A DNA stretch of 64,000 bases, taken from positions 434,001 through 498,000 of the forward strand of contig NZ_JAKGCS010000006.1 of assembly GCF_021556395.1 (NCBI RefSeq), in the 5' to 3' direction. Each line of letters begins with the position of its first letter. Position 1 is the stretch's first letter. Of this stretch, positions 1 to 64,000 are shown in pieces. Source of the stretch: Acuticoccus kalidii (GTDB lineage: Bacteria > Pseudomonadota > Alphaproteobacteria > Rhizobiales > Amorphaceae). The notes beneath the pieces were generated by a model that was given only the letters and a program-made list of their open reading frames with translations, searched no databases and had not been told where the DNA came from. A program made the translations under genes and the position numbers.

Positions 1-275
1 ACGCGGGTGTCGCGCGCGTCGCGGGTTTCGGCGAGATAACCCTCGCGAATCAACCGCTTCAGCATCCGGCTGACGGTCGACTTGTCGAGGCGGAGACTGT
101 CGGCGAGATCGCGGGCGCTCGTGCCGCCGGCCGCGCCGATCTCGATGATCGCATGGACGGCGGACGGGGAAAGCGATGTCCCGGCGAGCGTCGCGTCCAT
201 GAAGCCGAGCGCGCGGACGAGGTGACGCGACGCGAAACGGATGCGCTCGACCGCCTCCCTATCCACCCGGTTCAT
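1..275 (-). CDS. MarR-family transcriptional regulator (N-terminal part, cut by window edge)
   Basis: The first 91 codons of a winged-helix regulator read from an ATG at 275 to the window edge. The segment with SARDLADSL followed by DKSTVSRMLKRL is a classic MarR recognition helix, and the following EGYLAETRDARD is the start of the wing. The N-terminal dimerisation helix (ERIRFASRHLVRALGF) resembles proteins in which MarR is fused to a GNAT acetyltransferase, but the C-terminal half is outside the window, so the fusion cannot be tested. A perfect inverted repeat lies immediately upstream and is a likely autoregulatory site. The peptidase gene upstream has the same orientation with a gap of about 98 bp. 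Confidence 0.85.
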   Translation of the reverse strand, partial: MNRVDREAVERIRFASRHLVRALGFMDATLAGTSLSPSAVHAIIEIGAAGGTSARDLADSLRLDKSTVSRMLKRLIREGYLAETRDARDTR

Positions 276-281
276 GAGGGT

Positions 282-316
282 CCGCCATATAGTTGTATTG
301 CGCAACTATATGGCGG
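282..316. promoter_or_regulatory. 14-bp perfect inverted repeat upstream of marR
   Basis: Arm 282-295 (CCGCCATATAGTTG) is the exact reverse complement of 303-316, with a 7-nt spacer. It lies 7 bp upstream of the marR start codon. The AT-rich core embedded in GC-rich DNA and the TTGCGCAAC-like centre are typical of a MarR operator overlapping a promoter. That it binds this regulator is inferred from position. Confidence 0.6.
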
Positions 317-373
317 GACTCAACTGCGTCAAGGGAGTGGACCGGGGCGCTCGCCGGCGCCCCGGTGGTTCGG

Positions 374-1573
374 TCAGGCGAGGCTCGCCAGTGCGACGGC
401 GAGGCGGCAGCCTGTCAGATAGTCGGCCACCTCGACATATTCGTGGACGGTGTGCGGCTCGCATTGGCCGGCGCCGATCGTCACGCTGGGAATGCCGTGT
501 TTTTCGAGCCAGTTGGCATCGAGCCCGCCATTCGAGAGGCGGCAATTCGGCGTCAGGCCGAGCGCCTCGACGGCGGCCTTCGCATGGATGACGACGGGGC
601 TTTCCTCATCGAGGCGGAAGGGCGGGTAGGTGGTCGATTGGCGGAAATCGATGGTCGCGGTCTCGCCGCTCTCGCTCGTCACCTTGGCCTTCGCGGTCTC
701 GAACGCGGCGGCAAAGCCCGCGGTGATCGTCTTCGCGAAAGCGGCGTCGGGCGAGCGCGCCTCGCCGCGCAGAAAGGCATAGTCGGTGACGACGTTCGTC
801 GCGTCCCCGGCGGCCTTGCCGTTCTTGCCGCCGAAAATGCCAATATTGCTCGTGCCGGTGCCCTCGTCCTTGACCACCTTGCCGAACCAGCCGCCCGCCG
901 CGGCCTCCGCGAGCGCGATCGCCCCGACGAGGGTCGACGAGACGCCTTTCTGCGGCGCGACGCCCGCATGGGCGGCCTTGCCGTGGATCTCGGCCTCCCA
1001 TGTCTCCTGTCCGACGGCGCCGATCACGAGGTCGCTCGGAAGCCGCCCGTCGACATTGAAGCCCATCACCGGATCGCCGAGGCGGGCAATGTCCACCTCG
1101 CGCGCGCCATGGAGCCCGCTCTCCTCGCGAACCGTGAAGAGGAGCGTGAGCGGCGGATGGGGGATCGCGTTCGCGAGCAGCGTTTCGACCATGGTGACGA
1201 GGACGCCGCAGCCCGTCCGGTTGTCGCCGCCGAGCGCGGTGGTCCCGTCGCTCACGATCCGGTCGCCGACCCGCGAGGGCTTCGCCCCGGCGACGAGCGG
1301 CACGGTGTCGAGATGGGTGGAGAACAAGAGCCGCGGTCCGGTCTTCGTGCCCGGAAGCGTCACGATGAGGTTGCCGGTCTCGGTTGGAACGGGAATGCGC
1401 GTGTTGGCGTCGTCATAGGCGATGGCGTCGGCCGGGACGCCGAGGGCGAGAAGCTCCTCCACGATAAGGGCGCCGATCGCGGCCTCCTGGCCGGTGACGC
1501 CCTCGACGGCGAGGTAGCGCATCAGCCGGTTTTCGGCGGCATCGGCGTCGATGGAAAATGCCTCTGCACTCAT
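374..1573 (-). CDS. M20 family metallopeptidase, peptidase T-like
   Basis: A 399-aa cytoplasmic zinc peptidase of the M20 clan, closest in layout to the PepT-like branch (aminotripeptidase-type). Metal-ligand motifs are visible in order: THLDT with His87 and Asp89, GGDNRTG with bridging Asp117, and REES with catalytic and ligand Glu150/Glu151. The middle region from about residue 180 to 295, containing HGKAAHAG, is the dimerisation domain, and a late HTVHEY supplies the last histidine. The ATG at 1573 follows an AAAGGA ribosome site. The expected role is hydrolysis of a small peptide or an N-acylated amino acid; the substrate cannot be read from the sequence. Confidence 0.88.
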   Translation of the reverse strand: MSAEAFSIDADAAENRLMRYLAVEGVTGQEAAIGALIVEELLALGVPADAIAYDDANTRIPVPTETGNLIVTLPGTKTGPRLLFSTHLDTVPLVAGAKPSRVGDRIVSDGTTALGGDNRTGCGVLVTMVETLLANAIPHPPLTLLFTVREESGLHGAREVDIARLGDPVMGFNVDGRLPSDLVIGAVGQETWEAEIHGKAAHAGVAPQKGVSSTLVGAIALAEAAAGGWFGKVVKDEGTGTSNIGIFGGKNGKAAGDATNVVTDYAFLRGEARSPDAAFAKTITAGFAAAFETAKAKVTSESGETATIDFRQSTTYPPFRLDEESPVVIHAKAAVEALGLTPNCRLSNGGLDANWLEKHGIPSVTIGAGQCEPHTVHEYVEVADYLTGCRLAVALASLA

Positions 1574-1737
1574 CGTAGGGGTCCTTTCGGTTCGCTGCGC
1601 ACGGGCACGCCGGGCGGCGCGCTCATTCGGAGGGGGAGGAATCGATGGGCGCGTCGCGCCGGCCTCCGAGCCGTGGGGATTATCGCCACAAAATGCCGGA
1701 CGCCAACAGGTGCGATCCGGCCGGGCGCCGCAAGGGT

Positions 1738-2643
1738 TCAGCCAAATCGTTTCAGCCGTTGCCGCAACAGGGGCGCGGCGAAATCGAGGAAGCGGCGCAT
1801 CTTGAGCGGCAACTGACCGCGTGCCGCGTGGAGGAGATGGATCGGCGCCGGTTCGCTCTCATAGGCGTCCAGGATGATCCGCAGCGCGCCGGCGTCGACG
1901 GCATCGGCCACCTGATAGTGGAAGAGGCGCGCGAGCCCGATATCGCCGGTCGCCGCGTCGCGCACGGCCTCCGCGGTCGAGACCCGCAGCCGCATGTCCG
2001 GCGCGATCTCGATCGCATCGCCGTTCTCGGCCCGGAAGCGCCAGGCCGCGACCGGGGTCGGTGCCTCGAAGCCGATCGCCGGAAAGGCCGCGAGATCGGC
2101 CGGCGTCTCCGGCGTGCCGTGCGCCGCGAGGAGGGACGGGCTCGCGACGATCACGGTGCGCATCGTGCCGACTTTGGTGGACTTCATCTGGCTGTCGGGC
2201 AGAGGGCCGAGGCGGACGGCCATATCGACATGGTCGTCGACGAGGTGGAGGTTCCGGTCGGACAGGGTGAGGCGGACCTGGATCTCGGGATAGAGGGCGA
2301 GAAAGTCGCCCACGATCGGGAGGACGTGAAGCCGTCCGAACAGGATCGGCGCCGTGATGACGAGCTCCCCCTTGGGCATCGTGAACTCGCCGGCGGCCTC
2401 GCGCTCCGCCTCCTCCACCGCGTCGAGAATGCGGCGGGCGGCGGTGATATAGGCCTCGCCGGTGTCGGTGAGGGAGAGCTTGCGCGTGGTGCGCGTCAGG
2501 AGCCGGGTGCCGAGCCGGATCTCGAGGTCGGTCACTTTCCGGCTCAGCGTCGCCACCGGCACGCCGAGCGTCCGGCTCGCGGCCGAGAAGCTTCCCTCGG
2601 CGACGACCGTCAGAAGCATCGACATGGCCTCCAAACGGTCCAT
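1738..2643 (-). CDS. LysR-family transcriptional regulator
   Basis: A 301-aa protein with the LysR layout: N-terminal helix-turn-helix (residues 5-60, SFSAASRTLG followed by VATLSRKVTDLE) and a substrate-binding effector domain from about residue 90. The variant with LTRTTRKLSLTDTGEAY is typical of the CrgA/DsdC-like subgroup. The ATG at 2643 has GGAAAG six bases upstream and gives the usual MDRLEAM start; an in-frame ATG at 2655 lacks a ribosome site. It is divergent from the carboxymuconolactone decarboxylase-family gene that starts 120 bp away, so that gene is its probable target. Confidence 0.9.
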   Translation of the reverse strand: MDRLEAMSMLLTVVAEGSFSAASRTLGVPVATLSRKVTDLEIRLGTRLLTRTTRKLSLTDTGEAYITAARRILDAVEEAEREAAGEFTMPKGELVITAPILFGRLHVLPIVGDFLALYPEIQVRLTLSDRNLHLVDDHVDMAVRLGPLPDSQMKSTKVGTMRTVIVASPSLLAAHGTPETPADLAAFPAIGFEAPTPVAAWRFRAENGDAIEIAPDMRLRVSTAEAVRDAATGDIGLARLFHYQVADAVDAGALRIILDAYESEPAPIHLLHAARGQLPLKMRRFLDFAAPLLRQRLKRFG

Positions 2644-2763
2644 TGATCTTTCCATATTTCGGTAAAGTGGAAGCCAAAGAATAGCAATTATACCGATATG
2701 CGGAAAGGGGCATATCGCGGCGAGACGAGCCGGCGGTCGGCTCGCCGAAGACGGAGGTGGCCC

Positions 2764-3306
2764 ATGGCCCGCATCACCATCCCCTCGCGCGACGACGCGC
2801 CGGACGGCTCGAAATCCACGCTCGACGCGGTTCAAAAGCAGCTCGGCACCATTCCCAACCTCTTCCGCCTGCTCGCGGTGAGCCCGGCGGCGCTGCAGGC
2901 GTTCACGGGCCTCCAAAGCGCGCTCGGCAAATCGCTCGACGTGAAGACGCGGGAGCGGATCGCGCTCGCGGTCGCCGAGGTGAATGGCTGCGATTATTGC
3001 CTGTCTGCGCACACTTATCTGGCCCGCAACCTCGCCAAGCTCAGCCCGGAGGAGATCGAGCGCAATCGGGCCGGCGGATCGACCGACCCGCGCGCCGACG
3101 CGGCCGTGCGTTTCGCCGCGCGGGTCGCCGCCGAACGCGGCCGTGTCGCCGATGCCGACATCGCCGCCGCGCGCGAGGCGGGCTATAGCGATGCCGACCT
3201 CGTCGAGATCGTCGCGCTCGTGACGGAGAACGTCTTCACTAACTTCCTCAACGAGGTGGCCGGGACGGAGATCGACTTTCCCGAGGTGCACCGGGCGGCC
3301 GCCTGA
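2764..3306 (+). CDS. Carboxymuconolactone decarboxylase / AhpD-like family protein
   Basis: A 180-aa helical protein of the AhpD-like superfamily. The active-site signature EVNGCDYCLSAH gives Cys76, Cys79 and His83, the redox-active CxxC plus histidine of alkylhydroperoxidase-type members. True decarboxylases lack the CxxC, so a peroxidase or disulfide-reductase role is more likely. The start at 2764 is fixed by GGAGGT six bases upstream. The divergent LysR gene next door is the likely regulator, a very common pairing in Proteobacteria. Confidence 0.9.
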   Translation: MARITIPSRDDAPDGSKSTLDAVQKQLGTIPNLFRLLAVSPAALQAFTGLQSALGKSLDVKTRERIALAVAEVNGCDYCLSAHTYLARNLAKLSPEEIERNRAGGSTDPRADAAVRFAARVAAERGRVADADIAAAREAGYSDADLVEIVALVTENVFTNFLNEVAGTEIDFPEVHRAAA

Positions 3307-3607
3307 TCGGCGTGACGCCGCCGGGGAGGCGCGGGGGCTCTATCGTCCCCGCGCGATCAGACCACCGTGAGGTGGCGCCCGTCTCGGCTTGAAACCGAGG
3401 GCCGGCGCTTTCGGCGGGCGCGTCGAGGGTCTAGTGATGAGGTGTGCGGACGATCCGGCTGTCCGCATCACCCCATCGCCGCGCCATCCCCCTCCGGCCC
3501 GGCCAGGATCGACATGACGCCACGGCTTCCCCTCCCGGCCGACGATGCGCGCCCCCGGCATGGGGCCGGACGATGATCGGCGCGCCCTTGCGCCGGCAAG
3601 GCGCGCG
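3307..3607. other. Intergenic region without a supported gene
   Basis: About 300 bp between the AhpD-like gene and the exporter. A small perfect hairpin, CGGCG-TGA-CGCCG at 3308-3320, follows the AhpD-like stop codon directly and may be a terminator stem, although no T-run follows. Nothing else convincing was seen. Confidence 0.4.
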
Positions 3608-4429
3608 ATGACGCTGCCCTTCGATCTCGCGGCGCTCGTCACGCTCTGTCTCGGCGGGGCGGCGACCGGCTTTCTCGCCGGGCTGTTCGGCGTCGGCGGT
3701 GGCGCGATCACCGTGCCGATCCTGTTCGAGATTTTCGGCGTCATGGGCATCGGCGACGATGTGCGGATGCCGCTCGCGGTCGGCACGTCGCTCGCCGTCA
3801 TCATTCCGACATCGCTGCGCTCGGTCCGTTCCCATTATCTGCGCGGCGCGGTCGATCTTGCGGTGCTGAAATCCTGGGCGGTGCCGATCATGGTGGGCGC
3901 GCTCGCGGGCGCCGCCGTTGCCCGCTATGCCGCGCCGGAGGTCTTCCAGGTCGCGTTCGTCGTCTTCGGCACCGTGATGTCGGCGAAACTCTTGTTCGGC
4001 AAATCCACCTGGCGCATCGCGACGGACATGCCGCGCGGATGGGTGTTGCGGGGGCTCGGCTTCTTCATCGGGTCGGTGTCGTCGCTGATGGGGATCGGCG
4101 GTGGGGCGATCTCCACCCTCGTGATGACGTTGCACAATCGGCCGATCCACCAGGCGGTGGCGACGTCGGCGGGCGTCGGCGCGTTGATCGCCGTTCCGGG
4201 AACGCTCGGTTATATCCTCGCCGGCTGGGGCAAGCCCGGCCTGCCACCGGATGCGATCGGCTTCGTCTCGCTGATCGCCTTCGCATTGACGGTGCCGGCA
4301 ACATTGGTCACGACGCCGATGGGCGTCGCGGTCGCCCATCGGTTGCCACGCCGCGCGCTGGAGGTGCTTTTCGGCCTCTTCCTCGCGACCGTGGCGTTGC
4401 GTTTCGTCATCGCCGTCTTCAGCGGCTGA
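3608..4429 (+). CDS. Sulfite exporter TauE/SafE family membrane protein
   Basis: A 273-aa integral membrane protein with about eight hydrophobic segments and the two glycine-rich repeats that mark the family: GLFGVGGGAITVP near the N-terminus and SLMGIGGGAIST in the second half. Members move sulfite, sulfoacetate or other small organosulfur anions across the inner membrane; the substrate here is unknown. The ATG at 3608 gives the standard cytoplasmic N-terminus (MTLPFDLAAL); an upstream in-frame start at 3545 would add a charged, proline-rich tail with no ribosome site. The gene stands alone and converges on the GST gene. Confidence 0.88.
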   Translation: MTLPFDLAALVTLCLGGAATGFLAGLFGVGGGAITVPILFEIFGVMGIGDDVRMPLAVGTSLAVIIPTSLRSVRSHYLRGAVDLAVLKSWAVPIMVGALAGAAVARYAAPEVFQVAFVVFGTVMSAKLLFGKSTWRIATDMPRGWVLRGLGFFIGSVSSLMGIGGGAISTLVMTLHNRPIHQAVATSAGVGALIAVPGTLGYILAGWGKPGLPPDAIGFVSLIAFALTVPATLVTTPMGVAVAHRLPRRALEVLFGLFLATVALRFVIAVFSG

Positions 4430-4449
4430 TCGACGCGGCCTTCGCCGCC

Positions 4450-5079
4450 TCAGGGCATCGGAATGTCCTGCGCGGTCGGCACGCTATAGCCGCGCTTCAC
4501 CGCATCGCGCGCGGCGATCGTGGTGTACCAGCGCTTGACGTTCGGGAAGGCGTTGAGGTCGATGCCGTGCCAGCCGAATCGTGCCGCCCATGGCCAGGTC
4601 GCGATGTCGGCGATCGAGTAGTCGCCGGCGATGAACTCCCGTCCGTCGAGGCGCTGGTCGAGCACGCCATAAAGGCGCTGGGTCTCCTTCAGGAAACGCT
4701 CTTCGGCATAGTCCGCCTTGCCGGGATTGAAGTGGTGGAAATGGTGCGTCTGGCCGAGCATCGGCCCGAATCCGGCCATCTGCCACATCAACCATTCGAC
4801 CGTCCGCCAGTGAGCCTCGCCCTCCGCCGCAAAGAGTTTCCCGGTCTTCTGCGCGAGATACATCAGGATCGCGCCGGATTCCATGAGCTGAACGCCCGTA
4901 TCGTTGTCGACGATAGCCGGGATTTTGTTGTTCGGTGCGACAGCAAGAAAGGACGGGTCGAACTGTTCATCCTTCGTGATGTTGATCGGGTGCGTGTTAT
5001 ACGGCAGGCCGACCTCTTCCAGCATGATGGACACTTTCTTGCCGTTCGGGGTGCCCCAAGTATAGAGTTCGATGCTCAT
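4450..5079 (-). CDS. Glutathione S-transferase family protein (YfcG/Nu-class-like)
   Basis: A 209-aa two-domain GST. The thioredoxin-fold N-domain begins ELYTWGTPNGKKV, where the TPNGKK motif is typical of the YfcG/YghU (Nu) class that uses Thr and Asn instead of Tyr or Ser to activate glutathione. The cis-Pro region NNKIPAI and the ESGAILMYLA glutathione-binding helix are intact. The helical C-domain contains FIAGDYSIADIATWPW, the GST capping motif. Start ATG 5079 has GAGGA upstream; a GTG four codons earlier is less likely. The physiological reaction may be disulfide-bond reductase activity. Confidence 0.92.
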   Translation of the reverse strand: MSIELYTWGTPNGKKVSIMLEEVGLPYNTHPINITKDEQFDPSFLAVAPNNKIPAIVDNDTGVQLMESGAILMYLAQKTGKLFAAEGEAHWRTVEWLMWQMAGFGPMLGQTHHFHHFNPGKADYAEERFLKETQRLYGVLDQRLDGREFIAGDYSIADIATWPWAARFGWHGIDLNAFPNVKRWYTTIAARDAVKRGYSVPTAQDIPMP

Positions 5080-5291
5080 GCGTGTCCTCACCGGGATTGG
5101 TTTCGTATTGGTGCAACACTAGAGCAGCCTGCGCGCGATCGAAATCGACCCGGCGAGAAAAAGGCGGTTCGCCGTGCCCGGACCGCCGCGTGGCGACGCG
5201 AGCGGGGGCGAACTTGATGCCATGGGTTGTGTGTCGCGCAAATTCGCATAACGTTCGGCACGACAAGAACACCATAAGGGAGGATCGAAAC

Positions 5292-6230
5292 ATGAAGACA
5301 TCCGTCTGTGTGCTCACCGCCGTCGGTATCGCATTGGGCGCGGGAAGCGCGTCCGCGGAGACCATTCGTCTGATGACCGGCCCGCAGGGCGGCTCTTGGT
5401 ATCCGCTCGGCGGCGCGATCCAGAATATCGTCGAAAATGGGGTCGACGGCGTGACGGTGCAGGTGCTGCCCGGCGCAGGCATCGCCAACGTGAAGGCGGT
5501 GCAGGCCGGCAAGGCGCAACTCGGCTTCGCGAATTCCGTGTCGACCGTGGACGCGATCAACGGCAACCCGCCCTTCGACGAGAAGGCCGACGACGTGTGC
5601 AACGTCGCGACGCTCTATCCGCAATATTTCCAGGTCATCGCGCTTGCCGATTCGGGCATCGAGACGCCCGCCGACCTCGGTGACAAGGCCGCCGCCGTCC
5701 AGCCCAAGGGCAACACCGGCGAGGCGATCACGCAGCATCTGTTGACCGCCGAGGGCCTCAGCTACGAGCAGCTTCCCCGCGTCAATCACGGCTCCTATTC
5801 CGACGCCGTGTCGCTGATGAAGGACGGCAATGCCGACTTCTTCACCCTCGGCACCACGGTGCCGTCCGGCGCGGTGATGGATCTTGCCAGCGCGCGCGAC
5901 ATCAAGGTCGTCCCGATCCCGGACGAGCTGCTCGCCAAGATGCAGGAGCTGAACGCCGGCTATAAGCGGATCATGATCAAGGCCGGCTCTTATCCGGGAC
6001 AGGACGAAGACGTGCCGACCATCGGTTACGCGACGCACATCATCGCGAGCTGCTCGCTCGATCCGGATGTCGTCTACAACGTCCTGACGGCGATCAACGA
6101 CAATATCGGCGACCTCACGGCGATCGCGAAGGCGATCGAGGGTTCGACGCCGACCGAGATGGGCCGCGATATCGGCGTGCCGATGCACGAGGGCGCCAAG
6201 CGCTTCTATAGCGAACACGGCGCGAGCTGA
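5292..6230 (+). CDS. TAXI-family TRAP transporter solute-binding protein
   Basis: A 312-aa periplasmic binding protein. It has a clean Sec signal peptide cut after ASA near residue 22, followed by the TAXI-family opening TIRLMTGPQGGSWYPLGGAI. The segment LPGAGIANVKAVQAGKAQLGFANS is typical of the TRAP-TAXI ligand fold. The start at 5292 is preceded by GGGAGG. It is 56 bp upstream of the fused permease, so the two form one uptake system for an organic acid or amino acid-like ligand of unknown identity. Three cysteines lie in the mature protein. Confidence 0.93.
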   Translation: MKTSVCVLTAVGIALGAGSASAETIRLMTGPQGGSWYPLGGAIQNIVENGVDGVTVQVLPGAGIANVKAVQAGKAQLGFANSVSTVDAINGNPPFDEKADDVCNVATLYPQYFQVIALADSGIETPADLGDKAAAVQPKGNTGEAITQHLLTAEGLSYEQLPRVNHGSYSDAVSLMKDGNADFFTLGTTVPSGAVMDLASARDIKVVPIPDELLAKMQELNAGYKRIMIKAGSYPGQDEDVPTIGYATHIIASCSLDPDVVYNVLTAINDNIGDLTAIAKAIEGSTPTEMGRDIGVPMHEGAKRFYSEHGAS

Positions 6231-6286
6231 CCCGTCCTCAACCCGGATTGCCGGCGCGTCCCTGACGCGCCGGCTGCCCAACGGTG

Positions 6287-8158
6287 ATGCCTGTGAGCCT
6301 CTTCAAAAACCATTGGAGCGCGACCGCGATCGCCGGTGTGGCGCTCGCGATGTCCTGCTATCATCTGTACGTGGCCTTCTTCGGGCCGCCGGATGCGCAG
6401 ATTTTCCGTGCCGTCCACCTGACATTCGTGTTGGTTCTGGCGTTCCTGATGCTGCCCGGCTACTGGGCGAAACCGGGGCCGCGCCGGCCGAATATCCTGG
6501 ATATGGCGCTGCTCGCTCTGGCTTTTGCGTCCGCCGTCTATCCGATTGTCTACTACGACTATCTCGTCAATCGGATGTACTATGTCGACGAACTGACGAC
6601 GCTGGACTTCATTTTTGGCTCGATGGCCGTTCTGATGATCCTGGAGGCGACGCGGCGCGCGGTCGGCTGGGCCTTGCCGGCGACCGCCGCGGCCTTCCTG
6701 TTTTACACGCTCGTCTGGCGCGGCTTCTCCCTCGAGATGACGCTCGATCAGCTCTATCTCACGACCGAAGGCATCTTCGGCATCCCGCTCAGCGTCTCGG
6801 CGACCTACATCGTCCTCTTCATCATCTTCGGCGCGCTGGTGGAACGGTCCGGCGCCGGGCGTCTCTTCATGGACTTCGCGATGAGCTTGACCGGCCATGC
6901 CGCCGGTGGCCCCGCGAAGGTCGCATGCGTGACGAGCGGCCTCTTCGGCTCCGTCTCCGGCTCGGCCGTCGCGAACGTGATGACGACGGGCGTCTTCACG
7001 ATCCCGCTGATGCAGAAGATCGGCTATCGGCGCGGCTTCTCCGGCGCGGTCGAGGCCGTGGCGTCGACCGGCGGACAGATCATGCCGCCGATCATGGGCG
7101 CGGCCGCCTTCGTCATGGCCGAGTTTCTCGGCATCTCCTATCTGGAGGTCGCCGCCTTCGCACTCTTCCCGGCGATCCTTTATTATCTCGCCCTCTTCAT
7201 GGCGGTGCATTTCGAGGCCAAGCGCACCGGAATGGTCGGCCTGCCGCGGAGCGAATTGCCGAAGCTCGGCGTCGTTCTCAAGGAGCGCGGCCACCTCTTC
7301 CTGCCGCTCGTCATCATCATCGGCGTTCTCCTCTACGGCTACAGCGCCCCGCTGTCGGCGCTCGCCGGCATCGTTTCGGTGATTCCGACGGCGCTGTTGC
7401 GCTCCACGACGCGCAAGGAGATCCGTCTCGACACGCTCGCCGATGCGCTGATCTCGGGCGCCAAGAACACCGTGCCGGTGGCGCTCGCCTGCGCCTGTGC
7501 GGGCATCGTGGTGGGAACGATCACGCTCACCAATCTCGGCACCGAGTTCACCCAGCTCGTCATCATGGTCTCGCAGGACTCGCTGGTTCTGGCGCTGGTG
7601 CTCACGATGATCGCCGGCATCATTCTCGGCATGGGGATGCCGACGACGCCGGCTTATATCGTGCAGGTGGCGCTGCTCGTTCCGGCGCTCGTGAAGCTCG
7701 GCGTCGTCACCGAAGCGGCGCATATGTTCGTCTTCTACTACGCGATCCTGTCGGCGATCACGCCGCCGGTCGCGATGGCGGTCTATGCGGCGAACGGGAT
7801 CTCGCGCGCCGGCCTTTGGGAAACGGGCGTCGCCGCCCTGAAGCTCGGCGCGACGGGGTACATCATCCCGTTCATGTTCGTGTTTGGGCCGTCGATCCTC
7901 CTGATCGGCGAATGGCCGACGATCGTCTCGACGCTGGTGACGGCGACGGTCGGCGTCGTCTGCCTCGCGGCGGGGATGACAGGCTATCTGCTGACGAAGG
8001 CCGGCATGATCGAGCGGCTGTTGCTGGTCGCCGCGGCGCTCGTCCTCATCAAGCCGGGCCTTTGGACCGACGCCACCGGCATCGGTCTCCTCATCCTCGT
8101 GGTCGCGTGGCAGATCCTCGGCCGCCGATCGGCGGCGGTGAGCGAGGAGGCGGCCTAG
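6287..8158 (+). CDS. TRAP transporter permease, fused 4TM/12TM type
   Basis: A 623-aa polytopic inner-membrane protein in which the small (DctQ-like) and large (DctM-like) TRAP subunits are fused, the form that partners TAXI binding proteins. The N-terminal third has about four to five hydrophobic segments; the remainder carries DctM signatures such as GSVSGSAVANVMTTG, GGQIMPPIMGAAAF and GMGMPTTPAYI. It imports the ligand delivered by the upstream binding protein using an ion gradient. The start is uncertain among GTG 6284, ATG 6287 and GTG 6293; no strong ribosome site decides. A strong terminator follows. Confidence 0.92.
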   Translation: MPVSLFKNHWSATAIAGVALAMSCYHLYVAFFGPPDAQIFRAVHLTFVLVLAFLMLPGYWAKPGPRRPNILDMALLALAFASAVYPIVYYDYLVNRMYYVDELTTLDFIFGSMAVLMILEATRRAVGWALPATAAAFLFYTLVWRGFSLEMTLDQLYLTTEGIFGIPLSVSATYIVLFIIFGALVERSGAGRLFMDFAMSLTGHAAGGPAKVACVTSGLFGSVSGSAVANVMTTGVFTIPLMQKIGYRRGFSGAVEAVASTGGQIMPPIMGAAAFVMAEFLGISYLEVAAFALFPAILYYLALFMAVHFEAKRTGMVGLPRSELPKLGVVLKERGHLFLPLVIIIGVLLYGYSAPLSALAGIVSVIPTALLRSTTRKEIRLDTLADALISGAKNTVPVALACACAGIVVGTITLTNLGTEFTQLVIMVSQDSLVLALVLTMIAGIILGMGMPTTPAYIVQVALLVPALVKLGVVTEAAHMFVFYYAILSAITPPVAMAVYAANGISRAGLWETGVAALKLGATGYIIPFMFVFGPSILLIGEWPTIVSTLVTATVGVVCLAAGMTGYLLTKAGMIERLLLVAAALVLIKPGLWTDATGIGLLILVVAWQILGRRSAAVSEEAA

Positions 8159-8195
8159 GGCTCGGGCCGGCCGCCTCGATCGACAGAAAAACCGG

Positions 8196-8223
8196 AAACG
8201 GGCGCCTCATAAGGCGCCCGTTT
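8196..8223. terminator. Bidirectional rho-independent terminator
   Basis: A perfect 12-bp stem (AAACGGGCGCCT, 8196-8207, pairing with 8212-8223) closed by a CATA loop, with A-rich sequence before and TTTTC after. It sits between the converging TRAP permease and AbrB genes and can serve both strands. Confidence 0.92.
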
Positions 8224-8399
8224 TCAGTTGCGGCCGATGTGGATCGCGTCGGTGCGCCGCCGATCGCGCCGGGTGAAGGCGGCATCACGGATCGCGCCGA
8301 GGCGAGGCCGGATGAACCGTCGACCGAGGTGGTTCCGGCCCATGATGAAGCGGGCGGGCTCACCCGGACGGCCGCGGCGAGGCGGACCGGCCGCCGCCG

Positions 8400-9497
8400 T
8401 CAGCGGGGGCTTTCCACCGGCGGCAGCACATAGCGGGAGAAGAATTTCGCCTGCATGATCGAGAGCACGATCCGCAGGACGTGATGCGCCGTCACATAGA
8501 CGACGCTGATCTCGAGCGACACGGCGACCAGCGACATCTCGGCCACCCCGCCCGGCGCGAAGGCGAGCGTCACCGCCTCCGTCTTCTGGCCGACCGCCCG
8601 ATGCAAAGCGAGCGAGGCGAGGACGGCGAGAATCATCGTCATCAAGATGTTGGCGAAGGCGAGCTTGAGGGCGGTCACGAACGCCTTCGGCGCCATGCCC
8701 ACGAAGCGCGTCCCGAGGCTGACGCCGACGACGAGCTGCGTCATCTCGACCGACCAGGCCGGTGGTATGACGTTCGTCCACCCCGACAGATGGGCGATCC
8801 CGCTGACGAGGATCGGCCCCGTGATGATGTAGGCCGGCAGCCGCAACAGTCGCCCGCCGAAGAAGCCGATCGCCCCGAGCGCGACGAGTTCGACGATATG
8901 GGAGAGCGTGACCGAATCGTCCCCGCGCACGAGGACCGCGCCGGCCGCGCTGCCCACCGAGCCGCCGCTCAGAATGGTGAAGGCGAGAGGGACGAGCATC
9001 ACGCACAAAATCAGGCGCATGAACTGGAGCGCGCCCATCATGCGCACGTCGCCGCCGGCTTCCTCACCCATCGCGATCGCCTCGATCAGGCCGCCCGGTA
9101 TCGAGGCATAATAGGCGGTGCGCGGCTCGATCCCGCCGAAGCGGCTATAGCCGATGAAGCCGAGCATGTGGACGGTCGGAATGAAAACGCAGAGCGCTAG
9201 CAGCGTCGGCCACCAGTTGATCGCCTCGCGCATGATCTCCGGCGTGAAGGCCGCGCCGATCGACAGACCGATGATTGGCATGAAGAACAGCCGGATCCAC
9301 ATCGGGAAGATCGGCGGGCGGCCCCGCGTGTGGAAGCCGAACACGGAGATGAAACCGACGAGGAAGACCGAGCCGGTCAACATCGGCAGCGGCGCGCCGA
9401 TGAATTTCGCGGCAAAACCGCCAGCCGCCCCCACGGCGAAGGTCAAGGACCAGGCGAGGAGGTTGACGTTTTCTCCAGCGATGCGGAGAGGAGCCAT
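8400..9497 (-). CDS. AbrB-family (AbrB_dup) membrane protein
   Basis: A 365-aa protein with about ten hydrophobic segments, arranged as two repeats (about residues 15-180 and 195-355), each with a motif of the type PGGLIEAIAMG or PGGVAEMSLVA. This matches the family often mislabelled AbrB transcriptional regulator or ammonia monooxygenase; it is an integral membrane protein, probably a transporter. ATG 9497 gives MAPLRIAG just before the first membrane helix. A longer in-frame reading to 9671 would run into the upstream tetR gene. The tetR gene is directly upstream and a palindromic candidate operator lies between them. Confidence 0.85.
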   Translation of the reverse strand: MAPLRIAGENVNLLAWSLTFAVGAAGGFAAKFIGAPLPMLTGSVFLVGFISVFGFHTRGRPPIFPMWIRLFFMPIIGLSIGAAFTPEIMREAINWWPTLLALCVFIPTVHMLGFIGYSRFGGIEPRTAYYASIPGGLIEAIAMGEEAGGDVRMMGALQFMRLILCVMLVPLAFTILSGGSVGSAAGAVLVRGDDSVTLSHIVELVALGAIGFFGGRLLRLPAYIITGPILVSGIAHLSGWTNVIPPAWSVEMTQLVVGVSLGTRFVGMAPKAFVTALKLAFANILMTMILAVLASLALHRAVGQKTEAVTLAFAPGGVAEMSLVAVSLEISVVYVTAHHVLRIVLSIMQAKFFSRYVLPPVESPR

Positions 9498-9570
9498 GCT
9501 GAAAAGAGTTCCGGATAGACGCGGATCGGAACCGGCCCGATATGGGGCGCAAAAGCGAGCGTCTAATCTG

Positions 9571-9580
9571 ACCGATCGGT
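9571..9580. promoter_or_regulatory. Candidate TetR operator core
   Basis: ACCGATCGGT is a perfect 10-bp palindrome inside CTGACCGATCGGTTGA, between the tetR stop codon and the start of the AbrB-like gene. Many TetR-family operators share this ACCGnnCGGT core. Assignment to the neighbouring regulator rests on position only. Confidence 0.45.
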
Positions 9581-9585
9581 TGATT

Positions 9586-10194
9586 TTATCGTGGAGCGCG
9601 AACCCCCTCAAGCAGAATATCGAGATAGTCGGCGATGACGGCGCGGATCGATTGCTTCCCGTTCGGGTCATGCCAGCGGGGAAGGGCGTTGAGTGCGCCG
9701 AAAAGAAGCCGCCCCACCGTCGCCGGATCGACCTTGCGGAAGGTTCCGTCGGCGACGCCCTCGGCGATGATCGCGCGCAGGAGGCTTTCCATCCTGTCGC
9801 GCGCGGCGATGACGGCGCGGGAGCGGTGGCTCGACTTCAGAAAGCGGAAAAGATCGGCCGAGACGATCCAGGCGCTGCGGTCGTCCTCGATGCGTTTCGC
9901 CGCCGCCATCATGAAGGCTTCGAGCTTGGCGAGTGGGGTGTGGGCGGCGTCGACCGCGGCGAGGGCGAGGGCATAGGTCTCCGCCGCGCGGGAGAGGACG
10001 ACGGCCTCGTAGAGCGCTTCCTTCTCGCAGAAATGATAATGGATCGCCGCCTTCGTGACGCCGGCGGCGCTCGCAATGTCCTGCATCGAGGTTCGGTCGA
10101 CGCCCTCGGCCGCGAAGAGGCGCGCGGCGATCGCGACGATCTCCTCCTTCCGACGCTCTCCTTTTCGCGATCGGCGCTGTCTGAGGGTCGCCAT
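9586..10194 (-). CDS. TetR/AcrR-family transcriptional regulator
   Basis: A 202-aa repressor with the N-terminal TetR helix-turn-helix (residues 15-60: IVAIAARLFAAEGVDRTSMQDIASAAGVTKAA spread over two helices, then IHYHFCEKEALYEAV). The C-terminal ligand-binding domain is all helical with the GTFRKVDPATVGRLLFGALN segment common to AcrR-type proteins. The basic N-terminus (RQRRSRKGERRKEE) is usual for DNA contact outside the HTH. It precedes the AbrB-like membrane gene on the same strand and is divergent from the molybdoenzyme gene; either could be its target. Confidence 0.92.
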   Translation of the reverse strand: MATLRQRRSRKGERRKEEIVAIAARLFAAEGVDRTSMQDIASAAGVTKAAIHYHFCEKEALYEAVVLSRAAETYALALAAVDAAHTPLAKLEAFMMAAAKRIEDDRSAWIVSADLFRFLKSSHRSRAVIAARDRMESLLRAIIAEGVADGTFRKVDPATVGRLLFGALNALPRWHDPNGKQSIRAVIADYLDILLEGVRAPR

Positions 10195-10343
10195 CGGCTG
10201 CTGGCCTCCTTGCGCAAGGCTGCCATGTTTGCTGATAAACTGATCGCTTGGAAAGTGATGCTAGTGTCGGTCGCCTGAAATAGACTGCCGATGAGTGCCG
10301 TCGCCACGCCTGACCGACGGCGCGCCCTGAAGGATTGTTGCTG

Positions 10344-12626
10344 ATGTCTGAGCGGAAGGGCCGGATCGAGGACCTGCGCCTCGTCACCGGACGGGGACGT
10401 TTTACCGACGATGTGGCCGAGCCGGGGGCGCTGCATGTCGCCTTTCTGCGTTCGCCGCACGCCGCTGCCCGGATCGTGGCGATCGACGCGGCGGTGGCGA
10501 TCGCGATGGACGGCGTTGTGGCCGTCCTCACCGGCGCGGACCTTGTCGCTGACGGGATCGGCCCGGTTCAGGCGCCGATGAAGCTCGAGGGGCCCGATGG
10601 GCGGACGTGGGAGGCGGTCGAGCGGCCGCTCCTCGCCACCGGTCATGCGCGCTTCGTCGGCGAACCCGTCGCGATGGTGGTGGCCGAGACGCGCGCCGCG
10701 GCGATGGACGCGGCGGAAATGATCGAGGTCGAGTTCGACGAGAGCGATGCCGTCGTCGACGTGGACACCGCGCTCGGCGAGGGTGCGCCGCGCGTCCACG
10801 AGACCCGTCCCGGCAATGTCGGCTACGAATGGGGGCGCGGCGACTGGGACGCGGTGGGCGATGTGATCGCAGCCTCGGCGCACCGCGTCGCGCTGCGGAT
10901 CCCGGTGAGCCGCGTCAACGCCGCCGCGATGGAGCCGCGCAACGCGCTCGCCCGTCAGGAGGGCGAGACGCTGGTTCTTTATGCGAGCCATCAGGCGCCG
11001 CAGAATCTGAAATCGCTGCTCGTCGGGGCCTTCGGGATCGAAGCCGGGTCGTTGCGTGTCGTCGCCGGCGATGTCGGCGGGACGTTCGGCATGAAGGCCG
11101 GTCCGATGCGCGAGGAGATGCTGACGCTCTGGGCGGCGCGGCGGCTGGGGCGCGCGGTGCGCTGGCGTGCCGATCGGACCGACGATTTCCTCTCCGACGA
11201 AGGCGGGCGCGATGTCGTGATGGAGGTGGAGCTCGGGCTCGACGCGGGCGGCATCTTCACCGGCCAGCGCGTGCGGATGCTCCAGAATGTCGGCGCCTAT
11301 GTGACCGGGCGGTCGCTGCCGCCGATCATGAATTTCGGTGGCATCGCGGGTGTCTATCGCACGCCGCACATCGCCGGCCGGGTGGTCGGCGTGATGACCC
11401 ACACCGTGCCGATTGCGCCCTATCGCGGGGCGGGGCGGCCGGAGGCGACGCTCGCGATCGAGCGGGCGGTCGACGCGGCGGCGCGGCAGATCGGGATCGA
11501 TCCGGTCACCTTGCGGCGCCAGAACCTCATTCCCCCCGAGGCGATGCCTTGGCGCTCGCCGTTCATCTTCGACTATGATGTCGGCGAGTTCGAGCGCGTG
11601 CTCGACGCGGGTCTCGAGCGCGGCGATGTCGCCGGGTTCGCCGCGCGGCGAGCCGACTCGGAAGCGCGGGGCAAGCTCCGCGGGATGGGCCTCGCGCTCT
11701 GCATCGAGGTTGCGGGCGGGCCTTACACCGCGCCGAGCACCGATTATGCCGACGTCACGCTCGACGCCGACGGGACCGTGACGGTCCTCGGCGGCGCCTT
11801 CAATGCCGGGCAGGGGCTCGAAACGGCGATGATCGATGTCGTGGCCGATGCGCTCGGGATCGGGCCGGATGATTTCCGCTATCGTCAGGGCGACACCGAC
11901 GCCGTGCCGCGTGGCAAGGGGATGGGTGGCTCCTCGGGGATGATTGTGGCGGGTTCCGCCGCGCTCGACGCAGTCGACAAGGTGCTCGACCAGGCCAAGC
12001 GCTTTGCGGCCGACGAGCTCGAGGTCGCGCAGGACGATCTCGAATATGGCGCGGGGCGCTTCCGTATTGTTGGGACGGACCGGGCGGTCGACCTCAAGAC
12101 GATCGCGGGCGTCGCGGCCGCCAAAGGGACGCCGCTCCACGGCGCGGGCGAGTTCAAGCCGAAATCGGCGACGTTCCCGAACGGCTGTCACATCTGTGAG
12201 GTCGAAGTCGACCCCGAGACGGGGTGCGTCGCGGTGCTGTCTTATCGCGCGATCGAGGACATCGGCCGTGTCCTCAACGAGCAGCTCGCCGAGGGGCAGA
12301 TCCATGGCGGCGTCGCGCAGGGACTCGGCCAGGTTTTCATGGAGGCGATGCGGTTCGGCGGTGACGGCCAGGTCCTCAGCGCGAGCTATATGGACTATGC
12401 GGTGCCGCGGGCGGACGATCTGCCGGTGGTCGATTGCGGCTTCGCGGAGGTGGAGACGGAGCTCAATCCGTTGAAGGTGAAGGGCGTCGGCGAGGCGGGT
12501 TCGGTCGGCGGTCTTGCCGCCGGAATGAACGCGGTGTGCGACGCTTTGGCGAGCGCGGGCGTCACCGATTTCGCGATGCCGGCGAGCCCCGGCCGCATCT
12601 GGGAGGCGCTGCGGGCGGCGCGCTGA
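10344..12626 (+). CDS. Xanthine dehydrogenase-family molybdopterin-binding subunit (CoxL-like)
   Basis: A 760-aa catalytic subunit of the xanthine oxidase/CO dehydrogenase family. Family signatures include GDVGGTFGMK in the Moco domain, APYRGAGRPEA around the substrate channel, and GEAGSVGGLAAGMNA near the C-terminus carrying the catalytic Glu. It would hydroxylate an aldehyde or N-heterocycle. The active-site loop residues that separate CoxL from other members (AYxCSFR) are absent, so it is not form I CO dehydrogenase. ATG 10344 follows GAAGGA; a TTG further upstream at 10335 is less likely. The FAD and 2Fe-2S subunits normally encoded beside it are missing from this window. Confidence 0.88.
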   Translation: MSERKGRIEDLRLVTGRGRFTDDVAEPGALHVAFLRSPHAAARIVAIDAAVAIAMDGVVAVLTGADLVADGIGPVQAPMKLEGPDGRTWEAVERPLLATGHARFVGEPVAMVVAETRAAAMDAAEMIEVEFDESDAVVDVDTALGEGAPRVHETRPGNVGYEWGRGDWDAVGDVIAASAHRVALRIPVSRVNAAAMEPRNALARQEGETLVLYASHQAPQNLKSLLVGAFGIEAGSLRVVAGDVGGTFGMKAGPMREEMLTLWAARRLGRAVRWRADRTDDFLSDEGGRDVVMEVELGLDAGGIFTGQRVRMLQNVGAYVTGRSLPPIMNFGGIAGVYRTPHIAGRVVGVMTHTVPIAPYRGAGRPEATLAIERAVDAAARQIGIDPVTLRRQNLIPPEAMPWRSPFIFDYDVGEFERVLDAGLERGDVAGFAARRADSEARGKLRGMGLALCIEVAGGPYTAPSTDYADVTLDADGTVTVLGGAFNAGQGLETAMIDVVADALGIGPDDFRYRQGDTDAVPRGKGMGGSSGMIVAGSAALDAVDKVLDQAKRFAADELEVAQDDLEYGAGRFRIVGTDRAVDLKTIAGVAAAKGTPLHGAGEFKPKSATFPNGCHICEVEVDPETGCVAVLSYRAIEDIGRVLNEQLAEGQIHGGVAQGLGQVFMEAMRFGGDGQVLSASYMDYAVPRADDLPVVDCGFAEVETELNPLKVKGVGEAGSVGGLAAGMNAVCDALASAGVTDFAMPASPGRIWEALRAAR

Positions 12627-12842
12627 GGCGGCCGTGCGGCCGTTCGTGTGACGCCGTTCGTGTGACGCGGATGGAAGTGGCCTCCGGGAAAAGCCGGCGC
12701 TCGCGGCTCTGCGCAACCGGGCCTGGCGGCGTCCGATCTCGGAGCCGCGACGGGCGGCGTGCTGAGGGCGGGCGTGAGCGGCCGCTCACGCCTGCCTATC
12801 GACGCGGGGGTTTCACTTAAGGTGATGACTATCGAAACTATT

Positions 12843-12935
<93 letters not shown>

Positions 12936-13109
12936 CGATGTCGGGCGCGGGCAGCTCCTTGAAGGTTGCCGTGCCGACCTCACGCGTGGCGTATCGGTGC
13001 GGGTGTCCGGTTAAGCGGATCCTATCCGCGTCGTATCGCCAAAATCTCTGTGGGCGCCCGAGCGAAACTTCGCGCTGACAAGATCGGTGCGCGATCGGAA
13101 GGCTATCAT

Positions 13110-13234
13110 CTCGCCGCTCGCCGCTCGCCGCTCGCCGCTCGCCGCTCGCCGCTCGCCGCTCGCCGCTCGCCGCTCGCCGCTCGCCGCTCGCCGCTCGCCG
13201 CTCGCCGCTCGCCGCTCGCCGCTCGCCGCTCGCC
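13110..13234. repeat. Tandem array of 7-bp unit CTCGCCG, about 17.9 copies
   Basis: Seventeen perfect copies of CTCGCCG (13110-13228) and a six-base partial copy. Written in another phase the unit is CCGCTCG, which differs from the neighbouring array unit CCGCTGA only in its last two bases. Read as protein it gives a repeated LAARRSP, but no start signal supports translation. Confidence 0.97.
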
Positions 13235-13302
13235 CTAACCCTTCGTCGCGATCAGGGGCGGGGTGGGCGGAGGTGGCAACCCGCGAACTCGATGGGGCCG
13301 GG

Positions 13303-13333
13303 CACGGAATGGCTCACGAGGATCCATTCCGTG
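13303..13333. repeat. Perfect 10-bp inverted repeat downstream of ftcR
   Basis: CACGGAATGG (13303-13312) pairs with CCATTCCGTG (13324-13333) around an 11-nt loop. It lies about 70 bp beyond the ftcR stop codon. No T-run follows, so a transcription-ending or mRNA-stabilising role is only possible. Confidence 0.6.
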
Positions 13334-13402
13334 GTCCGTGGCGTCTTCGCAAGGGCGTTGACCAACGGCGGGAAGGGCGTGAAACCCTCGGCCCGTCATG
13401 GT

Positions 13403-14191
13403 TCAATTCGTCGATCGGCTGACCGGGCGGGTCACCGCGAACGGAGCGTTCGAGGCGACGAGCGACAGGTTCGGCTGCGGGGCCGAGACGGGCGTCGGCG
13501 CGCTGATCTCGCAAGGCTGGCGCTCGCCGGTGAAGGCGTAGCCCGCGAAGCGTTTGGCGTCGATGACGTCATGGCCGAGGCGCTGACGCAGTTTTTTGCG
13601 CAGCTTGCTGATGTGCCCCTCGATCACCGTCTCGTCGACATTCTCGTTGAAGAGGCCGTAGATCGCGTTGAAGAGCTGGGTCTTCGTGATGCGACGGCGG
13701 CGGTTCTTGACGAGATATTCCAGGATCTGGCGTTCGCGCCGGGGAAGCTCGAGCGATCGGCCGTCGACCGTCGGATCGCGCGAGTCGAAATAGACGGTGA
13801 GACGGCCGAACTGGGCTTCCTCCCGCGCATCGCTCGATCGGCGCCAGATGGCGTGGGCGCGGGCGACGAGCTCACGGACGGGGGCGGGTTTCTTGACCAC
13901 GTCGTCGACGCCGACATTGAAGAGGGCGAGCGTCTCGTCGAGGCCTTGCTCTTCCTTGAGGGCAATGATCGGCGTTTTCGCTCGGGTGCGGACGATCGTG
14001 GGAATGCCGAGCCGATCCGGCGCCTCTCCCACGATGACGGCTTGAATGGCGCGTATGTCGGTATCCGACAGGGAGTGGAGCCAGTCGGAAAAGTCTCGCC
14101 CTGAGAAGGTGCTGCAGGCGAGGCCTTCACGTTCGAATCCGGCCTTGTAGCCGTTGGCGACGACGTCGCGTGAATCAATCACGATGTACAC
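13403..14191 (-). CDS. ftcR: Flagellar transcriptional regulator FtcR/Rem-like (OmpR-type)
   Basis: A 262-aa OmpR-architecture regulator: a pseudo-receiver (about residues 1-115) and a winged helix (about 125-225) containing LPRRERQILEYLV, RITKTQLFNAIYG and GHISKLRKKLRQRLG. This pattern matches FtcR of Brucella and Rem of Sinorhizobium, the class-II activator of flagellar genes. The receiver keeps an N-terminal Asp6 and a KKP near residue 100, but Gly55 stands where the phosphorylated Asp should be, so activation is probably phosphorylation-independent. A proline-rich C-terminal tail of about 40 residues is extra. GTG 14191 is preceded by AAAGGA. It heads the flagellar region and very likely controls it. 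Confidence 0.88.
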   Translation of the reverse strand: MYIVIDSRDVVANGYKAGFEREGLACSTFSGRDFSDWLHSLSDTDIRAIQAVIVGEAPDRLGIPTIVRTRAKTPIIALKEEQGLDETLALFNVGVDDVVKKPAPVRELVARAHAIWRRSSDAREEAQFGRLTVYFDSRDPTVDGRSLELPRRERQILEYLVKNRRRRITKTQLFNAIYGLFNENVDETVIEGHISKLRKKLRQRLGHDVIDAKRFAGYAFTGERQPCEISAPTPVSAPQPNLSLVASNAPFAVTRPVSRSTN

Positions 14192-14482
14192 GATCGGTTC
14201 CTTTCGATGCTACGCGCCGAGGGCGCGTGGCCGAGATGGCCGTTGCTTCGACGATGGGGCCCGTTGGCGTTGCGTTATCTCGTCGGCGCAGCGCCCCCCG
14301 ATCGGTAGGACCAAACATAAACGATAGGTAAGCAATTGCAACCCATAATGCAACTTATAAGGGTTTATCGCTAAACCTTGCACCGGGATGGGCGGCACGG
14401 GGCGTGCCGCGCGCCGTAGGCCATCGCCGTCACAGGCCCGTATCGTATCGTCGGTCCGCCGACATCGGATCTCCGTGTGATC
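14192..14482 (-). promoter_or_regulatory. AT-rich promoter region of ftcR
   Basis: About 290 bp upstream of ftcR. Bases 14305-14380 are strikingly AT-rich for this genome and contain GGTTTA-TCGC-TAAACC (14362-14377), a perfect inverted repeat, a GCAATTGC palindrome at about 14333-14340 and repeated TTGCA/TGCAA words. Such clusters suit binding by an upstream flagellar master regulator (VisNR-, MucR- or CtrA-like), but which one is not decidable here. Downstream of cheY this interval shows no clear terminator. Confidence 0.5.
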
Positions 14483-14869
14483 TCAGGCGGGTTGGAAGAC
14501 CGATTCAATCTTCCCTTTCAGTGTTTGCGCATTGAACGGCTTCACGATGTAGTTGTTGACGCCGGCTTTCTTCGCCGCCACCACGTTTTCGGACTTCGCT
14601 TCGGCGGTCACCATAATGAACGGCAACTCCGCAAGAGCCGGATCCGCACGGACTTGCTTCAAGAGCTCGTATCCCGTCATCGGTTCCATGTTCCAATCGG
14701 AGATGACGAGGCCATACGTCTTAGCGCGTAGCTTTTCCAGGGCCTCTCCGCCGTCGGCGGCATCATCAACATCCTGAAAGCCGATTTGTCGGAGAAGGTT
14801 CTTGATGATCCGAATCATAGTCTTGTAATCGTCAACCACGAGAACAGGCATATTTAAGTCGAGAGACAT
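14483..14869 (-). CDS. cheY: Chemotaxis response regulator CheY
   Basis: A 128-aa single-domain receiver. All functional residues are present: acidic pair Asp13/Asp14, phosphoacceptor Asp58 in ISDWNMEPM, Thr88 in MVTAEA and Lys110 in IVKPF. The FIMVTAEAKSENVVAAKKAGVNNYI run in helix 4-5 is the classic CheY switch-binding face. ATG 14869 has GGAG nine bases upstream. It carries the signal from CheA to FliM. It is separated by 40 kb from the cheA operon but divergent from cheZ, its expected phosphatase. Confidence 0.95.
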   Translation of the reverse strand: MSLDLNMPVLVVDDYKTMIRIIKNLLRQIGFQDVDDAADGGEALEKLRAKTYGLVISDWNMEPMTGYELLKQVRADPALAELPFIMVTAEAKSENVVAAKKAGVNNYIVKPFNAQTLKGKIESVFQPA

Positions 14870-15055
14870 TTCGTTCTCCGTATCTTTGCGGCGTCGGCAA
14901 AATCAGGTCTTGCGACGATGCAAAGTAGGAGAGGTCGCTTGCCTGAGCCTGCCTGGAAGTCTTGCGCGAGGCTCGGATGTAGGTGCCCTCCCTGATTGCG
15001 AAGACACGTTTTGCGTGTATGGTCTTGCCAAGCGTATGTGGATTGGAGCCGGCGA

Positions 15056-15709
15056 ATGAAGGCGCGACGATTCCGAGTCGAAATCTCCGAAGCGAAACGG
15101 CTTGCTGAAAGTTCGCCGATGACGCAGCAGGTGGACTATATCCTCCAGGAACTGCACACGATGCGGGCGAAGGGCAGCGACAACGAACCCGTCACCACCG
15201 CGATCGCGATGTGGAGCGGTGTCGAGGACATTCAAAAGCGGATCGACGTCACGAAGACGGAAATTTCCGCCCTGCAAGCGCGCGGCGCCGACGATGTCTG
15301 CAAGAACAGAACCGCCGAAGAGCTTCGCGCCGTCGTCAGCGGCACCGAAATGGCGACGGATCAAATCCTCGCCGCCGCCGAAACGATCGACGGTATCGTG
15401 CAGCCGCTTTTGACCTGTAAGGACGAGACCACGCGCAAGAATGCGTCAGAGGTCGCCGATTGCGTCCTGCAGATCTTCGAGGCCTGCAATTTTCAGGACA
15501 TTACTGGCCAGCGGATCACGAAGGTTCTCGATTCCCTTCAATTCATCGAGCAACGCATCGCGACGATGATCGACGTCTGGCGAACCACGCAAGAGCATCA
15601 CGATACAGAGAAGAAAGAGAAGACCGATCGCGATCTTCTCAATGGTCCCGCGCTGGAAACCGATCACGGCGTGGTCAGCCAGGACGATGTCGACGCGCTT
15701 TTCAGTTAA
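15056..15709 (+). CDS. cheZ: Protein phosphatase CheZ
   Basis: A 217-aa mostly helical protein. The diagnostic segment FQDITGQRITKV holds Asp148 and Gln152, spaced like the catalytic Asp143 and Gln147 of the enterobacterial enzyme. The acidic C-terminal end VSQDDVDALFS matches the CheY-tethering helix. It dephosphorylates CheY-P at the pole or motor. The start at 15056 is preceded by GGAG; an upstream in-frame start at 14996 would add a poor N-terminus. It is transcribed divergently from cheY across about 186 bp, giving a phosphatase/substrate pair. A strong terminator follows. Confidence 0.93.
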   Translation: MKARRFRVEISEAKRLAESSPMTQQVDYILQELHTMRAKGSDNEPVTTAIAMWSGVEDIQKRIDVTKTEISALQARGADDVCKNRTAEELRAVVSGTEMATDQILAAAETIDGIVQPLLTCKDETTRKNASEVADCVLQIFEACNFQDITGQRITKVLDSLQFIEQRIATMIDVWRTTQEHHDTEKKEKTDRDLLNGPALETDHGVVSQDDVDALFS

Positions 15710-15929
15710 GCGCGCGACCGGTCCTGATGTCCGGGTGGGCGACCTCTGCCCGCCGACCCGGAGCCGCCTGAACCGGCCACTGCGCCGCCGTCCTCCCACG
15801 GGTCGAGCCTTTTCTGCGCCCTAAGGTGAGCGGATCGATGCGGTCTCGTGCTCACTTTCGACCCGATGGGGGTCGCCCGGCGATCGTCGTCGCGTCTGCC
15901 GCCTTACTCTTCTGCCATTGCCTGCCGAC

Positions 15930-15974
15930 ACGCAAAACGCCCGGTCTTCCGAGAGAAGGCCGGGCGTTTTGCGT
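15930..15974. terminator. Bidirectional rho-independent terminator (cheZ / fliK)
   Basis: A long stem: ACGCAAAACGCCCGG (15930-15944) pairs perfectly with CCGGGCGTTTTGCGT (15960-15974), and the inner CTTC/GAAG extends it. AAAA and TTTT lie inside the stem on either side, so it can act in both directions between convergent genes. Confidence 0.9.
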
Positions 15975-16018
15975 GCGGACGCTGTGTGTTTTGGTCGGGC
16001 CGCCGAAGCGTCCCTCGG

Positions 16019-16041
16019 GGCCCGGCGAGCGACGCCGGGCC
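16019..16041 (-). terminator. GC-rich hairpin downstream of fliK
   Basis: GGCCCGGCG (16019-16027) pairs with CGCCGGGCC (16033-16041) around a 5-nt loop, eight bases past the fliK stop. It has no T-tract, so it may slow polymerase or protect the mRNA 3' end rather than be a full terminator. Confidence 0.45.
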
Positions 16042-16048
16042 TCGAGGG

Positions 16049-17704
16049 TCAGACGCGCAGGGTCCGGCCACCCGGACGCTGAACGTCGCCAACGGGATCG
16101 GGGAAGGCCCCCGCCGGGTGGCGATCGCGCCGTCCACCGGGCCGCGCATCCGAGCGGCCTTCAAAGCCGCCACTCGTCCCCGGGTCTCCCGCCGCCGACG
16201 CCGTTTCGATGCTCACGTCGACCTTGCCGTAGCCCGCGCGACGGATGAGGTCGACGAGTTCGGCCCGATCGTCCTGCAACCGTTGCGCGGTGTCGCGCAT
16301 ATTGGCCGACATCGTCACCTTGAGGCCGTAGGGCGTCAGGCGAAACGTCACCGACAATGTGCCGAGCGAGGCCGGCTGCAGTTGGATCTCGACCACACGG
16401 ACGGGGCCGTCGGTGCGGGTCGGTTGGACCGTCGCCGGCTGCAGCATCGCCGAGGGACGCCCGTCGACCGGATTCGGCGCCTTGGGAATGGCCTCGAACG
16501 CCCGCTTGATCTGGTCGAGGACCGGCTCGTGACGGCTCGGCGGCGCGCGATCCGGCGCGTCCGGAACGGAGGTCTCGCGGCTCGACGCGGTCGATGTGGC
16601 TGGCGCGGTGACCTCCGGCTTCATGATGGGCGCGAAATGGGTTTCGCGGCGCACCACGCGGGGCGCATCCTCGCCCGTTGCGAGCGTGGTGTGGGTCGTG
16701 TGGGGGCGTCGGGTGAAGTCTCGCCCATGATCGCGTCCGTTCGGAGCCTGGATATCGCGGCGTTGCGGTTCCGGTGTGGCGACGAGGCGGGCGAGATCGG
16801 ATGCCGTGAGGTTCGTCGCCACGGCGGTCTCGGTCGGCATGGGCGCGGCCGGGCGCAGCGTGGTGGGCTGATGGCGCGGGTCGGGTGCTGCGCGCGCATT
16901 GTCCGGAAGCGGGCGCTCGATTGTCTCTGCCACGGTCTTCGGCGGCGCGGCGAGGCGTGGCCCGTCGCTCATGGTAGCGGGGGTGATCGGCGCGGCCGAT
17001 GCGGGGCGAAGGGCGCTCGGGCGGCGCGCCGGCCGAGGCGCGGCCTCCTCCACGGGGCGTTCGAGCGGTGAGGGTATGGGTCGCGTCGCGGCCGGCTGCG
17101 CGATCGTCGTGGCTGGGGGCTGAAGCGGCGCCTCGGTGAGCTGCGGCTTGGCGGTCACCTCGATATCGGGGCGAGGTGTGCGCGTTTCCCGCACGGGCTC
17201 ATGCCGGTCGGGCTTGCCGCGCAGTGGGTCGACGATCGGCGCGCGGCTGGTCGGCGCAGGACGGCGCGGGTCGACCGTGGGGGCGTCGTCGGCCTTGCCC
17301 TCGCTCGTCGGCTTGATCCAATGCTGATGGGGTTCGGAGCGAACGCGTTCGCCAGCCACTGGCTGCGGTCGGACCTGTGGCTCCGGGATCCGCGCGCCTT
17401 CGGGTGGGCGCGCCCGCACCGGCCGATCCTGAGCCGGCGCGAGAAGGCGGGTGAGATCGCCGTTGCGGGGGTCGCTTTTGGCGCGCGGAGGCGCCTCGGC
17501 GCCCTTCACCGTCTCCGGCGGGACGCGTTGCGGAGTGGTGATCGGCTTCGCCCCGTCATCGACCGCGAACCCCATGGCGCGGTCTGCATTGCGCATGGCG
17601 GCGTCGAGCGCCGCGCGGAAGGCTCGATCACCTTTCCGCGTCGCGACGCCCGGATCGCGCGGGGGCGACGGAAGCGGGCTCTGCTCGGCTTGCACCCGGG
17701 TCAT
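16049..17704 (-). CDS. fliK: Flagellar hook-length control protein FliK
   Basis: A 551-aa protein with a long Pro/Arg/Thr-rich disordered N-terminal part and a compact C-terminal FliK domain (about residues 415-500: EIQLQPASLGTLSVTFRLT followed by LKVTMSANMRDTAQRLQ), which resembles the LxPxxLGxVxV signature of FliK_C. It is exported as the molecular ruler and switches FlhB to filament export when the hook is complete. Its ATG overlaps the motC stop as ATGA, so it is translationally coupled. The poor conservation outside the C-domain is usual for this protein. Confidence 0.82.
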   Translation of the reverse strand: MTRVQAEQSPLPSPPRDPGVATRKGDRAFRAALDAAMRNADRAMGFAVDDGAKPITTPQRVPPETVKGAEAPPRAKSDPRNGDLTRLLAPAQDRPVRARPPEGARIPEPQVRPQPVAGERVRSEPHQHWIKPTSEGKADDAPTVDPRRPAPTSRAPIVDPLRGKPDRHEPVRETRTPRPDIEVTAKPQLTEAPLQPPATTIAQPAATRPIPSPLERPVEEAAPRPARRPSALRPASAAPITPATMSDGPRLAAPPKTVAETIERPLPDNARAAPDPRHQPTTLRPAAPMPTETAVATNLTASDLARLVATPEPQRRDIQAPNGRDHGRDFTRRPHTTHTTLATGEDAPRVVRRETHFAPIMKPEVTAPATSTASSRETSVPDAPDRAPPSRHEPVLDQIKRAFEAIPKAPNPVDGRPSAMLQPATVQPTRTDGPVRVVEIQLQPASLGTLSVTFRLTPYGLKVTMSANMRDTAQRLQDDRAELVDLIRRAGYGKVDVSIETASAAGDPGTSGGFEGRSDARPGGRRDRHPAGAFPDPVGDVQRPGGRTLRV

Positions 17705-20157
17705 GGGCTGTTCTCCAACAAGGTGTCGACCTCGGCGAGAGCCGCGGCGACGCGCTGCTCCATGGCCGTGGCATTTGCAAATGGGCCGGTGTCAATCGGA
17801 TCGGAGGGCGGCGCCGCATCGGCCGGTGCGGCGGCCGTCTCGATCGGTGTGGCGGAGGTCGTCGACGGCGCCGGAGGCGGGGCTTGGTTGTCGAGGGCTG
17901 CGAGTGCGACCGGCGGGGCCGGATCGGTTCGGTCCGGCGGAGGAAGGTCGCTCACCGTCGCGGACAGGCGCAGCGCCGCATCGAGGAGGGCACGGTCGTC
18001 GTCCGGAAGCTCCTCGTCGCGCAGCGTGTTCAAGGTGGTGAGCGCCGCGAGGAAATCAGTCGGATCCACGATCTGGGCGGCGGCCTCATAGAGGCGGCCG
18101 CGCCGGTGATCGAGGCTGTCCGGCACCGCCGTCTCCTGGACGCGCTGGGCGGCGATTTCGGCGGCGAGGCGGTTGCCGTTCTCGATCGCGGCGCGGGCGA
18201 GGAGGAGATAAAGCTCCTGCCGGCTCGCCACCGTCATCGGCTCGAGCATCGCCGCGAGCTGGTCGAAGGCCTCAGGCTCGTCGATGAAGCTCATCCGCGT
18301 CAGCGCGGCGGCGAGGCGTTGGCGGAAATTTCCGGCATAGACCGAGGTGTTGAACTTCCGCAGATAGCGGCTGACCATCCGCTCGAAGAGGTCGAGATCG
18401 TCCCGCTCGGCGGCGATGAGGACCGTGCGCCGGAGCGCCGCCTCCTCGACAAGGGTGCCGGGGCCGGTGACGCGCGCGCGGTCGAGAAGCGCTTGGGCCT
18501 CGAGGGGGTCGTCCGCGACCTCGAGTGCGGCGCGTGCGAGATACACCGCGCCGCGCACACTGTGGTCGAGGTCCTGCACGCGGAATTTCTCGAAGTGGCG
18601 CTTGGCGTCCTTGGACCGTCCTTCGACGAAGGCAAGCGCACCGGCGACCGCGGCGTCGTAAGGCGGCTCCAGCGTCTCCAGGTTGACGATGGTGCGGACG
18701 ATGGTCGGGTTGCCGCCCGACAGGGCGTAGATCGCGAGGGCATTGCCGTTCGCCCGCTCCGCCCAGATCCGGGGCGGAACCGTGAGAAAGGTCTCTCCCA
18801 GGCGGCGCGAGAGGATCCGCTGCGCGGTCATCGCCTCGACCGACCCTCGCGCGATGTCGTCTTGCAGCGTCGAGAGCATTCGGACCAGGCGGTCGGGGCG
18901 CGGGCCATCATAAGCCACGATCTCCGCCGGGGGCTCGGTCTCGGCGTCGCCATGATTTGCCGCGCCGTGGGCGGCTTTGGCGGGTTCGGACGGCCCGTGC
19001 CCGTTGTCGGTGGATGCAGACGGCGCGTCCCCGTCACTGGTGGACGCAGACGGCGCGTGCCCGTCCGTGGCGGGCTCGGCGGACGCATGTCCGCCCGTTT
19101 CGGATGGGGCGGACGCGTGCCCATCTTGGGCGGCACGCTGGCTATGGTCCGCGTCGGCCGGCTGCGGCTTCGGGGCGTTATGCTCCGCCGGGGCGCCGTG
19201 TGCCTCGCCCGGCGACGTCTCCACGTGTTGCGACGCGGACGGCGCGGCCATCTCGGATGGTGGTGGTGCGACTTCGTCGGAGACGGGCGCGTCGCCGGAA
19301 GCCGGCGGGGTGGGCGTTGCCTCGGGGGGCGCGATGGAGCTTGCGTCGGCGGGCGGGCCGGACGGCATGGTTGCCGCGGTCTCGTCCGGCCGATCGGGTG
19401 CGGTCGCCACCTGTTGGCCGGCCTCGCCGTCCGCTTCGGCGACGATCGCAGGGGCGATCGTCACGGCCAACGCGGCGCGGCGCGGGTGGCGACGCGGAAC
19501 GCCATCGGGGAGAGAGGCCGCCGCGACCGCCAGAGAGATGGTATCGGGCGGCGTTGCCGCTGCGGGGCGACGGTTTTCCGCGAGGCGGGGTGGTGCGTTG
19601 CCGGCCGCCGGAGCCGGCGCATCGACGGCGGCCTTGTCCGGCTTCGCCGTCGGGGGCGAGGCCGTGGCTTTGGGAGGATCCTGGCGCTCCCCGAGGGCGT
19701 CGAGCGCGCTACGGCGCGAGGCCGGCGGCAAGGGCGCGGCGCCGTCGTTCGCTTTGGTCGAATTGAAGGTCGGCTTGATCGAGAATTGCGCGTCGAACGC
19801 CGGAGCCGACTTGCGGCCTTGGCGTTTCGTGTCCTGCGAGGCGCCGAAGAGCTCGGACATGTCCGCGTTGGCGACCGCGATCGATGGGCCCGACAATGCG
19901 CGGTCGGCTGCGGTGAGGCGCGTGTCGTCCGTGCGGACGAACGGCGACCGCGCGGCCGGCCGGACCCGGCTCGGCCGAAGGGGCTCTGTCTCGATCCGGT
20001 CGGATCGGTCGGTGACGCTCGGGGGCAAAAGCCGCATTGGTCCGCTCGCCGGAGAGGGCTCCTGCGCATGGGCGCCGATGAGAGGCGCTGCCGCGAGGAG
20101 GGCGACGATCGCCGTCGCCTCGAGCAGGCGACGCGTCATGTCGAGGCCGCCGTTCAT
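17701..20157 (-). CDS. motC: Motility protein MotC, with unusually long low-complexity insert
   Basis: An 818-aa periplasmic protein with a signal peptide ending in AHA near residue 31. The C-terminal half, from about residue 415 (DRLVRMLSTLQDDIARGS) to 725, is a helical repeat domain matching rhizobial MotC, the protein that docks on MotB and modulates stator function. Between them lies about 370 residues of Ala/Pro/Ser/His-rich sequence with imperfect repeats such as GHASAPSETGGHASAE and GHAPSASTSDGDAPSA. Rhizobial MotC is usually near 430 aa, so this is almost twice as long. It overlaps motB and fliK by 4 bp each (ATGA). Confidence 0.85.
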   Translation of the reverse strand: MNGGLDMTRRLLEATAIVALLAAAPLIGAHAQEPSPASGPMRLLPPSVTDRSDRIETEPLRPSRVRPAARSPFVRTDDTRLTAADRALSGPSIAVANADMSELFGASQDTKRQGRKSAPAFDAQFSIKPTFNSTKANDGAAPLPPASRRSALDALGERQDPPKATASPPTAKPDKAAVDAPAPAAGNAPPRLAENRRPAAATPPDTISLAVAAASLPDGVPRRHPRRAALAVTIAPAIVAEADGEAGQQVATAPDRPDETAATMPSGPPADASSIAPPEATPTPPASGDAPVSDEVAPPPSEMAAPSASQHVETSPGEAHGAPAEHNAPKPQPADADHSQRAAQDGHASAPSETGGHASAEPATDGHAPSASTSDGDAPSASTDNGHGPSEPAKAAHGAANHGDAETEPPAEIVAYDGPRPDRLVRMLSTLQDDIARGSVEAMTAQRILSRRLGETFLTVPPRIWAERANGNALAIYALSGGNPTIVRTIVNLETLEPPYDAAVAGALAFVEGRSKDAKRHFEKFRVQDLDHSVRGAVYLARAALEVADDPLEAQALLDRARVTGPGTLVEEAALRRTVLIAAERDDLDLFERMVSRYLRKFNTSVYAGNFRQRLAAALTRMSFIDEPEAFDQLAAMLEPMTVASRQELYLLLARAAIENGNRLAAEIAAQRVQETAVPDSLDHRRGRLYEAAAQIVDPTDFLAALTTLNTLRDEELPDDDRALLDAALRLSATVSDLPPPDRTDPAPPVALAALDNQAPPPAPSTTSATPIETAAAPADAAPPSDPIDTGPFANATAMEQRVAAALAEVDTLLENSP

Positions 20158-21593
20158 GGCGTATCTCCCGTCGGCTCATAAAGGATTTCGATACGCCGGT
20201 TCTCGTCCGCCAGCGGGTCTTCCGGGCGGGAGGGCTCGCGATCCGCGAGACCTTCGACACGGGCGATCCGGTCTTCCGGAACGCCGTTTTCGACGAGCGC
20301 GTCCTTCGTCGCGTGGGCGCGGGAGAAGGAGAGGACCCAGTTGTCCGATGTGCCGCCGCGAAACGGGCGCGCGTCGGTGTGACCGCGCACCACGATGCGA
20401 CCATCGCGCGAAGCGAGGGCGCCGGCGACGCGGGCGAAAAGGTCGCTCGCTTCCGCCGTCGGGCTCGCCGAGCCGATGGGGAACATCGAGAAGGCGCTGT
20501 CGTCGGTGAGGGAGATGAGCACCTTGTCCTCGCCACCGGTTTCGTCGATGCCGACCTCGATGCCGGTCCCGGCGAGCGCATCACGGATCGCTTCAAGCGC
20601 ATCGCTGGCGTCGGAGGGGATCGGCGCCGAGGGCGGGGGAGGCGGGCTCGCCACATCGCTCGCGTCGGTCTGCGCCGTGGCGCTCGGGGGCGACGTGGTG
20701 TTGGGCGTTCCGGTGCTGTCGTCGCCGAAGGCCGCGATGATCGCCTCGGCCATCGCCGAGCGCGGGCCGACAATGACGGGCTGCGCCGTCGTCGGGGCAT
20801 CGGGCGGTGGGGCGGGCATCGGCGAGGATGTCGTGTTGGCGCTCGACGTGTTCGCCGTCGCATCGATCGTGTCGTTCGACTGATCGGTTTGGAACGGGCC
20901 GGGTTGCGGCGTGTCGGTCGGGCGCCTGTCGCGCACGTCGATGGTCGCATTCGGCGGGAGCTGGTCGGCGGCGTCGGCCGGGCCGGGGCGCAGCGTGCGG
21001 GCGACGCGGGGGGATGTCGTCTGCCAATAAGCGGGGTCGAACGGATCGCGCACGGATTCCGTCACCGCCGTCGTGCCGGTGGTGCCGAGCGTCGAATCCG
21101 GGACGTCGACCTGGACGGGGTCTTCGGGGTTCGCGTCCGAGGCGGCGGACGCCATCACGGCATAGGGGTCGTTGAAGCTCGCCCCGTCCGTCGCCTCCAG
21201 GATCCCGGCCGAATCCATCTTGTTGTCGTTGCCCTCTTCGGCGTTGCCGCCGGAGGCGATGCCGCCTTCGCCGGGACGATCGTTGCCGAGCGGGCGGGTG
21301 CCGGAGACCTCTCCCGATTCGTTGCCGCTCACCGGCGGCTCCGCGTCCTTCTGGATGTCCATGATGCCGCGCGCGTCGGTCGGCGAGGCCATGAGGTTCA
21401 TCGGATTGAAGTAGTTCGCGATCGACTTCTTGATCTCTTCATCCGTCGCGTTGACGAGCCACATGATGAGGAAGAACGCCATCATCGCCGTCATGAAATC
21501 GGCGTGGGCGATCTTCCAGACGCCGCCTTTCTTGGCGTCGGCCACCTCCTCGACCCGTTTGAGGATGATGATCTCCTGCTTGTCAGACGACAT
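20154..21593 (-). CDS. motB: Flagellar stator protein MotB
   Basis: A 479-aa inner-membrane protein. It has one transmembrane helix near residues 30-50, with the proton-carrying Asp32 in HADFMTAMMAFF, then a long periplasmic linker rich in Thr/Pro/Asp, and a C-terminal OmpA-like peptidoglycan-binding domain (GRIVVRGHTDARPF and LSFSRAHATKDAL, ending NRRIEILYE). With MotA it forms the ion-conducting stator. The start is placed at ATG 21593 (MSSDKQEI); ATG 21602 is three codons upstream. Both overlap the fliH-like gene. The linker is long, matching the presence of MotC and MotE. Confidence 0.93.
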   Translation of the reverse strand: MSSDKQEIIILKRVEEVADAKKGGVWKIAHADFMTAMMAFFLIMWLVNATDEEIKKSIANYFNPMNLMASPTDARGIMDIQKDAEPPVSGNESGEVSGTRPLGNDRPGEGGIASGGNAEEGNDNKMDSAGILEATDGASFNDPYAVMASAASDANPEDPVQVDVPDSTLGTTGTTAVTESVRDPFDPAYWQTTSPRVARTLRPGPADAADQLPPNATIDVRDRRPTDTPQPGPFQTDQSNDTIDATANTSSANTTSSPMPAPPPDAPTTAQPVIVGPRSAMAEAIIAAFGDDSTGTPNTTSPPSATAQTDASDVASPPPPPSAPIPSDASDALEAIRDALAGTGIEVGIDETGGEDKVLISLTDDSAFSMFPIGSASPTAEASDLFARVAGALASRDGRIVVRGHTDARPFRGGTSDNWVLSFSRAHATKDALVENGVPEDRIARVEGLADREPSRPEDPLADENRRIEILYEPTGDTP

Positions 21594-22404
21594 CGCGCTC
21601 ATGTCCCATGGCTTCCGCGAGGGTTTCGGCCCAGGCGCCAACCGTCGTGTCGAGCCGCGTATCGCCGACGGTGACGCTGAGTTCGATCGCGTCCGCTTCT
21701 GCGAACGCGACGCCCGATGATGCGCCCATGATCTTGCGCAGGGCCGCGATGAGATCCGGCGGTCCCTCGACGGTGAGCGACGGCGCATCCGCGCTCGCGC
21801 CGATCAGGTCGTCGAGGACGCTCGCGAAGCGGCGCACCGCGAGGTCGCGGATCGCCTGCTCGGCGATCGGCGCGAGGGCACGGCCGAACGCGTCGGAGAG
21901 CCTGGCGTGAAGGGCCTCGAACCCCGCCTCGAATTGGGTCGAGAGCGCGGCGGCCTCGTTCGTGCACCAGTCCTCCCGTGCGGTCTCGAGGGCCTTCGCC
22001 GCGGCGGCTTTCTCCTCGGCCCGCGCGGCCGCGACGGCGGCGGTGCGGGCTTTGTCGGCCTCCTTGCGCGCTTCGGCGACCGCGGAGGCGATTTGGTCCG
22101 CGACGGTGTTCGCCGTCTCGTCGAAGGAGGGGAAGGGCGATGCGCTGCGCCGGCGCGCGCCGCCGTCGATGGACGCGGCCGGTTCCGCCTCGCCGATGGC
22201 GGGTGCGGTCGCCGCCTGCGGTGTGAACGGGAGGACGCGCGCGACGGCCTGGGAGGTCGGCGCGGAAGCGGGGTCCGCCTCCGCGCGCTGGGCGAGAACC
22301 CGTGCGAGGATGCCGGGATCGAAGCGCTGGCCGTCCGTGCCGGCGGCGGGGCGGGCGGGCGCCCCTTCGCGCAGCGTCGGCAAGGTGTCAACGAAGCGGC
22401 GCAT
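21583..22404 (-). CDS. FliH-like flagellar export accessory protein
   Basis: A 273-aa protein between fliF and motB. Residues about 100-160 form an Ala/Glu/Lys-rich coiled coil (ARKEADKARTAAVAAARAEEK), followed by a globular region with GFEALHARLSDAFGRALAPIAEQAI and a C-terminal beta-rich part with VEGPPDLIAALRK, the layout of FliH/YscL proteins that hold and inhibit the export ATPase FliI. Identity is from layout and position, not strong sequence matches. It starts 1 bp after the fliF stop codon and overlaps motB. Confidence 0.65.
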   Translation of the reverse strand: MRRFVDTLPTLREGAPARPAAGTDGQRFDPGILARVLAQRAEADPASAPTSQAVARVLPFTPQAATAPAIGEAEPAASIDGGARRRSASPFPSFDETANTVADQIASAVAEARKEADKARTAAVAAARAEEKAAAAKALETAREDWCTNEAAALSTQFEAGFEALHARLSDAFGRALAPIAEQAIRDLAVRRFASVLDDLIGASADAPSLTVEGPPDLIAALRKIMGASSGVAFAEADAIELSVTVGDTRLDTTVGAWAETLAEAMGHERDVV

Positions 22405-22405
22405 C

Positions 22406-24010
22406 TCAGACGCGCTCCGCTTGCAGCAGCCACTGCTTCAGGAGAGTGGCAACCCGGTTGGAATCGTAGTCCACGACCTGCTCCAAGCGTTTCTGTGGCG
22501 TTTTGTGCATGTTGGCCTTGAGCTGCTCGATGAGGTTCACCTCGTCGGTGACCGCCTCCTGCTCGTCGGTGTCCTGCGTGGCGATCAGCTCGGCCATCGT
22601 GTTCTCGGCGGGGCGCGCCGTGAGCGCGCGGATCGCCGGGCGCAATCCGAACCAGATGAGAAGGATCGCGACGATGAGGACGATCGTGGCGTTGATGATC
22701 GTCCCGAGCTGGCGGTTGAGGGTCGCGAGGAAGCCCTCCGAAGGCAGCGCCTCGAGATGGTCGCGCTCGGGCGCGAACGGAACGGTCGCGACCTTGAGCT
22801 CGTCGCCGCGCTCCTCCGAGAAGCCCGCCGCCGTGCGCACCAACGCCCCGATATCGGCGAGCTGCGCGTCAACGGCCGGCCCGTTTTCGGCATCGGCGTT
22901 CGCCTGGAGGCGGTCCTGGTTGACGAGGACCGCGATCGAGAGGTGCTCGATGGCGAACCCGTCGCGCACACGCTCCACGACGCGGGTCGAGATCTCGTAA
23001 TTGGTGAGCTCTTCGCGGCGGTTCGAATCCTCGGTGGAATCGGCGCCGCCGGCGCCGGGGAGCTCTTCCTGCGGAATGTTCTGCTGCACCGTGACCGGCT
23101 GGTCGAGATTGCGGTTGCGCGCCGATTCCTCTTCCTTGACGGTCCGCACCGACCGTTCGACGCGCGAGGCCGGATCGAAGATCGTCTCGTTCTCGCGCGT
23201 CTTGTCGATGTTGAGCCGCGAGGTCACGCTGACGGTGAAATTCTGCACCCCGAGAAACGGCACGAGGGTTTTGCGGATCTGATCTTCCAACGTGTTGTTG
23301 GTGTCCGACTGGAGGCGGGCGAGTTTGCCGGTCGACTGGTTGGCCGGATCGCCGCCCGAGGCGAGAACGGTGCCGCGCGTGTCGAGGACGGTGACGGCGC
23401 CGATCTCCATCGCCGGGATCGCGCCGGCGACGAGGTGCCGGATCGCGTCGGCCGCTCCGTCGCCCTTCGGCCCGTCGGTGCGGATGACGACCGAGGCGGA
23501 TGCGGGTTGGTTTTGCCGGCGAAAGGAGCCTCTGTCCGACAGGACGAGATGCACGCGCGCGGCGCTGATGCCTTGCATCTCCTGGATCGTGCGGGCGAGC
23601 TCGCCTTCGAGCGCCCGGACCCGTGTCACCTCCTGCATGAAGGAGGTGAGGCCGAACGAACTCATGTCGTCGAAGAGCTCGTAACCGGCATTGGGGCTGC
23701 TCGGCAGGCCCTGTTCGGCCAGCATCATCCGTGCCGGGGCCGTGTCCGCGTGATTGACGAGGACGGCGTCGCCGTCCGGCGAGACGTCGAAGTCGATGTT
23801 CGCGTCGGCGAGGACGTTGCCGATCCGGGTCACGTCCTCCCGGTCGAGCCCGGTATAGAGGACTTCCCGTTGGGGTTGGGCGAGGTAGCTCGCGCCGACG
23901 CCGACGACGACGAGCGTCGCGATGGCGATGGCGGCGAGTGCGCTGAGGCGCCTCGGCCCCAATTCCCGTAAGTTGGTGAGCACCCGCTCGACGTGTTCGC
24001 GGCCGGTCAT
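22406..24010 (-). CDS. fliF: Flagellar MS-ring protein FliF
   Basis: A 534-aa protein with an N-terminal membrane helix (about residues 24-45), the periplasmic ring-building motifs (REVLYTGLDREDVTRIGNVL and the RALEGELARTIQEMQGISAARVHLVL segment with SDRGSFRR), a large periplasmic loop, and a second helix near 445-465 before a cytoplasmic tail that binds FliG. It forms the base on which rotor and export gate assemble. It is the first gene of the minus-strand set fliF-fliH-like-motB-motC-fliK. Confidence 0.96.
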   Translation of the reverse strand: MTGREHVERVLTNLRELGPRRLSALAAIAIATLVVVGVGASYLAQPQREVLYTGLDREDVTRIGNVLADANIDFDVSPDGDAVLVNHADTAPARMMLAEQGLPSSPNAGYELFDDMSSFGLTSFMQEVTRVRALEGELARTIQEMQGISAARVHLVLSDRGSFRRQNQPASASVVIRTDGPKGDGAADAIRHLVAGAIPAMEIGAVTVLDTRGTVLASGGDPANQSTGKLARLQSDTNNTLEDQIRKTLVPFLGVQNFTVSVTSRLNIDKTRENETIFDPASRVERSVRTVKEEESARNRNLDQPVTVQQNIPQEELPGAGGADSTEDSNRREELTNYEISTRVVERVRDGFAIEHLSIAVLVNQDRLQANADAENGPAVDAQLADIGALVRTAAGFSEERGDELKVATVPFAPERDHLEALPSEGFLATLNRQLGTIINATIVLIVAILLIWFGLRPAIRALTARPAENTMAELIATQDTDEQEAVTDEVNLIEQLKANMHKTPQKRLEQVVDYDSNRVATLLKQWLLQAERV

Positions 24011-24400
24011 CGGCCCTCCTCATGGCGATACGTTTGGTCGGTCGAAGACAGGGGCGGCGCGCGCTCATTGCGCGGACACGAGATGCCCCTCGCCCCGCCA
24101 AACTCGCTGAACTTCCTGTCCCGTGACTTGCGACTTCCGGCTTTCGCTCGCTGCGTTGCGGGCCGGTGCCGATGGATCACGGCCGCCTTGGCCCACGGCC
24201 GCGGCGCTGACGTGTGGACGAACGAGAAAGCGGCGGGCCGGAGAACCGACCCGCCGTTGAGTTGGGCCGCGCGCGGAGAAGCGGCGCGACCTGTGGGAGA
24301 GGGAGAGGCGCCGTCCGAGACGGCGCGCTGAGAGTGTGGCCGCTGGCGGCGTCTCACGCCCCCGGCGCGGCGGGGACGTGAGAACTCAGCGGGCTAGGCC
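24011..24400. other. Intergenic region between fliF and flaA
   Basis: A 390-bp region holding the fliF promoter and, further right, the probable flaA terminator (24231-24256). No small gene with a ribosome site was seen. Confidence 0.5.
24231..24256 (-). terminator. Probable flaA terminator
   Basis: On the minus strand CGGCGGGTCGG-TTCT-CCGGCCCGCCG forms an 11-bp stem with one wobble pair and is followed by CTTTCTCG. It lies about 145 bp beyond the flaA stop codon. Confidence 0.6.
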
Positions 24401-25348
24401 CTAGCGAAAGAGCGCGAGGACGTTCTGGGCCGAAGCGTTGGCGATGGAGAGGGATTCGACCGAAAGCTGCTGCTGCGTCTGCAAGGCGCGCAGACGGGTC
24501 GATTCCTCTTCCATGTTGGCATCGACCAGTGCGCCGACCGCCCGGTCGTTGGCATCCATCAAGGCCGATACGAACGATTGCTGCGATTCCGCGCGGGCGA
24601 GGTTCACACCCACCGTGTTCTGCGCCGAGATCACCTCGACCAGCGCCGTGTCGACGAGGGTGATGAGCTGATCGAGACGGGTCAGATCGTCGGCCGAATC
24701 GGTCAGTGCGCTGATGTCGATATTGACGATCGTCGCGGTGGTCGCCGCGAGTGCGCCCGCGGCGGCGACAGTTCGCTCCTGGTCGAGAATGCCGGTCTTG
24801 GAAGCGGCCGTCGTGTGGGCGTCGGTCAGCACGATGGTGGAGATGTCGAGATCGATGGTGGAAATCGAGATCCCGGCGGACGAGCGCTCGAACGAAGCGA
24901 CCACGGATTTCGTCGCGTTCCAGTCCGCCGCGGAGGTGTCGACCGCGAGGAAATTCTGTTCGTTGATGACGGATGCAGACGCCTTGTTCTGCATGTCCGT
25001 CTGGATGCCGTCGATCTGGGTCTGCACGTTCGTGCGATCGACGCCCGGCTGGCGCGCCGCGACCATGAGCTCCTTCATCTGCTGAAGGTTCTCGCGGGTG
25101 GTGTCGAGGCCGTTATAGACCACGTCCAGCGTGGAGTGGCCGAGTGCGATGGCGTCCCTCACGGCGCCGAGGGCGCCATTGTCCGAATCCGTCGTCGTCG
25201 CGATGGCCCAATAGGCGGCGCTGTCGGACGCCTGTGCGATCCGCAGGCCGGTCGAAACGCGATTGTTGGTCGTGTTGAGGCTCTGGTTGATCTGGTTGAG
25301 CGTTTGCAGCGCAACCATTGCCGCAGTGTTGGTCAGAAGGCTCGTCAT
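24401..25348 (-). CDS. flaA: Flagellin
   Basis: A 315-aa flagellin with both conserved polymerisation ends: MTSLLTNTAAMVALQTLNQIN with RVSTGLRIAQASDSAAYWAIA at the N-terminus, and ANMEEESTRLRALQTQQQL to NVLALFR at the C-terminus. The central D2/D3 region is short, as in rhizobial flagellins. ATG 25348 follows GGGGAAAG. It is a monocistronic gene with its own probable terminator and shares an upstream two-block element with the other two flagellin-type genes. The export chaperone is not adjacent; FlaF and FlbT in the plus-strand operon probably govern its synthesis. Confidence 0.95.
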   Translation of the reverse strand: MTSLLTNTAAMVALQTLNQINQSLNTTNNRVSTGLRIAQASDSAAYWAIATTTDSDNGALGAVRDAIALGHSTLDVVYNGLDTTRENLQQMKELMVAARQPGVDRTNVQTQIDGIQTDMQNKASASVINEQNFLAVDTSAADWNATKSVVASFERSSAGISISTIDLDISTIVLTDAHTTAASKTGILDQERTVAAAGALAATTATIVNIDISALTDSADDLTRLDQLITLVDTALVEVISAQNTVGVNLARAESQQSFVSALMDANDRAVGALVDANMEEESTRLRALQTQQQLSVESLSIANASAQNVLALFR

Positions 25349-25725
25349 CGTCTTTCCCCTGATGTTTACTGAAAGACATGCCGACGGGCGGCAGGGCAGG
25401 ACGGCGTCATGCCTTTGGTTCTCGGGGTGCTTCCTGCATCCTCACGAGGCGGGCACTGGCCCGACCAACCTGCGATGAAGGGCATATAAGGACTTCGGCT
25501 GGCGCGGGGCTTGCCAGCTCCCGACCGCGATCGAGAAAGAAGCGATCGGTCGCGCGATTCGCCTTGCCGGACCGATCGGGCCAACCCTTGGACGGGCGGG
25601 GGCCGCGGCCCGCTTCGCGGCGCCGCGGGCCGGGCGACCGCGCGGCGTCGCCGACGGCACGGAAACCCGCCGCGTTCTCCACCGTTGACGGCGGGGCGAA
25701 AGAAGCCTCGTTCCGCACGGCGACG
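25349..25725. other. Region between the flagellin-like gene and flaA
   Basis: A 377-bp interval containing the flaA promoter region with the shared flagellin element (25371-25413). Further right, GGCCCGC/GCGGGCC (25607-25613 with 25625-25631) forms a GC-rich stem that could end transcription of the flagellin-like gene; it has no T-run. Confidence 0.45.
25371..25413 (-). promoter_or_regulatory. Shared flagellin upstream element, flaA copy
   Basis: In the direction of transcription GGCATGACGCC (25413-25403) is followed after 19 nt by CGGCATGTCTTTC (through 25371), ending 22 bp before the start codon. The same two blocks with near-identical spacing precede the other two flagellin-type genes. 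It may be a promoter, an activator site or part of the 5' leader. Confidence 0.6.
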
Positions 25726-26622
25726 TCATCCCCCGGTGACTGGCTCGCCGCTCGCCCCCATGCCGCCCGAGGTTGGGGCCGTCGTGGTCGCCACGGTTCC
25801 GCCGCCCATTGCGGCCTCGCCCGATCCGCTCGACCCGTTTGCGATCGGCCGCTGGGCCGTGGACAGCTGCTCCTGCGCCTGGATCGCGAGGAGGACCGCG
25901 GCAGTGTTCTCCAGATTCTTCTCGATGAGAGACGGCTCGGGAAAGCGGGTAGCATCGATGAGAGCGGCGATAAACGCCCCTTGCGACTTCGCCCGCGCGA
26001 CCATCGTCGTGACGAGATCCGACTGGGTGATGATGTCGACGAGGGCCGCGTCCACGATGCCGAGATATTCGGCGAGGGTGGTGAGGTCGGCGACGGAATC
26101 GGTGAGGGCCGAAATATCGATCCTGTCGACGGCGCTGGCCGTCGATCCCGCCGTGCGGATCTTCGAGACGATTTCCCTCGTCGCCTCGAGGCCCGCCGTG
26201 ACGGGCGCGGCCGTATCGCGGCGTCCGCCTTCGATCGCCGGTCCCTGGATGCCCCTCCCGGTTGCGAGGATGGCGCGAAGATCGCCGAGTTTCGCAGCGA
26301 TCGCGCTCTGCGCGGCGGCGCGGTCCGTCCCACGCACCTGCGCGCTCGCGAGGATGTCTCGGATCTTGCTGAGGTCCGTGCGTGCGGCGCCGAGTGTCGC
26401 AGCGGCGACCTCCATCCGGACGCTGCCGCGCACCAGCGCATCGTGCACCGAGTGCAGCGTCGTCATCTCGGCCTGGGCGCTGCCGGGGATCGTCCAATAG
26501 GACGTGTTGGTTCGGGTCTCGCCGGGCCGCTGGCCGGGCGAGACGCGGTTGATCATGAGATCGGTGTTGATGGCGCTCAGTGGCTGAGCGGCCGTGATCG
26601 AAACGTTGGTCAGGGAGTTCAT
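25726..26622 (-). CDS. Divergent flagellin-like protein
   Basis: A 298-aa protein that aligns end to end with the two flagellins but is eroded at their most conserved sites. The N-terminus reads INRVSPGQRPGETRTNTSYWTIP where FlaA has RVSTGLRIAQASDSAAYWAIA. The shared core DISALTDSVADLT and a C-terminal KSQGAFIAALIDA keep register with FlaA. The last 35 residues are a Gly/Ser/Thr tail (GSSGSGEAAMGGG), and the terminal NVLALFR needed for filament packing is absent. ATG 26622 follows AAGGAA. It could be a minor or secreted flagellin, or a decaying paralogue; the intact frame and the conserved upstream element favour function. Confidence 0.7.
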   Translation of the reverse strand: MNSLTNVSITAAQPLSAINTDLMINRVSPGQRPGETRTNTSYWTIPGSAQAEMTTLHSVHDALVRGSVRMEVAAATLGAARTDLSKIRDILASAQVRGTDRAAAQSAIAAKLGDLRAILATGRGIQGPAIEGGRRDTAAPVTAGLEATREIVSKIRTAGSTASAVDRIDISALTDSVADLTTLAEYLGIVDAALVDIITQSDLVTTMVARAKSQGAFIAALIDATRFPEPSLIEKNLENTAAVLLAIQAQEQLSTAQRPIANGSSGSGEAAMGGGTVATTTAPTSGGMGASGEPVTGG

Positions 26623-26650
26623 CACCGTCGTTCCTTGCTCAGTGAATGGC

Positions 26651-26690
26651 GAAACGTGCCGAAGCCGGCGATGCATCCGGGCGTCATGCC
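26651..26690 (-). promoter_or_regulatory. Shared flagellin upstream element, flagellin-like gene copy
   Basis: In transcription order GGCATGACGCCC (from 26690), then an 18-nt gap, then CGGCACGTTTC (to 26651), ending 28 bp before the start codon. It matches the blocks before flaA and flaB with one or two base changes. Confidence 0.6.
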
Positions 26691-26841
26691 ATTTGCGATC
26701 GCCGTCCGGTCGGATCGCGTGCCGTGCATCCACCCATGATCATGCGGGCCAGGCTTGGCCGAGGCTGGAACGGGCCGAAAAAGCGGGGTGCGCTGCCGCT
26801 ATAGCAGACACGCCCGCAAAAACCGGGCGGCGCGAGCCCGC

Positions 26842-26865
26842 CGTGGGGGCGTTCGCGCCCCCACG
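26842..26865 (-). terminator. Perfect 10-bp hairpin at the stop codon of the 62-aa gene
   Basis: CGTGGGGGCG (26842-26851) pairs with CGCCCCCACG (26856-26865) around a four-base loop (TTCG on the plus strand). It abuts the TGA of the small gene. No T-tract follows on the minus strand, so it may be a transcript-end stabiliser. Confidence 0.55.
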
Positions 26866-27054
26866 TCAGCGCAGACAGGCGAGGAACACGTCGAGCCGTG
26901 GGCGTTTCTCGAGCATTGCCGCCAGCGTCTCCTGATGTCGCGACAGGAGGAGGTCGAGCGAATCGGGGCGCAATGGGCGCCGCGTGGGCGAGGGGGCCTT
27001 CGCCGCCGAGGCGGGGTCGCCGACCGTCGCCGAAAGCGGGTGGAGTTTCGTCAT
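26866..27054 (-). CDS. Small protein of unknown function in the flagellin block
   Basis: A 62-aa frame starting [14 protein letters not shown] and ending in [12 protein letters not shown], with a predicted helix over [22 protein letters not shown] do not recognise a family. Evidence for a real gene is a good AAAGGA ribosome site nine bases before the ATG and a perfect hairpin directly at the stop codon. It is basic and soluble, with no signal peptide. Its place between a flagellin-like gene and another unknown gene suggests a flagellin-linked role, which is inference only. Confidence 0.45.
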
Positions 27055-27181
27055 CAGTGGATTCCTTTACGCAACACTTGAGGAGATACGCGGCCTCCCG
27101 CACGCCGAGATGCCGCCGGAAATCAAGCGAGGGCGCGGCGCGGATCGTCCCGCGCCGCGGTGGCGGTCGTCCGCGGGCCGT

Positions 27182-27733
27182 TCAGCCGGCGGGGGGCGCC
27201 ACTGTTCGATCGGACGCGCCAGGCGCGTCGGCGACAGCATTCTCGATGATTGCCGAAAGGGATCGCACGGTGCGCTGCGGAGCGGTGAGCACCGCGCCTC
27301 GCCTCGGTGGATCGTCCGGAGCGGGGCGCGTCACGCGCCGGGCGGCGGCGGCGCTGAGAGCCTGTCCCGTGAAGCGGCGCGGGGGATGCGCTGGGATCCG
27401 GCGCGGATCGTAGGCGACGCCATGGAGGAAGATGACGTTGCCGCGTGGCCCAGGCGGTTCCTGCGAGGGCGTCCGGCGCGCCGGCGTTCGGTTCGCCGCG
27501 TCGTTCGCGGTGTCGTGACGGAGCCGGTCGACGACCGCGCCATAGTCGCAATCGAAGCCGTCGGATCGATCCGGAGCGGCCGCCATCCAGTCGCCCGAGG
27601 ACGGGAAACGGACGGTGGATTGGGGGAAGGGGAGAAGAAGCTGCTCGTTCTCCGCCGGGGTGTGCGAGCCCGATGGGCGGTTCCGCAATTCGTCGAAGGT
27701 GTCGTCGAACTGATCGTGCGACATCGTCGTCAT
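27182..27733 (-). CDS. Hypothetical protein in the flagellin block
   Basis: A 183-aa frame starting MTTMSHDQFDDTFDELRN, set by a strong GGAGGT site five bases upstream. The N-terminal 60 residues are acidic with a PFPQSTVRFPSSGDW patch; the remainder is Arg/Pro/Ala-rich with a short hydrophobic NVIFLHGVAYDP and ends with a helix LSAIIENAVADAP. No known domain is recognised and no membrane segment is seen. The gene lies between the flagellin flaB and the 62-aa gene, on the same strand as both. Confidence 0.5.
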   Translation of the reverse strand: MTTMSHDQFDDTFDELRNRPSGSHTPAENEQLLLPFPQSTVRFPSSGDWMAAAPDRSDGFDCDYGAVVDRLRHDTANDAANRTPARRTPSQEPPGPRGNVIFLHGVAYDPRRIPAHPPRRFTGQALSAAAARRVTRPAPDDPPRRGAVLTAPQRTVRSLSAIIENAVADAPGASDRTVAPPAG

Positions 27734-27928
27734 TTCAACCTCCACGCTACGCATTGTTGAAGGCGGTCCGGTCCCCGATCCGTCGGTCGCGTCCGATTGC
27801 GATCCGGCGGCGGCGAGGTGTCTCGAACCTCGATCCTACAATGCGCAAAGAGGCCGATTGGTCTCCGATAGAATGAACAATATCAGTGTGTTAGAAGGAA
27901 TTTCAGGTTTGCTGAAATAGGGCCGACG

Positions 27929-27955
27929 AAAAAAGGGCCGCCCGAAGGCGACCCT
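27929..27955 (-). terminator. Rho-independent terminator of flaB
   Basis: On the minus strand AGGGTCGCC-TTCG-GGCGGCCCT is a 9-bp stem with one wobble pair and a UUCG tetraloop, immediately followed by six T residues. It begins about 64 bp after the flaB stop codon. Confidence 0.92.
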
Positions 27956-28018
27956 CAGATCGGGGTAGGGCCAAGGGCCCCGTCATGGGCCGATCGCGGT
28001 GGCGACCGGCCTCACGGA

Positions 28019-28954
28019 TTAGCGAAAGAGCGCAAGGACGTTCTGGGCCGAGGCATTGGCGATGGAGAGGGATTCGACCGAGAGCTGCTGCTGCGTCTGC
28101 AAGGCGCGCAGACGGGTCGATTCCTCTTCCATGTTGGCATCGACCAGCGCGCCGACGGCCCGATCGTTCGCATCGATCAGGGCGCCGATGAAGGTCTCCT
28201 GCGAATCCACACGGGCGAGGATCACACCGACGGTGTTCGATGCCGAGATCACGTCGACGAGCGCAGCGTCCACGATCTCGATATAGTCGTCGAGCTCCTG
28301 AAGGTCGGCCGCCGAGTCGGTGAGCGAGGAGATCACGGTGCCGTTGAGGCCGGTGATCGACTCGGTCGTGCCGTTGGTGCCCGTGCGGTCGATATCGAGA
28401 ATACCGGCCGGCGTGCCGCCCGCCGGGTCGATCAGCTTGATGTTGTCGATGTCGAGCGTGATGGTGGAGATCGAGATGCCGGAGGCCGAACGCTCGAACG
28501 ATGCGACGACCTGCTTGCTGGCGTTGTAACCGGCCGCGCCGGAATCGACCGAGAGGAAGTTCTGCTCGTTGATCACCGAGGCCGACGCCTTGTTCTGCAT
28601 GTCGGTGATGAGGCCGGTGATCTGCGTCTGGATGTTGGCCCGGTCGACGCCCGGCTGACGCGCAGCGACGAGGAGCTCCTTCATCTGCTGAAGGCTCTCG
28701 CGGGTGGAATCGAGACCGTTATAGACGACGTCCATGGTCGACTTGCCGAGCGCGAGAGCGTCCCGCACCGTCGACAACGCGCCGTTGTCCGATTTCGTCG
28801 TCGCCGCGATGGCCCAATAGGCCGCGCTGTCGGAGGCTTGCGCGATCCGCAGGCCCGTCGACACGCGATTGTTGGTCTCGTTCAGACCGCGATTGATGTC
28901 CGTCAGGGTCTGAAGGGCGACCATCGCGGCGGTGTTGGTGAGAAGGCTCGTCAT
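28019..28954 (-). CDS. flaB: Flagellin (second copy)
   Basis: A 311-aa flagellin nearly identical to FlaA at both ends (RVSTGLRIAQASDSAAYWAI; the last 40 residues to NVLALFR) but diverged in the middle, where it has DPAGGTPAGILDIDRTGTNG in place of a different variable loop. This indicates an older duplication kept by conversion or selection at the filament-core domains. ATG 28954 follows AGGAA, and a classic terminator lies downstream. Two intact flagellins suggest a mixed filament, as in many rhizobia. Confidence 0.95.
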   Translation of the reverse strand: MTSLLTNTAAMVALQTLTDINRGLNETNNRVSTGLRIAQASDSAAYWAIAATTKSDNGALSTVRDALALGKSTMDVVYNGLDSTRESLQQMKELLVAARQPGVDRANIQTQITGLITDMQNKASASVINEQNFLSVDSGAAGYNASKQVVASFERSASGISISTITLDIDNIKLIDPAGGTPAGILDIDRTGTNGTTESITGLNGTVISSLTDSAADLQELDDYIEIVDAALVDVISASNTVGVILARVDSQETFIGALIDANDRAVGALVDANMEEESTRLRALQTQQQLSVESLSIANASAQNVLALFR

Positions 28955-28985
28955 CGTAGTTCCTCTACACGAAGGCTTTCGGGGG

Positions 28986-29026
28986 GAAACATGCCGATGA
29001 AAGGCTCCGCAGTCGGGCATCATGCC
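28986..29026 (-). promoter_or_regulatory. Shared flagellin upstream element, flaB copy
   Basis: In transcription order GGCATGATGCCC (from 29026), a 19-nt gap, then CGGCATGTTTC (to 28986), ending 31 bp before the start codon. It corresponds block for block to the elements upstream of flaA and the flagellin-like gene. Confidence 0.6.
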
Positions 29027-29141
29027 GTTGGCGCGCCGCATGTGGCGGCGTGCGATCAACCTGCGCTGCGGCCTTATGTGGAGCGCGATGCTGGAGCGGG
29101 CCTGTCCTTCTCACGACGGCCCGCCGGCGGACGAGACGCCG

Positions 29142-29927
29142 TCAGGTGAATGAGCGCACGAGCGATCCGATCAAGAGGTTCCACCCGTCGATCAAGACGA
29201 AAAAGAGGATCTTGAACGGGAGGGCGATCACGGTGGGGGGCATCATCATCATGCCCATCGACATGATGAGTGTCGCGACGATGAGGTCGATCACGAGAAA
29301 CGGCAACAGGATCAGAAAGCCGATCTCGAACCCGCGCCGCAATTCGGAAATCATGAAGGCGGGAATCAACGTGCGCAGTTCGACCGCCTCCGGCTCCGCC
29401 GGTGCGGTGCCGGCAAGGTCGGCGAAGAGGGCGAGATCGCGCGGCCGGACCTCGCGCAACATGAACTCGCGGAACGGCGTGGTGACGCGCGTATAGGCCT
29501 CCTCCTCGGTGATCTCGTTGCGGGTGAGGGGCAGGATGCCGTCCTTCCAGGCCGCGTCGAAGGTCGGCCCCATGACGTAGAAGGTCATGAACAGGGCGAG
29601 CGAGATCATGACGATATTGGCCGGCGTCGTCTGGAGGCCCATGCCGGCGCGCAGGAAGGACAGCGCGACGATCATTCGGGTGAAGCTCGTCACCATGATG
29701 AGAAGGCCGGGGGCGAGCGACAAGATCGTGATCAGCGCGACGAACTGGACGATCCGCGCCGAAGCCGAGCCCGACCCCTCCGGCAGGAGCGCACCGAGAT
29801 CGAGGACCGGCGTCTGCCCTTGCGCGAACGCGGCGTGCGGGAGAAAGACGAGTGCCGTCATGGCGAGGAGGGCGGCGATCGGCGCCCTCCGAGGGAGGCT
29901 CATCCTCCGCTCGATCGGATCTGTCAT
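29142..29927 (-). CDS. fliP: Flagellar export gate protein FliP
   Basis: A 261-aa protein with an N-terminal cleavable signal-like segment (ending AAFAQG), then the FliP core: IVQFVALITILSLAPGLLIMVTSFTRM, LRAGMGLQTTPANIVMISLALF and the C-terminal FEIGFLILLPFLVIDLIVATLIMSMGMMM. With FliQ, FliR, FlhA and FlhB it builds the type III export gate in the MS-ring. ATG overlaps the fliL stop by 4 bp. It is the last gene of the long minus-strand operon that begins at motA. Confidence 0.97.
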   Translation of the reverse strand: MTDPIERRMSLPRRAPIAALLAMTALVFLPHAAFAQGQTPVLDLGALLPEGSGSASARIVQFVALITILSLAPGLLIMVTSFTRMIVALSFLRAGMGLQTTPANIVMISLALFMTFYVMGPTFDAAWKDGILPLTRNEITEEEAYTRVTTPFREFMLREVRPRDLALFADLAGTAPAEPEAVELRTLIPAFMISELRRGFEIGFLILLPFLVIDLIVATLIMSMGMMMMPPTVIALPFKILFFVLIDGWNLLIGSLVRSFT

Positions 29928-30433
29928 TGGAGGACCATCGTCTCGATGATGAGCTCCTTCACCGTCCCGGAGGAGGCGATGCGAGCCCGTTCGTTGAGAT
30001 CGTCACGAAGGTGATTGAAGGCGCTCGCGCCTTGCAGATCGGAGAGGGAGACGGTGCGCAGGAAGGCGAGCACGCTCTCGCCGAGCACGGCCTTCATCCG
30101 TTCGACGTCCTCGACCGCGTCCCGGTCGAACACCATCGCCGTGTCGAGACGGATCCAGATATTCTGCGGGCTCGCGAGGTTCGCAAGCACGGGGTCGATC
30201 TGCGCGACGGCGCTCGTCTCGTTCCAGGCGAGGGCGTTCTCGTCCTTGACCGGGGCCTCGTTCGCCTTCTTGGTCGCAAGGGTCGCGATCGTGTCGACCT
30301 GTTTGATGGCGAAGAAGCCACCCGCGCCGGCGCCGAGGACCGTGATCCCGAGAACGGTAAGGATGAGGCCGAGAAGGTTGCCTTTGGGCTTCGTGTCGTC
30401 GGTGATTTGCGGATCTTCGATTTCGTCATCCAT
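29924..30433 (-). CDS. fliL: Flagellar basal-body protein FliL
   Basis: A 169-aa single-pass membrane protein: an acidic cytoplasmic N-terminus, one helix at about residues 18-40 (LLGLILTVLGITVLGAGAGGFF), and a periplasmic domain ending in FNHLRDDLNERARIASSGTVKELIIETMV, the FliL C-terminal helix. FliL rings surround the stator and support torque. It overlaps flgH by 1 bp (TGATG) and fliP by 4 bp. A second, more distant FliL-like protein is encoded at 54003-54563. Confidence 0.93.
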   Translation of the reverse strand: MDDEIEDPQITDDTKPKGNLLGLILTVLGITVLGAGAGGFFAIKQVDTIATLATKKANEAPVKDENALAWNETSAVAQIDPVLANLASPQNIWIRLDTAMVFDRDAVEDVERMKAVLGESVLAFLRTVSLSDLQGASAFNHLRDDLNERARIASSGTVKELIIETMVLQ

Positions 30434-31149
30434 CAGAAGGGCACCACTTTGTCATATATCTGCTGGCCCCAATTGGGGGACTGGATTTCGCTCTGACGCC
30501 CACGTCCGCCATAGGAAATGCGGGCTTCCGCGATCTTCTCGTAGCCCACGATGTTGTGCTGCGAGACGTCGAGCGGGTTCACGAGACCGGCGAGCTTGAG
30601 GACGCGGATCTCATCGTTGACGCGGATTTCCTGCGTGCCGGAAATCAGGAGATTGCCGTTCGCCATCACCTCCGTGACGACGACGGCGACGCGCAGATTG
30701 AGCTTTTCGGATCGGTCGATCCCACCCGTCCCGCGATAGCGCGAGGATGAGCCGATCCCGAGATTGCCGGCCAGTTCGCCCGAATTCTCCGGCCCGTCGA
30801 AGCCGCGCGCGGACCCGAACAGGCCGATATCGAAATCGGTGTCGGCCTGACGCTCGCGTTTGCTCTCATTGTCGAACTCGGCCTTGTCGTCGATCTCGAT
30901 GACGACCGTCAGCGTGTCGCCGACATTGCGGGCGCGCACGTCGGTGAGGAGGTCTCGGTTGCGTCGGCCATAGAGGGAGGTCGGATTGCCGAAGCCGGGC
31001 TCGGGGATGGTCACGGGCAGTGCGGTGCGCGTCACGATGAGGCCTTCGCCGATCGGACTGAGGGCCGGCGTGCCGAGCGGCTGGCCTTCCGCGCATCCCG
31101 CGACGGTGGCGCAGGCGAGGCCGACGGCAAGAAGGGGGCGCCCTCTCAT
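30433..31149 (-). CDS. flgH: Flagellar L-ring lipoprotein FlgH
   Basis: A 238-aa outer-membrane lipoprotein with a lipobox TVAGC placing the lipidated Cys at residue 19. FlgH motifs include SLYGRRNRDLLTDVRARNVGDTLTV and the C-terminal LVNPLDVSQHNIVGYEKIAEARISYGGRG. It forms the L-ring bushing in the outer membrane. The gene is coupled to motE upstream (4-bp overlap) and fliL downstream. Confidence 0.97.
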   Translation of the reverse strand: MRGRPLLAVGLACATVAGCAEGQPLGTPALSPIGEGLIVTRTALPVTIPEPGFGNPTSLYGRRNRDLLTDVRARNVGDTLTVVIEIDDKAEFDNESKRERQADTDFDIGLFGSARGFDGPENSGELAGNLGIGSSSRYRGTGGIDRSEKLNLRVAVVVTEVMANGNLLISGTQEIRVNDEIRVLKLAGLVNPLDVSQHNIVGYEKIAEARISYGGRGRQSEIQSPNWGQQIYDKVVPF

Positions 31150-31682
31150 CCGGCCGACCGCTGCGGTTCGACGCGCGACAGACCCGCCATGATCGAGGCG
31201 ATCCGCGCCGCCTTCTTGGGCTCCATCTCGTTGAGGATCGCCGAGGCCGTGCGCGGCGTGACCTTGGCGATCACCGCCGCGGCCGTCAGCTCGTTCATCT
31301 CGGCGAGCTGCGCGGAGGCGGCGTCGGGCCGCATCGCGGAATAGATCGACACGAGGCTGTCTTCGGCAAGACGCAGGAAGCGCTCGCGCCGGGCGAGCCA
31401 GTCCTCATATTCGGCGCGCTTGGTTTCGAGCGCGGCGAGCCGGTCGGCGACCTTCGCTTCGGCCGCTTCGAGGGCGGCGAGCTTGCGGGCGAAGCGGGCG
31501 TCCGCCGCCTCGTCGGCAAGGTTGGTGCAATAGGCGAAGGCGGTGTCGTCGGCGCTCTGGGCCGCCGCCGGCGGGACGACGCTCGTCACGCCGAGGAGGG
31601 CGAGGGCGATGAGCGCACCCTCGCGAAGGGGGCGGAGCGCCGATGTCCGCCAGGTGTCGAAGGTCTCGGATCGGTCTGTCAT
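31146..31682 (-). CDS. motE: MotE-like flagellar protein (MotC chaperone)
   Basis: A 178-aa exported protein: a signal sequence ending AAAQS near residue 42, a long coiled coil (residues 60-110, KLAALEAAEAKVADRLAAL), and a C-terminal MgtE-N/FliG-like helical domain with MNELTAAAVIAKVTPRTASAILNEM. This matches MotE of Sinorhizobium, a periplasmic disulfide-linked dimer that stabilises MotC. Its place between flgI and flgH is conserved in rhizobia. A cysteine (YCTNLAD) is present in the mature region. Start overlaps flgI by 4 bp. Confidence 0.85.
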   Translation of the reverse strand: MTDRSETFDTWRTSALRPLREGALIALALLGVTSVVPPAAAQSADDTAFAYCTNLADEAADARFARKLAALEAAEAKVADRLAALETKRAEYEDWLARRERFLRLAEDSLVSIYSAMRPDAASAQLAEMNELTAAAVIAKVTPRTASAILNEMEPKKAARIASIMAGLSRVEPQRSAG

Positions 31683-32785
31683 TGGACGATGAGCTCCGCT
31701 TGAAGGGCACCCGCGGTCTTGATGGTCTCGAGGATGGAAATGATGTCGGTCGGCTTCAGCCCGATCCGGTTCAGCCCGTGAACGAGGGTCTGCAGATCGG
31801 TCCCATCGACGACGGCGAGCTTGCCGCCGGTCTGGTCGGCTGTGATGATCGTGTTCGGCTGGATCGCGGTCTCGCCATAGGAGAACGCGTCGGGCTGGAT
31901 GACGGTCGGCGCCTCGGTGACGCGCAAGGTCAGGTTCCCGTGCGCGAGCGCGACGGTCGACACCTGGACATTCTGGCCGATCACCACCGTGCCGGTGCGC
32001 TGATCGATGACGACGCGGGCCGGAATGTCGGGTGTGACCTGGAGGTTGCCGATCTCGGCCAGGAACCGGGTGGCGCCGACGCCGGAGGGCTTGTGAAGGG
32101 CGACGGTGCGCAGATTTTCCTCGGCGGCGATCCGCTTGCCCCAGCGCGTCTCGGTGTAGGCGTTGATCGCGTCGGCGATCCGGGCCGCGGTCCGATAGTC
32201 CGGATTGTTGAGCTCGAGGACGAGCCGTTCGAGGCCCTGAAGCGAGCCCGGAACAAGCCGTTCGACGAGCGCTCCGTTCGGGATGCGCCCCGCGGTGGCG
32301 ACGCCTTGCGTCACCTCGGCCGCATTGCCCTGGACATTGAAGCCGGAGACCTGAACCGGCCCTTGCGCCACGGCATAGACTTGGCCGTCGCCGCCCGTGA
32401 GCGGGGTGATGACGAGCGTTCCGCCCCGCAGGCTCGTCGCATCGCCGATCGATCCGAGCGAGACGTCGATCCGCGAGCCGATCCCGACGAACGGGGGCAG
32501 CGTCGCGGTCACCGTCACCGCGGCGACGTTCTGGGCGCGCAGGGGCACGCCCCGCACGGCAACGCCCATCCGGTCGAGCATCGATTTCAGCGCCTGCTCG
32601 GTGAAGGGCGCGTTGCGCAGCGTGTCGCCGGTTCCTTGCAGCCCGATGACGAGCCCGTAGCCGATGAGCTGGTTGTCCCGCACACCCTGAACGGTCGTGA
32701 TGTCCTTGATCCGCGTCGCCGCGGCGGGCGCCATCGTTGCCAGGAGTTCGAGGAGGGGGAGGAGAACGAGGAGCCAGCGCCTCAT
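31679..32785 (-). CDS. flgI: Flagellar P-ring protein FlgI
   Basis: A 368-aa periplasmic protein with an N-terminal signal (LLELLATMAPAAA). FlgI signatures are complete: RIKDITTVQGVRDNQLIGYGLV, GLQGTGD, the KNVAAV-like AQNVAAVTVTATLPPF, and the C-terminal LVHGLNRIGLKPTDIISILETIKTAGALQAELIV segment. It forms the P-ring around the rod in the peptidoglycan layer. The start overlaps the flgA stop by 4 bp. Confidence 0.97.
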   Translation of the reverse strand: MRRWLLVLLPLLELLATMAPAAATRIKDITTVQGVRDNQLIGYGLVIGLQGTGDTLRNAPFTEQALKSMLDRMGVAVRGVPLRAQNVAAVTVTATLPPFVGIGSRIDVSLGSIGDATSLRGGTLVITPLTGGDGQVYAVAQGPVQVSGFNVQGNAAEVTQGVATAGRIPNGALVERLVPGSLQGLERLVLELNNPDYRTAARIADAINAYTETRWGKRIAAEENLRTVALHKPSGVGATRFLAEIGNLQVTPDIPARVVIDQRTGTVVIGQNVQVSTVALAHGNLTLRVTEAPTVIQPDAFSYGETAIQPNTIITADQTGGKLAVVDGTDLQTLVHGLNRIGLKPTDIISILETIKTAGALQAELIVQ

Positions 32786-33276
32786 GGGGCCGACACCTCG
32801 ATCAGGCCGTCCATGCCGACGACGCCGTTGATGACGCGGTTGGAATCGATGTTGCGGGCGCGCACGAGGTCGCCGGCCGCGCCATCCTCCAGCGGAAGCA
32901 CGGTGGCGGTGATCGTGAGGTTGCCCATCCGGAAGCGGGCCTCGGTGGGCTTGCCGCGGACGACGAGCTTGGCGACGCGAAACGCGCTGACCGGAATGGG
33001 CTTGCCTGCCGGAAGCGTGCGCCGCGCCTCCCGGCCGATGGCGCGGGAGGGATCGGTGAGCACGGACAGCGGCCGGCTCGGATCATAATAAAAGTGCTTT
33101 TCGGTGAGCATATCGGCGGTGATGCGCTCACCGCGCGTGATCGTGTCGGATGGGACGGGGAGGAGGCCGCCGGTCTGATCGGCGCGCGCCACTGCCGGCG
33201 CGAGCGCCACGGCGAGGCCGAGACCGGCCGCGAGGACGGCGGCCGGGCGCCGCTGGCGGTGGTACGCGCCGCGCAT
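32782..33276 (-). CDS. flgA: Flagellar P-ring assembly chaperone FlgA
   Basis: A 164-aa periplasmic protein with a signal peptide ending ARADQ near residue 33 and the SAF-type FlgA domain (ITRGERITADMLTEKHF, GREARRTLPAGKPI, GDLVRARNIDSNRVINGVV). It escorts FlgI during P-ring building. The ATG at 33276 shares one base with the flgG stop (TGATG). A longer in-frame reading upstream lies inside flgG and is not real. Confidence 0.93.
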   Translation of the reverse strand: MRGAYHRQRRPAAVLAAGLGLAVALAPAVARADQTGGLLPVPSDTITRGERITADMLTEKHFYYDPSRPLSVLTDPSRAIGREARRTLPAGKPIPVSAFRVAKLVVRGKPTEARFRMGNLTITATVLPLEDGAAGDLVRARNIDSNRVINGVVGMDGLIEVSAP

Positions 33277-34064
33277 CAGCGGATGCCTTGGGAGATGACG
33301 CCGGACATGTCGTCGGCGGTCTGAATGACCTTGGAGTTCATCTCGTAGGCGCGCTGGGCGGAAATCAGCTCGGTGATTTCCTTCACCGCGTCGACATTGG
33401 AGGCCTCGAGATAGCCCTGATAGACGACGCCGAAACCGACATCGCCGGGAAAGCCGGCGACCGGCTGACCGGACGCGGGCGTTTCGCGGAAGAGATTGTC
33501 GCCGATCGCCTCGAGGCCGGCATCGTTCGGGAAGTTCGCGAGGGTGATCTGGCCGAGGAGCTGCGGCGCGGGCTGGCGGTCGATCTCCGCGAACACCTCG
33601 CCCGACTTGTTGATGACGATCTCGGTGGTCCCGGCCGGGACGGCAAGACCGGGCTGAACCTGGTAGCCGTCGAGTGTCAGGATCTCGCCGTTGGGGCCGA
33701 GATTGAAGCCGCCGGCGCGGGTATAGAGCGTCTCGCCGTCCGGGCCGGTGATCTGGAACCAGCCGCGCCCGTTGATCGCAAGGTCGAGCGGGTTCGAGGT
33801 CTGGCCGAGCGAGCCTTGAATATGGAGATTGCGCACCGCGATCGTGCGCACGCCGAGGCCGATATGGGCGCCCTCCGGCACCGGCAGCTCGCCGCCGCGG
33901 TTCGGGACGCCTTGCGCCCGGTCGGTCTGGTACAGAAGATCGGCGAACTCGGCGCGGGAGCGTTTGAACCCGGTCGTGTTGATGTTCGCCACGTTGTTGG
34001 CGATCACCTCGAGATTGGTCTGCTGGGCGCTCATGCCGGTGGCGGCGATGGCGAGGGCCTTCAT
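33276..34064 (-). CDS. flgG: Flagellar distal rod protein FlgG
   Basis: A 262-aa axial protein with the rod/hook N-terminal motif [23 protein letters not shown] and the C-terminal [34 protein letters not shown]. Length and both ends match FlgG. ATG 34064 has GGAG upstream and gives [11 protein letters not shown]. It forms the distal rod. It is separated from fliE by about 108 bp, the largest gap in this part of the operon. Confidence 0.97.
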
Positions 34065-34172
34065 AAGACGCTCCTTCGACGGCAAAGGGGGACTGTTCGG
34101 CCGAACGGTGTCCGGCCGTTATTCGCGTGGCCCCTCGGGGCTTTTGGAGGACGAGGCGTGAGGCGCGGATGC

Positions 34173-34472
34173 CTAGATCTGCATCCGGCTCACCTCCTGA
34201 TAGGCGGCGACGACGCGGTCGCGCACGGCGATCGCGGCGCGGAGCTGCTGCTCCGCCGTCATCAGCGATCGGACGACGTTCTGCACCGACGTGTCGCCGT
34301 TGACGCCGGCGATCGACGCGGCTTCGCCGGCGCGCAGGGAGTCGCGCGCGGAGGCGGCGACCTCGGCGAACATGCGGTGGAACGAATCGGTGGGGCGGGC
34401 GGTGGCGCCCTCGCTCGGTATGCCGTCCGGGCGTGGGGCGGCGGCGCCGGTGATGCTGGAAACGTTCATCAT
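34173..34472 (-). CDS. fliE: Flagellar rod-MS-ring junction protein FliE
   Basis: A 99-aa protein whose C-terminal half, SVQNVVRSLMTAEQQLRAAIAVRDRVVAAYQEVSRMQI in two helices, is the FliE signature. It links the MS-ring and export gate to the proximal rod. Two adjacent ATG codons (34472, 34469) are possible; the first overlaps the flgC stop by 4 bp. Confidence 0.95.
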   Translation of the reverse strand: MMNVSSITGAAAPRPDGIPSEGATARPTDSFHRMFAEVAASARDSLRAGEAASIAGVNGDTSVQNVVRSLMTAEQQLRAAIAVRDRVVAAYQEVSRMQI

Positions 34473-34897
34473 GAACCACTCCTCAGAAGATCGATCGTCA
34501 TCGAGATCATCGAGCGCGCCCGCTTCATCATCTGCAGGTTCGCCTCGTAGCTGAGATTGGCTTCGCGCATGTCGGCCATCTCGATGAGCGGGTTGACGTT
34601 CGGGTATTTGACGTTGCCGTCCGCGTCGGCGGCCGGGTGGCTCGGCTCATGGACGAGCGTGTAGGGGCTCTCGTCGAGCGCGGTGCTCTTGACCTTGACG
34701 GAGAGCGCGCCGACCTCGCGGTCGAGCTCGGAGGCGAAGACGATCGTCTTGCGCGTATAGGGGTCGTCACCGGGCGCGCCGCCGGTCGATCGCGCATTGG
34801 CGATGTTCTCCGCGACCACGCGCAGGCGGTAGGATTGGGCCTCGAGCCCGGCGCCGGCGAGCCGCGTGACGGCCGAAAGAGGATCGACGCCGTTCAT
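34469..34897 (-). CDS. flgC: Flagellar proximal rod protein FlgC
   Basis: A 142-aa rod protein with LRVVAENIANARSTGG near the N-terminus, the HPAADADGNVKYPNVN motif typical of FlgC, and the C-terminal EANLQMMKRARSMISMTIDLL helix. It is coupled by 4-bp overlaps to flgB before and fliE after it. Confidence 0.97.
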   Translation of the reverse strand: MNGVDPLSAVTRLAGAGLEAQSYRLRVVAENIANARSTGGAPGDDPYTRKTIVFASELDREVGALSVKVKSTALDESPYTLVHEPSHPAADADGNVKYPNVNPLIEMADMREANLSYEANLQMMKRARSMISMTIDLLRSGS

Positions 34898-35310
34898 CGG
34901 AACGACACCGACGTCATCAGCATCCGATGGAAGGTGCCGAGGACGGACAGCGACAATTGGTGCGATCGCTGCGTCTCGTCGGCCTTCAGGAGCTGCTCGT
35001 CGAGCGAGACGGTGTTCGCCGAATGGGTGACGTCCCAGGTGTCGTCCGGCTTCACCTCGGTGGCGCTCATTTCGATCGGCGAGAGCGCGAGGTGCGCACG
35101 CGACGTCGCCGCCATCTGAAGGCGCGTCTCGTGCAGGTTCGCTGCGAAGGGCTCGATATCGCGGGCTTTGTAGTCCGGCGTGTTGGCGTTTGCGATGTTG
35201 CCGGCGATGGCCGCCTCACGGGTCGATGCCCAGGCGGCGCGGCGCGTGGCGAGGTTCATCACATAAAGCGGCGACGTGGCCGCGGGATCAGTGCTCGTTC
35301 CAACGATCAT
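34894..35310 (-). CDS. flgB: Flagellar proximal rod protein FlgB
   Basis: A 138-aa rod protein with REAAIAGNIANANTPDYKARD at the N-terminal third and a C-terminal helix with LLKADETQRSHQLSLSVLGTF. ATG 35310 with AGGA upstream is chosen; a TTG at 35355 is possible but lies in weak context. It begins the rod cluster flgB-flgC-fliE-flgG and is separated from flhB by 86 bp. Confidence 0.94.
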   Translation of the reverse strand: MIVGTSTDPAATSPLYVMNLATRRAAWASTREAAIAGNIANANTPDYKARDIEPFAANLHETRLQMAATSRAHLALSPIEMSATEVKPDDTWDVTHSANTVSLDEQLLKADETQRSHQLSLSVLGTFHRMLMTSVSFR

Positions 35311-35396
35311 GTCGGTCCTGGACGCTCCAGAGTTCGTTTCCTCGAACGCGTCCAACCTACCCCCGGCGACTTGCTCGGGGCTGGCGAAGAAAAGAG

Positions 35397-36491
35397 CTAT
35401 GCGGAATGTGAGTTTTGCCGTTTCTTGGCGTCGTTGCGCTCGTAGATGAAGTAGAGAACCTCGGCGACCGCGCGATAGAAATCCTCGGGAATCGAGCGGT
35501 CGACCTCGACGGCATAATAGAGCGCACGGGCGAGCGGCGGGTTGTCGACGACGGGAATCTCGGCGGCGGTCGCGATCTCGCGGATCTTGAGAGCGACGAG
35601 ATCGACGCCTTTGGCGACCAGGCGCGGAGCACCGCCGGCGCCGCGCTCATAGGCGAGCGCGACGGCGAAGTGGGTCGGATTCGCGATGACGACGGTCGCC
35701 TGCGGTACGGCGGTCAGCATCCGCCGGCGCGACCGATCCTTTTGGGCGGAGCGAATGCGGGCCTTCAGGATCGGATCGCCTTCGCTCTGTTTCAACTCGT
35801 CCTTCACTTCGCGCCGCGTCATCTTGAGGTCGCGCCGCCATTTGAAGCGGGTCCAGACGAGATCGGTGGCGACGAGGACGATCGTCGCGGTGCACACGAC
35901 GGCGAGAAGCCGGACCGCGATCGACAGGATCTGAGCGGGCAGGAGCGTCGGGTCGACGAACACGGCGCGCACCACCATCGGAATCTCGCTCATGAGGAGC
36001 GAGATCGCGATGGCGCCGACGACGGTGAACTTGAAGAGCGAGCGCAAAAACTCCGCGACACCCTGACTGCCGAAGATGCGCTTGGCCCCGGCCACGATCG
36101 AGATGCGTTCGAGCTTCGGCCGGATTCGCTCGGCGACGATGCGCGGCGGCGATTGGGCGAGCGCGGCGATCACCCCGAAGATCGCGAGGAGGATGACGAT
36201 CGGCAGCACGAAGATCGCCGATGCGCGATAGACGTGCAGGAACAGCGCGGTCGCGTCGGGGCCGTTGCTGAGATCCAGCGTGGCGGCGTTGCCGAAAATA
36301 CCGGAGAGCGAGCTGACGAAGATGCGCGTCTGATCGCTCGCCGTGATCGACAGGACGACGAGAAGACCGAGGAGCGAAGCAAAGGTCGGCGCCTCGCGGG
36401 AAAAGGGCGTCTGACCCTTCTGGAGCGCGTCTTCGATCTTCTTCGGCGTCGGCTCTTCCGTCCGTTCCGAGGCGTCCGGCCGATCGCTCAA
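35397..36491 (-). CDS. flhB: Flagellar export switch protein FlhB
   Basis: A 364-aa export-apparatus protein: a cytoplasmic N-terminus (ERTEEPTPKKIEDALQKGQ, the family signature), four membrane helices, and a cytoplasmic domain with the autocleavage loop NPTH at residues 271-274. Cleavage between N and P, together with FliK, switches export from hook to filament substrates. It lies between fliG and flgB, with gaps of about 86-90 bp on each side. Confidence 0.97.
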   Translation of the reverse strand: MSDRPDASERTEEPTPKKIEDALQKGQTPFSREAPTFASLLGLLVVLSITASDQTRIFVSSLSGIFGNAATLDLSNGPDATALFLHVYRASAIFVLPIVILLAIFGVIAALAQSPPRIVAERIRPKLERISIVAGAKRIFGSQGVAEFLRSLFKFTVVGAIAISLLMSEIPMVVRAVFVDPTLLPAQILSIAVRLLAVVCTATIVLVATDLVWTRFKWRRDLKMTRREVKDELKQSEGDPILKARIRSAQKDRSRRRMLTAVPQATVVIANPTHFAVALAYERGAGGAPRLVAKGVDLVALKIREIATAAEIPVVDNPPLARALYYAVEVDRSIPEDFYRAVAEVLYFIYERNDAKKRQNSHSA

Positions 36492-36581
36492 AACGTGATC
36501 CGATCGGTCCGGGGGAAGCGGAGGGGGACGCCGCGCCCGAGCGCGGCGTCGCGCCGAGGACGGATCGCGACGCCGCGGATG

Positions 36582-37604
36582 TTACTGGACGAGTTCGCCA
36601 TCCTCGTCCCCGGTCGCGAGGTCGATCTCGCCGCGTTGGCCCATGGCGAGGGCGAGGTCGGTGATCTTGCGCCGGGCATCGTTCACCTCGCGTTGGGTTG
36701 AAGGCTCGCCCGAAGCGAGCTCCTGCTCGACCATGCGCCGTGTGCGCGAGGCGAGGCAGGACAGGACCGTCGTGCGGAAGCCCGCCTCCGTCCCCTTGAG
36801 GGCCATGACGAGATCCGTGTTGTCGATCGAATCGAACAAGACGGTGAGCGACTTGGGGCTCAGCTTCACGATGTCGTCGAAGGTGAAGAGGAGCGAACGC
36901 AGGATTTCGGCCGATTTCGGGTGCGTCCGCGTCAGGCCGTCGAGGACGCCCTCCATCTGCGTGCGCTCCATTTTGTTGATGATGTCGGCCATACGGGCAT
37001 GGCTGTCCCCGCCCATATTGAGCGACAGGTTGACCGTGAAGTCCTCGTGGAGCGCCTTCTCGACGAGCTTCAGAGCGTCGTCGACGACGGCCTTGCAGCT
37101 CAACATGCGCCTCGCGATCCCGTCGCGCAGGTCTTGGGGCAATTCGCTCATCACCTTGGCGGAGGTGATGGGATGCAGCTTCGACAACACGAGGGCGGTC
37201 GTCTGCGGATGCTCGTTGAGGAGATACGGCACGAGGCTCCCTTCAGAGACCGCAGAGATGCGGTCCCAGATCGACTGGTTCACCCGCCCTTCCATCTCGG
37301 CGATGATCTCGGCGATCTGGTCGGCCGGGAGTACGCCTTGGAGGAGACGCTGGACCGTGCTCGTGTCGCCCACGAGATTGGTGCCGATGCCGAACTGTTC
37401 GAGGAACTCGTTCACGAGCTCCTCGACCTGGGTGACGGACACCGGCCTCAGCTCCGCCATCGCGTGGGTGACGGACTTGAGCTCCGTCTGGTCCCAATGC
37501 CGCATCACCGCCGCCGCCGCATCGGGGCCCATCGTCATGACGATGGTGGCCACCTTTTCGACGGGCGTCATGGCACGCGAGCGGACCATGGGGGTGGTCG
37601 CCAT
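36582..37604 (-). CDS. fliG: Flagellar motor switch protein FliG
   Basis: A 340-aa C-ring protein. The N-domain binds FliF (TPVEKVATIVMTMGPDAAAAVMRHW), the middle domain has the EHPQTTALVLSKL motif, and the C-domain carries the torque helix (FTFDDIVKLSPKSLTVLFDSIDNTDLVMALKG) with charged residues facing MotA. ATG 37604 begins 2 bp after the fliN stop; a TTG at 37610 overlapping fliN is an alternative. Confidence 0.96.
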   Translation of the reverse strand: MATTPMVRSRAMTPVEKVATIVMTMGPDAAAAVMRHWDQTELKSVTHAMAELRPVSVTQVEELVNEFLEQFGIGTNLVGDTSTVQRLLQGVLPADQIAEIIAEMEGRVNQSIWDRISAVSEGSLVPYLLNEHPQTTALVLSKLHPITSAKVMSELPQDLRDGIARRMLSCKAVVDDALKLVEKALHEDFTVNLSLNMGGDSHARMADIINKMERTQMEGVLDGLTRTHPKSAEILRSLLFTFDDIVKLSPKSLTVLFDSIDNTDLVMALKGTEAGFRTTVLSCLASRTRRMVEQELASGEPSTQREVNDARRKITDLALAMGQRGEIDLATGDEDGELVQ

Positions 37605-37606
37605 GC

Positions 37607-37924
37607 TCAATTGTCGTCACCGGAGGACGGGCCGACGATCTCGGTGAGCGAGACGCCGAAGCGGGAGGAATCGTCGTCGACGACGACCACCTCGCCCCGC
37701 GCGATGACGCGGCCGTTGACGACGATGTCCACCGGTTCGCCGACCCGATGGTCGAGCGCGACGACCTGGCCGCGGCCGAGCTTCATGAGGTTGGCGACCG
37801 GCATCGTCGCCGAGCCGAGCACGACCTGCATGACGACGGGAATTCGCAGGATGGTGTCGATGGACGGTTCGGCCGAGCCGTGTTGGCGGGACCGCTTGGC
37901 TTCGGCGCTGTCGTCTTCAGACAT
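37607..37924 (-). CDS. fliN: Flagellar motor switch protein FliN
   Basis: A 105-aa C-ring protein consisting mostly of a SpoA domain: ILRIPVVMQVVLGSATMPVANLMKLGRGQVVALDHRVGEPVDIVVNG is its hallmark, spread over residues 25-70, followed by GRVIARGEVVVVDD. It forms the lower C-ring with FliM and binds export complexes. Confidence 0.95.
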   Translation of the reverse strand: MSEDDSAEAKRSRQHGSAEPSIDTILRIPVVMQVVLGSATMPVANLMKLGRGQVVALDHRVGEPVDIVVNGRVIARGEVVVVDDDSSRFGVSLTEIVGPSSGDDN

Positions 37925-37962
37925 GATGGTGCTCCGATCGATCGTGTGACATCAGGCGAAAG

Positions 37963-38817
37963 TCAGCCGGCGCGTTGCGCCGCTTTGGCGAGATCGTGCC
38001 AGGTGACGCCGTGGTGATTGGTGCCCTTGGCGGCCTTGGCGAGGCTCGCGACGGCGTTGGTGCCGATGCGCGCGGTCTTCGCCTGGGGCGGCGTCCATTG
38101 CGTGGTGGCGGATGCCGCGACGACGCCGGTCGCCTCGGTCTCCGCGGGCGCCTCGCGGTCGTCCCCGGCCGCCTCGGTGGTTTTGTCCCGCACCATCACC
38201 ATGACCGGACCGGTCGGTGCGGGCGGAGGGCTCGCGCGGGTCGCGGAGCGTTGATAGGGCGTCTCGTGCGGCGCCGTCGCGCGGGTGCTTGCGGCCGGGG
38301 GGCGCGATGCGGAGCGGGCGCGGGCGAGGCTTGCCTCGCGCTCGGCCATCAAACGGGCCCGGGCGGCGTTGCGGATCCGCTCGGCCGCCGGAACGGGCGC
38401 CTCTTCCCCATAGGGACGGCGGCCGTCGCCCGATGCGGGCGCGTTCGTCGGCGTGGTGGGCTCGGGCCGTGCCTCCACGGGGCGTGGCGCAGGCGGCGCC
38501 GGCGGCATGTCCACGCGCTTCGAGCCGGCTTTGAACGCTTCGGTGGTCCGGCTCGTCGCCTCGTCGACATCGTTCATGACCATGCGCGCCTCGTTGAGGC
38601 GGGCGGCGAGGGTGACGGCCATGTTGCCGCCGTCGGCCTGAAGCGCTCGGATCGCGTCCCGTGCCCGGTCGAGTGCTTCCGACGAGCGCGCGAATTCCTT
38701 CGCGGCCTGCCCCTGGAGCGCGTCGAACCGGCGGAGCCTGCGGTACATCAGCAGAACGGAGCCCGAGGTCGCGGCGAGGGCGCTCAGGAGAACAAAGTCA
38801 ATGATTGAGGATATCAC
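37963..38817 (-). CDS. Membrane-anchored flagellar-locus protein, DUF6468-like
   Basis: A 284-aa protein with one N-terminal membrane helix (residues 5-24), a coiled-coil segment at 30-90 (EFARSSEALDRARDAIRALQ and LAARLNEARMVMNDVDEATSRT), and a long Pro/Ala/Arg-rich tail. The N-terminal 90 residues resemble the DUF6468 family found beside fliM and fliN in alphaproteobacteria; its biochemical role is not established. The start overlaps the end of fliM by 20 bp, so it is translated from the same mRNA. Confidence 0.65.
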   Translation of the reverse strand: MISSIIDFVLLSALAATSGSVLLMYRRLRRFDALQGQAAKEFARSSEALDRARDAIRALQADGGNMAVTLAARLNEARMVMNDVDEATSRTTEAFKAGSKRVDMPPAPPAPRPVEARPEPTTPTNAPASGDGRRPYGEEAPVPAAERIRNAARARLMAEREASLARARSASRPPAASTRATAPHETPYQRSATRASPPPAPTGPVMVMVRDKTTEAAGDDREAPAETEATGVVAASATTQWTPPQAKTARIGTNAVASLAKAAKGTNHHGVTWHDLAKAAQRAG

Positions 38818-39721
38818 CTAAGAACTCCTGCTCCGGATCGAACACATCATCGATCCTCAGTTTGTAGACACCATCGGATTGTCCGAGTTGACACCAGAAG
38901 AGCGGTTGCTCGTTGGCTTCCAGCTTGACCGGGGTCTTCGGGGTGGCCGTCAGCGGGATCAGAGAACCCGGCTTCAGTCGCGCGATTTCGTCGAGCGTCA
39001 TGTCCTGTTCTTCGAGGATCGCGCGGAGCGAGACCTCGGCGCGGGTGACGCCGGCCTGCATCTGCCGCACCCATGTCGGGTCGCGCGTACCCGGCTCGCT
39101 GCCGGCCATCGTGGAGAGCGCGCGGCGGACCATCTGGAGGCCGGCATGAGGCAGGATGATGAACATCTCGCCGCCGCGATTGATCGCCTGAACGAGGAAT
39201 TTGGCGGCTGCGGCCTGCGAGTTGCGCCGCCCGATCACCGCGAAATGCATCCGCGTCTCGAGCCGCTCGAGCCGGAAGGTCGCTTTCGTGGCGACCGAAA
39301 AGGCTTGGCTGAGGGTGCCGCAGATCATCTCGGCGAGCTTCGCGCAGATCTTCATCTCGATATTCGAGAAGGTGCGCCCGTCCTCTTCCGGCTGCTCGTT
39401 GCCGTCGCCGCCGAACATTACTTCGACGATGGTAAAGATGAAATCGCGATCGAAGCCGAGGACGACTTCCGAGTCCCACTCCGGGACTTCGAGGATCGCG
39501 GTGACGGCGTTCGCCTCGTAGGGCTCGAGCAGGTCGCCGATCCGGCCCTGCTCGATATCCATCACCGAGAAATAACAGGGCGAGGCGGCGATGGAGCGGA
39601 GCTGCTCGGCGCATTGGTTCGCCACGCGGTCGAAGATGACCGGCAGCATCGGCAACCGGTCGATCTGGATGCCGGCGGCTTCGAGTAGCCGGTCGGAGAC
39701 GGAGTTTCCATCGATGCTCAT
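38798..39721 (-). CDS. fliM: Flagellar motor switch protein FliM
   Basis: A 307-aa C-ring protein with the CheC-like middle domain (VILGFDRDFIFTIVEVMFGGDG type segment at about residues 85-105; RTFSNIEMKICAKLAEMI) and a C-terminal SpoA domain (EVSLRAILEEQDMTLDEIARLKPGSLIPL). The canonical N-terminal CheY-binding peptide (LSQxEIDALL) is not obvious; the protein opens MSIDGNSVSDRLLEAAG. ATG 39721 has GAGGA upstream. It receives CheY-P to reverse or slow the motor. Confidence 0.93.
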   Translation of the reverse strand: MSIDGNSVSDRLLEAAGIQIDRLPMLPVIFDRVANQCAEQLRSIAASPCYFSVMDIEQGRIGDLLEPYEANAVTAILEVPEWDSEVVLGFDRDFIFTIVEVMFGGDGNEQPEEDGRTFSNIEMKICAKLAEMICGTLSQAFSVATKATFRLERLETRMHFAVIGRRNSQAAAAKFLVQAINRGGEMFIILPHAGLQMVRRALSTMAGSEPGTRDPTWVRQMQAGVTRAEVSLRAILEEQDMTLDEIARLKPGSLIPLTATPKTPVKLEANEQPLFWCQLGQSDGVYKLRIDDVFDPEQEFLGDILNH

Positions 39722-39728
39722 GAGATCC

Positions 39729-40598
39729 TCAAGCCGCCTGCTTGTCGCCGCCGCCGAGGGCTTCCTGCTCGACTTCGTCGATCGTCGGGCGGTAGCCGGA
39801 GGCGATGGTCTTGCGGCCATGCTCGAGTGCGATCTGGGGCATCGCGCCGTTGATGTAGGCGAGCAGTGCCTGTTTGGTGATGAGGAACGGCTTCATCTGC
39901 TTCTCGCGGATCGTCTTGATCTTGGAGGACATCGGCGAGAAGAACGCGTACGATGACAGGATCCCGATGAAGGTGCCGACGAGCGCCGCGGCGATGAGCC
40001 CGCCGAGGATCTCCGGCGACTGGTCGATCGCCCCCATCGCCTTCACGATGCCGAGGACGGCGGCGACGATGCCGATCGCCGGGAGGGCGTCCGCGATCTC
40101 GCCGAGGGCGAGGGCGGGTTTCAGCTTCTCCTTGCGGATCGTGTTGATTTCCTGGTCCATCAACGCCTCGATCTCGAAGCCGCGGGCGTTGCCGATCAGG
40201 ATGAGCCGCACATAATCGCAGATGAAATTGAGGAGCAGCTTGTCCTTCAAGATGTTGGGGAACTGCTTGAAGAGCTCGGATTCTTCCGGATTGTCGACAT
40301 GAGCCTCGACTTCGTTGCGGGGCTTGGCCTTCAGATCACGCATCAGCGCGAAGAGAAGGCCGAGAAGCTCCAGGAAGTCTTTCCGCTTGGGCGACTTGCC
40401 GGTCGAGGCGTCCATGATGGCGCCGAGCGTCTGCTTGGCCATCGCGAGCGGGTTCGCCACGATGAAAATGCCGGCGGCGAGGCCGAAGATGATGAGGAAT
40501 TCGAACGGCTGCCAGATGACCTCGATGTGGCCACCCATCGCCATGAAGCCACCAAACATCGAGCCGATGCCGATGACGAGACCCAATATGACTGCCAA
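39729..40598 (-). CDS. motA: Flagellar stator protein MotA
   Basis: A 289-aa inner-membrane protein with four hydrophobic segments and the proton-channel helices 3 and 4 (ADALPAIGIVAAVLGIVKAMG and LGGLIAAALVGTFIGILSSYAFFSP). The cytoplasmic loop between helices 2 and 3 carries the charged residues that touch FliG. No ATG precedes the first helix. A TTG at 40598 with GGGAG eight bases upstream yields MAVILGLVIGIGSMFGGF and the expected length, so a TTG start is proposed. It heads the long minus-strand operon. Confidence 0.93.
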   Translation of the reverse strand: MAVILGLVIGIGSMFGGFMAMGGHIEVIWQPFEFLIIFGLAAGIFIVANPLAMAKQTLGAIMDASTGKSPKRKDFLELLGLLFALMRDLKAKPRNEVEAHVDNPEESELFKQFPNILKDKLLLNFICDYVRLILIGNARGFEIEALMDQEINTIRKEKLKPALALGEIADALPAIGIVAAVLGIVKAMGAIDQSPEILGGLIAAALVGTFIGILSSYAFFSPMSSKIKTIREKQMKPFLITKQALLAYINGAMPQIALEHGRKTIASGYRPTIDEVEQEALGGGDKQAA

Positions 40599-40795
40599 GA
40601 GTTCATCTCCCGTATGACGCAACGGGATTAGAGCCTCCTGAACTTGTCCGAGGCTGGTCGCAAAGCAGGTTTCGCGTCTCCGGATGGAACAGCGCCGCGC
40701 GCACAGCCCCGGCCCAGCGCTGTCACCGATAGTGACCGCCTCACCGCGCGCCGCCTGCCATCCAGCGGCTGGCGGTCCTACAGGGGGACATTAGA
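40599..40795. promoter_or_regulatory. Divergent promoter region between the two flagellar operons
   Basis: About 197 bp separate motA (minus) from the DUF1217 gene (plus), so promoters for both long transcripts must lie here. A small inverted repeat, GTCAC-CGATA-GTGAC (40722-40736), sits near the middle. No clear sigma-54 or sigma-28 consensus was seen; FtcR is the likely activator by family knowledge. Confidence 0.5.
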
Positions 40796-41578
40796 ATGAG
40801 TGTCTCAGTCAGCTATCGCCTGATCGCTCAGAACTTGGACCGCTCGCTCGCGATCACGGCGAACCAGGCGCCGGTCAAGCTCGAGAGTGAGTATTATCTC
40901 GAGAACTTTCGCAGCGTCACGAGCATCGACGAATTCGTCGCCGACACCCGGCTCTTTCGCTTCGCGATGACGGCGTTCGGTCTCTCCGATCTCGCCTTCG
41001 CGAAAGGCTATATGCGGAAGATCTTGGAGGAGGGGGTCCTCGAACCCGATTCCCTCGCCAACCGCACGTCGGACTATCGCCTGCGCGAGTTCGCGGCGGC
41101 GTTCGATTTCGACTCCTTCGGCGATCTGACGATGCAGCGCGAGGCCACCGGTCAGGCCGTCATCGATCGCTATGTCCGGCAGACGATGGAAGTCGATGCC
41201 GGCGAAGTCGACGGCGAAGGCGTTCGCCTCGCGCTCTATTTCGAGCGTATGGCGCCCGACATCACCACCGCCTACGACGTGCTCGCCGACCCGGCGCTCT
41301 TCAAGGTCGTGCGGACGGTGCTCGGCCTCCCCGCCGCGTTCGCGGCCATCGACATCGATCGGCAGGCCTCGCTCATCAGCGAGCAGCTCGATATCGCCGC
41401 CTTTTCCGATCCCGAAGAGCTCTCCCGCTTCCTCACCCGCTTCACCGCGGTGTGGGACGCGACGGAGTCCACCTATTCCGACCCGGTGCTCAGCCTTTTC
41501 GGCGTCGGCGCCGCGCCGCCGAGCGTGTCGCTCGATCTCGCTTTGTCGGTTCAGTCTTTCCGTCTCGGAGGGTTGTGA
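40796..41578 (+). CDS. DUF1217 flagellar protein
   Basis: A 260-aa protein of the DUF1217 family, which is encoded beside flgF and fliI in rhizobia and Brucella. Recognisable segments are YYLENFRSVTSIDEFVADTRLFRFAMTAFGLSDLAFAKGYMRKILEEGV, split over helices at residues 32-80, and FLTRFTAVWD near the C-terminus. No signal or membrane segment is present. Its exact role in flagellar assembly is unknown. ATG 40796 follows AGGGGG. It is the first gene of the plus-strand operon and its stop codon is directly followed by the flgF GTG. Confidence 0.85.
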   Translation: MSVSVSYRLIAQNLDRSLAITANQAPVKLESEYYLENFRSVTSIDEFVADTRLFRFAMTAFGLSDLAFAKGYMRKILEEGVLEPDSLANRTSDYRLREFAAAFDFDSFGDLTMQREATGQAVIDRYVRQTMEVDAGEVDGEGVRLALYFERMAPDITTAYDVLADPALFKVVRTVLGLPAAFAAIDIDRQASLISEQLDIAAFSDPEELSRFLTRFTAVWDATESTYSDPVLSLFGVGAAPPSVSLDLALSVQSFRLGGL

Positions 41579-42301
41579 GTGGCGTCGGATATCTACGTCG
41601 CCTTGTCGGGACAATTGGCGACCGAGCTGCGGCTGTCGACGGTCGCCAACAATGTCGCGAACATGCGCACCGCCGGCTTCCGCGCCGAGGTCGTCTCGTT
41701 CGACACGGTGCTGTCAGACTATCGCCGCGACCAGGTCGCCTTCGCCAATGTCGGGGACGCGTTCATCGACCGTTCGCTCGGTCCGATCGAAGCCACCGGC
41801 AACCCGCTCGATGTCGCGATCGCCGGCGATGCCTGGTTCGGGATCGAGACACCCTCGGGCCTTGCCTATACGCGCGACGGCCGGTTCACCATCGACAATG
41901 AGGGTGAGCTTCGGACGCTGACCGGATATCGCGTCGCGGACGAAGGTGGCGCGCCGATCCAGCTCCTGCCGGGCGGTGGTCCGGTCTCGATCGGATCCGA
42001 CGGGACGATCGCGCAGGACGGCCGCAATCTCGGTGTTCTCGGTCTTTTCGACCTGCCGGCCGGTGCGGTTCTGACCCGCTATGGCGATACGGCGCTCGTG
42101 TCGGATTTGCCGGGCGAGCCCGTCGTCGATCGCGCGGCCAATGGGGTGCGCCAGGGTTATCACGAGGGATCGAACGTCGATCCGATCCAGTCGATCACCG
42201 AATTGATCGAGATCCAGCGCGCTTTCGATCGTGCGGAGACGGCGGCGAAAGATCGCTTCTCGTCCCTCGAACAGGCGGTCCGCATCCTGGGCGCCGATTA
42301 G
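41579..42301 (+). CDS. flgF: Flagellar proximal rod protein FlgF
   Basis: A 240-aa rod protein: STVANNVANMRTAGFRAEVVSF at the N-terminus, NPLDVAIAGDAWFGIETPSGLAYTRDG with the FlgF/FlgG core fold, and a C-terminal SNVDPIQSITELIEIQRAFDRAE. The GTG at 41579 follows the upstream stop codon with no gap, so translation is probably coupled. Confidence 0.95.
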   Translation: MASDIYVALSGQLATELRLSTVANNVANMRTAGFRAEVVSFDTVLSDYRRDQVAFANVGDAFIDRSLGPIEATGNPLDVAIAGDAWFGIETPSGLAYTRDGRFTIDNEGELRTLTGYRVADEGGAPIQLLPGGGPVSIGSDGTIAQDGRNLGVLGLFDLPAGAVLTRYGDTALVSDLPGEPVVDRAANGVRQGYHEGSNVDPIQSITELIEIQRAFDRAETAAKDRFSSLEQAVRILGAD

Positions 42302-42374
42302 ATCCTGGGCGTAGACGAGAGCCGGCGAGGCGAACCGACACGCACGCGCGCCTCCTGACCCTCCGGCGCAGTTT

Positions 42375-42405
42375 GCGTCGCGACATGGTCCCATGTCGGC
42401 GACGC
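42375..42405. repeat. Near-perfect inverted repeat between flgF and fliI
   Basis: GCGTCGCGACATGG (42375-42388), then TC, then CCATGTCG-G-CGACGC (42391-42405): a 14-bp stem with one bulged base and almost no loop. The inner CGACATGGTCCCATGTCG is palindromic except for its two central bases. No T-run follows. It may be an operator for fliI or an mRNA-processing hairpin. Confidence 0.6.
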
Positions 42406-42547
42406 GCATTCTGGAGACGACCGCACCACAGGTACCCGGCGGCCCCGTCCGCGGGCCGACCGTTCCGAGGGCATGCGGCCCCTCGAAGACCGACCGTATG
42501 AACCGGCGGCTCCCGCGCAGCATCTCGGGCACGCGAGCCGATCCGCA

Positions 42548-43903
42548 ATGGGAATGAAAATGGGCGTTTTGGATCAAATGGCGTCAGTGCTCGCCGGCCA
42601 TCATCGTCCCGCAGTGCGCCTGTCCGGCGTCGTCGACGAGGCGACGGCGGGAGAGCGCTTCGTGCGGGGGCTCTCGAACCACGCCGCGCTCGGCGACCAG
42701 CTCCTCATTTCGCACGCCAATGGACCGGCGCTCGCCGAGATCATCCGCATCGACCGCGAACGCGTCGTCGCTGCGCCCTATGAGCGGCGCGGCGCGGCCT
42801 TTCTGGGCGCCCGTGCCGCGCTGATGGGCGGTTTCGCCGTCCGTCCGCACGAATCCTGGCCTGGCCGGGTGATGGACGCACTCGCCCGCCCGCTCGACGG
42901 GCGCCGCCTCGATCTCGGTCCCGCCCGGCCGGTCGACGCCGATCCGCCGCCCGCCCTCTCACGCGCCCCGCTGACGACGGCGATGCGCACCGGCGTCAAG
43001 GTTCTCGATATCTTCGCCCCGCTGGTGGAAGGCCAGCGGGTCGGCATCTTCTCGGGCTCGGGGGTCGGGAAGTCGACCCTTCTCGGAATGATCGCCGCGG
43101 CCTCCTCCTTCGATGTCGTCGTCGCCTCGCTCGTCGGCGAGCGCGGGCGGGAGGTGAACGAGATGCTCGAAGGGCCCTTGAAGCCGCACAAGGACCGCAC
43201 CGTCACCGTCGTCGCGACGGGGGACGAAACGGCGATGATGCGCCGCCTCGCGCCGTTGACCTCGATGGCCATCGCCGAGCACTTTCGCGACGCGGGGCAG
43301 CGCGTCCTCCTCATCGTCGACAGCCTGACCCGATATGCCCATGCCGCGCGCGACGTCGCCCTCGCCGGTGGGGAGCCTCCGGTCTCGCGCGGCTATCCGC
43401 CCAGCGTTTTCGCCGACCTCACCCGGCTCGTCGAACGCGCTGGCCGCGGTTCCGGCTTCGGCTCGATCACCGCCGTCTTCGCCGTCCTCGTCGACGGGGA
43501 CGACATGGAGGAGCCCGTGGCGGACGCCGCCCGCGGCTCGCTCGACGGGCATATCGTTCTGTCCCGCGCGATCGGGGAGGCGGGGCGATATCCCGCCGTC
43601 GATCCGCTCGCCTCGCTCTCCCGCCTCGCGCAGCGCGCGTTTCGGGCGGACGAATGGGAGCTGTCCCGGCGCTTGCGCGGCCTCGTCGCGCGCTTCGAGG
43701 ATACGCGGGACCTGCGTCTACTCGGTGGTCACAAAACCGGTGCCGACCCGGAGCTCGATCGCGCCGTCGCGCTCGTCCCCGAGATCTATGAGGCGCTGAT
43801 CCAGACCCCGACCGACCCGGCCTCGTCCGATGCCTTCGCCGAGCTCGCCGCCGTTCTCGCGCAGCGGCACGGCAACGCCGAGAAGGCGAACGTCTCAGCC
43901 TGA
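42548..43903 (+). CDS. fliI: Flagellar export ATPase FliI
   Basis: A 451-aa F1-beta-like ATPase. Walker A is GSGVGKST at residues 170-177, Walker B is VLLIVDSLTRYA, and the ASLVGERGREVNE segment contains the catalytic glutamate. The N-terminal domain is short, as in the export ATPases. It energises delivery of substrates to FlhA/FlhB. Three in-frame ATG codons (42548, 42554, 42560) are near the start; GGGA lies six bases before the last, so the true protein may be four codons shorter. About 246 bp separate it from flgF. Confidence 0.95.
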   Translation: MGMKMGVLDQMASVLAGHHRPAVRLSGVVDEATAGERFVRGLSNHAALGDQLLISHANGPALAEIIRIDRERVVAAPYERRGAAFLGARAALMGGFAVRPHESWPGRVMDALARPLDGRRLDLGPARPVDADPPPALSRAPLTTAMRTGVKVLDIFAPLVEGQRVGIFSGSGVGKSTLLGMIAAASSFDVVVASLVGERGREVNEMLEGPLKPHKDRTVTVVATGDETAMMRRLAPLTSMAIAEHFRDAGQRVLLIVDSLTRYAHAARDVALAGGEPPVSRGYPPSVFADLTRLVERAGRGSGFGSITAVFAVLVDGDDMEEPVADAARGSLDGHIVLSRAIGEAGRYPAVDPLASLSRLAQRAFRADEWELSRRLRGLVARFEDTRDLRLLGGHKTGADPELDRAVALVPEIYEALIQTPTDPASSDAFAELAAVLAQRHGNAEKANVSA

Positions 43904-44018
43904 GACAAGGACTTTCGGCAACACTGCATTTCGTCGAGTGGACGGGCGTGACGCCCGCGTGAGTTCGCCCCGTGCGGCCGGACGCCGTGATCGAGCGACG
44001 CCCAAGGAAGGGAAGTCC

Positions 44019-45407
44019 ATGAGCCTCTACAATGTTCTGCGCACCGGCGTTTCCGGCATGGAAGCGCAATCCTATAAATTGGCGACCGTGGCGGATAACA
44101 TCGCCAACGCCAATACCGTCGGATACAAGCGAGCCGACGCTGAGTTCTCTTCGTTGATTTTGGATGCTGGACCCGGAAGCTACTCATCCGGCGCCGTGAC
44201 CGCGAACATCAACTATGAAATTTCCCGAGAAGGCCCGTTGAGCTACACGCTGTCGAAGACCGACATCGCCGTGCAGGGCGAGGGCTTTTTCGTCGTCGAG
44301 GGCGACAATGGCGGACGGTTTCTGACCCGCGCCGGCTCGTTCGTCATCGACGGGCAGTCCGGCAATCTCGTGAACACCGGCGGTTTCGCGCTTCTCGGCT
44401 TTCCGTCGGTCGCCGGTGAGGAGCCGGTGATCACGCTGAACGGCACGGCGGGACTCGAGCCGGTCAATATCGATTACATGAACATGCGCGCGACCCCGTC
44501 GACCTCCGGCACGTACCGCGCCAATCTCGAACTGGACGCGGAAGTCGCGACCGGCGACACGCCGTCGGCCAATGCGGTCACCTCCGAACACACGGTCAAG
44601 AGCTCGATCGTCGCCTATAATGATCTGGGCGGCGAGGTGACGCTCGACGTCTATTGGACTAAGGTTCAGGAATACGACCCCTCGGTTCCTCAGTCGGCGC
44701 AGTGGGAGGTTGTCGTCTTCGACAAGTCGACCGCCGATCCGAGCGTGACGACGGACTTCCCCTACACGAACCCCAATCCGCCGATCGGTGGGGCGACGCC
44801 GGCCAATCCGATCCTCGCCCAGGCGACGCTCACCTTTGACGAGTCGACCGGCCTCATCAGCAACGTCAACTCGACGGTGCCGGCGACCGCCTATTCCGGC
44901 CCGGTCAACTCGATCGATCCGGCGCAGCAGGCGATCCTGGAGGTGCAGCTTCCCGATTCCTCCGCGCCGCTGATGCTCAACATCACGGACACCACGCAGC
45001 TCGCCGCCGATTTCGAGCCTCTGGAAATTGCGATCAACGGCAATGCCCCGGCGACCGTCCAGGACGTATCGATCAGCGATGATGGTCGCATCTCCGCGAT
45101 CTACGAGGACGGCACCCAGGTGGAATTCTACCGCCTCCCGCTCGCGAATGTTCCGAGCCCGGATCAACTCGATCCGCGACCAGGCAATGTCTACGGCGTC
45201 ACGGTTCAATCGGGTGATCTGCGGATCGCGTTGCCGAACGATGCCGGCAACGGCTCGCTGGTGATCGGGGCGATCGAGCAATCGAACGTCGATCTCGCGA
45301 ACGAACTCACCGGCATGATCATCGCGCAGCGTGCCTACACGGCGAACTCGAAGAGCTTCCAGACGGGCAACGAGCTCCTCGAAGTGCTCGTGAACCTCAA
45401 GCGCTGA
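44019..45407 (+). CDS. flgE: Flagellar hook protein FlgE
   Basis: A 462-aa hook subunit with the axial N-terminal motif YKLATVADNIANANTVGYKRADAEF and C-terminal IEQSNVDLANELTGMIIAQRAYTANSKSFQTGNELLEVL. Between lie domains D1 and D2 with SSIVAYNDLGGEVTLDVYWTK, a FlgE-type segment. The start is preceded by AAGGAAGGGAAG. A small CGGGCG-TGA-CGCCCG hairpin lies in the leader near 43942-43956. Confidence 0.96.
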   Translation: MSLYNVLRTGVSGMEAQSYKLATVADNIANANTVGYKRADAEFSSLILDAGPGSYSSGAVTANINYEISREGPLSYTLSKTDIAVQGEGFFVVEGDNGGRFLTRAGSFVIDGQSGNLVNTGGFALLGFPSVAGEEPVITLNGTAGLEPVNIDYMNMRATPSTSGTYRANLELDAEVATGDTPSANAVTSEHTVKSSIVAYNDLGGEVTLDVYWTKVQEYDPSVPQSAQWEVVVFDKSTADPSVTTDFPYTNPNPPIGGATPANPILAQATLTFDESTGLISNVNSTVPATAYSGPVNSIDPAQQAILEVQLPDSSAPLMLNITDTTQLAADFEPLEIAINGNAPATVQDVSISDDGRISAIYEDGTQVEFYRLPLANVPSPDQLDPRPGNVYGVTVQSGDLRIALPNDAGNGSLVIGAIEQSNVDLANELTGMIIAQRAYTANSKSFQTGNELLEVLVNLKR

Positions 45408-45429
45408 CGGCGAAGCAAAGAGCAGCACC

Positions 45430-46815
45430 ATGAGTCTCAACGTTGCGGCCAACGTTGCGCGGCAATCCCTTCTTGTCTCGCAAAATCAGATCGCGCTGTC
45501 CGGCCGCAACGTCGCGGCGGCCAGCGACCCGACCCGTTCGCGTGCCATCGGTCTCGCCACGACGACGGCCGATGGCGGGGTCCATCTGTCCGGCATCCGC
45601 CGGGCGGAGGATCTCGCTCTCTTCACTCGGATGATCAAGGCGACCTCGGCCGCCGCCGAGCAGGACGCGATGCTCGCCCACCTCAAGGTGCTCGCCGACA
45701 CGGTCGGCGACCCCCAGGACGGGGTGTCGCCCGCGGCCCTCGTCGGCGACCTGCAAGCCGCGCTCGCCGAATATGCGAACGCGCCGGACGACCCGCTGTT
45801 CGGTCAGACCGCGATCGAAACCGCGCGGGATCTCGCCGACGCGCTCAACAGGGCGGCGAACGAGCTCAATCTCCTGCGCGAATCCGCCGATCGGGAGATG
45901 GGCTCCGCGGTCGAGGAGTTGAACCGGCTTCTCGGCGAGTTCGACAAGGCGAACACCGCCATCGTGAAGGCGACTAGCACGGGCGATGACGCCACGATGT
46001 GGCAGGATCGCCGCGACGCCATCGTGGCTGAGATGTCGGAATATATCGGCATCACGACCATGCAGCGCGAGAATGGCGACGTCGCGCTCTTCACCGATAG
46101 CGGCATCACCTTGTTCGACAAGGTGGCGCGCGACGTGTCGTTCACCCGGACCCCGGTCTACACGGTCGACACGATCGGCGGCACCGTCTTCGTCGACGGG
46201 CTCGCGGTGACGGGCGACGACGCGACGATGCCCCTTCGGAGCGGCTCGATCGCGGGTCATGCCCAAATTCGGGACAATCTCGCCCCGACCTACCGCCTCC
46301 AGCTCGACGAGATCGCCCGCACGCTCACCGAAATTTTCGAGGACGGGACGGGCAGCCTCTTCATCAACGCCGGCGGGCCCGACTATGCCGGGACCATCGC
46401 CGTCGCGCCCGACGTCGATCCCTCGCAAGGCGGCGCCGTCGAGAATTTGCGCGACGGTACGGGCAATCCATCCGGTTACGCGGCCTTTGCCGAGCGGCTG
46501 TTGCAGCTCGGCGAGGACCTCACCGCGATCCAGACCTTCGACACGGACGCACAGATCACCGCGTCGGGGACGCTTCAGAACTTCGCGACGGCGTCGGTCG
46601 GCTGGCTCGAGGAGTTGCGCTCGAACGTCTCCGCCCAATCGACCACCGAGCGCGCCATCCTCGCCCGCACCTCCGACGCCCTCTCCCGCGCGACCGGGAT
46701 CAACATGGACGACGAGTATGCGATGCAGCTCGAGATCGAGCGCAATTATGCGGCGAGTTCGCGCCTCATCATGATCATCGACGAAATGTTCGACACGCTC
46801 TTGAGGGTCGCCTGA
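45430..46815 (+). CDS. flgK: Hook-filament junction protein FlgK (HAP1)
   Basis: A 461-aa protein with the HAP1 N-terminus (RQSLLVSQNQIALSGRNVAAASD), a central region with WQDRRDAIVAEMSEYIGI, typical of FlgK, and a C-terminal NMDDEYAMQLEIERNYAASSRLIMIIDEMFDTLL. It joins hook and filament with FlgL. ATG 45430 has only a weak GAG site. The stop shares one base with the flgL ATG. Confidence 0.94.
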   Translation: MSLNVAANVARQSLLVSQNQIALSGRNVAAASDPTRSRAIGLATTTADGGVHLSGIRRAEDLALFTRMIKATSAAAEQDAMLAHLKVLADTVGDPQDGVSPAALVGDLQAALAEYANAPDDPLFGQTAIETARDLADALNRAANELNLLRESADREMGSAVEELNRLLGEFDKANTAIVKATSTGDDATMWQDRRDAIVAEMSEYIGITTMQRENGDVALFTDSGITLFDKVARDVSFTRTPVYTVDTIGGTVFVDGLAVTGDDATMPLRSGSIAGHAQIRDNLAPTYRLQLDEIARTLTEIFEDGTGSLFINAGGPDYAGTIAVAPDVDPSQGGAVENLRDGTGNPSGYAAFAERLLQLGEDLTAIQTFDTDAQITASGTLQNFATASVGWLEELRSNVSAQSTTERAILARTSDALSRATGINMDDEYAMQLEIERNYAASSRLIMIIDEMFDTLLRVA

Positions 46816-47852
46816 TGCAAACGAGCTATATTTCGACCGCGGCTTTGCGCAATGCGCCGCGCGCGTCCGTTCAGCGTCTGCAAAGCGAACTCGTTGATCG
46901 AACGACGGAAATCGCCACGCAGCGCCATGCCGATGTCGGCCTGACGCTCGGGAGCGGTACCGGGCGGACCGTCTCGACGCGCATGGATCTCGCCCTGCTC
47001 GAGACGCTGATGACGTCGAACGCCGGAGCGACGGCGCGCCTGTCGCAAACGCAGACGGCGCTGGCCGATCTCGAAACCGTCGCCTCCGAGATGTTGAGCG
47101 CGCTCGTCGCCCTGCCACCCGGGGTGCAGTCCGCGAACACGATGGAGGTGCAGGCCGTCTCCTCGCTCGACCGGCTCGCCGATCGCTTGAACGCCTCGGA
47201 TGGCGGCTCGTATCTGTTCGGCGGTCTCAACTCCACGGCGCGGCCGTTCAATCGCTATGACAATGGTCCACGGGCGGCGGTGGAAGCGGCGTTCCTCGCC
47301 GAGTTCGGCGTCGCGGTCGGCAATCCGGCTTCGGCCGCGATCACGCCGGCGGCGATGGAGACCTTCCTCGACAACGCCTTCGCGAACCTCTTCGACGATC
47401 CGGCCTGGACCACGGATTGGTCGGCCGCATCGTCGACCAACATGATGAGCCGCATCGCCCCGTCCGAGCGCACCGAGACGTCGACGAACGCCAACGAGGC
47501 GGCGATGCGCGATCTCGCGCGGGGCTTCACGATGATCGCCGGGCTCGGATTCACCGCGCTCAGCCAGGAGACCCGCAACGCCATCGTCTCCGAAGCGCGT
47601 ATCGTGCTCGGCACGGCGATCACCGAGGTGCTGGCGTTGAAGGGCGAACTCGGCTTTGCCGAGAATGCGATCGCCAAAGCCGACGGGCGGATGAGTCTCG
47701 CCCGAGACATCCTGTCCCTGAAAATCGCCGATGCCGAAGGCGCCGACCCCGCCGAGGCCAAGGTCCGGATCGATCTTCTCACGACGCAGATCGAGATGAG
47801 CTACGCGCTCACCAACCAGCTCTCGCGCCTCAGTATTCTCAACTACGCGTAA
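46815..47852 (+). CDS. flgL: Hook-filament junction protein FlgL (HAP3)
   Basis: A 345-aa flagellin-related protein (LQSELVDRTTEIATQRHADVGLTLG near the start, LTTQIEMSYALTNQLSRLSILNYA at the end), with the SYLFGGLNSTARPF segment diagnostic of FlgL. It sits between FlgK and the filament. ATG overlaps the flgK stop (TGATG); the flaF start follows 11 bp after its stop. Confidence 0.93.
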   Translation: MQTSYISTAALRNAPRASVQRLQSELVDRTTEIATQRHADVGLTLGSGTGRTVSTRMDLALLETLMTSNAGATARLSQTQTALADLETVASEMLSALVALPPGVQSANTMEVQAVSSLDRLADRLNASDGGSYLFGGLNSTARPFNRYDNGPRAAVEAAFLAEFGVAVGNPASAAITPAAMETFLDNAFANLFDDPAWTTDWSAASSTNMMSRIAPSERTETSTNANEAAMRDLARGFTMIAGLGFTALSQETRNAIVSEARIVLGTAITEVLALKGELGFAENAIAKADGRMSLARDILSLKIADAEGADPAEAKVRIDLLTTQIEMSYALTNQLSRLSILNYA

Positions 47853-47863
47853 GGAGTCCGATT

Positions 47864-48214
47864 TTGCCGGCTGACAGCTATGTGGACGTGCGGGACGGGG
47901 CGAGCGATGTCCGGCGAGAGCAGGAGCGCATCGCCTTCGACCAAGGATTGACGCTGATGGAACAAGCAAGAGCCACTCCCCAATCGCCTGCGCTCGCTCT
48001 GGAAGCGTCCCGCTATATGCAAACGCTATGGGGCCACCTCATTCGCGATCTCAGCCACCCGGCGAACGATCTGTCGGACGAACTGAAGGGAAATCTCATC
48101 TCGATCGGCCTGTGGACCATCAAGGAGACCGACGCGATCATCGCGGGCAAGGGCGAGAATTGGGGCCCGCTCATCGAGATCAATCGGACGATCCGCGACG
48201 GGATCGCGGCATGA
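47864..48214 (+). CDS. flaF: Flagellin biosynthesis regulator FlaF
   Basis: A 116-aa protein of the FlaF family: REQERIAFDQGLTLMEQA, the ALEASRYMQTLWGHLIRDL helix and LKGNLISIGLWTIKETDAI are its hallmarks. In alphaproteobacteria FlaF promotes flagellin synthesis or export and antagonises FlbT. The proposed start is TTG 47864, seven bases after an AAGGAG site; no ATG is available before the conserved region. It overlaps flbT by 4 bp. Confidence 0.93.
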   Translation: MPADSYVDVRDGASDVRREQERIAFDQGLTLMEQARATPQSPALALEASRYMQTLWGHLIRDLSHPANDLSDELKGNLISIGLWTIKETDAIIAGKGENWGPLIEINRTIRDGIAA

Positions 48215-48843
48215 GCCCGGCATCCCGCCGGCCACGCCGGAACGAGGCCGACAACCGGCCGCCCGGCGTTCGGCCGATGCACCTGTCGTTGCGGGCAGGG
48301 GAACGGCTCTTCCTGAATGGCGCGGTGGTTCGAGTGGATCGCAAGGTGACGCTCGAGCTCCTCAACGACGCGACGTTCCTCCTCGAAAACCACGTCCTCC
48401 AGGTGGAGGATACGACGACGCCGCTCCGGCAGCTTTATTTCGCGGTCCAGGCGATGCTGATGGATCCGCAGAATGCCGAGGCGAGCCGCCGTCTCTTCGA
48501 CGCGATGGCGACCGATGTGCGCCGCGTCCTCGACACCCCGCTTCTATCCGAGGGCGTGGCCGAGGCGGCGGGGCAGGTGGCGGCCGAGCGGCCCTTCCAT
48601 GCCTTGCGGACGCTGCGAAATCTCTTCGCGGAGGAGGCTGCGCTCCTCGCGCTTCCGCCCGAGGCGGCCGACCCGCGCGGGCGGGACGATCGGCGGAGCC
48701 GCCGTGCCGCGTCGGAGACCGATGCGACACCGTGCGCAATCGAGCCGCCGCGCGACGACGAGGCGGCGACCGAGAACGTGCCGGGCGCCAAACGCGTCGT
48801 CGATCCGCCGAGACGAGGCCGGCCGAACCATCTTCTGAATTGA
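48211..48843 (+). CDS. flbT: Flagellin mRNA regulator FlbT
   Basis: A 210-aa protein whose core MHLSLRAGERLFLNGAVVRVD with VTLELLNDATFLLENHVLQ and TTPLRQLYFAVQ is diagnostic of FlbT, a post-transcriptional repressor that binds flagellin mRNA leaders. ATG 48211 overlaps the flaF stop (ATGA); an internal ATG at 48277 matches the usual family N-terminus, so the true start could be there. The C-terminal 60 residues are an Arg/Asp/Glu-rich extension beyond the usual length of about 140-150 aa. Confidence 0.93.
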   Translation: MSPASRRPRRNEADNRPPGVRPMHLSLRAGERLFLNGAVVRVDRKVTLELLNDATFLLENHVLQVEDTTTPLRQLYFAVQAMLMDPQNAEASRRLFDAMATDVRRVLDTPLLSEGVAEAAGQVAAERPFHALRTLRNLFAEEAALLALPPEAADPRGRDDRRSRRAASETDATPCAIEPPRDDEAATENVPGAKRVVDPPRRGRPNHLLN

Positions 48844-48861
48844 GATCCGAGCGAGGATGAC

Positions 48862-49263
48862 ATGACCACAGTTCCCCCCGTCGGCAACAATCCGCAAGGC
48901 CAGGTCGGCGATGTCACCATGGCCCAGAGCGCGCCGACCCTCGATTATGACGCCTTCCTGCGCCTCCTGGTGACGCAAATGCAGAACCAGGATCCGCTCG
49001 AGCCGATGTCGGACACCGAATACATCGCCCAGCTCGCGAATTTCTCGAATGTCGAGCAGAACATCATCACCAATGATCGCCTCTCCGCGATGATGACCGC
49101 GAATGCGCTCGGCGACGCGCAGGCGATGATCGGACGCACGATCGCGACCGCCAGCGGCGAAAGTGGGGTCGTGGCCGCGGTCCAGATCACCTCCGACGGC
49201 GCCTATGCGACGCTCGAGAGCGGCGAGAGCGTCCGCCTCGGCGCCGGCCTCACGATCTTCTGA
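48862..49263 (+). CDS. flgD: Flagellar hook assembly scaffold FlgD (short form)
   Basis: A 133-aa FlgD with the signature DYDAFLRLLVTQMQNQDPLEPMSDTEYIAQLANFSNVEQ, split over the N-terminal domain, and a short C-terminal part ending VRLGAGLTIF. The Ig/tudor-like domain of enterobacterial FlgD (about 230 aa) is absent, as in rhizobial forms. It caps the growing hook. It is followed 2 bp later by fliQ. Confidence 0.95.
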   Translation: MTTVPPVGNNPQGQVGDVTMAQSAPTLDYDAFLRLLVTQMQNQDPLEPMSDTEYIAQLANFSNVEQNIITNDRLSAMMTANALGDAQAMIGRTIATASGESGVVAAVQITSDGAYATLESGESVRLGAGLTIF

Positions 49264-49265
49264 CA

Positions 49266-49532
49266 ATGACCGAGGTCGACGCCATCGATCTGGTGCAGTC
49301 GGCGATCTTCACCGTGTTGATCGCCGCCGCGCCCGCGGTCATCGTCGCGATGGTCGTCGGCGTGGCGATCTCGCTCCTCCAAGCGCTGACCCAGGTGCAG
49401 GAAATGACCCTCACCTTCATCCCGAAGATCATCGCGATCCTCGTGGTCGCGGCGCTGTCGGCCTCCTTTATGGGGGCGCACATCTTCGCCTTCACCGAAG
49501 AGGTCTACAACCGTATCGCGATCGGGTTCTGA
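49266..49532 (+). CDS. fliQ: Flagellar export gate protein FliQ
   Basis: An 88-aa protein with two membrane helices and the FliQ motif VVGVAISLLQALTQVQEMTLTFIPKI. It is a gate component with FliP and FliR. It starts 2 bp after flgD and is separated from flhA by about 156 bp. Confidence 0.97.
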   Translation: MTEVDAIDLVQSAIFTVLIAAAPAVIVAMVVGVAISLLQALTQVQEMTLTFIPKIIAILVVAALSASFMGAHIFAFTEEVYNRIAIGF

Positions 49533-49688
49533 CCGGCCGCGATCCGCGCCATCGCGGGCGGCGGCGGGGCGAAACGCGCCGCCACGCCAGCCCCACTCAA
49601 GCCTTTCCCGACAGACTTTGACGCGGCCGCAATGAGTCGGCCGGGCCGCGATCGGCCCAGCGTGCCTTGCCATGAGGGCGGACTACCT

Positions 49689-51800
49689 ATGACGACGACA
49701 GCCAGTCCCGCGCGTGATCAGACGCGCAACGGCGTCCCGGATATCGTGCCGGCCGGAGTGCGCGACATCGCGTTCGCGGTGGGCGTCATCTCGATGCTCG
49801 GCGTTCTCATCCTGCCGATCCCAACCTTCCTCATCGATATCGGCCTCGCATTCTCGATCGCGCTCGCCGTGCTCATTCTGATGGTCGCGCTGTGGATCGA
49901 GAAGCCGCTCGAATTCTCCTCCTTTCCGACGATCCTTCTCATCGCGACGATGTTGCGGCTCGCCTTGTCGGTCGCGACGACGCGCCTCATTCTCGCCAAC
50001 GGCTATGAGGGCGTGACGGCGGCGGGCAACGTCATCGCCGGGTTCGCCAACTTCCTGATGAGCGGCGACTTCGTCATCGGCATCGTCGTCTTCATCATCC
50101 TCGTCGTGGTCAACTTCCTCGTCATCACCAAAGGCGCGACCCGGATCGCCGAGGTCGGGGCCCGCTTCACGCTCGATGCGATCCCCGGCAAGCAGATGGC
50201 GATCGACGCCGACCTGTCGTCCGGCATCATCAACGAGGAAGAGGCGCAGCGGCGCCGTCGCGAACTCGAAGAGGAGAGTTCGTTCTTCGGCTCGATGGAC
50301 GGCGCGTCGAAGTTCGTGCGCGGCGAGGCGATCGCCTCGCTGATCGTGATCGCGGTCAATATCTTTGGCGGGATCATCATCGCGACCACGCGATATGGAA
50401 TGGAGCTGTCTTCCGCGGCCGACGTCTTCACGCGCCTGTCGGTCGGCGATGGCCTGGTGAGCCAGATCCCCGCGCTCATCATCTCGCTCGCGGCCGGTCT
50501 CCTCGTCTCGAAGGGGGGGACGCGCGGATCGGCGGACAAGGCGGTCCTCGGACAGCTCGGCGCCTATCCGCGGGCGCTCTTGATGGCGGCGACGCTGATG
50601 GCGCTGTTCGCGATCGTTCCGGGCCTTCCTTCGATCCCCTTCATTATCCTCGCCGCGGTGCTCGCTTTCGTCGCCTACACGATCCCCCGTCAACGGCGGG
50701 CCGAGGCGCTGGCGCGCGAGACGGCGGCGAAGGCCGCGGCCGACGAGGCGGTGCGATCGGCGCAGGATTCGGTCAAGGCCGAGCTCGACGTGCCGGAGAT
50801 CGAACTCGTGGTCGGCAAGCAGCTCGCCCGCACGGTGCTCCGCTCGCCGACCGAGCTCGCGCATCGCGTGGCGAAGATCCGCCGCAAATTCGCGCGCGAA
50901 TACGGATTTGTGATCCCCGAGATCAAGGTCAGCGAGAGCCTGACCGTGCCCGCCAAAGGCTACGAAATCCTGATCCACGGCACGGTGGTCGCCTCCCAAG
51001 CGCTCCGGGTCGGTGACTATCTGATCGTCACCGGCGAGGCGCCGTCCCCACAGGTGCCATGCGACGCGACACGCGATCCGGCCTTCGGCATGAAAGCCGT
51101 CTGGATCAACGAGGCCTTCACGGCGGACGTCAAGCGGGAGGGGTTCGTTCCGATCGACAATCTGTCGGTCGTCCTGACCCATGTCGTCGAGATCACGCGC
51201 AACAACCTCGCTCAGCTCCTGTCCTACAAAGACATGCGCGCCCTGCTCGATCGCCTCGATCCCGAATATAAGCGCCTCATCGACGAGATGGTCCCGTCCC
51301 AGATCTCGAATTCCGGGCTCCAGGCCGTCCTCAAGCTCCTCCTCGCCGAGCGAATCTCGATCCGCAATCTCCATCTCATCCTCGAGGCGATCGCGGAGGC
51401 GAGCCCGCACGCGCGCCGGGCCGAGGCGGTTGCCGAACACGTGCGCATCCGCATGGCCTCGCAAATCTGCGGCGACCTTGCCGAGAATGGGACGCTTCAC
51501 GTGTTGCGTCTCGGCAATCGCTGGGATCTCGCCTTCCATCAGGGGCTGAAGCGCGACGCCAAGGGTGAGGTCGTGGAACTCACTCTCGATCCGCGCCTCG
51601 TCGAGGAGTTCGGCGAGGCGGCCTCGAAGTCGATCAAGGAGCTGATGGCGATCCATTCACGCTTCGCGATCGTCACCGCACCCGATGCGCGTCCCTATGT
51701 GCGGATGATCATCGAGCGCATGTTCCCCTCGATTCCGGTCCTGTCGCATCTCGAAATCGCGCGTGGCGCCACGGTCCAGCCGATCGGCTCGATCTCGTGA
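49689..51800 (+). CDS. flhA: Flagellar export gate protein FlhA
   Basis: A 703-aa protein with about seven to eight N-terminal membrane helices and the FHIPEP-family segments ([84 protein letters not shown]), each shown here only in part. The cytoplasmic C-domain (from about 370) docks chaperone-substrate complexes. ATG 49689 follows GAGGGCGG; an upstream frame from 49632 is less likely. Its stop overlaps the fliR GTG. Confidence 0.97.
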
Positions 51801-52555
51801 ACGAGGCGGCGCTTTCGAGCGTCGTTCTGGGCCTCGCCGTGGTGTTCGCGCGCGTCGGGGGTGTGTTCATGATCGCACCGGGATTTTCCTCGATGCGGAT
51901 CCCGGTCCAGGTGCGTCTCTTCCTGGCGCTGGGGCTCGCCCTGTCGATCGCGCCGGTTGCGATTGATCGGGCGATCCTCGCTGTCGGCAACGCCGCGCCG
52001 GCCGATATCCTCATCCTTCTCGGAACCGAGACGATCATCGGTCTCCTCATCGGGCTTTTGTCACGCCTTCTCTTCATGGCGTTGCAGACGCTGTCGGTCG
52101 GCATCGCGAACGCGATCGGGCTCGGCGGCATTCCCGGCGCGGGGATCGAGGGGGGAGAGCCGAGCCAGGCGGCGGCCAATCTCTTCATGGTGACGGCGGT
52201 GGCCATCCTCTTCCTCGCGGACCTTCATTACGAGATCCTGCGCGCGCTCGTCGGCTCCTATCAGGTGATCGGGCCGGGGGACGGGCTCGACCTTCGCGAG
52301 GCGTTGGTGTCGGTGACCGACCGCGCTTCGGAAGCGTTCTTCGTGGCGCTTCGCCTGGCGGCGCCCTTTCTCATTTATTCGGTGGTCGTCAACTTCGCCG
52401 TCGGTCTCACCAACAAGCTGACCCCGCAGATCCCGGCTTTCTTCGTGGCGCTGCCGTTCATCACGGCGGGCGGTCTCCTGATGATGGCGGTCACGATCCG
52501 CGAGATGATGTTCGCCTTCATGGACGCCTTCCGCCAGCTCGCGGAGGCGCTGTGA
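51797..52555 (+). CDS. fliR: Flagellar export gate protein FliR
   Basis: A 252-aa polytopic protein with FliR features: [23 protein letters not shown] near the N-terminus, the [20 protein letters not shown] helix, and [16 protein letters not shown] in the C-terminal third. A GTG start overlaps the flhA stop by 4 bp (GTGA). Confidence 0.95.
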
Positions 52556-52941
52556 TGGGCCGGTCCGCCGATCGTCTGCGCCGTGTCGCGGAGGCCCAGC
52601 GCGCGCTCGCCCGCCTCGCCGCGGCAGAGCACCGCGCCGCCGAAGACGCCTATCGCGAGAGCGAGGCACAGGGCGCGGCGATCGTCGAGGCGCTCAACGA
52701 GGACAGCCCCCTCCACGGCATGATCGTCACGACGATGGCCGGCGCGCTGCAACGCAACGCGCGGCGGACCGAGGAACTGCGCCGCCGCGCGGCCGCCGCC
52801 CATCACCGCCACGCGAAGGAGGACGTCGCGGCGCGCCGCCTCGACGAGAACGCGAAGACGGCCGAAGCGGGCGAGCGTCGCAGCGAGGCGGCCAAGCAAC
52901 TTCTCGTCATCGCGCTCGAACATCTGCAGCGCAGGCGATGA
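52555..52941 (+). CDS. Coiled-coil protein, FliJ-like
   Basis: A 128-aa highly charged helical protein (Ala/Arg/Glu rich) running almost entirely as coiled coil, with RRVAEAQRALARLAAAEHRAAEDAY at the start and KTAEAGERRSEAAKQLLVIALEHL at the end. Size, composition and place after fliR fit a FliJ-type general chaperone/stalk for FliI, but similarity in coiled coils proves little. It overlaps the fliR stop by 1 bp (TGATG). Confidence 0.55.
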   Translation: MGRSADRLRRVAEAQRALARLAAAEHRAAEDAYRESEAQGAAIVEALNEDSPLHGMIVTTMAGALQRNARRTEELRRRAAAAHHRHAKEDVAARRLDENAKTAEAGERRSEAAKQLLVIALEHLQRRR

Positions 52942-53203
52942 CGACCCCCTCCAGGCAAGCCTGCCGACAGGCTCCGCGCTTAGCCTCTCTCGAGCGGTGC
53001 TTCGCGCGCCATGCTCGGACGATTTCAGTTATCGCGAAGCCCGGCCTCGTCCCCCGCGCCACGCCCGGACACCGCGACGCCGATCGCGCGGAGCGTGACC
53101 GTCGGAGGCTCACCGACCGCCCCGGACCGCGGCACCGTCGATAAAACCGGCCCCGCGCCGATCGATGGATCGACCCGGCCGGGTGTTCAGAAGGAAGAAC
53201 GGC

Positions 53204-53647
53204 ATGTCACCTATTTCGATGGGGCCGAACCCGATCCTCGCGCTCGACGGGCGGTCAGTGTCCATCATTCAAGGCCGCTTGGATGGGCAAGGCGGGGTGG
53301 ACGGGATGATGCGGGCCGCCCGCGCCGCTCCGTTCGCTCCGGTCGCCAACGACAATCGCGTCGATCGCGCCTCGTTCGACGACGTGGCCCGCGCCGCTGG
53401 CGGCGACGCCCTCGGCAACGCGCCGTCGGAGAGCCTCGGCCGAAAGTTCGAGGCGGCGATGCTCACCCCGTTCATGGCCAGCATGTTGCCCGACGCGGAC
53501 AACCCGGTCTGGGGCGGCAGCGCCGGCGCCATGTGGCGCGGCCTCTTCGCCGAGCATGTCGCCGCGAGCGTCGCGGAGACGGGCGAGATCGGCGTCGCGC
53601 AAATCATCGACCGGATGCTCGACGATCGTGCCGGAGACATCGGATGA
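53204..53647 (+). CDS. flgJ: Rod-binding protein, FlgJ N-domain-like
   Basis: A 147-aa protein whose C-terminal two thirds resemble the rod-binding domain of FlgJ: LGRKFEAAMLTPFMASMLPD, then GSAGAMWRGLFAEHVAASVAETGEIGVAQIIDR. The muramidase half of enterobacterial FlgJ is absent, as in other alphaproteobacteria. ATG 53204 follows AAGGAAG. About 262 bp precede it without a gene. It overlaps the next gene by 4 bp. Confidence 0.85.
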   Translation: MSPISMGPNPILALDGRSVSIIQGRLDGQGGVDGMMRAARAAPFAPVANDNRVDRASFDDVARAAGGDALGNAPSESLGRKFEAAMLTPFMASMLPDADNPVWGGSAGAMWRGLFAEHVAASVAETGEIGVAQIIDRMLDDRAGDIG

Positions 53648-54006
53648 CCCAGGCCCTCGCAACGTCCTTGGCGCGCCTCGAAGCCCTCGTCGACGACTGC
53701 ATCGCGGCGCTCGAGACCGGCGGACGAGTGGACGATGCCGGCTTCGCCGAGGCGAAGGGGCGGGCGCTGTTGCAGCTCAGCCGGTTCGGTGCGGTCCCGA
53801 TCGACGCGCTCGACGATGCGCTTTCCGATCAGGTCAGCCGGCTCCGCCATAAGCTGGCGCGCGAGGAATCGCTCCTCAAGGTGCGTCTGCAGGCCGCCGA
53901 GCTCGTCGCCGAGTTGGTCGCCGATGCGGTGATGGCGGACGAATGGGACGGCACCTACGCCCCGCATTCCCCGATCCGGCCGCCGGCACAGGAGCGTCTG
54001 ACATGA
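53644..54006 (+). CDS. Small helical flagellar-operon protein, possible FlgN-like chaperone
   Basis: A 120-aa helical protein (ATSLARLEALVDDCIAALETG at the start; LSDQVSRLRHKLAREESLLKVRLQAAELVAELV in the second half). The pattern of an N-terminal helix, a long amphipathic helix and place after flgJ is like FlgN, the chaperone of FlgK and FlgL, but direct similarity is weak. It is coupled on both sides by 4-bp ATGA overlaps. Confidence 0.5.
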   Translation: MTQALATSLARLEALVDDCIAALETGGRVDDAGFAEAKGRALLQLSRFGAVPIDALDDALSDQVSRLRHKLAREESLLKVRLQAAELVAELVADAVMADEWDGTYAPHSPIRPPAQERLT

Positions 54007-54563
54007 AGCTGTTTCTCGTCGGCGTGTGGGCGGTCTGCGTGACATTGGGCGCGGGCTATGCCGTCGCCTCTTGGAAAATGCAGGAGACCGACAAGCAGGA
54101 GACGCCGCGTCTCGAAGGCCTTCGCTATACCTCGCTGCCGACGATCTCAGTGCCGGTCGTCCAGGGCGGACAGGTGACGGGCTATGTCGTCGTGCGGATG
54201 GTCTACACGGCCGATGCGGCGGTGCTGCGCGGGCTCGCCTCCGAGCCCGACCCCTTCATCACCGACGAAATCTTCCGCTCGATCTACGGCAACGCCGAAG
54301 CCTCGTTCGGCAAGCTTGCCCGGTTCGATCTCGCGTCCCTCGCCGAGGAGGCGAAGGTGCGGGTCAACGAACGGATGGGCGCGCCGGTCGTCGAGGACCT
54401 ACTCGTCGACGGGCTGAATTATATCGACCTCACGGCGCCGCAGAAGGGGATGCCGGGCGCACCCGCGCCAGCGCCCAAGTCGCTGGGAGCGGCCCGCATC
54501 GCCTATCCGAGTTCGGTCCCGAAAGGTGAGGCGAAGGCCGCGCCCAAAGGGGGCGGACATTGA
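54003..54563 (+). CDS. Single-pass membrane protein with FliL-like periplasmic domain
   Basis: A 186-aa protein with a membrane anchor at residues 3-23 and a periplasmic domain that resembles FliL: a beta strand GGQVTGYVVVRMVYT, then helices with EPDPFITDEIFRSIYGNAEA and LAEEAKVRVNERMGAPVVEDLLVDGLNYID. It is clearly distinct from the FliL encoded at 29924-30433. The tail is Pro/Lys/Gly rich. It is the last gene of the plus-strand flagellar series, so a stator- or basal-body-associated role is plausible. Confidence 0.6.
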   Translation: MKLFLVGVWAVCVTLGAGYAVASWKMQETDKQETPRLEGLRYTSLPTISVPVVQGGQVTGYVVVRMVYTADAAVLRGLASEPDPFITDEIFRSIYGNAEASFGKLARFDLASLAEEAKVRVNERMGAPVVEDLLVDGLNYIDLTAPQKGMPGAPAPAPKSLGAARIAYPSSVPKGEAKAAPKGGGH

Positions 54564-54836
54564 CGGCGGGTCGGAGCGACCGGTGAACGGTCCGATCGCG
54601 CGCTCCGGTGGCGGGCGCGCCGCCGATGATGCTTCGGCATCGCTCACGCTGTCTTCGCGCAAGGTGGCCCGTTCACAATCGGCATGGTGATCACGGCTCC
54701 ACCCACAGCGAGGCGGAGACGGATGACATGAAACGATGAGTTGGAGCGCGCCAGCGGGCTGGCTCCGGGGTCTCCGGTCCCCTGGTCCGGAGTTCGACAG
54801 CGTACTCGGTCAAGCCGCTGCCTGAGGAGGACGAGC
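54564..54836 (+). promoter_or_regulatory. Leader and promoter region of the che operon
   Basis: A 273-bp gap between the flagellar series and cheA. The operon promoter must lie here, unless transcription reads through from the flagellar genes. No clear consensus was seen. The ribosome site GAGGAGGACGAGC directly precedes the cheA ATG. Confidence 0.4.
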
Positions 54837-57518
54837 ATGGACGGAATGGACGATCTCCTCGCGGAGTTCATCACGGACACCTACGAATCACTGGAGCAAG
54901 TGGACATTCGCCTCGTCGAACTCGAGAACGAGGCGGACGGCACGGCGATGGTCAACGAGCTGTTCCGGATGATGCACACCATCAAAGGAACATGCGGATT
55001 CCTCGGCCTGCCGCGCATGGCGGGGCTCGCGCATGCGGCTGAAAGCCTGATGGACCGGATGCGCAATGGCGAGCCGGTCACGCACGAGGCGATCGACGCC
55101 ATGCTGCGCGTCGCGGATCGGTTGAAGCAGATTCTCGCCGCGATCGAGGCGAATAGCGGGCAGGAGCCCGAAGGGTCCGACGAGGCGATCATCAGCGCGC
55201 TCAACGAGGCGGGCAGTGACGTGCCGGCTGCACCCCCCGCGGAGGCGGAGGCGGACGCTGGAGCGGCGGCGGACGAGAGCCCCATGGCGGCCGTCGCGGA
55301 GCCGACCGGCGACGGCGGCGCCAGCGAACTCGCGGCGACCGCCATGACGCCCAAATCACCCCCGAAGGCGCCGCCCGCCAACGATGCGAGCACCAAGCCG
55401 GCCGCGAAGGCGGAACAAGAGAAGGCCGAAGGCGGCGACCAAGGCGGCGACCGCTCGATTCGCGTCTCCGTCGAGACGCTCGAGCATCTGATGACGGTCG
55501 TCTCGGAATTGGTCCTCACCCGAAACGAACTCACCGAGGTGATGCGCCACGAGGAGCGAACGAACCACAAGCTCGCCCTTCAGCGTCTCTCGACAGTCAC
55601 CGGCGAATTGCAGCAGGCGGTGATGTCGACCCGCATGCAGCCGATCGGGAATGCCTGGCGCAAGCTGCCACGGATCGTGCGCGACGTGTCCTCCAATCTC
55701 GGCAAGCAGATCGAACTCGAAATGTCGGGTGCGAACACCGAGCTCGATCGTCAGGTGCTCGAAAGCATCAAGGATCCGCTCGTCCACATGGTGCGCAACG
55801 CGGCCGATCACGGTCTCGAAATGCCGCTCGAGCGGATCGCGGCCGGAAAGCCGGAAAAGGGCAAGATCACCCTCAACGCCTATCATGAAGGCGGTCAGAT
55901 CCTGGTCGAGATCGCCGACGACGGACGCGGGCTCGACGTCGACAAGATCAGGGCGAAGGCGGTCGAGCGCGGCATCACGACGGCCGAAGAGGCTGAGCGC
56001 ATGTCGGCCGAGCACGTGTTTTCCTTCATCTTCGAGCCTGGCTTCTCGACCGCTGCAACGGTGACGAGCGTCTCGGGACGCGGCGTCGGGATGGACGTCG
56101 TCCAGTCCAACGTGGAGCGGATCGGCGGGTCGATCGACGTGCGCTCCAACAAGGGGCAGGGGTCGGTCTTCACGCTGAAGATCCCGCTGACGCTCGCGAT
56201 CTTGCGCGCGCTCATCGTCGGCGTCGACGACGAGGATTTCGCGATCCCGCAAACCTCGGTCGACGAGCTTTTGAAAGTGGAGCCGGGCGGCCCGCACTCG
56301 ATTCAGCTCATCAAGGAAGCGCCGGTGCTGCGTTCGCGCGATCGCCTTCTGCCGGTGGTGGACCTCAAGTCCGTGCTGCAATTGCCGTCGAGCCTCGATG
56401 AGATGGGCGTGCCGCGAAACGCCGACGAGAACACCCGCGGGTTTGTGATGGTGATGCGCGCGCGCGGCCTTCGTTTCGGGATGCTCGTCGACACCGTGGC
56501 GCGAACGGAGGAGATCGTCGTCAAGCCGATGCCGGCGGCGCTTCGCGGGCTCGAGATCTTTTCCGGCTCGACGATCCTGGGCGATGGCCGGGTCATCATG
56601 ATCGTCGATCCGAATGGCGTGCGCTCGGCGGCATCAAACCCCAGCGAGGCGGCGGTTCAGGCGGTCAACAAGCAGGCCGAGGAGATCGAGGCGGCGGAGG
56701 ACAAGCAGCTTCTTTTGATGTTCCGCGCCAACACCAAGAACCGCAAGGCACTGCCGATCAGCCTGATCACGCGGCTCGAGGAAATCTCGCTCGCCGACGC
56801 CGAGCAGAGCAACGGTCAATGGCACATCCAGTATAATAACGAGCTGATCCCGCTCGTCTGGTTCGGCAATCCGCCGGATCCGAGCGAAGGCGAGCGCAAG
56901 CCGCTTCTCGTGATGTCGGACGCAGGCCGCTCGATGGGCCTCCTCGTCGACGAGATCATCGACATCGTGGAGGACAGCGTGGAGGTGCAGATCCCATCGG
57001 AGGAGGTCGGGATCCTCGGCAGTGCGATCATCAACGGTGCGGCGGCCGAGATCATCGACGTCAGCTACTTCCTGGGCCTCGCCTCGGCGCACTGGTTCGA
57101 GCCGCACATGAACCGCAAGCTCGCCGCGAGCATGGATCAGATCCTTCTCGTCGACGACAGCGTCTTCTTCCGCAATCTCGTCGCGCCGGTGGTGCGCTCG
57201 GCCGGCTTCGATCCGGTGGTGTGCGAATCCGGCGTCGAGGCTCTCGATAAGCTCGAAGCGGGCATGGTCCCGTCCGTGATCGTCACCGACGTCGACATGC
57301 CGGAGATGGACGGCTTCGCCTTCGCCAAGGCCGTGCGGCGGATTGAGCGGCTCAATCACGTGCCGATCCTGGCGCTGACCGGCCTCATCGACGAGGACGC
57401 GATCCAGCGGGCGCGCGCGGCGGGCTTCTCCGACTACATCTCGAAGCTCGATCGCAATGGCCTTCTCCAATCGTTGCGCGACTTCACGCGGCCCCGAAGC
57501 GAGGAGATCGCGGCGTGA
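54837..57518 (+). CDS. cheA: Chemotaxis histidine kinase CheA with C-terminal receiver domain
   Basis: An 893-aa hybrid kinase. Order of domains: Hpt (residues 1-110, phosphorylated His47 in MMHTIKGTCGF), an Ala/Pro-rich linker to about 215, the dimerisation helices (SVETLEHLMTVVSELVLTRNEL), a HATPase domain with the N, G1 and G2 boxes (VRNAADHGLE, ADDGRGLD, SGRGVGMDVV), a CheW-like SH3 region, a second CheW-like segment around residues 650-755, and a receiver at about 763-885 (LLVDDSVFFRNLV, VTDVDMPEMDG). The fused receiver is absent from enterobacterial CheA. A separate P2 domain is not evident. The stop overlaps the cheW GTG. Confidence 0.95.
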   Translation: MDGMDDLLAEFITDTYESLEQVDIRLVELENEADGTAMVNELFRMMHTIKGTCGFLGLPRMAGLAHAAESLMDRMRNGEPVTHEAIDAMLRVADRLKQILAAIEANSGQEPEGSDEAIISALNEAGSDVPAAPPAEAEADAGAAADESPMAAVAEPTGDGGASELAATAMTPKSPPKAPPANDASTKPAAKAEQEKAEGGDQGGDRSIRVSVETLEHLMTVVSELVLTRNELTEVMRHEERTNHKLALQRLSTVTGELQQAVMSTRMQPIGNAWRKLPRIVRDVSSNLGKQIELEMSGANTELDRQVLESIKDPLVHMVRNAADHGLEMPLERIAAGKPEKGKITLNAYHEGGQILVEIADDGRGLDVDKIRAKAVERGITTAEEAERMSAEHVFSFIFEPGFSTAATVTSVSGRGVGMDVVQSNVERIGGSIDVRSNKGQGSVFTLKIPLTLAILRALIVGVDDEDFAIPQTSVDELLKVEPGGPHSIQLIKEAPVLRSRDRLLPVVDLKSVLQLPSSLDEMGVPRNADENTRGFVMVMRARGLRFGMLVDTVARTEEIVVKPMPAALRGLEIFSGSTILGDGRVIMIVDPNGVRSAASNPSEAAVQAVNKQAEEIEAAEDKQLLLMFRANTKNRKALPISLITRLEEISLADAEQSNGQWHIQYNNELIPLVWFGNPPDPSEGERKPLLVMSDAGRSMGLLVDEIIDIVEDSVEVQIPSEEVGILGSAIINGAAAEIIDVSYFLGLASAHWFEPHMNRKLAASMDQILLVDDSVFFRNLVAPVVRSAGFDPVVCESGVEALDKLEAGMVPSVIVTDVDMPEMDGFAFAKAVRRIERLNHVPILALTGLIDEDAIQRARAAGFSDYISKLDRNGLLQSLRDFTRPRSEEIAA

Positions 57519-57982
57519 GCAGGCAGAACAAAGTCATCGTCGACGAGGCGGAAGGATACGTGACCGCAAAGCTCGCCGGTCATTGGTTCGCGTTGCCGAT
57601 CAGCGCCGTGCACGAGGTCTTTCTCCTCACGCGCATCACGACGGTGCCGCAGTCGCCACCGGGGATTATCGGGGTTCTCAATCTGCGTGGGCGGTTGGTG
57701 ACGGCTGTTGATACGCGCCAGATCCTCGGCTTTTCGCCAGCGGCAAATGAGTTGACGATGGCGATCGGAATCGAGCGGCAGAACGAGCTTTTCGGCCTCG
57801 CCGTCGACCAGATGGGGGATGTTCTGCGCTCCAGCTCGGCGGAGAGGGAGCCCGCGCCGATGAACCTCGATCGCCGTTGGCGCGAGATCGTGACGGGCGT
57901 TCAGCGCTCGGACGGTCATCTCGTTCTCATCGTCGCTGTCGATCGTCTGTTCGACAATGTCGTGACGTTGGCCAGCGCGTGA
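57515..57982 (+). CDS. cheW: Chemotaxis coupling protein CheW
   Basis: A 155-aa CheW domain protein: LAGHWFALPISAVHEVFLLTRITTVPQSPPGIIGVLNLRGRLVTAVD, the family core split over strands at residues 20-68, then GLAVDQMGDVL. It links CheA to chemoreceptors, none of which are encoded here. The GTG start overlaps cheA by 4 bp, and the end overlaps cheB by 4 bp. Confidence 0.95.
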   Translation: MSRQNKVIVDEAEGYVTAKLAGHWFALPISAVHEVFLLTRITTVPQSPPGIIGVLNLRGRLVTAVDTRQILGFSPAANELTMAIGIERQNELFGLAVDQMGDVLRSSSAEREPAPMNLDRRWREIVTGVQRSDGHLVLIVAVDRLFDNVVTLASA

Positions 57983-59175
57983 CGCTCACCGATCTGCCGG
58001 CGGAACGGACGAGACCACGCCGCGTCCAGCTCCTGGCGCATTCGATGGCGTTGCGAACAGCGTTGCGACGCGCCTTTGCTGCGAGGGGCTCGGAATTCGT
58101 GCTCGCTCTGCAGTCGGCGTCGCCCTGCGGCGAGGGTCGGGAGGCGGACGACAATCCGGACGCGCTCATCCTCGATGTCGAGCTTCCCGGTCTGCGCGGC
58201 CTTGCGCTGTTGCGCCAGATCGTCGGTAGCAATCCGAAGATGTCGGTGGTGGTTCTCGCCCCCGACACGCTGGACGGCCGGGCGATGCGCGCGGAGGCGA
58301 CGGAGCGCGGTGCGACCTTCATTTTGAAGCCGGCCGTCGACGAGCCGCTCGCCTACCGCTCCATCGCCGAAGAGATCGTGCAGGGGCTGCGCCGCGGCAA
58401 CGGCCACGGATCGGGGACCGCCGCCGGTGCGCCGCCGCGCCCCGCCGGAGCGTCACTCTCACGCCCGGAGGCGCCGGGATCGAGAGCCGGGCCCGGCCCA
58501 TCGCTCGCCCGTGCCGGCGATGCGTCGCTCGGCGCGGCCGTTCCGACGCGCCTGTCGTCCGGCACAATGCGGCCTCGCCCGCTGCGCGGTGCGCCGCCAC
58601 AGGTTCTCCTCGTCGCGAGCTCGACCGGCGGTCCCCAGGCGCTGATCACTCTCTTCTCACGCCTTCCGGCCGCCAGCGTCGATGTGCCGGTGCTCATCGT
58701 CCAGCACATGCCGGCGGCGTTCACCCCGATCCTCGCCGAGCATCTCACGCGCGCAACATCTTGGCGCGCCGTCGAGGCGAAGGACGAGGAGACGCTTTCG
58801 CCCGGCGAGATACGGATCGCCCCCGGCGGCTTTCACATGATCGTCTCGCAAAGCGGTTCGACGCGGCGGCTCCGCCTTACGGAAACGCCCCCGGTCAACT
58901 TCTGCCGCCCGTCGGCCGACGTTCTGTTCGTCTCAGCGGCGGAGATCTATGGCCGCAATCTTCTCGCCGTCATCCTCACGGGGATGGGCAATGACGGGTG
59001 CGAGGGCGCGAAGGTCATCGCGGCGGCGGGCGGACGGGTGTTCGCCCAGGACCGCGAATCGAGTGTCGTATGGGGGATGCCGGGTGCGGCGGTCGGAGCC
59101 GGTGTCGTCGATCAGGTGATTCCGCTGGGTGAGATTTCGGCGGCGATCCAGTTGGCGATGAAGGGAGCGCTCTGA
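57979..59175 (+). CDS. cheB: Chemotaxis methylesterase CheB with atypical receiver
   Basis: A 398-aa CheB: a receiver (about 1-125), a long Pro/Arg/Gly linker (about 130-205) and the methylesterase domain with the catalytic triad in LVASSTGGP (Ser), VQHMPAAF (His) and TGMGNDG (Asp). The receiver retains phosphoacceptor Asp66 (LILDVELPG), but the acidic pair that binds magnesium is replaced by Ala20-His21 (VQLLAHSM). Regulation of the esterase by phosphorylation may therefore be weak or absent. It demethylates or deamidates receptors. The GTG start is coupled to cheW; the cheR ATG overlaps its stop by 1 bp. Confidence 0.93.
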   Translation: MTLTDLPAERTRPRRVQLLAHSMALRTALRRAFAARGSEFVLALQSASPCGEGREADDNPDALILDVELPGLRGLALLRQIVGSNPKMSVVVLAPDTLDGRAMRAEATERGATFILKPAVDEPLAYRSIAEEIVQGLRRGNGHGSGTAAGAPPRPAGASLSRPEAPGSRAGPGPSLARAGDASLGAAVPTRLSSGTMRPRPLRGAPPQVLLVASSTGGPQALITLFSRLPAASVDVPVLIVQHMPAAFTPILAEHLTRATSWRAVEAKDEETLSPGEIRIAPGGFHMIVSQSGSTRRLRLTETPPVNFCRPSADVLFVSAAEIYGRNLLAVILTGMGNDGCEGAKVIAAAGGRVFAQDRESSVVWGMPGAAVGAGVVDQVIPLGEISAAIQLAMKGAL

Positions 59176-60035
59176 TGCTGTTGGAGGAAGACTTCTCCTA
59201 CCTCAGGCGCCTTCTGAAGGAGCGCTCAGGCCTCGCGCTGACGACGGACAAGGCGTATCTGATCACGACGCGACTCAAGCCGATCCTCGAACAGTTCGGG
59301 CTGAAGGACATCGGCACGCTCGTCGCGCGGATGAAGACGCCGGGCTCGCGCGAAATCGTCGAGCAGGTCGTCGAGGCGATGACGACCAACGAGTCGCTCT
59401 TCTTCCGCGACACGAAGCCGTTCGAGGCGCTGACGGCGATGATGCTTCCCAAGCTCATCGCCGCACGGGGCGGGCGGCCGATCCGCATCTGGTGCGCTGC
59501 CGCCTCGACCGGGCAGGAGCCCTATTCGATCGCCATCCTCCTCGAGGAGAATGGCGGCCGGCTGCGCAACCACCCGATCGAGATCCTCGCGAGCGACCTC
59601 TCGCAAGCAGCTCTGACGCGTGCCCGTATGGGCGAATACACCGCCTTCGAGGTCGGGCGCGGTGTGCCGCAACATTATCTCGACCGATACTTCCAGAAAA
59701 CGGCGCGCAATCACTTCGTGATTCTGCCGAAAATCCGCTCTCGCATCAATTTCCAGTGCCGCAATCTGCTGGAGCCGTTCGATCGTGTCGGGCCGGTCGA
59801 CATCGTCTTCTGTCGGAACGTGCTCATCTATTTCGACCGGGTCACGAAGGCCGATGTCCTGAACCGGATCGCGAGTATCGTCCCCTCGGACGGCTATCTC
59901 GTTCTCGGCGGTGCGGAGACGACGCTCGGCCTGACGGATGCCTTCGTCCGCCACACCGAATGGCGCAATGTGTACCTGCGCGCCCCTGTGACCGGAAAGC
60001 CGGCGGCCCTCGCCACGGACAAAATTTGCGCATAA
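59175..60035 (+). CDS. cheR: Chemoreceptor methyltransferase CheR
   Basis: A 286-aa enzyme with the CheR N-terminal helical domain (TTNESLFFRDTKPFEAL) and SAM-binding domain (IRIWCAAASTGQEPYSIAI, followed by FCRNVLIYFD). It methylates receptor glutamates, opposing CheB. There is no C-terminal pentapeptide-binding or TPR extension. It is the last gene of the che operon, ending 13 bp before the tRNA. Confidence 0.96.
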   Translation: MLLEEDFSYLRRLLKERSGLALTTDKAYLITTRLKPILEQFGLKDIGTLVARMKTPGSREIVEQVVEAMTTNESLFFRDTKPFEALTAMMLPKLIAARGGRPIRIWCAAASTGQEPYSIAILLEENGGRLRNHPIEILASDLSQAALTRARMGEYTAFEVGRGVPQHYLDRYFQKTARNHFVILPKIRSRINFQCRNLLEPFDRVGPVDIVFCRNVLIYFDRVTKADVLNRIASIVPSDGYLVLGGAETTLGLTDAFVRHTEWRNVYLRAPVTGKPAALATDKICA

Positions 60036-60048
60036 GGTGCCGCCGCAC

Positions 60049-60138
60049 GGATGGGTGGCCGAGCGGTTGAAGGCACCGGTCTTGAAAACCGGCAGGCGGG
60101 GAACCGTCTCGTGGGTTCGAATCCCACCCCATCCGCCA
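60049..60138 (+). tRNA. tRNA-Ser (anticodon UGA)
   Basis: A 90-nt class II tRNA with encoded CCA. The acceptor stem GGATGGG pairs with CCCATCC, the anticodon loop is CTTGAAA (TGA at its centre), there is a long variable arm, and the T-arm reads GTGGG-TTCGAAT-CCCAC. It lies between cheR and lower-GC DNA carrying defence-type genes, so it may be an integration site. Confidence 0.97.
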
Positions 60139-60430
60139 GCTGCCCTAGCGAAAGCGTTCTCCCGATCCGGCTGCGGCCGGAAATTCCCGTTATATTCGAG
60201 GGTTATGCGGGAGGGGCTGAGCACTGGCTTCGACGCCAAGTGGCCTGAAAGCCCTCTCTCCAGGCCGAAATTCTCCGAACCTGATGACTGCACAGATACG
60301 GTGAAGGGCTTTTAAGGCGCTGAATAGAAAGGGGAAATGCCGCAGCTAAAAATTGCTTCGACGAGGGGGTCAGAGGAAGTGCTGCCACCGTCGTCGAAAT
60401 TTCGCTCTTCTGCCACTGCCGTTGGTTACA
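60139..60430. other. Intergenic junction between tRNA-Ser and the DUF499-type gene
   Basis: A 292-bp region with lower GC than the flagellar DNA and no supported gene. TTCGACGA (60357-60364) pairs with TCGTCGAA (60391-60398); on the minus strand it is followed by CAATTTTT and could weakly terminate the DUF499-type gene. No copy of the tRNA 3' end was found in this interval. Confidence 0.4.
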
Positions 60431-63400
60431 TTATTTAACCATCTTGTCGATGAAGCCAAGCGTTGTTGCATTCTCAACCAGGGTCCGGACTTTCGCGCGG
60501 TCGAGACCCGTGGGCACTTCAGCGTCGATCTCCAGCGTGATCGAAACGTCGGCCCCCGGCACAGTGGTCAACTGCTCGATGATTGCTTCGACAATTTGGT
60601 GGATGTCCCGCGCTGGGCGCTCTGGCGAAATCATTACGGTCCCGTGGAAGCGTGTAGGCTTCTGCTCAGGGGACGGTGTGACCGATCCTTCCGGAGTAGG
60701 CTTGGTGTCGCCTCCTGGCCCATGAGTGACAACCGGTGCCGGTCCTTTCGAGGGTACTGCTGACGTTTTATTCTGTCGATGTTGCTCCGCAATATCAGGC
60801 CTAATGATAACGGACTGGTCGTCGATCACCGCCTGGGTGGCGGACGCGCCTGAGATCGCAAGGCCCACGTAGGTGGCGTTTTGCTCATCCCAGCGTTCGG
60901 CATACGCGAACGCACCCGGAAGCATGCCGCTGACGGCTGCATGCACCGCCTTGGACAAGACGGATCTGTTCTTTACCCGCGGGAGGTATGTGTACCGGTT
61001 AAGATATTCCCACAGGTCCTTGAGGAGCAGATGTTGCTTGCCATTCCAGATGTACTTCTCAAGCTGACGATTGAGATTATCCGGGCCAAGCTCCGGCCAA
61101 ATGCCTTGATCGCTGACCAGCTTCTTGCTGGCGCGAGCAAGGAGTCCATCCTGTGCAGGGACCTTCGCGGAACTCCATTCGACATCAGACTGCGCGCTGT
61201 CCTGAACCGGATAGATCAGGTAGCACCAAGCTTCCTTCATACGCGTCTTCAGAGTCTCGCTTGCTTCCTTCAATTTGGCTTCAGCGAGTGCGCTATCGCT
61301 TTGCGTGAGGTTGAGGCGCTTAGTCTCCTTCACGATCTCGGACCATGCGAGAGCAGCGCGTTGCGCTGCTTTGAGGTTGTCGAGCTGCCGTTGCTCGGCG
61401 GCCAAAAAGACAAGCATGTTGCGGTAGACGCGAGGCGTATTTCCTCGCTGCATCATGATGTCTTTTGCTTCCGTTAAGGCCGCTGACCCCTCCCGCCCGG
61501 TATGCGGATGTGCAACGCCCAGGACGACTGCCCTGACACCGCCAGCTTCGTCCGGGATATCAGCAGAGCTGCCCGGCGCAATCTGTACCGCGTCGAAGTG
61601 GCCTCGGTCCGCTATGCCGTTGATGTAGACCGTCAGTGCCTTATCAATCTCGTGAAGGACGAGGGCCTCTTCAAATTGCGCGGCACGATCCGCAGCAAGC
61701 CGGTTAAGGCTGGCCGACATGGAGTACCAGTACCGGCCAAGATCGCTATGCATGAACTTGGCTTGGTTCGCGAGCCGGCGAAGGGCATCGCCGAAGATAG
61801 CAGGACGCTCGCCCGGCTGCGTCACGCCGAGGTAGATCTGCTTGTCCTCGAGCCCCTTGTTCTCCTGAGCATGCGTCGGCGCGGTTCCCATGAACACGGC
61901 GCGCGCGATACGGCGCGTTGCCGAGTAGCGGTTCAGGTTCGGTGCCGATTGATCGATTTTGTAGGGTGTCGAGGAAACGCCATCGACGTCAGCGGCTATG
62001 ATCGATTGCCAGCTCGTATCGAGATAATGGAGCAGTTCCGGCTCGACCCGCGCAGAGCTGATCGCCACGCTGCCAGGCATGATCATTACCGACGGGTCGT
62101 TGCCCATCCAAAGCTCGTGGATGACCTGAGCCATTAGGCGGAGAACGCCACGTGTCCGCTGAAACTTCTCTAGGGAGCCCCAGCTCGTGTAGAGCTGGTC
62201 GAACAGCTCCGGGTGGATCGGGTAAGCCTTCTCCAGCTTCCGTCGGTAGTCCTCGTCGGCGCAGCCGTTCGGGAACTCGTTCGCGTTTTCCCGATAAAGC
62301 TTGGCGAACTGCTTCAGCGTGTTGTCCCGGTGGTGAAACTTGTCGCCGGGTATGTCCTTGAACAGTCTGCGCCGGACGATCTCGTAGCTTTCCTCCTGAC
62401 TGGCCGGCCGCCAGGACGACTCCACACGGCTGAACGTCTGCTTGAGCCGGGCGAGCGCTTCCTGTCCGCCCTCGCCACCGACCTCGATCTGCGATGCCGG
62501 CAGCGACGCGACCAGCAGCACGCCAGGGCACGCCTTGACGGCCTCGGTCAGTGACTGGACGAACGACAAGTTGGCGTCAAAGGATCCTGATGGCAGATCG
62601 GCGACCTTGTAGATCTGGCGCAGGTACGCGACCCACTCATCGATCAGGATCAGGCCGGGCGCGTATCGCTTGAAGAGCGCTTCTAGGAGGTTGGAGCCCG
62701 GCGCGATGCCGCGTTCATCGTTCTCCCGCAGCATCTCGAACGCCTCGGTGCCGCCGAGCTGCCAAGCCAGTTCGCCCCAGATCGTGCGAATCTTCTGGCC
62801 GCTTTCGAGCACAATCACGTCCTGCGGGCCGCGCGAGGTACCGACCAGCACCGCGCGATTGACGTTGGTCGGCACCGTCAGGCCATTGCGCGACAACAAC
62901 TGGTCCAAGCCCGGGAGATCCTCGGCCGAAGTACCGCCTACCATGTGGTAGAGCGCCAGCATCGAGTGCGTCTTGCCGCCACCGAAGTTGGTCTGAAGTT
63001 CGACTACGGGGTCGCCGCCTGCGCCGCTCATCCGTTTGGCCGCGCCGATGAGCAGGTTGCTCAGCCCGTCGGTGAGATACGTGCGGGCGAAGAACTCGCG
63101 CGGGTTGCGATACTCCGACGGGGCGCTGCCGTTGTGGACCTTTGCAAGATCCGCTGCGAACTCGGCCTGCTGGAATTCGCCGGTGGCGACGTCCTGGTGG
63201 GGCTCGACCACGTCGCGCCATGGGAGAAGGCCGCCCACCGTGTCGACGGAGATGTCGAGCCGCGCGGTCTTGCGGCGCTCCTCATTGCGGGCGAGTTCCG
63301 CGTACTTCGTGCGCAGGATCGTGTCGCGGGAAGCGCTGATCTTGTCCGCCGTCTCCTTGGCGCTGACGGACTCGAGGAGCCGCCGCATCGTGTCGAGGGC

Positions 63401-63727
63401 GCGTTCGGCGTCGTCGTAGGTGAAGGTCTCGTTGTGGGCGAGGCGGTTGCGCACCTCGAGCAGCTCCGAGACGTAGGAGCGTTCCGGGTGGCCGAGGACG
63501 GTGGAGAAGGCCTCTTTCCAGAAGGCCATCATCGCCTTCAGGAGCGCCTGCTGGTCCCAGCCGACGGCGCCGGAGCTGTTGGGGCGCAGGCCCGAGACGC
63601 GTTCCACCACCTGCACCTGCCAATGGCCGGTGAGTGAGGTTTCGAGCCGCTTCTCGACGAACGGGATCAGAGCCTCGGGCAGAAGCTCCATGCCCTCGAA
63701 GACGTGCTGTCGGGTGGACTTGGCCAT
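60431..63727 (-). CDS. DUF499-type ATPase with N-terminal Swt1-like HEPN domain, probable anti-phage protein
   Basis: A 1098-aa protein. Residues 1-120 form a Swt1-type HEPN domain with the RNase motif RNRLAH (Arg93 to His98). A P-loop ATPase follows: TNFGGGKTH near residues 246-254 is Walker A and LILIDEW near 359-365 is Walker B. The large C-terminal region (about 400-1000) is DUF499-like, followed by a Thr/Pro/Lys-rich stretch and a short terminal domain. Such proteins occur beside DUF1156 methylases in defence islands. ATG 63727 has AAGG upstream, and the methylase-like gene ends 11 bp before it. GC falls from the HEPN end to the C-terminal end. Confidence 0.75.
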   Translation of the reverse strand: MAKSTRQHVFEGMELLPEALIPFVEKRLETSLTGHWQVQVVERVSGLRPNSSGAVGWDQQALLKAMMAFWKEAFSTVLGHPERSYVSELLEVRNRLAHNETFTYDDAERALDTMRRLLESVSAKETADKISASRDTILRTKYAELARNEERRKTARLDISVDTVGGLLPWRDVVEPHQDVATGEFQQAEFAADLAKVHNGSAPSEYRNPREFFARTYLTDGLSNLLIGAAKRMSGAGGDPVVELQTNFGGGKTHSMLALYHMVGGTSAEDLPGLDQLLSRNGLTVPTNVNRAVLVGTSRGPQDVIVLESGQKIRTIWGELAWQLGGTEAFEMLRENDERGIAPGSNLLEALFKRYAPGLILIDEWVAYLRQIYKVADLPSGSFDANLSFVQSLTEAVKACPGVLLVASLPASQIEVGGEGGQEALARLKQTFSRVESSWRPASQEESYEIVRRRLFKDIPGDKFHHRDNTLKQFAKLYRENANEFPNGCADEDYRRKLEKAYPIHPELFDQLYTSWGSLEKFQRTRGVLRLMAQVIHELWMGNDPSVMIMPGSVAISSARVEPELLHYLDTSWQSIIAADVDGVSSTPYKIDQSAPNLNRYSATRRIARAVFMGTAPTHAQENKGLEDKQIYLGVTQPGERPAIFGDALRRLANQAKFMHSDLGRYWYSMSASLNRLAADRAAQFEEALVLHEIDKALTVYINGIADRGHFDAVQIAPGSSADIPDEAGGVRAVVLGVAHPHTGREGSAALTEAKDIMMQRGNTPRVYRNMLVFLAAEQRQLDNLKAAQRAALAWSEIVKETKRLNLTQSDSALAEAKLKEASETLKTRMKEAWCYLIYPVQDSAQSDVEWSSAKVPAQDGLLARASKKLVSDQGIWPELGPDNLNRQLEKYIWNGKQHLLLKDLWEYLNRYTYLPRVKNRSVLSKAVHAAVSGMLPGAFAYAERWDEQNATYVGLAISGASATQAVIDDQSVIIRPDIAEQHRQNKTSAVPSKGPAPVVTHGPGGDTKPTPEGSVTPSPEQKPTRFHGTVMISPERPARDIHQIVEAIIEQLTTVPGADVSITLEIDAEVPTGLDRAKVRTLVENATTLGFIDKMVK

Positions 63728-63738
63728 CGTAAAATACC

Positions 63739-64000
63739 TTAGACTTCGAAACGCATTTGCCCGCCGCGCCCTTCCAGCGAGACGGTGGCGGCCATCTGGG
63801 TGAGATCCGACCAGTCGGCGATGAGAGCGTTGTAGGCGGTGGCTTCGGAGGCCTCGCGCCGCTTGTTGGCTGCGATGTCGTAGAGGCAGTAGGCGAGGTC
63901 CTTCACCGCCTCGGCCTGGGGGCCGAAGCGCTTGAGGAGGGCGGCGGTGTCGTGCGACAGGCCCTCGCTCTGGTGCAGGCGCACGAGGTGGGCGAGGCAT
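63739..64000 (-). CDS. C-terminal end of a probable DUF1156 DNA methylase (cut by window edge)
   Basis: The last 86 or so codons of a gene entering from the right edge. The visible sequence (KRFGPQAEAVKDLAYCLYDIAANK, then EASEATAYNALIADWSDL) matches the typical C-terminal end of DUF1156-family adenine-specific methylases, where a helix with LAYRLYxxCERK and AYNxL is usual. The catalytic NPPY-type motif would lie outside the window. It is upstream of, and co-transcribed with, the DUF499-type gene (11-bp gap). Confidence 0.6.
   Translation of the reverse strand, partial: CLAHLVRLHQSEGLSHDTAALLKRFGPQAEAVKDLAYCLYDIAANKRREASEATAYNALIADWSDLTQMAATVSLEGRGGQMRFEV

Follow-up and report, generated by a model that had tools for sequence, protein, structure and literature searches.

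Three flagellin-type genes lie on the minus strand of the 64,000-nt stretch of the Acuticoccus kalidii genome analysed here (contig NZ_JAKGCS010000006.1, positions 434,001 to 498,000; hereafter the window). The proteins of flaA and flaB carry the Pfam Flagellin_N and Flagellin_C domains, confirming their first identification as flagellins, and both also fall narrowly short of the cut-off of the NCBIfam flagellin family NF009329. The third gene codes for a degenerate paralogue, which gave no match in a Pfam search; it matches NF009329 (1.3e-21), but far under the cut-off of that family. A flbT gene and an adjoining frame with a FlaF domain are found on the plus strand of the window (Table 1). 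FlaF is described as a flagellin secretion chaperone in Caulobacter (PMC7591256).

The first-pass annotation had reported two sequence blocks shared upstream of all three genes. Both blocks, GGCATGAYGCC (block 1) and CGGCAYGTYT (block 2), were recovered on the minus strand before each gene, with the 18-19-nt spacer given at the time (19, 18 and 19 nt for flaA, the paralogue and flaB, respectively); the distance from the end of block 2 to the ATG, given as 22-31 bp, proved slightly too low, as we measured 25, 29 and 32 nt. Neither block is rare alone: block 1 with up to two mismatches occurs 91 times against 64 expected, and block 2 with up to one mismatch 20 times against 20 expected. An extra exact copy of block 2 is located at 6008-6017. 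The combined pattern GGCAYGAYGCC-N16-21-CGGCAYGTYT occurs three times in the assembly (5.59 Mb, 94.9% complete), always before one of the three flagellin-type genes, and its reversed control does not occur. The surroundings of the blocks had been described as not conserved, which is only partly correct: a third stretch, CAGGTTG, is common to flaA and flaB and absent upstream of the degenerate paralogue, and what seems to be under constraint around the blocks is the pairing, not the identity of the letters.

Table 1. Positions in the window of the flagellin-type genes, the predicted elements of their leaders and the FlbT and FlaF frames.
Feature	Position	Strand	Basis or detail
flaA flagellin gene	24401..25348	-	Pfam PF00669 + PF00700
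Degenerate flagellin paralogue	25726..26622	-	NCBIfam NF009329 1.3e-21, below cut-off; Pfam none
flaB flagellin gene	28019..28954	-	Pfam PF00669 + PF00700
Block 1, three copies	25403-25413; 26680-26690; 29016-29026	-	0 mismatches
Block 2, three copies	25374-25383; 26652-26661; 28987-28996	-	0 mismatches
CAGGTTG, flaA and flaB	25466-25472; 29057-29063		Third common stretch
flaA leader RNA core (P2, P3, P4)	25349..25419	-	R1 76.1 bits, R2 63.8 bits (member of the build sets of both models)
flaA P2 = block 1	25403..25413	-	Arms 25413-25411/25405-25403, loop AUGAC; covariation
flaA block 2	25374..25383	-	3' arm of P3 and first part of 5' arm of P4
flaA P3	25393-25389 with 25383-25379	-	Covariance-model match, fold
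flaA P4	25350..25377	-	GUCUUUC 25377-25371/GAAAGAC 25356-25350; minimum-energy fold, covariation; encloses Shine-Dalgarno region, ATG 25348-25346 directly after
flaA P1	25415..25468	-	UUGGU 25468-25464/ACCAA 25419-25415; read from sequence; same pairing in L037:11485, a close leader
CAGGTTGG, conserved 5' part of putative flaA leader	25465..25472	-	Alignment
flaA promoter-like stretch	25484..25513	-	Conservation footprint; putative function
flaA promoter-like boxes	~25513-25499; 25489-25484	-	AAGC...CCAGC; TTATAT
Paralogue leader RNA core	26626..26696	-	R1 50.5 bits, R2 35.9 bits (leader included in building both models)
Paralogue P2	26690-26688/26682-26680	-
Paralogue P3	26669-26666/26661-26658	-
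Paralogue P4	26656-26651/26634-26629	-	CGUUUC/GGAACG; present with P2 in the predicted fold of a 77-nt stretch
Paralogue candidate P1	26695..26718	-	GCGAUC 26718-26713/GAUCGC 26700-26695; sequence; absent from predicted fold
flaB leader RNA core	28955..29032	-	R1 61.2 bits, R2 41.5 bits
flaB P2	29026-29024/29018-29016	-
flaB P3	29005-29003/28995-28993	-
flaB P4	GGAAC at 28963-28959	-	GUUUCC/GGAAC, imperfect: one U bulged or mismatched
flaB P1	29027..29060	-	GUUG 29060-29057/CAAC 29030-29027; minimum-energy fold
FlbT domain, candidate trans-acting leader reader	48277..48648	+	Pfam PF07378; putative role
Open frame carrying FlbT domain	48028-48843	+
Open frame with FlaF domain	47417..48214	+	Pfam PF07309

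The two blocks look like segments of a single structured RNA in the 5'-untranslated region of the flagellin mRNAs, about 110 nt long and with four helices, in the order P1 (CAGGUUGG.../...CCAA), P2, P3 and P4 from 5' to 3'. Block 1 corresponds to P2, a 3-bp hairpin GGC-AUGAN-GCC. The CGGCA of block 2 supplies the 3' arm of P3 (NCCGG...CCGGN), and the 5' arm of P4 starts in its GUYU, while the 3' arm of P4 holds the Shine-Dalgarno region a few nucleotides before the start codon. We collected 47 flagellin-type upstream regions (one duplicate removed), of which 41 were taken and 6 had no recognisable element. Five of the 41 leaders were set aside as unclear, L011_3303 was left out of alignment A2 and the genus leader L042_13919 out of A3; covariance model R1 rests on 26 leaders, and the 3' ends of its alignment were trimmed by eye.

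All four helices are backed by compensatory changes. In the flagellin leaders of relatives, the letters of P2 change and its pairing is kept (GGC/GCC, GAC/GUC, GGG/CCC, GGA/UCC), and the same is true of P4 (GUCUUUC/GAAAGAC, UGUCCC/GGGACA, UGUUUCG/CGAAACA, GUGC/GCAC). Among 96 matches, 80.4% of cells were paired, 11 of 16 pairs changed on both sides, and covariation reached 0.202 compared to 0.110 for shuffled alignments (0/500 shuffles as high; 0.05-0.13 for versions in which the structure was slid). The corresponding values for 89 matches in loci selected by protein were 86.0%, 9/16 and 0.184 compared to 0.108 (0/500; slid versions 0.03-0.09); alignments A5 and A6 were fitted to the covariance-model structure and have some loci in common. 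Both-side changes affected 6 and 5 of the 8 pairs of P4 in the 96 and 89 matches, respectively. Since a search for the best P1 stem gave only a small margin (mean 6.6 vs 5.4 bp), we replaced it by a test in which 3' arms were swapped between leaders. With related leaders each counted separately, 78 of 175 leaders had a P1 stem of 6 bp or longer, compared to 22 on average and 31 at most over 200 rounds of swapping; in 30 leaders no stem was found, for 29 of these owing to the lack of a TTG within range. Of 172 distinct copies, 162 (a raw count) have an AGG, GGA or GAG triplet resembling a Shine-Dalgarno sequence within their final 14 nt. P4, a covarying hairpin with the Shine-Dalgarno region in its 3' arm, has the form of a sequestering hairpin.

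The case for the predicted structure rests on comparison between families and not on single-sequence folding. Minimum-energy folds of the three leaders of the window (six stretches) were no stabler than those of shuffled sequences (z from −0.93 to +0.20). P3 and P4 appear in the predicted fold of flaA, in which the GGCA of block 1 pairs with a downstream UGCC instead and P1 is shifted (GGUU with AACC). P1 and P2 are present and P3 and P4 missing in that of flaB, and the paralogue shows P2 in both stretches and P4 in the shorter only. Within the genus, RNAalifold predicted P2 alone from 26 leaders, one slid version nearly equalled the structure in covariation (0.137 vs 0.139), and P3 is short, with 59% of cells paired. 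On the whole, we consider a structured flagellin leader RNA with P4 over the ribosome site to be the best explanation, with a probability of roughly 0.8.

The scan of related genomes proposed in the first-pass annotation, run here with the covariance models, located the element in 105 of the 397 genomes of the order. This is a lower bound, as are the counts from our other searches over 40 genomes, all of them strictly filtered. The element precedes flagellin genes in the tractable Sinorhizobium meliloti, Bradyrhizobium and Methylorubrum, and leaders of other flagellin families keep the same layout. Searching 385 genomes of the class (R2, strict filters) revealed no match outside the order near a flagellin; the locus of the weak match found in each of eight genomes outside the order had no flagellin frame (0/8). 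When flagellin loci were chosen by protein, 65 of 80 had the element directly upstream, its last base lying 3-16 positions before the flagellin match in 60 of the 65 (a position count based on 86 of the 89 matches, the three weakest being left out). Among 28 genomes with a match to flaB, the element was present (E<=1e-3) in all 14 with a close relative (E<1e-30) and in 0/14 of those with distant ones only. Its distribution tracks the type of flagellin and not FlbT. In nine copies the gene behind the element codes for a chemoreceptor, and in at least two cases the chemoreceptor gene heads chemotaxis genes. The 46 and 21 matches examined individually were hand-chosen subsets of larger sets, and the 21, picked mostly as off-cluster or low-scoring, are no random sample. 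Locus L268 was left out of the Pfam scan.

The leader RNA probably helps to set the timing of flagellar filament protein synthesis. Judged from sequence, the element most likely acts as a translational operator, covering the ribosome site and read by FlbT. P4 would mask the ribosome site, so that translation would be low unless P4 opens. A protein recognising P2 and P3 may set the state of P4, although we are less sure of this step; the likeliest candidate is FlbT, acting by itself or together with FlaF and a flagellin partner. Opening under protein control would tie the synthesis of filament, and in some genomes of chemoreceptor, to flagellar assembly.

FlbT, which controls the flagellin gene fljK in Caulobacter, is encoded in the same flagellar region here, and translational control would be expected. 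Its link to the leader is plausible. In Caulobacter and Brucella, binding of FlbT to the 5'UTR of flagellin mRNA has been proposed (PMC4347634); in B. diazoefficiens it induces LafA1/LafA2 at the level of translation (PMC8429497), and in Caulobacter it acts as a co-repressor with FljJ (PMC7591256). The leaders reported as FlbT-controlled (those of Caulobacter and B. diazoefficiens LafA, and the one proposed for Brucella fliC) are likewise leaders of alphaproteobacterial flagellin mRNAs (PMC4347634, PMC8429497, PMC7591256). In contrast, the element precedes flagellins in one order only among the 385 genomes of the class, although FlbT acts on flagellin leaders in Caulobacter, and some copies of the element precede chemoreceptors. 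CsrA-FliW and flaA of Campylobacter are likewise described as a case in which an RNA-binding protein exerts control at the leader of a flagellin mRNA (PMC4894983).

It is a tentative reading, to which we give somewhat less than even odds, that this RNA family, absent from Rfam 15, forms a post-transcriptional Hyphomicrobiales regulon of flagellins and, in several genomes, a chemoreceptor gene, read by FlbT or by FlbT with a flagellin, the degenerate paralogue being a possible FljJ-like partner. A leader shared by flagellin and chemoreceptor genes would jointly withhold filament and chemotaxis synthesis until the hook-basal body is ready. The paralogue, itself behind a leader RNA, could have a regulatory role like that of the FlbT partner FljJ in Caulobacter. 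Its co-regulation, suggested from the outset, is supported at the sequence level, since it has kept the element at the scores of Table 1, obtained with two models that both include its leader.

A rival view, to which we give well under even odds, is a structured leader whose P4 is controlled by another reader, which could be a different RNA-binding protein or a small RNA, but also a metabolite or temperature. Co-occurrence is the sole computed tie of the RNA to FlbT: among 61 relatives, FlbT was found in 17/17 element-bearing genomes (E <= 1e-3) compared to 24/44 others, so that 24 of the 41 FlbT-bearing genomes have no element, and the occurrence of FlbT fits the simple presence of flagella just as well. 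The association with flagellin type described above and the copies before chemoreceptor genes, which are not known to be targets of FlbT, also favour another reader. This view is opposed by reports from several alphaproteobacteria that FlbT acts on the 5'UTR or the translation of flagellins (PMC4347634, PMC8429497, PMC7591256) and by genome G043, which has two flbT genes, one of them about 12 kb from the element.

The first-pass annotation had proposed either an unusual flagellin promoter or an RNA target; the RNA option is supported by arms that covary, include the ribosome site and end near the coding start, and the promoter option is not. Its view that neither sigma-54 nor sigma-28 fits was upheld. 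The best matches in the 200 nt upstream had 3-4 mismatches of 12 to the sigma-54 consensus (−24/−12 TGGCACG-N4-TTGC), a level also seen in random parts of the window, and 5-6 of 12 to that of sigma-28 (TAAA-N15-GCCGATAA; background mostly 4-6), and both promoter types were rejected. No sigma-70-type site was found in a scan of 24300-29200. That the blocks are DNA sites, either an unusual promoter or an operator bound by a Rem/FtcR-type activator, is very improbable, even though block 1 is near-palindromic, GGCAYG recurs in both blocks about 30 bp apart like sites in helical phase, the symmetric change of P2 alone could reflect a DNA dyad, and a VisNR-Rem cascade governs flagellar genes of several rhizobia (PMC8429497). 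Against DNA sites speak also the arms of P3 and P4, which still pair as their loop lengths vary, those of P1 and P4, which change yet remain complementary, and the overlap with the ribosome site at a kept distance to the coding start.

Conservation of a promoter-like kind is found upstream of the element. Once the alignment was anchored on CAGGTTG, and only then, conserved positions emerged at −41 to −15 relative to it in 52 non-redundant sequences, hence before both blocks; the anchor, as CAGGYTG, was found in 87 of 175 leaders only. P1 starts at CAGGUUGG, and transcription would begin separately, from a promoter upstream of it (for flaA about 4 nt upstream of CAGGTTGG), such that the element would be transcribed as part of the flagellin mRNA. 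In S. meliloti, flaA, flaC and flaD are listed with predicted CtrA motifs (PMC3616915), which indicates that transcriptional control of flagellins is also at work there. That the blocks are remnants of a recent flagellin duplication together with upstream DNA is most improbable: the three genes are paralogous and multi-flagellin clusters are common in the genus, but the leaders diverge in the sequence separating the blocks and in P4 arms that still pair (imperfectly in flaB), the layout is the same in leaders of other families, and copies precede unrelated chemoreceptor genes.

We found no prior description of the element among open-access papers. Reports of FlbT acting on flagellin mRNA go back a long way, yet a review states that its mode of action there is not clear (PMC4347634), and the four-helix RNA offers a concrete candidate binding site. 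The element also suggests that filament and chemotaxis genes share a post-transcriptional control. No match to the element in the window was obtained with Rfam 15 at its gathering threshold. An initial candidate, RF01736 (flg-Rhizobiales), was rejected as sequence and structure differ, although the motif table of PMC2864571 lists it as another cis-regulatory leader RNA that this order has before flagellar genes. RF01736 had no match in 24000-30000 at E<=5 or in the flagellin loci of nine relatives at E<=3, and the leaders stay below its membership threshold of 55 bits. Two matches (22.7 and 18.9 bits, E<=1) occur in the genome, both outside the window. RF01736 differs in having UUGGGAGA in its hairpins, and the frame behind its best match, MQNALLIGLSRQM, is one that we take to be FlgF-type, whereas the element precedes flagellins or chemoreceptors. 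In G043, RF01736 matches about 21 kb from the other of the two flbT genes.

Both blocks, GGCATGAyGCC (block 1) and CGGCAyGTyT (block 2), were found without mismatch upstream of all three flagellin-type genes, flaA, flaB and the degenerate paralogue, as claimed by the first-pass annotation. The spacers between the blocks measure 19, 18 and 19 nt, whereas the distances from block 2 to the ATG required a slight correction, to 25, 29 and 32 nt. The two-block pattern occurs three times in the whole 5.59-Mb assembly, every time at these genes, and a reversed control pattern does not occur in it. The same annotation had left open whether the blocks make up a promoter or an RNA target. The complementarity of their arms among leaders and the presence of promoter-like signals further upstream, both described below, favor the RNA target and speak against the promoter.

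We searched for flagellin homologues in 41 genomes, including that of A. kalidii, fetched 20 stretches and extracted the leaders. A candidate leader RNA of about 110 nt with four putative helices, P1 to P4 from 5′ to 3′, was recognisable before 41 of 47 flagellin-type genes and not before the other six. The leaders differ in their letters while complementarity is kept. Block 1 corresponds to a small hairpin, P2 (GGC-AUGAN-GCC), for whose arms the leaders also offer GAC/GUC, GGG/CCC, GGA/UCC and AGC/GCU. The CGGCA of block 2 provides the 3′ arm of hairpin P3, which is longer in other families (e.g. AUACCGG-UGAAAG-CCCGGUAU). Beyond this arm, P4 of flaA consists of GUCUUUC and a complementary GAAAGAC close to the ATG, the latter arm containing the ribosome-binding purines; UGUCCC/GGGACA, UGUUUCG/CGAAACA or GUGC/GCAC are found elsewhere. 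In P1, the upstream CAGGUUGG pairs with CCAA adjoining P2, and the inner pairs vary by lineage (UUGGAUC/GAUCCAA, UUGAGCAU/AUGCUCAA, UUGGGC/GCCCAA, UUGAACGG/CCGUUCAA). Altogether, we estimate at about 90% the probability that the leader RNA itself is real.

A covariance model of the element core (P2 to P4), R1, was based on 26 leaders from one genus, in which 74.8% of cells were paired and 5 of 16 pairs had changed on both sides, a modest signal. Covariation in this set was 0.139 compared to 0.081 after shuffling, yet one slid version reached 0.137, and RNAalifold predicted P2 and no other helix from these leaders. Among 96 matches from many families, 80.4% of cells were paired, 11 of 16 pairs had both sides changed, and covariation was 0.202 compared to 0.110 for shuffled alignments (0/500 shuffles as high; slid versions, 0.05–0.13). 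The corresponding values for 89 matches in loci chosen by protein similarity (80 named loci) were 86.0%, 9 of 16, and 0.184 compared to 0.108 (0/500; slid versions, 0.03–0.09), although this set is not fully independent of A5, the alignment of the 96 matches, since at least three loci overlap (L171, L175 and L196 are L110, L049 and L140). Because the model guided both alignments and the sequences used for R1 had their 3′ ends trimmed by eye, the pairing and covariation figures lean towards structure; the shuffles and slid versions served as controls. P1 is not covered by the models: 78 of 175 leaders had a stem of 6 bp or longer, whereas 200 rounds of exchanging arms among the leaders gave 22 on average and never more than 31. 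By contrast, the three leaders of the window had ordinary folding energies (z from −0.93 to +0.20), which speaks against the structure. Their predicted single-sequence folds reproduce the model in part: flaA shows P3 and P4 but another partner for block 1, flaB shows P1 and P2, and the paralogue shows P2, with P4 in a shorter stretch only. The P4 of flaB is imperfect.

R1 matched at least 72 of 397 genomes of the order (E≤0.01, strict filters), which carrier names indicate to be Hyphomicrobiales. A flagellin frame was present in all 30 returned loci, a count of presence in the locus and not of offset. Of 46 weaker R1 matches inspected, 32 precede a flagellin frame; among the remaining 14, one (L123) precedes a chemoreceptor gene, another (L150:518) precedes a short reading with a flagellin-like beginning, and 12 were judged to be chance matches. 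With R2, a second model built from the 96 matches, at least 105 of the 397 genomes matched at E≤1e-4 under strict filters. Across 385 genomes of the class, again under strict filters, R2 matches outside the order were few and weak (8 genomes, E from 6e-4 to 1e-2), and none of these loci contained a flagellin frame. In loci selected by flagellin protein, the element lay directly upstream in 65 of 80, its last base falling 3–16 positions before the flagellin match in 60 of these 65; two of the 15 others had too little upstream sequence and several bore degraded versions by eye. Carriers identified by name belong, among others, to Bradyrhizobium, Roseibium, Pannonibacter, Pleomorphomonas, Hyphomicrobium, Ensifer and Sinorhizobium. 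Of the four flagellin genes in one Sinorhizobium meliloti record, the first scored 41.5 bits, "flagellin D" 26.8 and "flagellin B" 18.4, and the fourth was not significant (11.7 bits). Tandem copies scoring 32.9 and 20.3 bits precede a flagellin gene on the Methylorubrum extorquens plasmid pCMU02.

The element is also found before chemoreceptor genes. Among 21 matches examined, most of them picked for lying apart or scoring low, 11 precede flagellins, nine precede methyl-accepting chemotaxis proteins (MCPs) and one precedes neither. L271 and L123 denote a single locus. Pfam identified the MCP in eight of the nine loci, with a protoglobin domain in two (L266 and L269); the ninth, L268, is identical to one of these eight at 541 of 574 positions, and its NCBIfam chemoreceptor matches fall below cut-offs. 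Two of the nine loci were inspected for genes downstream of the MCP: L265 contains a CheW frame and L271 an Hpt-domain frame, an arrangement resembling the start of a chemotaxis operon. The link to MCPs is less tight than that to flagellins, since the receptor frame begins 132–234 nt after the element in four loci.

Coordinates of the element and associated features
Feature	Location	Strand	Remark
Degenerate flagellin paralogue	window 25726-26622	-	no Pfam hit; leader element recognisable
Terminator-like hairpin and T run	window 27956-27933	-	shortly 3′ of flaB coding end
Dyad-like box, example	window 25513-25499	-	before -10-like TA
Element before MCP genes	L258, L259, L260, L261, L265, L266, L268, L269, L271
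Element-like match before short open frame	L264:442-555		37.4 bits; neither flagellin nor chemoreceptor as far as inspected
Tandem elements, pCMU02	L244: 2336-2409 and 2415-2498
RF01736, genome G043	C1:6507829		flbT at C1:6529224 (~21 kb apart)
Element, genome G043	C1:2756260 and C1:2757440		other flbT at C1:2769604 (~12 kb apart)

Rfam 15 gave no match to the leaders of the window or of nine loci of relatives at gathering or relaxed thresholds, and searches of open-access papers brought up no description of the element. The Rfam family flg-Rhizobiales (RF01736) comes from the same order and is likewise linked to flagellar genes but is a different RNA, and was ruled out as its identity. One genome, G043, contains two flbT genes and two different leader RNAs, each about 12–21 kb from one flbT.

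Upstream conservation was assessed in 52 non-redundant leaders anchored on CAGGYTG. Three conserved features were apparent, namely an AGC...CAAGC box (about −41 to −27), a TA at −17/−16 and CAYGR directly before CAGG. Two alignments within genera, each with ten leaders, showed the same boxes. This promoter-like footprint suggests a transcription start about 4 nt before CAGG, which would place both blocks inside the mRNA. The main text of published transcription-start studies gave no start site for these genes; S. meliloti flaA, flaC and flaD are listed among genes with predicted CtrA motifs in one of them (PMC3616915). At many loci, a conserved dyad-like box, (A)AGCTTCGCGCAAGCT, lies about −41 to −27 before CAGGTTG; we guess that an activator of the Rem/LafR type might bind there.

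Since P4 would cover the ribosome site, the leader could hold translation down. FlbT, the gene for which lies in the window adjoining a FlaF-domain frame, is the best candidate reader of the leader, with odds slightly in its favor. In the literature, FlbT was proposed to bind the flagellin 5′UTR with opposite effects in Caulobacter and Brucella (PMC4347634). It is reported to induce LafA1 and LafA2 of B. diazoefficiens at the level of translation (PMC8429497) and, in Caulobacter, to act together with FljJ, a flagellin paralogue, up to the secretion of FljJ (PMC7591256). Among 61 relatives, FlbT is encoded in all 17 with the element (E≤1e-3) compared to 24 of 44 without it; the many genomes with FlbT and no element argue against equating the two. 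The element tracks flagellin type: among the 28 genomes in which flaB was matched, it is present (E≤1e-3) in all 14 that contain a close relative and in none of the 14 that contain only distant ones.

The paralogue has kept the element with a P4 of its own (CGUUUC/GGAACG). Its score of 50.5 bits with R1, whose training set includes this leader, suggests that the gene is probably still under the same control as the other flagellins. Its protein matches flagellin NF009329 weakly (1.3e-21, below cut-off), and a low-complexity glycine/threonine-rich tail replaces the usual flagellin C-terminus. By analogy, an FljJ-like regulatory role is possible.
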